DNA of 25,909 bases, taken from assembly GCA_027604665.1 (NCBI GenBank), contig JADGIZ010000106.1, positions 1-25,909 of the forward strand, in the 5' to 3' direction. A program made the translations under genes and the position numbers. This DNA comes from Polyrhizophydium stewartii. Taxonomy: Eukaryota; Chytridiomycota; Chytridiomycetes; Rhizophydiales. Below are positions 1 through 25,909 of this stretch, in pieces; the first letter of the stretch is position 1, and each line of letters begins with the position of its first letter. A model generated the notes under the pieces. It ran no database searches, was not told the DNA's origin, and worked only from the letters and a program-made list of their open reading frames with translations.

Positions 1-44
1 CCCACCGCACGCCCACCGCACGCCCACCGCACGCCCACCGCACG
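1..44. repeat. 11-bp tandem repeat, four copies
   Basis: Four perfect head-to-tail copies of CCCACCGCACG, followed to about 87 by degenerate GCCCGCC/GCCGCCC runs. It lies directly upstream of the ATG at 88, so it would be promoter or 5'UTR of the GH26-like gene. The repeat reaches the left edge of the window, so its full copy number is unknown. Confidence 0.9.
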
Positions 45-87
45 CCCGCCGCCCGCCCGCCGTTCTCTCGCCGCCCGCTCGCCCGCC

Positions 88-1731
88 ATGGCCAACCGCG
101 CGCTCTGCGGCTGCCTCTTCTGGACCAAGGCGCTGATAGCGCTGCTCATCGCCCTCGGCGGCCTTGGCTACCAGGCCTACCTGATCTACAAGCTCTACTC
201 GCCCAGCGCAACGCTGCCCTCCATCGACATCCCCAATCCCGGCTCGTCGTCGTCGACCGCCTGCTACTACGACAAGTCGCTCGGCAAGGCCCGCCTCGAG
301 CCGCCCGCGGGCACCTTCATCATGGGCTTCTCGCTCGACTGGAGCGTCGACCTGCCCACCCGCCTCGGCGACCGCATCAACAAGCGCCCCGCGCTGTTCA
401 AGTGAGTACCGCCCGCCGCCGCCGCCGCCGCACACAACGGCCATGGCCGTACCACACCGCCCGCTGCTCGCTCCCTCCCCCCTGCTGCTGTGCACCGCGC
501 CACCGCCGACGCTGACACACCCGCCCGCCTTCGCCCCGATCCATCGCCGCCATCCGCAGCTCGTTCGCCAAGATCAACGCGACCGCCTATGAGAAGGACA
601 TCATCAGCTGGCAGGCGCAGGAGGCCGGCAAGGTCGGCGCCATGCTCGAGATCACCCTCCAGCCCATGGTGCCCATGGACCAGATCCCCACCGACCTGCT
701 CTGGGACTTCTCGGTCTTCATGCGCACGGTCAACTCCAAGTCGGGCGTGCCCGTGCTGCTGCGCTTTGGCCACGAGATGAACGGCAACTGGATGCCCTAC
801 GGCATGCGCCCGCTGGCCTACAAGCAGGCCTTTGCCACGCTCTCGTCCTACATCCACATGAACACCAACATGACCGGTGCGTCTGCCTGCCCGCCCCGGC
901 AACTCCGCCTTTGCCCGCCTCATCTTGCTCTCGCTCCGCCCTCCGCCATTTCCGTTCCGGGTCAATCGAAGCTGACCCCCTTGCGTCTGCGATGCCGCAT
1001 GCCGCCGCCGCCGCTCCGCCGCCCCGCCTGCAGCCATGCTCTGGTCGCCCAACGTCGGCAACACCTACCCGTTCGGCGCCACCGCCGGCACCGGCCCCGT
1101 CCCCGCTGCCGGCACCGACGAGTTCAAGGCCCTCGACACCAACGGCGACAACCTGTTCACCGAGGCCGACGACCCGTACCTCCCGTACTTCCCCGGAGCC
1201 GAGTGGGTCGACTGGGTCGGCATCTCGGTCTACAACTACGAGTACGACGCCAACCACCAGGTCGGCACCGTCCCCCTCACGGTCTTCACCAGCACCACCA
1301 ACCAGATGTCGATCACGGGCGCCGACGACACGCACAACTTCTACCAGCGCTTCGTCGCCTCGACCAACAAGCCCTTCATCTTCTCTGAGACGGGCTCGGC
1401 CTACCAGACCGGCGGCAACAAGATTGTCCCGACCGACAACCAGCTCACGGTCGAGCTCGCGAGCAAGCGCTCGTGGTGGAACGCGATCCTGCAGGGCGCC
1501 ATTGGTGGCGGCGCGCAGTTCACGCAGATGCGTGCGGCCGTGTGGTTCGAGGAGCAGAAGACTGAGACCGACTCGGCCCTCAACAACCAGGAGGTCTGGC
1601 GCGATTACCGCATCACATACAACGCGACGGTGCGCGACGCGTTCCTTGCGGACCTTGCCTCGTTCAACAGCAAGATCAACTGGGCCGGCAACCTCAAGGT
1701 CGCGTGCAACGGCGCCATCACCATCCAATAA
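88..1731 (+). CDS. GH26-like glycoside hydrolase (beta-mannanase type), three exons
   Basis: Exons 88-401, 560-876 and 1034-1731 join in frame to give a 442-residue protein. The introns (402-559, 877-1033) are GT-AG and contain CTGAC. A hydrophobic segment at about residues 14-34, after a short Cys-containing head, is a signal anchor or signal peptide, so the enzyme acts at or outside the cell surface. The motif RFGHEMNGNWMPYG holds the probable acid/base Glu177. YVDWVGI-type and FSETGS motifs follow; Glu329 in the latter is the probable nucleophile. This motif pair is typical of clan GH-A family 26, which cleaves beta-mannan and related beta-glycans by a retaining mechanism. The substrate cannot be read from the sequence. 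Exon 1 carries the anchor and stem, exon 2 the acid/base and exon 3 the nucleophile. The start is the first ATG of the open frame. Family placement is by motif only; another GH-A family is the main alternative. Confidence 0.85.
412..430. repeat. CCG trinucleotide run in intron 1
   Basis: A short GCC/CCG microsatellite lies just inside the first intron of the GH26-like gene, after the donor GTGAGT at 402. It is non-coding and probably polymorphic in length. Confidence 0.7.
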
Positions 1732-2658
1732 GCGCGCCATTCAAGCCTTCCCGCGCTTTTGCCAGCTGCCTTGACCTGTCTGTCTCTTCATCCGTTCGTC
1801 TCTATTGCGCGTCCGGTGCTTGCGTGTGCATCGCAATCATACAGCCGCGCACAACTCCCTGTGTTGCGCGCGGGCCTCTTGCGCGCATGAGCTCGCTGTC
1901 GGCAGACGTTTGAGCGGTCGCCTTCTCGTCCTGCCCAGACCCCCTCTTCCGGCGCTTGCTCGCGAGCACTGGCGCAAGCATCAGCAAGCTCCTGCGATCC
2001 TCGAGCGCCACCGCCAGCAGCCTGGCCTCCCTTGCTCTGCACACCTATCCACTCAAGCACCGGCACCGCCTATCTTGTTTCTTTTCACCTCCCCAAGCTT
2101 CAGACCGACGCTGGCCTCGAATGGCCAATCTCCTGACCGAACCCGCCTCGTTTCCTCTTTGCTTCCGTTTCCTCGCTCTCCCTCTCTCTCCTTCGATGAC
2201 GCCCACGGATCCACCCCACCCTCACGCAATCTCATTGCCCTTATCTTCTCAGAGAATGAAACTATCGTTCCTGCCGCACCTGCCGCACCTGCCGCACCTG
2301 CCGCACCTGCCGCACCTGCCGCACCTGCCGCACCGCTGTGCTGGTCAAAATCTCTGAAAGCCCGGACGCTGTGCGGCGGCCGACGCCGATGCAAATCGCT
2401 GCCGATGCAGGGTCCTGGCCGATGTTGGCGTTGCTCCTGGTTTTGGCGACACCCCTCTTGCGGCAGAGACCCGCCGAAAATCGCCGCGGCGGATTTCACT
2501 CAGCGCGCCAACCACCAGCCGCCCCGTGATCTGCCGGCCTTGCCTCGATTTTTTTTCACCGTCCGCGAGCGCCATGCCATGTCGCGCCATGGGACTGCCC
2601 GTCTGGAGCCTTTGTGCTGCAGCGACCTGCTCACACTCGCTTTCCTTCACGAAAAAAA
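1732..2658. other. Intergenic: GH26 3' flank and uL13 promoter/5'UTR
   Basis: No convincing gene is seen in these 927 bases. The open frames across them change composition abruptly, show no family motifs and overlap the 9-bp tandem repeat. The stretch is less GC-rich than the coding parts and has pyrimidine-rich patches, such as around 2081-2100 and 2541-2560. This fits 3'UTR followed by a ribosomal-protein promoter and leader. Confidence 0.6.
2271..2333. repeat. 9-bp tandem repeat CTGCCGCAC, seven perfect copies
   Basis: Seven uninterrupted copies of CTGCCGCAC fill 63 bp about 330 bp upstream of the uL13 start codon. Because the unit is a multiple of three, all frames stay open across it (Leu-Pro-His, Ala-Ala-Pro or Cys-Arg-Thr type repeats). 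That creates spurious open frames in this region. No copy divergence is seen, which suggests a recent or unstable expansion. Confidence 0.95.
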
Positions 2659-3823
2659 ATGGCCTTTGAGAAGGTGAGGCTTCGCTGCGACACTCAAGGC
2701 AGCCCCGCCGCGCTCGGCCCCCACGCCCCTCCAGCCTGCAACGCGCGCGGCCACGTGGATGCAGAGCAGGCGGCCGCGCGTTCGCCGCGAGAGCGTCGGT
2801 CGAGGCGTGCGGGCGGCCATCTCTCCGACGGGCGGCAGCGGCCGGTCGGCGCTGACGGGCGAGCGGCCGCCACTGGCGTGTGCACCGCGTGCACCGTCGC
2901 CGCCGACGGCACGCATACGAGTCGCGGCCGCTCTGCCCGCTGCGCCGCACGCTGCCGCACGCCGCCGCACTCTGCCGACGCGACCGACGGGAGAGGCGGT
3001 CTCTTGGACGCGCAGAAAAAAAACGAAGAGACGGCCATGTCGTCTCTTCGTTGGTGGCCCGACTGGCGACGACACTGCTGGCAGCGCCGCCAAGCAGTCG
3101 TCGTCGCCGTCTGCCCCTCTTCCTTGGATCCGCCGTCCCGTCTCCCCATCTCAGTCTCCCCTCGTGGTGCCGCGAGCCGATTGTGCTGACCAGTTGCTGC
3201 GCCTCTCGCCACGCCGCGGCCATCGCCAACAGGAAGTTGTTATTGACGCCAAGGGCCACCTCCTCGGTCGCCTCTCGTCGATCGTTGCCAAGCAGCTGCT
3301 CAACGGCCAGAAGGTCGTTGTTGTCCGCGCCGAGGAGATCAACATGTCGGGCTCGTTCTTCCGCAACAAGATCAAGTACATGGCCTTCCTGCGCAAGCGC
3401 TGCGTCGTGAACCCCAGCCGCGGTCCGTTCCACTTCCGCGCCCCGTCGCGCATCTTCTTCCGCACCGTGCGTGGCATGATCCCCCACAAGACGCCCCGCG
3501 GCGCCGCTGCCCTCGAGCGCCTCAAGGTCTTTGAGGGTGTCCCTCCCCCGTACGACAAGCAGAAGCGCCTCGTTGTCCCCGCCGCCCTCCGCGTCCTGCG
3601 CCTCGCCCCCGGCCGCAAGTTCTGCACGCTCAAGCGCCTGTCGTCTGAGTTCGGCTGGAAGTACAACGACGTTGTCGCCCGCCTCGAGGAGAAGCGCAAG
3701 GCCAAGAGCAGCGCTTACTACGAGAAGAAGAAGGCCCTGATCCGCCTCCGCGCCGCCGCGGCGAAGAAGGCCGAGAAGGAGCTCACCCCCGTCGCCAAGA
3801 CGCTCACCTCGTTCGGCTTCTAA
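2659..3823 (+). CDS. RPL13A: 60S ribosomal protein uL13 (L13A / yeast L16)
   Basis: Exon 1 (2659-2673) encodes only MAFEK. Exon 2 (3233-3823) continues [20 protein letters not shown] to a TAA stop, giving 201 residues, the usual eukaryotic uL13 length. Family hallmarks are the GHLLGRL start, the [13 protein letters not shown] segment, [20 protein letters not shown], and HKTPRG followed by [14 protein letters not shown]. The lysine-rich C-terminal helix is specific to eukaryotes. It is a structural protein of the large ribosomal subunit. The intron 2674-3232 (559 nt, GTGAGG...AACAG, CTGAC at about 3186) is the longest in the window. A long first intron a few codons into the gene is common in fungal ribosomal protein genes. 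The start is fixed by the conserved MxFEK N-terminus, preceded by a pyrimidine-rich stretch and an A8 run. Confidence 0.97.
3022..3052. repeat. Perfect 12-bp inverted repeat (hairpin) in the uL13 intron
   Basis: The arms AACGAAGAGACG (3022-3033) and CGTCTCTTCGTT (3041-3052) are exact reverse complements separated by 7 nt. A G-U and a C-G pair could extend the stem into the loop. An A-run lies immediately 5'. It sits in the middle of the intron, away from the donor, branch site and acceptor. No C/D or H/ACA snoRNA boxes were seen around it. Confidence 0.85.
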
Positions 3824-4355
3824 ACGACAATCTGATTTTGTGCAAACGGCATCTTGTGCCTTTCTGGTTGTCCTTGCTGCGAGATCGGGATGCGGGAGAT
3901 TGCTGCCCGTGGCTGCACTGGAAGCATTGGTGGTGGGCAGAGCGCGTTCTGTCGCACGGCCGGATCTGGTTGGGATCAGTGACGCCCGTATCGTCCGCCG
4001 CTGCCCTCTCCGCCATCTGAGGCTCTGTCAGCGAGCAACAGCATACTGGAATGAGTCCCGAAATGAGACGGAGCAGAGGGTGGCCGGGCATCAGACGCAG
4101 AGATGACTGGTGTTGAGAGTGGGTTTGCTTCTTATCGACATTGGTCATTCCCGTGCCAACCAAGGATTTGGAACTACGATGTTTGATGCAGGGCATATGG
4201 GCTCTGCTTGCTTTCTTTGCGCCATCGCGCGGTTTCCCGACGCGAATGAAGGTCGAGCCGCGTCTGCTGGCGACATTTCGGATCTCGCTGACAATCGGGC
4301 GCGCCGGGTTCGGCGGCCGCCGCGCACGACGCAGGGCAAAGACACGGCGGTGCTG
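3824..4355. other. Intergenic between uL13 and the dynein gene
   Basis: No gene is supported here. The stretch should hold the uL13 3'UTR and the promoter/5'UTR of the dynein. The frame that runs into the dynein N-terminal exon is open from 4110, but 4110-4355 has no recognisable protein character. Confidence 0.5.
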
Positions 4356-7300
4356 ATGCCGCGCATCCCCTCGCCCGAGGCCATGTCGGCCCGGTCAGCC
4401 GAAGCGGTCGAGCCCGGGGTGGATGTGCTGGCTGACGGCGGGGGCATCCTTGCCGGCCGACCTGGATCGCCGGAATCAGAGCGCCATGTCCTCCGCAAAA
4501 AGACCTTGACTCTCCGCGGTGAGCGGTCCCGCCACCAGCCACGCGCCGCGCTGCGTTGGGTCGCACGGACCTGGCGGCCTCTTGCGAAATGGCATCTTCG
4601 CATCGGCGGCGATTTCGCAGCCCTCGACCTTGCCGCCTGCGTCGATCTGGCGCGACGCAGCGCGGGCAGCATGTTTGCTGACGACGGCGACGCGACTGAC
4701 GACCCTCTCGCAGATTTGGTCAGAGCCTCGCACGACGCGCGTGTCAAAGAGACCGAAATGCCTCCAGAGCTGCTGAGCAAGATCAGAGTTCGGCCGCCGC
4801 CTCCCAAGCGATACACGCAGCACTCGCACATTGTCGACGAGCAGTGGATGCGCTTGGAGAACGCACGAAACTATAATCCAAGCGAGTCGATTGCCGCCGA
4901 AGCGGCTGCTGCTGCTCGCGGCCAGAGACCACACGGCTTCCGAAGCATCGACAAGCACGAGCCGAGCAAGGACGCAGAGTGCGCGCCGCGGCCAGTCTTT
5001 CGGGACCGCCTCATTGAGTTTCTCATGTACGCCAGACGCCTTGGGGCACGCCCCTGATGATGAGAATGGCTGACTTGATCACTGTTCCCAAAGCGAGCAG
5101 CAAAACACAAAGAGCGTTATCGATGAAGGTGCTCCACGCCGCTGATCAAATTAAAATGCATGTTGCAGCTTACACGCTGGGCTGCGCGTGCAGAGGACGT
5201 TGCATCGATCATGCTTGTCAATCTCCCAAAAGAGTTTGTCCCCGATCCGCGGACATACAGGATTCTCCAGCGTCTGATTGCCGACGAAGCGTCCGACCTC
5301 GAGGACGAGTCGATCATTGAGGCCTTTTACGATTACTTTGGTGCAAGCATCAAGGCCGTCACCGTCAGCGACCTCGAATCGTCGTGGATCGACGATATCC
5401 TTGGCGCGATTCCAGACTCTCTCAAGCTGCGATTTCCAGATGCCGTCACGCAGCTGATTGACGAGATCCAGGAAGCGTTTCGCGAAAGCGGCAAAGAGTC
5501 GGCAGGTGATCGCGTGCATGAGACTTGCCGCGCTGCCTGCCGCTCCATTGGTGTCTTACCATGCCTATTTGCGATGCAGTCCACCATATACTCAAGAAGC
5601 CCGCACACCTGGCTGCGCGGCAGTAAGTATGGACCCCTGGCAGCCTGCTGCGTAAAGCACATCTCTCTGACGCCAGTTTTTGCAAGGTCGCAGCCGACAG
5701 AAAACCCGCGCCGGACGGCAAGCATCCTGTCCACAAGCGCCTCGCCCTGGCACAAGTCGTTTGTCGAGAACAGGGCAAAGATCGAGCGCCAGCTCTTCAT
5801 CAGTGCGCCAGTGCTGCGCCATTTGCTCGAGACCTGGAGCTACTTTTCGCACTTGCGTTTTGCCAACATTGACGAGATCCGCTCGCAGCGCGACGCATTC
5901 CGCATCTCGTCGTTCCGCAGCCTCATGCTGGTGCAAGCAGAAAAGTGCCGGACCAAGATCTGGCACGGGTGGCTCGCGTCCATCCTCAAGAGCTTTGCCG
6001 AGGCGTTTATCCGCAGAAGGCGGCGCGAGGTGCTTCCGCCGCATCCTCCAGAATCGTTCTTCAAGTGTGCGCAAATGCTCGTTGTCAACCAGCTGCAGTC
6101 GCTCATGACCAGCTCGGTAGCAGATTACATTCGCATGTTTAGCTTCTACCCAGTCACGCTGCCGGCGGGCAGTGCAGCCTCGCTGCCGCGCTTTGGCGCT
6201 CGGCCGCCGCGCTTCTCTGTGCGACTGTCGTTTGTCACCAAGACGCGCGTCATTGAGTTTGATCCGCCGTTCAGCGATATCGAGGATGCGGTCGTTGACG
6301 GCCTTGGATTTTTGGTTTCGACAATCGACTCGGTGCCAAAAATCGAGTCTGCCGTCTACGGCACTGCTGGAGAGTCGCTCCTTGCAATGGAGACGCCTCC
6401 GATCCATGCTATTTTGAAGGCCACGCATGGCGGAAGCAGCGCCGACGGCAAGCCCGCATTCCGCATGTCTCTTGGCGATGTCGAGCAGTGTCGTATCGGC
6501 GTCGAGCAGATTGTGATCGACGCCGCGCTGGCACATCTTCGCAAGTACACGCAGGAATCCTTCGCAGCTGCCAAAGACCACTTGGCGCGATACAACACCT
6601 ATGTGGACCTGTTTTCCGTCGAGCTCGACAAGCAGGTCGACGAGTTCTTCTCGTCAGAACACACCTTCGAGGATTACATCGCGGTAAGCCTGGCCCTGTG
6701 CTCTGGTTTGCCTTGTGTGCCTCGCAGTCGTTTTCTGACGCCCTTGCTGAGCGCAGCAAATCGAAAAGTACAAGAGCATTGTCAACGACATCCTCAATCA
6801 CCCGCGCCGCGTCGAGCTCGTCCTAATCGAGCTCATTACCGAGGACCTCCACCGCATTTTCATCGCGAGGGCAAACTCGCTCGCCGCCAAGTTCATCAAC
6901 AAAATCACGGAGCAGAACATTGAGCACCAGCTGCGGATCTGCACGCGGTACGAGACCATTGAGGAGAAGGCGCTGCGCATTCCCGAGGGCTTCAAGGAGA
7001 TGGCCGAGCAGATGGAGTACATGCACCAGACGCTCGAGGAAGAGCTTCCCTCGCTCCTGAGCGAGCTCGAGGAGAGCCGCCGCCGCCTGATGTATATTTT
7101 CAACTACTCGCTCCTGAGCGAGGACCACATCAAACTCAACTCAAGGACGTTCACGTGGCCGGCGCGCATCATCCCGATCCTCGAGCAGCACAACAAGATC
7201 ATTGGTGTCGCGCGCGAAAAGTCCGAAGAGAGCCTTCGCGAGCGGCGCATCAAGTTTGAGCAAGAGCTTGAGGAGATCCGTGTCCAGGTCGAGGAGCTCC

Positions 7301-10300
7301 GGGAGGTCGGCGATCTTGATGAGATGCCGTTTTACGTCAAGAAGGTGCAAGCCCTCGCAAAGCAGCTGCAAACCGCACAGGAAACCGTGGGCGGCTTCAA
7401 CAAGGAGGAGCAGCTCTTTGGCTGGCCCATCACGACATACCCGCAGCGGAAGCAGATCATGACGACGCTCGAGCCGTTCCAAGCTCTCTACACGACCGCA
7501 GTCAACTTCCAGCGCAGCTACAAGAAGTGGATGGACGGCAACCTGCTCGAGCTCGACGCCGAGCAGATCGAGCAGGAAGTCGACTCGCTCAAGCGCGACA
7601 TGTACCGCGTGCTCGGCACACTTGTGCAAGCGCCGGCGCCACAGAACATTGCCAAGGCGGTCAAGGAAAAGATTGACGAGTTCATGATGAACATTCCAAT
7701 CATACATGTGCTCTGCAACCCGGGCATGCGCGACCGGCACTGGGCCAAGATGAGCAGTATTGCTGGCTTTGAGATTCGGCCAGACGGATCCGCCAGCCTG
7801 CGCAAGATGCTCAAACTCAACTTGGAGCAGTTCCTCGCGCCATTCCAGGACGTCAGCGACGGCGCCGCCAAAGAGTACACGCTCGAGAAGAACATGAACA
7901 AGATGTTCCAGGAGTGGGAGCCTCTCGAATTTACTCTGATCGCCTATCGCGAGACGGGGACGTTTATCCTCGCTTCGGTGGACGATGCGCAGCAGCTTCT
8001 CGATGACCAAATTGTCAAGACACAATCAATGCGCGGCTCGCCTTACATCAAGCCATTTGAGCAGCAAATCAAGGACTGGGAGCGCAAGCTGCTCACGACG
8101 CAGGAGATCCTCGACGAATGGCTCAAGGTGCAAGCCACGTGGCTGTACCTCGAGCCCATCTTCTCGAGCGAGGACATCATGAGCCAGATGCCCGAAGAGG
8201 GAAAGAAGTTCAAGATGGTCGACCACTCGTGGCGCAAGACCATGACGACCGTCAACGAAGACCGCCACATCCTCAAGGCCACCGACATCCCAAACTTGCT
8301 CGAGGAGCTACAGAAAAACAACATCATGCTCGAGGAGATCCTCAAGGGTCTCAACTCGTATCTCGAGCTCAAGCGCCTGTGCTTCCCGCGCTTCTTTTTC
8401 CTCTCCAACGACGAGATGCTCGAGATCCTGTCCGAGACAAAGGACCCCACGCGCGTGCAGCCGCACCTCAAAAAGTGCTTCGAAGGCGTCGCCACGCTGC
8501 AGTTTGACGACAAGCTCGACATCATCAGCCTGTTCTCGTCCGAGAAGGAGCGGCTCCAACTCTCGACTCGCGTCTCGACCGCAGAGGCAAAGGGTGCCGT
8601 CGAAAAGTGGCTCGGAGGGGTGGGTCTTGGCGCTTATTCTTCTCATCGCCGCATCGTCTGACGTGTCGCCTCGGCTGCTGGATGCCGAACCAGGTCGAAT
8701 CTGCCATGCTCAAAAGTCTCCAAGATATCATCAAGGACGCGCACGCGGCCTATCCCAAAAGCCCGCGCGAGAAGTGGGTGCTTGAGTGGCCCGGCCAGGT
8801 CGTCATTTGCGTCAGCCAAATATTCTGGACGCTTGGCGTCGAGGACGCGATTCCCCAGGGCAAGAAAGGCCTCGAGGAGTATCTCGCGCAGCTGAATCGC
8901 GATCTGAACGAGACGATCAAGCTCGTGCGCGGCGAGCTCCCCAAGATGGCGCGCTACACTCTTGGCGCGCTGGTCGTCATCGATGTGCATGCGCGCGATG
9001 TCGTGGCGAACATGATTACGGGCGACTCGATCAGGGACATCAACGACTTTGGCTGGCTCTCGCAGCTGCGGTATTACTGGGAGGACGATAATGTCATGGT
9101 CAAGATGATCAATGCTCAGAAAAAGTACGGCTACGAGTATCTGGGCAACTCGCCGCGCCTCGTTATCACGCCGCTCACGGATCGCTGCTATCGCACGCTC
9201 TTTGGTGCACTGCATCTCAACCTCGGCGGAGCGCCAGAGGGTCCTGCCGGTGAGCTGGTGCGTCGGCTGCGTACTTGCCAACGCTTTTGAGCTGACCAGC
9301 TATCCAGGAACGGGCAAGTGCTGGGGCCGCGGCACGCGGCTGGTCATGCTCGATGGCACGACCAAGGCTGTCGAGGAGATCCGCGAGGGCGACGTGCTCA
9401 TGGGGCCGGACTCGCAGCCGCGCATTGTGCGGCCCGGCTCCATCACGCGCGGCACCGAGGCCATGTACCGCGTCACGGCGACCGACGATGCCCGCATCTC
9501 GTGGACCTGCAACGGCCCGCACATCCTCGTGCTGCAGCTCAACGCCAAGCCCACCGTTGTTGCTGCTGGCGGCCGCTTCTTCGTCAAGACGTGGACGACG
9601 CGGCCCGGCACGAGCGCTGTCTCGCAGATCCCGTGTGCGGATCTCGTTGGCGGTGCATTCTCGACCCGCAACGACGCCGAGGCGTTCATCGAAGAGCTTG
9701 TGCGCACCGAATGGCAGCCACTCGTGTTCGAGTGCACCGTCGTCGATTACCTTGCCATCAAGGACGAGTCGCTGCGGCGGTCACTGGCCATGTTCCAGCC
9801 GCCGCTGATCCAGTGGCCATCGCCGGCCGTCTCGCTCACTGCGAGGATCAGCGAGATGCATGGCGCAGAGGCGTCGCTCGCCATGGTCGCTCAGATCGCA
9901 TGGGCCACCGGTGCATGGCTGGCGCTAAGCACTGGTTCCGGCTGCGTCGAGACTTGCGAGCAAGTTCACTCTGAGTTTGACCGCATCTCTGCAATGCTCG
10001 GCGAGGGCATGCCGAGGAAGCGCGGATCGGCATTCTCGGCATTGCTCGGGTCGTACGGGCTGGCCCAGGCCACGAACATCCCGAGCGAGCTGATGACCGA
10101 CTGCCCGACGGTACGCCGTGCGCTGCTGGCTGGACTTGTCGACTGCAGCGGACGCATTGGCGAGGACGGCGGCTGCACGATCACATCTGCATCGGCAGGC
10201 ATCCTGACTGATGCAGCAAGCCTGGCTCGCGGCCTCGGTCTCGTCGTCGGAAAGTCGCACGGGCATGCATCCATCGCAGTCAGCGGCGTTGGCCTCACGG

Positions 10301-13300
10301 CTGTTGCCGAGCACATTGTGACCGACGACAAGCGCCGCGCTGTCGCTGAGCTGGCATCGAGCGCATGCGGCACGGACCCGTGCTTTGGCTTCACGATCGA
10401 GTGCGTCGGTATCGACGACTACTTTGGCTTCTCGCTCGATGGCTGCGACGGCCGCTGCCTGCTCGAGGACTACACCGTGACGCACAACACCGAGACGACA
10501 AAGGATCTCGCCAAGGCACTCGCCAAGCAGTGCGTCGTGTTCAACTGTTCGGACGGTCTCGACTACCTCGCCATGGGCAAGTTCTTCAAGGGTCTTGCAA
10601 CCTCGGGTGCCTGGGCGTGCTTTGACGAGTTCAACCGCATCGACCTCGAGGTGCTTTCGGTTGTTGCGCAGCAGATTCTGACGATCCAGCGCGCCATCGC
10701 TCTCAACCTCAAGGACTTTATGTTCGAGGGCACCCGCTTGACGCTCAACCCGCACTGCGCAGTGTTCATCACCATGAACCCGGGATACGCCGGTCGCTCG
10801 GAGCTGCCAGACAACCTCAAGGCGCTGTTCCGCACCGTGGCGATGATGGTGCCCGACTACTCGCTCATTGCCGAGATCACGTTGTATTCTTTCGGCTTCA
10901 TCGAGGCACGCAATCTGGCGCGCAAGATTGCCGCAACCTATCGCCTGTGCTCGGAGCAGCTCTCGTCGCAAGATCACTACGACTACGGCATGCGTGCCGT
11001 CAAGTCGGTGCTCACAGCCGCTGGAAATCTCAAGCTCAAGTATCCCAACGAGAACGAGAACATTCTTGTGCTGCGCTCCATCATCGACGTGAACCTGCCA
11101 AAGTTCCTGTCGCAGGACATTGCGCTGTTCAAGGGCATCGCGACGGACCTATTCCCTGGCGTGCGTCTTCCAAAACCCGACTATGCACAGCTCGAGGAAG
11201 CCATCGAGGCTGCGTGCGAGCGGCTGCATCTGCAGATGGTGCCGTCCTTTGTCGAGAAGATCATCCAGCTTTACGAGATGATGCTCGTGCGCCACGGGTA
11301 CATGCTCGTGGGTGAGCCCTTTGCGGGCAAAACGTCGGCGTACCGAGTCCTGGCCGAGGCCCTGACCGACATTGCAAGCAAAGTGCCCGACGGCGTCGAG
11401 AGCGAGTGGCTCAAGGTGCAGTTCAAGGTCATCAACCCGAAATCAATCACCATGGGCCAGCTCTACGGCCAGTTTGACCCCGTGTCACACGAGTGGACCG
11501 ACGGCGTGCTCGCAACCAGCTTCCGCTACTTTGCAAGCAGCACGAGCCCGGACCGCAAGTGGGTCATCTTTGACGGCCCCGTGGACGCCATCTGGGTCGA
11601 GAACATGAATACGGTGCTCGACGACAACAAGAAGCTCTGCCTCATGAGCGGTGAGATCATCCAGCTCTCTAACACAATGAGTCTTGTCTTTGAGGTTATG
11701 GATCTGGCCGTGGCGTCGGTGAGTTTCGAATCGCCGGCGATGGTGCTCCGTGCGGCGATGTGCTGCTGACAATGCGCGCAGCCTGCGACCGTGTCCCGCT
11801 GCGGAATGGTCTACCTGGAGCCCGAGCGGCTCGGCTGGCGGCCACTTGTCCAGTCCTGGCTCATTGGAGTCACGTACTTGACAACGAAAACCAAAGAGTT
11901 CATCAACGCGCTGTTCGAATCGCTCGTCCCTCCGACGCTCGCATTTGTGCGCAAGGACTGCAAGGAACTGTCGCCCACAACGGATATTGGCCTGGTCAAC
12001 TCGCTCGTCCGACTGCTCGACAGCACATTTGACGACTTCCGCAAGTTCCCAGCCCCCGAGGACGTCGAGGCCCACGAGCTCACCGAGCAGCGCATCCAGT
12101 GCCGCTTTCTGTTCTGTATGGTCTGGACCATTGGCGGCAGCATTGACATGGCAAGTCAGGCAAAGTTTGACCGCATGCTGCGGCAGAATGTCCACAAGAT
12201 GCAGCCACCGCTCAAGCTCGAGATCCCGATCGAGGGCACGCTCTATGACTACCTCTATCAAACCCCGCCCGAGAAGACCAAGAACGAGCTCAACAACGCC
12301 GCCAACAACGCCGAGGAGCAAAAGAAAGATGCGTGGATCCCGTGGCTGCAGACGATCCAGACAATCCACCTCCCCGCCGACGCCGACTTCAACGATATCA
12401 TCATCCCCACCAAGGACACGGCGCGGTACAACTACCTCATGGACTTGATGATTGTCCACGACATCCCGCTGCTGCTCGTCGGCCCAACGGGAACGGGCAA
12501 GTCAAAGTACATCATGAGCAAGCTGCTCAACGGAGTGCCGCGCGATATCTTCTTGCCACTGCCCATCAACTTTTCGGCGCGCACGAGCGCCAACCAGATC
12601 CAAGACCTGGTCATGGCCAAGCTCGACAAGCGGCGCAAGGGCGTATTTGGCGCGCCTGTTGGCAAGCGCTTCATCATTTTCATCGACGATCTCAATATGC
12701 CCGCCAAGGAGCAGTACGGCGCGCAGCCGCCCATCGAGCTGTTCCGACAGTGGATGGACCACGGCAACTGGTACGACCGCAAGGACACGTCCAGGCTCGA
12801 GCTCATCGACATCCAACTGATCTCGGCCATGGGACCACCGGGCGGCGGCCGCAACGTCGTGACGCCTCGGTTCCAGCGTCACTTTAACCAGGTTGTGATC
12901 AACTCGTTTGACGAGACGACTATGTTCCGCATCTTCAACTCGATCCTAGAGTGGCACTTTTCGCGCTTCGAGTTTGTCGAGGAGATCCGCAACCTGGCGT
13001 TTGCGCTCGTCGAGGGGACGATGCAAGTGTACCAGTGGGCCGTCGAGAACCTGCTTCCAACGCCGGCCAAGACGCACTACACATTCAATCTGCGCGACTT
13101 TGCCAAGGTCATCCAGGGTCTGGTGCTCTCGCGGCCGGCCAACTTTGCGGGCACGATGCCCATGGTGCGGTTGTGGACACACGAAGTGTATCGCGTCTAC
13201 TACGATCGCCTGGTTGCCGACGAGGACCGCAGCAGCCTGTTCAAGTTTGTGATGTCTGTGATCCGAGACAAGTTTGAAAAAGAGCCCGACGCTGTGTTTG

Positions 13301-16300
13301 CACACGTTGCGACCGGACCTGCGGCGGCCAATGGCAAGCCGACATTCACGGACGACAACATGCGCAGCGTGCTGTTTGGCGACTTTACCGGCAAGAAGGC
13401 GCCGGGCAACGAAGCCGACTATGTCGAGCTCACCAAGTTTGACATCATCACCGAAGTCTGCAAGGCGCAGCTCGCAGAGTACAACCAAGTCAAGAAGGCC
13501 AAGCTCAACCTGGTGCTCTTCCGCTTCGCCATAGAGCACGTGTCCAAGATCTGCCGCATCCTCAAGCTTCCTGGCGGCAACGCCCTGCTTGTCGGCGTCG
13601 GCGGCAGCGGACGGCAGTCGCTCACGCGGCTGTCGGCGTTCATTGCGCAATACGAGATCTTCCAGATCGAGATCTCCAAGTCGTACTCGCGCGTCGAGTG
13701 GCGCGACGACCTCAAGAAGATGCTGCTCATGTCTGGCGTCGAGAATCTCAAGACCGTGTTTCTGTTCCCCGACACACAGATCAAGGAAGAGTCGTTTATC
13801 GAGGACGTCAACAACATCCTCAACGCAGGAGATGTGCCGAACCTCTTTGCGCCGGACGAGAGGCAGAACATCATCGAGAAGCTGTCGTCGGACGCGCAGG
13901 AGGAAGGCAAGGCCGGCGACGGCAGCCCCATGGCGCTGTATGCATACTTTATCGAGCGAGTCAAGAAGAACCTGCATATTGTGCTGTGCATGAGCCCGAT
14001 CGGAGATGCCTTCCGCGCGCGGCTGCGGCAGTTCTCGTCTATCGTCAACTGCTGCACCATCGACTGGTTCCAGGCCTGGCCCGACGACGCGCTGCAGGCC
14101 GTCGCCAAGCAGTTCCTCAACGACATTGAGCTGGACAACTCTGTGCGCGACCAGGTCGTCGCCATGTGCCAGCACTTTCACCAGTACTCGATCGGGCTGT
14201 CGCAGCGGTATCTGCAGGCTCTCTCGCGGCACAACTACGTCACGCCCACGTCGTACCTGGAGCTGCTGTTTGCGTACAAGACGCTGCTGAACAAGCGCCG
14301 CGAGGAGATCTCGACGGTGCGCAAGCGCTATGCGGGCGGCCTCGACAAGCTGCAGTTTGCCGCCGAGCAGATTGCGCGCATGCAGGTCGACCTCAAGGAG
14401 CTGCAGCCGCAGCTGCTCAAGACGTCCGAGGAGACTGTCGAGATGCTTGCCAAGATCGAAAGGGAGTCGGTCGAGGTTGAGTCGACGCGCAAGACGGTGG
14501 CGGCCGACGAAGCTGTGGCGTCGTCCAAGGCCGAGCAATCGGCGGCCATGAAGAACGAGTGCGAGAACGATCTTGCCGAGGCGCTGCCCCTGCTCAACGC
14601 GGCGCTGTCGGCTCTAGACACACTCAAGAAGACGGACATTGATTTGGTCAAGTCCATGAAGAACCCGCCCGACGGCGTCAAGCTCGTGATGGAGGCCGTG
14701 TGCGTCATGAAGGATATCAAGCCCGAGAAGGTCCCCGACCCGTCGGGCTCGGGCCGCATGGTGCTCGACTACTGGAAGTCGTCGCTCAAGATGCTCAGCG
14801 ACCCGCAGTTCCTCAACAGCCTCAAGAGCTTTGACAAGGACGATATCCCGCCGCACGTCATCAAGAAGATCCGGCAGACCTACATCCCCAACCCCGAGTT
14901 CAAGCCCGAGAAGGTGCGCAACGCATCGTCGGCCGCCGAGGGACTGTGCAGCTGGATCATTGCCATGGAGGCGTACGACCGCGTTGCCAAGATCGTGGCA
15001 CCCAAGCAAGAAGCGCTCGCCAAGGCCGAGGCCGAGCTCGCCGAGACGATGAAAGGACTCAATGAGAAGCGCGCGCTGCTCAAGGAGGTCATGGACCGGC
15101 TGCAGACGCTCAACGACAACCTCCAGGCGCTTGCGGACAAGAAGGAGCGGCTCGAGAAGGAGGTCAAGAGTTGTGAAGACCAGCTAGATCGCGCGCAGAA
15201 GCTCCTTGGCGGTCTTGGCGGCGAGAAGCAGCGCTGGACCGAGATCACCAAGCAGCTTGACGGCACGCTCTACAACCTTGCAGGAGACGTGCTCATCTCT
15301 GCGGGCGTGGTGGCGTACCTTGGCGCATTCACCAAGACGTACCGCCAAGAGTGCATTGCGTCGTGGGTTGCGACTCTCAAGAGCGTCAAGATCCCGTGCA
15401 CGGATGCGTTCTCGCTGATCAAGGTGCTGGGCGATCCGATCCTGATCCGCGCGTGGAACATTGCGGGTCTGCCGTCGGACGCATTCTCGATCGACAACGG
15501 CATCATTGTTCAGAACGCGCGGCGGTGGCCGCTGATGATCGACCCGCAGGGCCAGGCCAACAAATGGGTCAAGAACATGGAGAAGGACCGCAACCTCGTC
15601 ATCATCAAGCTGACCGATGGCGAGTTTGTGCGCAGCCTCGAGAACGCAATCACGTTTGGCCTGCCTGTGCTGCTCGAGAACGTCAAGGAGGAACTCGACC
15701 CTATCCTCGACACTGTTCTGCAGAAGCAGACCTTCAAGTCAGGCGGCGCCACGTGCATCCGCCTCGGCGACGCCGTCATCGAATACGCCGAGTCTTTCCG
15801 GCTCTACATCACCACCAAGCTGCGCAACCCCCACTACCTGCCCGAGACGAGCGTCAAGGTGTCGCTTCTCAACTTCATGATCACGCCCGAGGGTCTCGAG
15901 GACCAGCTGCTCGGTATCGTCGTCGCAAAGGAGCGGCCCGAGCTCGAGGAGGAGAAGGTGCAGCTGATCCTGCAGTCAGCCGAGAACAAGAAGCGACTCA
16001 AGGAGATCGAGGACCAGATCCTGCAGATCCTGTCCTCAGCCGAGGGCAACATTCTCGAAAATGAGACGGCCATCGAGGTGCTGTCGTCGTCCAAGGTGCT
16101 CTCGGTCGAGCTCTTTGACAAGCAGCGCATTGCCGAGGAGACCGAGCGCAAGATTGACGAAACGCGCGAGTCGTACCGGCCGATCGCCAACCACTCGGCG
16201 GTGCTCTATTTCTGCATCGCGGACCTGGCAAACATCGACCCCATGTACCAGTACTCGCTGACGTGGTTCATTGACCTGTTCACCAACTCGATTGCGCAGT

Positions 16301-19056
16301 CGAACAAGTCGAGCGTGCTCAAGCGCCGCCTTAAGAACCTCGAGTCCTACTTTACATACTCGCTCTACTGCAATGTGTGTCGGTCGCTGTTTGAGAAGGA
16401 CAAGCTTTTGTTCTCGTTCCTGCTGTGCTCGACGATCCTGCGCAACCACAAGGACATGAACGAGGCCGAGTTCTCGCATCTCATGACGGGCGGTCTCGGC
16501 CTCGGCGGGCCGGCCATCCCCAACCCAGACCCGTCGATCATCTCGGAAAAGAGCTGGGCCGAGATCGGGCGACTGTCGGACCTGCCGGCCTTCAAGGGGC
16601 TGATCCAGGAGTTCAAGATTGCCGAGTGGAAGCAGATCCTCGAGAGCAACGACCTGCAGGAAGTGCCGTTCCCCGGGCGGTGGAGTGCGCTCAACGACTT
16701 CCAGCGCTTGCTCATTGTGCGCGCGCTGCGCAACGAAAAGATTGTGCCGTGCGTGCAAGAGTTTGTCAAGATCAAGCTCGGGCACAAGTTTATTGAGCCG
16801 CCGACGTTTGATCTGGCGGGAAGCTACGAGGATTCGAGCAACCGCAGTCCGCTCATCTTTATTCTCTCGCCGGGCGTGGACCCCATGGCGCAGTGAGTGC
16901 CGCACCGCCGTTATGGCAGACCGTGAGTGGTGCCAGAGTCCTGAATGATGACACGCACCGCAGGCTGCTCAAGTTTGCCGACGACAAGGGCTTCAGCGGC
17001 CAAAAGTGCCAAAGCATCTCGCTCGGCCAGGGCCAGGGTCCAATCGCCGCCAACATGATCAAGGAGGCGCAAAAGGGCGGCACGTGGGTTGTGCTGCAAA
17101 ACTGCCACTTGGCCGTGAGCTGGCTGGGCACGCTCGAGAAGATCGTCGACGACATGTCCAGCGGCGCGTCTGTTCACAAGGACTTTCGTCTCTGGCTCAC
17201 GTCGTATCCGAGCCCAAAGTTCCCGTCCTCGATCCTGCAGATCGGCGTCAAGATGACCAACGAGCCGCCAAAGGGCATCAAGGCCAACATCCTCAAGAGC
17301 TACCTCAGCGACCCCATCTCGGACGAAAAGTTTTTTGCTGCGTGCAAGAAGCCCAGCGAGTGGGAGAAGCTTCTCTTTGGTCTCTGCACGTTCCACGCCA
17401 TTGTCCAGGAGCGCCGCAACTTTGGCCCGCTCGGGTGGAACATCCCGTACGAGTTCAACGAGTCTGACCTGCGTAAGTGTCTTGCGAAGCGGATGTTAGC
17501 GCGTCGGAGCAGGCTCGCTCGTGTGAGGGTGGAGGCGACGCAATCCAAACGCACCGAGCTGACGCGTGCGGCGACGCCGCGACGGGCTCGCAGGCATCAG
17601 CATGCGGCAGCTCCAGATGTTCCTGGACGAGTACGCCGAGATTCCATTCAAGGCGCTGATTTACCTGACGGGCGAGTGCAACTACGGCGGCCGCGTGACA
17701 GATGACTGGGACCGGCGGACGCTCATGAACCTGCTCACGACGTTCTACTGCCCGGCGATCGTCGACGATAATGGGTACCGCTTCTCGCCTTCGGGCACGT
17801 ACTACGCGCCGGCCAAGGGCAAGTACGAAAACTACCTCGAGTACATCCGCAGCCTGCCGCTGAACCAGAGCCCCGAGATCTTTGGCATCCACGACAACGG
17901 CGATATCGCCCGGCAGCTTGCCGAGACGCGGCAGCTCTTTGAGTCGATCATCAAAACGCAGGAGAACGCGACTGGAACGGGCGGCGGCAGCGGCCAGAAA
18001 ACGAGCGACGAGATCCTGATCGAGGTGTCCTCGGATATCCTGGCGCGCGTGCCGCCTGCGTTCAACCTCGAGGCGGCCATCAAAAAGTACCCAGTCAACT
18101 ACAACGAGAGCATGAACACGGTGCTGATCCAGGAGATGATCCGGTTCAACAAGCTGATCCAAGTTGTGCTCGTGAGCCTGGTCAACGTGCAGAAGGCCAT
18201 CAAGGGTCTTGTCGTTCTGTCGGCCGAGCTCGAGGAGGTGTGCAAGAGCATCTTGGTCGGCCGCGTGCCGGCCATGTGGGCGAGCAAGTCGTACCCGTCG
18301 CTCAAGCCGCTGGGCGGGTACATCAACGATCTGATCCAGCGGCTCAAGTTCTTCCAGACGTGGCTCGAGCAGGGCAGCCCGAAAGTGTTTTGGATGTCGG
18401 GCTTCTTCTTCACGCAGTCGTTCATCACGGGTGGGTCTTGCTTCTGCGCATGCGGCTCGGCCCAGCTGGCGCTGCTGGTTGCGGCTGCGATAGTCACTGC
18501 GGCGGCTGACCGGTTTGCTGCACGTCGATCCGCTCGCGGACGCATCACCTACAGCAACGCTACAAAACTATGCTCGCAAGTACACGATCCCGATCGACGA
18601 GCTCGGCCTCGACTTTGAGGTGCTCGCGATCACAACGTCGGACACGGCGCCCGAGGACGGCGTATACGTCAACGGGCTTTTCCTCGAAGGCGCGCGGTGG
18701 TCGCGCGAGCGCGGCCTGCTCGGCGAGTCACTCAGCAAGGTGCTCTACGACCCGCTGCCGATCATCTGGTTCAAGCCGATACGCATCGTCGACATCCGAA
18801 CGCAGGGCACGTACACGTCGCCCGTGTACAAGACCAGCGCGCGCCGAGGCGTGCTGTCGACCACGGGCCACTCGACCAACTTTGTGATTGCGATCCGGCT
18901 GCCGACCGATAAGCCCGAGAAGCACTGGATCATGCGCGGCCTCGCTGCCCTGTGAGTCGATCGCCGCGCGCGGCCTCGCATCGTGTTGCGCGGCGAATGG
19001 TGGACGGGAGGCTGACGCTCGTTATCGTGGCACTCAGGCTGCAGCTGGACGACTGA
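4356..19056 (+). CDS. Axonemal dynein heavy chain (DNAH7/DNAH3/DNAH12-like inner arm type), intein-containing
   Basis: Motor subunit of a ciliary inner arm; it uses ATP to slide doublet microtubules. Supported exons: to 5505, 5580-5622, 5687-6683, 6757-8619, 8694-9249, 9308-11718, 11782-16892, 16964-17472, 17594-18430, 18555-18951, 19038-19056. From 5160 they encode 4362 residues, or 3972 without the intein, a normal length. Domains in order: tail and linker (5160-9200); AAA1 with GPAGTGK/T split by the intein, then Walker [13 protein letters not shown]2 GEPFAGKT (about 11311); AAA3 GPTGTGKS (12481); AAA4 GVGGSGRQS (about 13594); stalk coiled coils flanking the microtubule-binding domain (14290-15200); AAA5, AAA6 and the C-terminal domain ending ALLQLDD. 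The last exon is 19 nt. N-terminal exons (candidate ATG 4356 or 4383, possible intron 4519-4620, an unresolved join between about 5026 and 5160) are uncertain. Dynein identity is certain; the orthologue group is a guess from overall resemblance. Confidence 0.95.
9250..9307 (+). other. 58-nt GT-AG intron splitting the AAA1 P-loop codons
   Basis: The donor GTGAGC at 9250 and the acceptor ATCCAG ending at 9307, with a CTGAC branch site at about 9292, split the first Gly codon of the GTGKT part of Walker A (phase 1). Removal joins GAPEGPAG to TGK, exactly the invariant dynein AAA1 sequence. The intein begins 11 nt after the acceptor. Confidence 0.95.
9319..10488 (+). mobile_element. Intein (390 aa) in dynein AAA1 Walker A, with degenerate LAGLIDADG endonuclease
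   Basis: An in-frame 1170-nt insertion separates GTGK from [14 protein letters not shown], which are contiguous in other dyneins. Block A starts at Cys1 ([13 protein letters not shown], then [14 protein letters not shown]). Block B is CNGPHILVL with His68; the usual Thr three residues before the His is Asn here. Blocks F and G are [10 protein letters not shown] and [10 protein letters not shown], ending His389-Asn390, with host Thr as the +1 nucleophile. Between them is an endonuclease-like region. Motif 1 at about 9901-9936 reads [12 protein letters not shown] where xxGxWLGDG is expected. The NIPSELM segment precedes motif 2, LAGLVDCSG, at 10126-10152. The catalytic acid of each motif appears replaced (Asp to Leu and Asp to Ser). 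By family knowledge the Hint fold excises itself and ligates the flanks after translation. Splicing should be functional and homing lost; both are inferred. Base composition matches the host gene. Confidence 0.96.
14290..15200 (+). other. Dynein stalk coiled coils and microtubule-binding domain
   Basis: Within the 5.1-kb exon 11782-16892, a heptad-rich stretch after AAA4 ([20 protein letters not shown] and onward) forms coiled coil 1. It is followed by a compact region with [30 protein letters not shown] and [12 protein letters not shown] motifs, the microtubule-binding tip. Coiled coil 2 follows ([20 protein letters not shown]...). Order and spacing are those of a standard axonemal dynein. 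Boundaries are approximate. Confidence 0.85.
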
Positions 19057-19425
19057 GGTCCGAAGCGCATCGGAGCCGTCTGGCTGTCGTTTGACCCTGC
19101 GGTTTACAAAATCAAAATCGTGTGTCTGTATTGGAGGATATGGAGACAGGCGCGGCGGGCAGACGGATGCGGATGCGGGTGCGGATGCAGATGCGGATGC
19201 GGGGGTGCGCGCGGGTACGGTCCGGCGGCCAGCGCCGGCGCGAGAATGACGCCCGCGTGTGGTGCGGCGCGGGTGGCCGCAGCGCAGCTTGGCCTGTGGG
19301 CGGTGCCGATGCGCATGAAACCAGCAGTGGCGCTGGCGATGGGCGACACCCCCTCCTCACCAAGCCAGGCAGCGGGCAGGGGCAGCGGCCTTGGCGAGGG
19401 CCGGGTGCTGGCGCAGGCGCGCCTG
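19057..19425. other. Convergent 3' flanks of the dynein and the minus-strand gene
   Basis: The two stop codons face each other across 369 bases. An A-rich patch at about 19106-19118 is the only plausible poly(A)-type context. Degenerate hexamers fill 19165-19200. Open frames across this part are low-complexity shadows, and no gene is seen. Confidence 0.6.
19165..19200. repeat. GGRTGC hexamer tandem repeat, six copies
   Basis: Six tandem hexamers (GGATGC, GGATGC, GGGTGC, GGATGC, AGATGC, GGATGC) lie in the shared 3' flank. A related run of GGACGC/GGATGC/GGAAGC units recurs at about 20649-20672. Confidence 0.85.
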
Positions 19426-20148
19426 CTACTGCAGGCCGTGCGGCGTGAGCGAGATCCGCAGGGTGCGGCCGGACGGATCCAGCTGGCCGGCGGCGAGCAG
19501 TGCGTGCGAGTGCGCGGATCGGCGGAATCCCATCGCGATGGCCTCGTCGAAGCCGACGCTGCGTGCGGCCGTGACGGCGAGCGCAAGATCGCCGCTGCGC
19601 TGCACAAAGGTCGACTTGTCCGGGCCGGGGAGGTCCCCGGACGCGGTGGCCCTGCGCTGGAACGGGTGCTGGGTGCGGGCGAGATAGCGATAGTGGTCCG
19701 GGCAGCGGATATACGCCGGCGACGGCTGCAGGAAGTGCTCGCACCCTGCCCGATTGGCGTACGAGCCCGGAACGGGGACGACTTGGCTGACGCGGTGGGC
19801 GGCGGCGTGCACCGCGGCGGCGGGCGTCCGCGGGGCGGGCATCGCGGGGATCGCCGGCGGTGGCGTGTGGACGAGCGGGGCGGGCGGCTGCATCTGCGCT
19901 TGCGGGTGCGTGCGGTGCGGGCGATGCAGGTTCAGCGGTGACGGCTCCGGCGAGGCGATGTGCAGGCTATTTGAGGGCCCTGCCCGGTGGCGCCAGGGCT
20001 GTGCGTCGGTGCCAGAGGACTCGGCGGTGGCGGCGGGTCCGGCGGTGTCGGCCTTGGCGGCGACCTGGCGCGAGGCGGCGCGCGGCCAGCAGCCCGTGCG
20101 TCCAGAGCGGGTGGGGGCGGCGGCAGCGGAGGCAGTTGGAGGCGCCAT
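19426..20148 (-). CDS. Hypothetical proline/alanine-rich protein, 240 aa
   Basis: I do not recognise this protein. It is a single open frame on the minus strand, ATG at 20148 and TAG at 19426-19428. The first half is low-complexity Ala/Pro/Thr/His-rich. The second half, from about residue 125, has balanced composition with aromatic and charged residues (GSYANRAGCEHFLQPSPAYI, CPDHYRYLARTQHPFQR, SVGFDEAIAMGF) and ends LTPHGLQ. That globular-looking tail, with GC-rich third positions and a clean stop, is the reason for calling it real. No signal peptide or membrane segment is seen. It is convergent with the dynein and divergent from the secreted-protein gene at 21280. The start could lie upstream through an unseen intron. 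In such GC-rich DNA, chance open frames of this length occur, so confidence is moderate. Confidence 0.5.
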   Translation of the reverse strand: MAPPTASAAAAPTRSGRTGCWPRAASRQVAAKADTAGPAATAESSGTDAQPWRHRAGPSNSLHIASPEPSPLNLHRPHRTHPQAQMQPPAPLVHTPPPAIPAMPAPRTPAAAVHAAAHRVSQVVPVPGSYANRAGCEHFLQPSPAYIRCPDHYRYLARTQHPFQRRATASGDLPGPDKSTFVQRSGDLALAVTAARSVGFDEAIAMGFRRSAHSHALLAAGQLDPSGRTLRISLTPHGLQ

Positions 20149-21279
20149 GACCGAGAGGCGGCACGCCGGCTTTGGGCAACGCGGGCTTTATCCGCGGCAA
20201 CCTGGCGGAGTTGGTGCGGGGCGACATGGCGGCGGAGCCAGAGCGGCACTCTTACGGCCAGCGGACCAGCCCGGCATCTTGGCCAGCAGCCCGCCCGCGC
20301 ATAGGCGTGCCGCTTGCTGTGAGCCGCCCGTGCCTGCCGTGGCATCTGCAGGCTGCCGCATGCCGATGTCGCCAACACATCAGGCCAGCAGTGCGGCGGG
20401 CCGCCGGGTTTGAGCAACATTAACGACAACAACGGGCGAAAGTGCGGACCCCGCCCGGCTCGGCCCGGCACTCCCCCGCCTGCGGGTCACCATCCCATGC
20501 GCATGAGTGCCCACCGCCGCGCAGTCCGCCCGGCGGCCCGCCGCGCTCTCGCTGGCACCGGCGGCCTCGCCGGTCGCGCCGCGGCGTGCTGGCCCGAGCC
20601 GCGCCCGCACCCGCACCATCGCACCGCTGGCCCGCGCGAGCGATGGCAGGACGCGGACGCGGATGCGGAAGCAGATGGCGCGCCGATGGCCCTGCCAGTG
20701 CCCACGCACCGCTTGGCCCGGCCGGGCTCGCCCTCGCCGCGCGATCGCGCGCATGCGATCGCACCGGGCCAGGACGTCGACCTCGGCCGAACCCGTACGA
20801 ATAACGCTATCGCCCGCCCGCGCCGCCCGGCTCGTCATGCCGCGATGCCGTGAGCTGGCCCGTCTTGGCCCTGCTCGAACGTGCTCGCTCGTCAGGCCAG
20901 CGCCGAGCGCGGCACGGGCCTGCGCATGCTGCTGACACCCGTGCCACAACAAACGCCGCGGTTATAAAAGAGGCTGCTCTCGTGGGCCGCCTTGCGTCCA
21001 TCGCGCCTTGCCCAGCTGCTCAGTGAGCATCCAACCTCCAGGCCACTTCCGCATCCCGCACCCTGATCTGACCTTGGAGCCTCTTGCGCCTCTTATCGTG
21101 TCCAACAAGGCCTCGACGCACAAGCTCTTTGCAGCGCACGAGCTCATCGCACTCCTGCACTCGAGACCCTCTCTGCAAGAACACGAACGCCCAAAAGCTC
21201 TGTTGTCGCATCCGCAGCACACACAGCAGTCACAGCACGCGCGCACACACAGAGACACCGACACACCACCGGCGGGAGT
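20149..21279. other. Divergent promoter region
   Basis: These 1.1 kb lie between two divergent gene starts. GC content is extreme up to about 20930, and many overlapping open frames on both strands are low-complexity Arg/Ala/Pro runs without motifs. From about 20940 composition relaxes and a TATA box appears. The stretch 21000-21279 is probably the 5'UTR of the + strand gene and ends in a CA-rich tract. Confidence 0.6.
20963..20970 (+). promoter_or_regulatory. TATA box (TATAAAAG)
   Basis: A canonical TATAAAAG lies 310 bp upstream of the ATG at 21280 in otherwise very GC-rich DNA. Transcription would start near 20990-21000, leaving a leader of about 285 nt. It is the only strong TATA box noticed next to a gene in the window, suggesting a regulated, possibly stage-specific secreted product. 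Confidence 0.65.
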
Positions 21280-22269
21280 ATGATCAAGCTCATTGTCGCC
21301 TTCCAGGCCGCCATCCTTGCCGCACAGGCACTCGCGATCCCCGACGCGAGCAACAACAACAACATCGACAACGGCAACAGCTGCCACGATGCCAGCCCGC
21401 AGCTCAAGGCGATTGCCGTTGAAGTTGCAATTCACTCGGACAGCCTGACGGACTACGGCCATGCGAGCAGCGAGCTCAAGGCCGCTGCCGACTCCAAGGC
21501 CGCCGCGAACGATATCGTGCGCGCCGAGGAGGAGGCCGACGAGATTGTGATTGTACAGCTAGCCGGCCGCGACCTCGGCGCGCCGGGCGGGTACCCGCAC
21601 GAGCTTGCGCGACGCGCCAACGACGACGCGACAAGCGCGTCTGAGGAGCCTTCTGCGACGCACGCGGCCACGGGCACGGGCACAGGCACGGCAACGGCGG
21701 CGTGGCCGACGACGTCGTGGGAGCCGTACCCGTCGTCGACCACGTCGGACGCGGCGGCCGCGACAACGACGGTGCTCGTTGCGCGCCAGAAGCGGGCCAG
21801 TATCCTCATCCGCACCAAGACGCGCGTCGCGACGCGGTCGCGCTCGCCGCGGCCGACACCGACGCACCACCACGCGGGCTCGTCGACGGCCGTGTGGGGA
21901 TCGACTGCCGCCGATGCAACGTGGACCGTCGTCACGTACCCGTCGACTTCCGTGCCGACGCAGACCGCCTCGGCCGCACGGCTCGAGCGTCGCGATCAGG
22001 GCTCGTCGACGGCTGCGTGGGGATCGACTGCTGCTGACGCGACGTGGACGCTGGTTACGTATCCGTCTGCCACACCGACGCAGACCGCCGCGGCCGGGCA
22101 CATCCAGAACCGCGCGGTGGGCCGCAAGCCGCACTCGTCCAAGACGCACTCGTCCAAGCCCACGCGTACGAGCAAGCCCACCCGCATGAGCAAGCCCACT
22201 CGCACGCCCAGGCCCACCCACAGGCCCACGCGCACGCACTCGTCCAAGCCGAAACCGACTTCGACGTAA
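21280..22269 (+). CDS. Secreted Ser/Thr-rich protein with Kex2-type sites and two 41-aa repeats
   Basis: Single-exon frame of 329 residues. The N-terminus MIKLIVAFQAAILAAQALA followed by IPDAS is a clear signal peptide with probable cleavage after residue 19. Dibasic pairs follow at LARRAN (21610-21615), RQKRAS (21790-21795) and LERRDQ (21988-21993), typical of Kex2-like proprotein convertase cutting. Two tandem copies of GSSTAxWGSTAADATWTxVTYPS, starting at 21877 and 22000 (period 123 nt, 41 residues), are separated by the third dibasic site. The Ser/Thr-rich middle could be O-glycosylated. The C-terminus is a basic repeat tail of SKPTRT-like units (about 22136-22266). No catalytic domain or GPI-anchor signal is seen. 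It could be a precursor of processed secreted peptides or a wall-associated protein; the sequence does not decide. Confidence 0.85.
   Translation: MIKLIVAFQAAILAAQALAIPDASNNNNIDNGNSCHDASPQLKAIAVEVAIHSDSLTDYGHASSELKAAADSKAAANDIVRAEEEADEIVIVQLAGRDLGAPGGYPHELARRANDDATSASEEPSATHAATGTGTGTATAAWPTTSWEPYPSSTTSDAAAATTTVLVARQKRASILIRTKTRVATRSRSPRPTPTHHHAGSSTAVWGSTAADATWTVVTYPSTSVPTQTASAARLERRDQGSSTAAWGSTAADATWTLVTYPSATPTQTAAAGHIQNRAVGRKPHSSKTHSSKPTRTSKPTRMSKPTRTPRPTHRPTRTHSSKPKPTST
21877..22100 (+). repeat. Two tandem 123-nt coding repeats
   Basis: The copies start at 21877 and 22000 and share GSSTAxWGSTAADATWTxVTYPS and a following PTQTA segment. Differences include Val/Ala and Val/Leu substitutions and a small indel after TYPS, so the duplication is not brand new. 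Confidence 0.85.
22136..22266 (+). repeat. Degenerate SKPTRT-coding repeat
   Basis: A run of ACTCGTCCAAG / AGCAAGCCCAC-like units encodes the basic tail, with SKPTRT, SKPTRM, SKPTRT and PRPTHRPTRT in succession. The Lys/Arg-Pro-Thr pattern is highly basic and likely extended. Confidence 0.75.
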
Positions 22270-23018
22270 TCGCGCACAACACACAGGGCCCGCACGAAAC
22301 ACCCGCGCATCGCAACACCCGCGCATTGCTTCCCGTTTCCAGTTTCAATTCACAACACATTCGATTCGCTTCTTTGCTTTAGTTTTTTCGCCTCCGCGCC
22401 CCCGGTCACCTCGATCGTCTCGCTTGCTTCTCGGCGCAATCGACATGCTTTGGCCACCTTGCTACTCGTTTCGTTTTATAGGCGCATCAGGCTCGCCGCG
22501 CGAGGTGTGTCGAGGCCAGTCGCATTGTGCGGCGTGACAGGGAACGATTGGCGATCGGTCGGCGCGTGTACGCGGTCGCGCAGCATGCGTCTTGCGTTTC
22601 CACTCGCACCCGCAGACTCGCACCCTCTTCTCATTCATCATCATGATCGTTCCATTTTTTAGCCAAACCATGAATCGTCCATTCCAGTGCCTTATCTCTT
22701 TTTGGTCTCAAACATTCGTCGCTCATCGCTTGCTCTATGTTTGCTTCGGGATTCTGCTCTCTTGCGGTTGTTTTGATGCCCTTTTGGTTTGCCCGGATGC
22801 GTCGGCCGGGCAAGATCCGTGTCCTTGTTGGAGCCGTGGGGTGCTGATGTCGATGCTGGCCAGTGTGAGACAAACGAGCCTGGTCGCCATCCGCACAGCA
22901 CCCGGCCATGGCCGCTTTTGGGGCTGTGGATCTGCCTCCCGGCGCTTTCCCTCTGCCACTTCAATGTCTTCGACCGAGTCTGTGAGCAGCCGGGCCACCC
23001 CGGCCGGTGGAAGGGCAG
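22270..23018. other. Intergenic / 5' region of the F-BAR gene
   Basis: Relatively AT-rich for this window with T-rich patches (22371-22390, 22640-22760), fitting a 3'UTR and promoter. The start codon and first exon of the F-BAR gene should lie at the right end. Candidates are ATG 22964 (reads MSSTESVSSRATPAGG, but in another frame) or an exon further upstream. Neither could be joined convincingly to the exon at 23019. Confidence 0.5.
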
Positions 23019-25909
23019 GGGGGCGATCCGGGTGCTGACGACGCGCGGGATGCAGCAGCTCCACGACTCGTACGCAACGTACCGGCAGTTCACGACGCAG
23101 GGCGAGCATGCTCTGGCGCAGACGCTGTCGTACTTTGTCGAGCGGTGCGCACCGGGGGGTGGCTGCGACCGAGGGCGGCGGTGCTGCGTTTGTGTGGGTC
23201 GGGTCGGGTCGGGCTGGGGCCTCGAGGTGGCCGCGGCGGCCGCTGCTCTCAGACACAGCTAGTGCTGGGGCTCTCGGGGCCGTCTGGCACGGCACGGCGC
23301 TGGACGCCGTGCGCCGTGGACCCGCCACGGCCCTATTCCCCCGGCCGGCGGCAGCGCTGCACCGCACCGGCGGCTGTGCGAGGGGAGGGCACCAGATCAG
23401 ATGGACTGGCCGCGACCGCCCGCACGCCCACCCGGCGTGTACCGCCGGGCCGGGATGCGGCGTGGGGCATGGGTGGCGTGGCCGCCCCCAGGCATGCCCC
23501 GTACTAGCCGCCGTTCACGGCCGCCTGCCTCTCCTACCCCTCGGGCGGCGACGGCGACAAAGTGCGCCGCGTGCTGACGTGTGCATTGGTGGCGACGCAG
23601 ACAACGCATTGAGAGCAACTACAGTGATGCGCTGGAGAAGCTCGCTCGGCGCATCGCCGCCGACGTGAATGTGACGTGGGTTGCGGGCTGCGCTGATAGC
23701 TGCGGACTGTCCTGATTGCACCTTCCCGGACGGCCGGCTGACTGCCGAGTCTCTGCGCTTGCTGATCCTGTCGCTGTGGATGCTGCGTGGCGGTGAACGC
23801 GGGTGCCCATGCGGGCAGGTCCATCGTGCAAGGCGGCGCCACCAAGACGGTTGCCGAGGCATGGCGCCGCGTGAGCGAGTGCACCCGCACGCTGCACACG
23901 GAGCACCAGGCGCTCGCGGGCGTGCTGAGCGGCATTGTCGACGAGCTGAGCAAGGAACAGGCAAGCATGTCGCGCTTCATGCTCCGTGGCCGCGTGCCCG
24001 CGACTTGGATCGGCTGTGTATGAAGCTCATGCGCTGACTGCCCGAGCAGCATGCGCAGGAGAAGGCGCTTAAGCTGCTTCGGTCCGAGGTCAAGACCACG
24101 CAGCGCGAGTACAGCGATCTGCGCCTGTCGAGCCTGCCCAAGGCGAGTCGAGACTCTGCGTATGCGGGCGAGGCGACTATCGTTGGCTGACGCGGGGCCG
24201 CTCATGTCGCGGGCCGGGCAGGTCAAGCAGGCGTACTACAAGAAAAGCGAGTCGCTTGAGAAGGAGCCCAAGGAGGCGCCGCCTGGCTCTGGCGGCGGGA
24301 CGTCGCAAAAGTACGTCAAGCTGTCCAAGGAGGTTGCTCTTGCGGACCAGACGTACCGTGCGTCGATCAACTACCTCGAGGAGGCGCGCAACAAGCTGCA
24401 CACGGTGCGCGCCAAGGCACTCATGGTGCGTGGCCGGGTCCGAGCATCTTTCGTTATTGGCGCGATTGCGTGGCCGAGTCGCTTGTTTGGCGTGGAGTGC
24501 TGATGGCGGGCATGCTGAGCACAGGAGGGCGAGCGGATCGAGCGCAAGCGCATTCTGACGACCAAGAATGTGCTGACGCGGTACTGCGAGACCGAGAGCA
24601 ACCTGTGCGCGACTTGGGTCAAGGCGAGTTGCGCGGGGTGGCGTGCTTTGGAGCACGTCGACTGTTTTCCGGAGCACAGATGCTGACTCGGCCGGCGGTC
24701 TTGACGCGGCGTCTTCTGGTGAGCAGGAGATGGATTCGCTGCGCGTGTATGTGGAGTGCATCAAAGAGGAAGTGGACACGTCGCTGCACAGGCAGGAGTT
24801 CCAGCGTGCCTGGCCGGAGCCGGACCATGTGTACTACGAGAACTTCAAGACCCGCCTTCCGGCCAAGAGTGTGTCCTGGGTCGTGCGCGACGCCTGAGGC
24901 GGCAGCGAGCGCAGGCTGACGGATGGCTGGGCACGGTGCAGACCTGATCTTTGGCGTGCCGCTCGAGACGGTTGTCAAGTCGTACCCAGACACTGGCGTG
25001 CCGCTTGTGCTCGCCAGGTGCCTCGAGGCGGTTGAGGCGCGCGGGCTCGACCGCGAGGGGCTGTACCGGATCTCGGGCAAGGTCACGGAGACCAACGAGC
25101 TGCGCGTGCTGCTCGAGACGGACGCGAACGCGGTGAATCTGATGGACGAGCAGCACGACATCAACGCCATAGCGTCGCTGGTCAAGCAGTTCTTCAGGGA
25201 GCTCCCGCAGCCGGTGTTCTACTTCCCCGCGCGCGACCGGGCCGAGTACTCGCGTGGGTGCCGCGCATGGCCTCGCTGGGGCGGCAGTGTCGCGACGGGC
25301 GGTGGGCGGCTGACGGCGGCGCTTTGGTGCAACAGAGATTGCGGACGAGCGCGAGCGGCTGATCCGGCTGCGGGCTCGCGTCCGAGCGCTGCCGCACCCG
25401 AACCGCATGCTCCTCAAGCGCCTGATCAAGCACCTGTCCAAGTGAAGGGCGCGATGGTCAGAGCGTGTCGCGTGCGAGTGCGGCGATGGCTGACACAGCC
25501 TGCGGGGGGCGTGACAGGGTCGTGGCGAGCTCTGACAAGAACAAGATGGTGGCGTCGAACATCAGCTTGATCTTTGGCACGGCCTTGTTCCACGCGCACC
25601 AGGACGTTGGAGCCGATGGTCCACTGGGCGGCGGTGGCGGTCCGCTCGGCGGGCTGGCAGCTCTGGGCGGCGGCGGGCTCGGCGGCGGCGGCTGGTTGAA
25701 GCCGTTCGCCAACCTGACGGGCGGCGGCAACAGCGGCGGCGGCGGCAGCAGCGGCGGCGGCAGCAGCAGCGTGGCGTCGAGCAACAGCAATCTGCACGCA
25801 AGCAGCAGCGCGATGGGCATCAGCGGGGGCACCGGCAACGGCACGGGCGGCAGCGGAGGCGCAGCGATGAGCGCCGGCCCGGCGGCGGGAGCAGCGGGTT
25901 CCCCGACCC
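23019..25909 (+). CDS. F-BAR domain and RhoGAP domain protein, 5' start unresolved, 3' cut by window
   Basis: Probable exons 23019-23144, 23601-23675, 23819-23993, about 24050-24142, 24222-24425, 24525-24623, 24727-24868, 24942-25253, 25336-25441 and 25518 to the edge join in frame. The first seven give an F-BAR-like helical domain (LSYFVERQRIESNYSDALEK, TKTVAEAWRRVSECTRTLH, ALKLLRSEVKTTQREYSDLR, VKQAYYKKSESLEKE), which binds and curves membranes. The next three give a RhoGAP domain: FGVPLETVV, GLYRISGK with the Arg finger at 25067-25069, FFRELPQPVFYF, LPHPNRMLLKRLIKHL and NKMVASNISLIFGTALF. It should speed GTP hydrolysis by a Rho-family GTPase. The architecture resembles fungal Rgd1-type regulators of polarity and wall integrity. 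A Gly/Ser-rich tail starts at about 25612 and is still open at the window end. Two introns (24143, 24624) start with GC. The first exon is missing. Confidence 0.88.
24143..24221 (+). other. Probable GC-AG intron (F-BAR gene)
   Basis: CCCAAG is followed by GCGAGT at 24143, and the acceptor GGGCAG ends at 24221, with CTGAC at about 24187. Phase 0 on both sides joins SSLPK to VKQAYYKK. No in-phase GT donor was found at this end. Confidence 0.65.
24624..24726 (+). other. Probable second GC-AG intron (F-BAR gene)
   Basis: GTCAAG is followed by GCGAGT at 24624, and the acceptor GAGCAG ends at 24726. Phase 0 on both sides joins LCATWVK to EMDSLRVYVE. The donor context AAG/GCGAGT is identical to that of the intron at 24143. 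Confidence 0.6.
25627..25909 (+). repeat. GGC-rich low-complexity tail (poly-Gly/Ser coding)
   Basis: GGCGGCGG and AGCAGCGG runs encode Gly-Gly-Gly, Gly-Gly-Ser and Ser-Ser stretches after the RhoGAP domain and run to the window edge without a stop in the RhoGAP frame. Disordered linker is the likely role. Confidence 0.75.

Follow-up and report, generated by a model that had tools for sequence, protein, structure and literature searches.

The best explanation for the arrangement described below is that an intein of a P-loop-specific class has multiplied within one nuclear genome, that of Polyrhizophydium stewartii, and occupies the corresponding P-loops of paralogous axonemal dyneins. We favour, with a probability of roughly 0.8, the reading that ectopic homing or gene conversion spread these inteins, which took a spliceosomal intron along with them, and that AAA1 should need protein splicing. 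We also consider it likely, albeit less firmly, that the selfish intein was a vehicle of spliceosomal intron gain, that the joint unit entered paralogous as well as non-orthologous (AAA2) P-loops and that many flagellar motors need RNA splicing and then protein splicing, 11 nt apart, for their ATP site.

Nuclear inteins are few. P. stewartii lives as a saprophyte and is related to Batrachochytrium (PMC12204190). Fungi with multiple inteins are exemplified, in the relevant part of a 2018 survey, by two and three per genome (PMC5784728). Ectopic intein movement was considered very rare, for want of flanking homology, in the passage of a 2006 paper that treats it (PMC1635734). The P-loop common to the dynein family may have provided such homology, and at least eight sites are occupied in one fungal assembly. 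Each intein has the same short intron just upstream, which suggests a selfish protein element copying an intron into new places; the linked intron would be a concrete and testable route of spliceosomal intron gain. The intein as an intron carrier is not proposed in the part of the 2025 mirusvirus paper that concerns mobile introns (PMC12768974).

The window intein and its host gene

The window, i.e. the whole stretch of DNA that was analysed, comprises 25,909 nucleotides (positions 1–25,909, forward strand, of contig JADGIZ010000106.1; P. stewartii assembly GCA_027604665.1). Its features are as follows.

4758..18952, + strand: axonemal dynein heavy chain gene, DNAH7-like (tblastn of public model P0122; Pfam)
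9240..9249, + strand: end of the N-extein exon (10 nt), GGTCCTGCCG (G-P-A-G...), the left microhomology of the unit
9250..9307, + strand: predicted 58-nt phase-1 GT-AG intron, co-travelling with the intein
9308..9318, + strand: 11-nt exon remnant, GAACGGGCAAG, which completes Walker A (..G-T-G-K)
9319..10488, + strand: intein of 390 codons (ORF, Pfam, PI-SceI alignment, multiple alignment); approximate layout: Hint N, residues ~1–100; decayed LAGLIDADG endonuclease region, ~151–330; Hint C, ~331–390
9319..9321, + strand: Cys1 nucleophile, invariant in a 38-row alignment
9511..9522, + strand: block B, N65-G-P-H68, with N65 and H68 invariant in the same alignment
10114..10155, + strand: remnant of LAGLIDADG motif 2, residues 266–279 (PI-SceI alignment, multiple alignment)
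10483..10488, + strand: block G, His389-Asn390 (sequence, alignment)
10489..11334, + strand: C-extein, i.e. the +1 Thr and the remainder of AAA1 (AAA_6; Pfam)

The host gene matches the public model P0122 (4362 aa) in nine stretches (tblastn) and has the Pfam domains DHC_N2, AAA_6 to AAA_9 and MT stalk, in agreement with its preliminary description as an axonemal dynein heavy chain; the DNAH7-type label is taken from the public name of P0122. The intein splits the Walker A motif of AAA1 precisely between its Lys and its Thr (GPAGTGK^TET), again as previously described, and the C-extein that follows scores 433 bits with AAA_6. There is no stop codon in 9319–10488, and none of 5000 base shuffles stayed open. 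Hom_end_hint (PF05203) covers residues 1–389 with 64.2 bits (cut-off 32.1) and Hom_end reaches 36 bits (cut-off 21.1). NCBIfam profiles gave no match. The intein call itself, for which a lack of similarity to Hint or intein profiles had been named as a possible refutation, is thus upheld by the Hint profiles, the key residues and the open frame. An intron or a chance ORF was rejected as an identity for this segment, since it has no GT-AG ends (it runs from TGC to AAC) and shuffles never remained open. The closest solved structure by sequence is PI-SceI, from the VMA1 intein, which resides in a different gene; the VMA1 intein is an actively homing element present in a single copy per genome. 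A search of the open-licence PMC literature returned no relevant report on inteins in dynein heavy chains or axonemal dynein, and nothing on inteins in Polyrhizophydium.

The preliminary description had also placed GTGK directly before the insert. This is correct at the site itself, but the upstream exon does not read into GTGK in its own frame; an intron of 58 nt had been overlooked. The intron (9250–9307) lies 11 nt upstream of the intein, between GPAG and TGK; P0122 reads GPAGTGK across it, and the exon matches of P0122 break at the same place. Its predicted removal is consistent with two of the public models, P0122 and P0145.

Eight intron and intein units in one assembly

The assembly contains eight units of intron plus intein, all inserted after GTGK and before Thr and spread, as diverged copies, over seven contigs. 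Seven are in AAA1 P-loops of DNAH1-, 5-, 6-, 9- and 7/3-like genes, and the eighth, with a divergent intein, is in AAA2 of the DNAH5-like gene. The six other AAA1 inteins are 89–93% identical to that of the window. Among the genes classed as axonemal in this analysis, 7 of 9 are affected. A further 117 dyneins were examined, and in 116 of them the AAA1 P-loop was unbroken; the lone exception is also from P. stewartii. In all eight copies the frame is open and GT-AG ends are absent, and all eight pass in a genome search with PF05203 (three with the full profile and five with positions 1–85 only). Three host proteins are near full length in nr (4299–4695 aa). The public gene models seem to be machine-made, with exons wrongly joined in P0123 and the start of P0124 placed within the intein.

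The key Hint residues are present in every copy (Cys1, and a terminal His-Asn followed by Thr, in 8/8), and the splicing residues look intact. Of the blocks previously listed for the window intein with Cys1, His68 and His389-Asn390, the positions of A, B and G agree with the sequence and the 38-row alignment. Block B usually reads TxxH, with Thr first; here its first residue is Asn (N65), as in the aligned relatives of the class. The LAGLIDADG region is still present in all eight copies. In an active LAGLIDADG endonuclease a catalytic Asp closes both motifs. In the multiple alignment, Leu stands for the motif 1 Asp in each of the seven AAA1 copies, and Arg in the AAA2 copy; that of motif 2 is replaced by Ser, Arg or Cys in the AAA1 copies (Ser277 occupies the PI-SceI D326 position in the window intein) and by Ala in the AAA2 copy. 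With both residues gone in 8/8, none of today's copies should be able to home unaided, and their spread would need an ancestor that was still active, help from another enzyme or simple gene conversion.

The intron is 58 nt long in 8/8 units, with 37 of 58 columns invariant, and has in each the predicted spliceosomal pattern GTRAG...CTKAC...CAG; its predicted removal restores the frame as GPAGTGK or GPTGTGK in 8/8. All eight DNA matches to the intron region of the window fall, in this assembly, at the eight intein loci, a DNA search found no copy of the 58-nt intron away from inteins, and exact matches to the branch-region pattern occur at these eight loci alone. A genome-wide introner element, with many copies in unrelated genes, was rejected because all eight copies adjoin inteins. 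In a DNAH10-like gene (C27) an intron of 77 nt occupies the identical position and there is no intein, and thus an intron at that position can also exist independently. It resembles the 58-nt introns weakly and not convincingly (eight comparisons, P = 0.016 to 0.33), and it was rejected as their origin.

Divergence, conversion tract and relatives

Intron divergence (0.166) equals the synonymous divergence of the inteins (0.167). Mean dN/dS across the seven AAA1 inteins is 0.29 (0.14 in residues 1–100 and 0.38 in the endonuclease region), which argues that the intein segment is translated. In DNA the AAA1 inteins are 91–96% identical, and fourfold-site identity in the flanking exons of the seven genes is only 0.42–0.45 (codons 30–75 downstream), being modestly raised in the nearest ten codons. 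GGT encodes the first Gly of the P-loop at 7 of 8 intein sites versus 0 of 4 empty sites (P = 0.01); GGT is not rare for Gly here (6 of 21 in a neighbouring exon stretch).

The intron of the AAA2 unit differs from that of one AAA1 unit (C169) at 2 of 58 positions and from those of the other six at 5–10. The tract that the AAA2 and AAA1 units have in common starts 11 nt ahead of the intron and reaches about nucleotide 134 of the intein, beyond which mismatch is ~57%; none of 500 shuffles reached the fit gain at its right-hand border (a control for that border alone). Past residue 45, identity between the AAA2 intein and that of the window is only 34%. This alignment pattern identifies the common tract as a mapped conversion tract. 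Recombination among the seven AAA1 copies themselves was not detected by a clustering test (P = 0.07), and tree-like simulations gave a similar incompatibility (0.51 versus 0.55, with 54 versus 86 informative sites).

As judged by sequence, the dynein inteins belong to the P-loop-specific class known in bacteria and viral contigs. The insertion rule on the Gly-Lys side (GK^C...DFTVTHN^T) is kept in 128 of 140 non-dynein relatives and in 34 of 50 parsed loci of viral contigs. The nearest relatives are the inteins of P0002 (UPF1-like), P0126 (DEAH-helicase) and P0003 (XPB-like), gene names that were inferred from Pfam domains and flanks; they form one clade with the dynein inteins (support 100/100) and are, beyond residue 45, 28–34% identical to the window intein. 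Each is represented by one protein sequence, unlike the multi-copy dynein inteins. Single-sequence searches found no close viral source; a profile search yielded at least 537 relatives among 600 stretches, and none of the 80 retained was >30% identical.

Inteins in the P-loops of DnaB, SF2 helicases and AAA+ proteins (PF05203/PF05204; bacteria, viral contigs) share the site and the Hint blocks; those of P. stewartii differ in their eukaryotic motor host, in being multi-copy in one gene family, and in their linked spliceosomal intron and decayed endonuclease. The intein at site b of the archaeal A-ATPase catalytic subunit splits Lys240/Thr241 of the nucleotide-binding site and hence, like the dynein inteins, separates Lys from Thr, in a different, archaeal gene; the part of that paper concerned with site b reports no linked intron (PMC2814812). 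Intragenomic intein transfer has been proposed, in the section of the 2018 survey on these genes, for the fungal GLT and CHS inteins, which are ~52% similar, compared with 89–93% identity and eight sites here (PMC5784728). For mirusviruses, spliceosomal introns encoding homing endonucleases were described in 2025 and endonuclease-linked mobility was proposed; there the endonuclease gene is within the intron, in viruses, with no LAGLIDADG type listed in the part of the paper on these enzymes, whereas in P. stewartii a plain 58-nt intron is found outside the intein, in nuclear genes (PMC12768974).

Mode of spread and alternatives

The spreading unit would consist of the 58-nt intron, the 11-nt exon remnant and the intein. 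A break or recombination event in the P-loop codon stretch may have been repaired from an intein-bearing paralog, with resolution on the left in short exon homology (~10 nt; for the AAA2 unit GGTCC...CTG) and on the right in P-loop or intein sequence; a copy so resolved would carry the adjacent intron along. On expression, the spliceosome would take out the intron, the intein would be translated within the motor, and it would then excise itself by means of Cys1, His68, His389, Asn390 and Thr+1, rejoining GTGK to TET (ligated peptide GPAGTGKTETTK) and restoring the catalytic Walker A motif. From the site of insertion, AAA1 activity should need protein splicing; if this is true, flagellar motor activity would hinge on it, and we infer that flagellar motility depends on intein excision.

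Spread by homing and spread by endonuclease-independent conversion are two versions of this best explanation, differing in the driver. Canonical homing, driven by an endonuclease then active and since decayed, the intron following by ordinary co-conversion of flanks, is a real possibility that we place a little below even odds: the LAGLIDADG region was kept in all eight copies, other members of the class retain LGLWLGDG and LAGLIDSDG, the left tract is short and the GGT codon is shared. Against it, Leu has taken the place of the motif 1 Asp in all seven AAA1 copies and the motif 2 Asp is found in none of them, and thus the endonuclease had probably been lost before these copies arose from their common ancestor; the dN/dS of the endonuclease region is still 0.38. 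Ectopic conversion between paralogous dynein P-loops without an endonuclease, a resident intein serving as template, likewise merits a tentative hearing at somewhat less than an even chance. It fits the loss of endonuclease residues from all copies and an AAA2 tract that starts in ~10 nt of P-loop homology and stops within the intein, but such homology is very short for spontaneous events, and at least seven driverless events in one family seem unlikely.

Vertical inheritance from an ancestral dynein with intein and intron, multiplied by gene duplication, would account for the AAA1 copies all lying at the same residue. It is nevertheless very improbable and was rejected: the hosts are distinct heavy-chain types whose fourfold flanks are near saturation while their inteins remain 91–96% identical in DNA, the same intron accompanies the AAA2 intein, and the other dyneins examined are, with the one exception, free of the insert. 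Even less credit is due to removal of the insert at the RNA level, or to pseudogenes or an assembly artefact; the automatic appearance of P0123 and P0124 would allow for it, and it conflicts with the open frames lacking GT-AG ends, with purifying selection, with the dispersal of eight diverged copies over several contigs and with the near-full-length host proteins in nr.

The window intein and its host gene

The preliminary description placed a 390-codon intein in the AAA1 P-loop of an axonemal dynein heavy chain. The intein is borne out by an open frame at 9319-10488 (390 codons, zero stops) that starts with Cys and ends with His-Asn, followed by Thr, and by the Pfam profile Hom_end_hint, which covers residues 1-389 (64.2 bits; cut-off 32.1). 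Hom_end covers residues 253-337 (36 bits; cut-off 21.1); NCBIfam profiles gave no match. The nearest solved structure by sequence is PI-SceI (E 5e-15), and Prp8 inteins are also among the nearest (E about 2e-7). The AAA1 host likewise holds, with AAA_6 (dynein AAA1; 433 bits) 3' of the intein and DHC_N2 (471 bits) 5' of it (both Pfam). The intein occurs unchanged in nr protein P0122, a 4362-aa entry named Dynein heavy chain 7, axonemal [Polyrhizophydium stewartii]. The insert had been described as directly following GTGK: it does lie after GTGK and before Thr, but a 58-nt intron interrupts the coding sequence just upstream.

Features of the window unit
4758-18952: match of the public protein P0122
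9249: 3' end of the N-extein exon, closing sequence GGTCCTGCCG
9250-9307: GT-AG intron, 58 nt, directly after the exon end
9308-9318: exon remnant GAACGGGCAAG, between intron and intein

Around the unit, the predicted spliced motor reads ...GTGK^TETTKDL, ^ marking the intein site. Two other P. stewartii gene models in nr misread the unit: P0123 skips part of AAA1, giving RTLFGTGKCWG, and P0124 starts inside the intein. Neighbouring genes in the window encode ribosomal protein L13 (2678-3820), a RhoGAP-domain protein (24920-25567) and a product with weak, below-cut-off glycosyl hydrolase 26/113-like matches (516-1731).

Eight copies and an apparently co-travelling intron

Searching the assembly (12.86 Mb, 690 contigs) yielded eight intein copies, named by contig: C106 (the window), C74, C59a, C246, C169, C15, C49 and C59b. 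The first seven, of 390 aa each, lie in AAA1, and the six besides the window copy share 89-93% identity with it; C59b (403 aa; 43% identical in that search) lies in AAA2, in the same gene as C59a. GTGK precedes and Thr follows the intein in all eight. A Pfam search recovered the identical loci, three of them matching the profile in full and five its first part. Eight copies is a minimum, since the available text on the long-read assembly of strain JEL0888 gives its size as 31 Mb (PMC12204190).

Dynein genes, typed by the solved structures that match best (C74 and C59 by the next chains, the top chain label being unrelated)
C74, C15: DNAH7/3-like, intein-bearing
C246: DHC2/DNAH1-like, intein-bearing
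C49: DNAH6-like, intein-bearing
C59: DNAH5-like, intein-bearing
C169: DNAH9-like, intein-bearing
C106 (window): DNAH7 by nr protein name, intein-bearing
C27: DNAH10-like, intein-free
C19: DNAH2-like, intein-free
C267: cytoplasmic dynein 1, intein-free

Among the 13 dynein-type genes of the assembly, seven of the nine classed here as axonemal carry an intein. C27 and C19 are presumably the two f/I1-type chains; C123 we take, by motif only, to resemble cytoplasmic dynein 2, and C7 and C45 are divergent genes outside the classes assigned.

The unit introns are 58 nt in all eight cases and align without gaps, 37 of the 58 columns being invariant. A whole-assembly DNA search with the window intron region returned eight matches, all adjoining inteins, and exact matches to its branch-region pattern occur only at the units (at two or fewer mismatches there are 66, fewer than the 105 of a reversed control). 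The intron seems to have spread jointly with the intein, because among the seven AAA1 units mean intron distance (0.166) matches mean intein dS (0.167); fourfold-site identity of the flanking exons, 30-75 codons downstream, is 0.42-0.45, near saturation. In intein-free C27 (L009), the identical phase-1 Walker A position is occupied by a 77-nt intron. This intron may be left over from the original arrangement or be there by chance (similarity to the 58-nt introns p 0.016-0.33); it would also break a P-loop endonuclease target and might protect that gene.

A chimeric unit and a proposed route of spread

The C59b unit is a chimera. Measured against C169, its intron differs at 2 of 58 bases and its 11-nt exon at 1, with mismatches running at 0.08 between the start of the intron and intein nt 134 versus 0.57 farther on (within the first 300 intein nt); none of 500 shuffles reached the fit gain at this break. 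The best left edge of the tract, placed without a control, is 11 nt 5' of the intron. Past residue 45, C59b is 34% identical to the window intein, and the figure for the DEAH-helicase intein P0126 is 33%. We read C59b, from these alignments, as an AAA2 intein of older and separate origin whose intron came later from a C169-like AAA1 unit, a direction suggested by its 2 intron mismatches to C169 versus 5-10 to other units. Short co-conversion on the left is hinted at by the first P-loop Gly codon, which is GGT at 7/8 intein sites versus 0/4 empty sites (p 0.01); against this weighs the use of GGT for 6 of 21 Gly codons in a neighbouring exon stretch. Fourfold identity is only modestly raised in the nearest ten codons (left 0.41 versus 0.24, right 0.72 versus 0.60).

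An intein would have entered a P-loop next to an intron and been copied by repair or conversion into paralogous P-loops, through homology of about 10 nt at the left and P-loop or intein sequence at the right, with the intron riding along. The endonuclease would have decayed afterwards, and Hint would be kept because each AAA1 site requires excision. Copying through mature mRNA by retroposition is argued against by the intron still present in the units; either a once-active endonuclease or plain conversion may have driven the spread.

Likely intragenomic transfer has been described for GLT/CHS inteins (about 52% similar) in the accessible portion of a 2018 eukaryotic intein survey (PMC5784728), in whose main text 'dynein' is absent. 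Homing endonucleases inside mirusvirus spliceosomal introns were proposed in 2025 to move those introns (PMC12768974, available sections), so that endonuclease-linked mobility of spliceosomal introns is not a new idea; those sections do not mention an intein as carrier of introns. In the open-licence literature we found no paper on dynein inteins nor, judged by listed titles and the opening lines of abstracts, any on spliceosomal introns carried by an intein.

Selection and the P-loop intein family

Mean dN/dS of the seven AAA1 inteins (21 pairs, not independent) is 0.29 overall, 0.14 for residues 1-100 and 0.33 for 331-390. Splicing residues look intact, since all eight inteins retain Cys1, H68, His389 and Asn390. 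The mobility enzyme, judged by its motifs, looks dead, because both LAGLIDADG motifs are altered: where many relatives have LGLWLGDG, the seven AAA1 copies have IGAWLALS or a close variant, and LAGLIDSDG is replaced by LAGLVDCSG or similar. The PI-SceI catalytic residues K301 and D326 align with T252 and S277 of the window intein. The endonuclease region (151-330), devoid of its catalytic Asps, remains constrained in the seven copies (dN/dS 0.38), which raises the question of a structural or other role. Among near relatives, P0126, P0002 and P0005 have lost one or both Asps; P0004 retains both.

Among the matches listed, the intein directly follows Gly-Lys in 128 of 140 non-dynein relatives (one search contributed 120 of 200), whose hosts include DnaB, SF2 helicases, RFC and AAA proteins; in viral loci, GK or SK precedes Cys in 34 of 50 parsed, from 80 kept. 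In a 28-row tree, where placement of C59b and other long branches is unsure, the dynein inteins group with UPF1-like, DEAH, XPB-like and two other proteins (support 100/100), and the remaining 15 rows fall outside. P0002 (UPF1), P0126 (DEAH helicase) and P0003 (XPB-like), near the dynein intein, are eukaryote-like, with inteins at GxGK^T.

No intein-bearing dynein outside P. stewartii was among the matches listed (best 120 of 1854; rich in DNAH7/3-type chains, including Batrachochytrium, with other chain types of relatives less well covered). AAA1 P-loops were unbroken in 116 of the 117 new dyneins, the exception being from P. stewartii; the other three were P. stewartii proteins already known. 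Elsewhere in the assembly, an RPB1 gene (L149; C356, ~10922-11272, minus strand) carries another intein, between ...PATQMTLN and TFHYAG (PF14890, 44 bits on an ORF piece; cut-off 35.8), which apparently ends in Arg-Asp instead of His-Asn.
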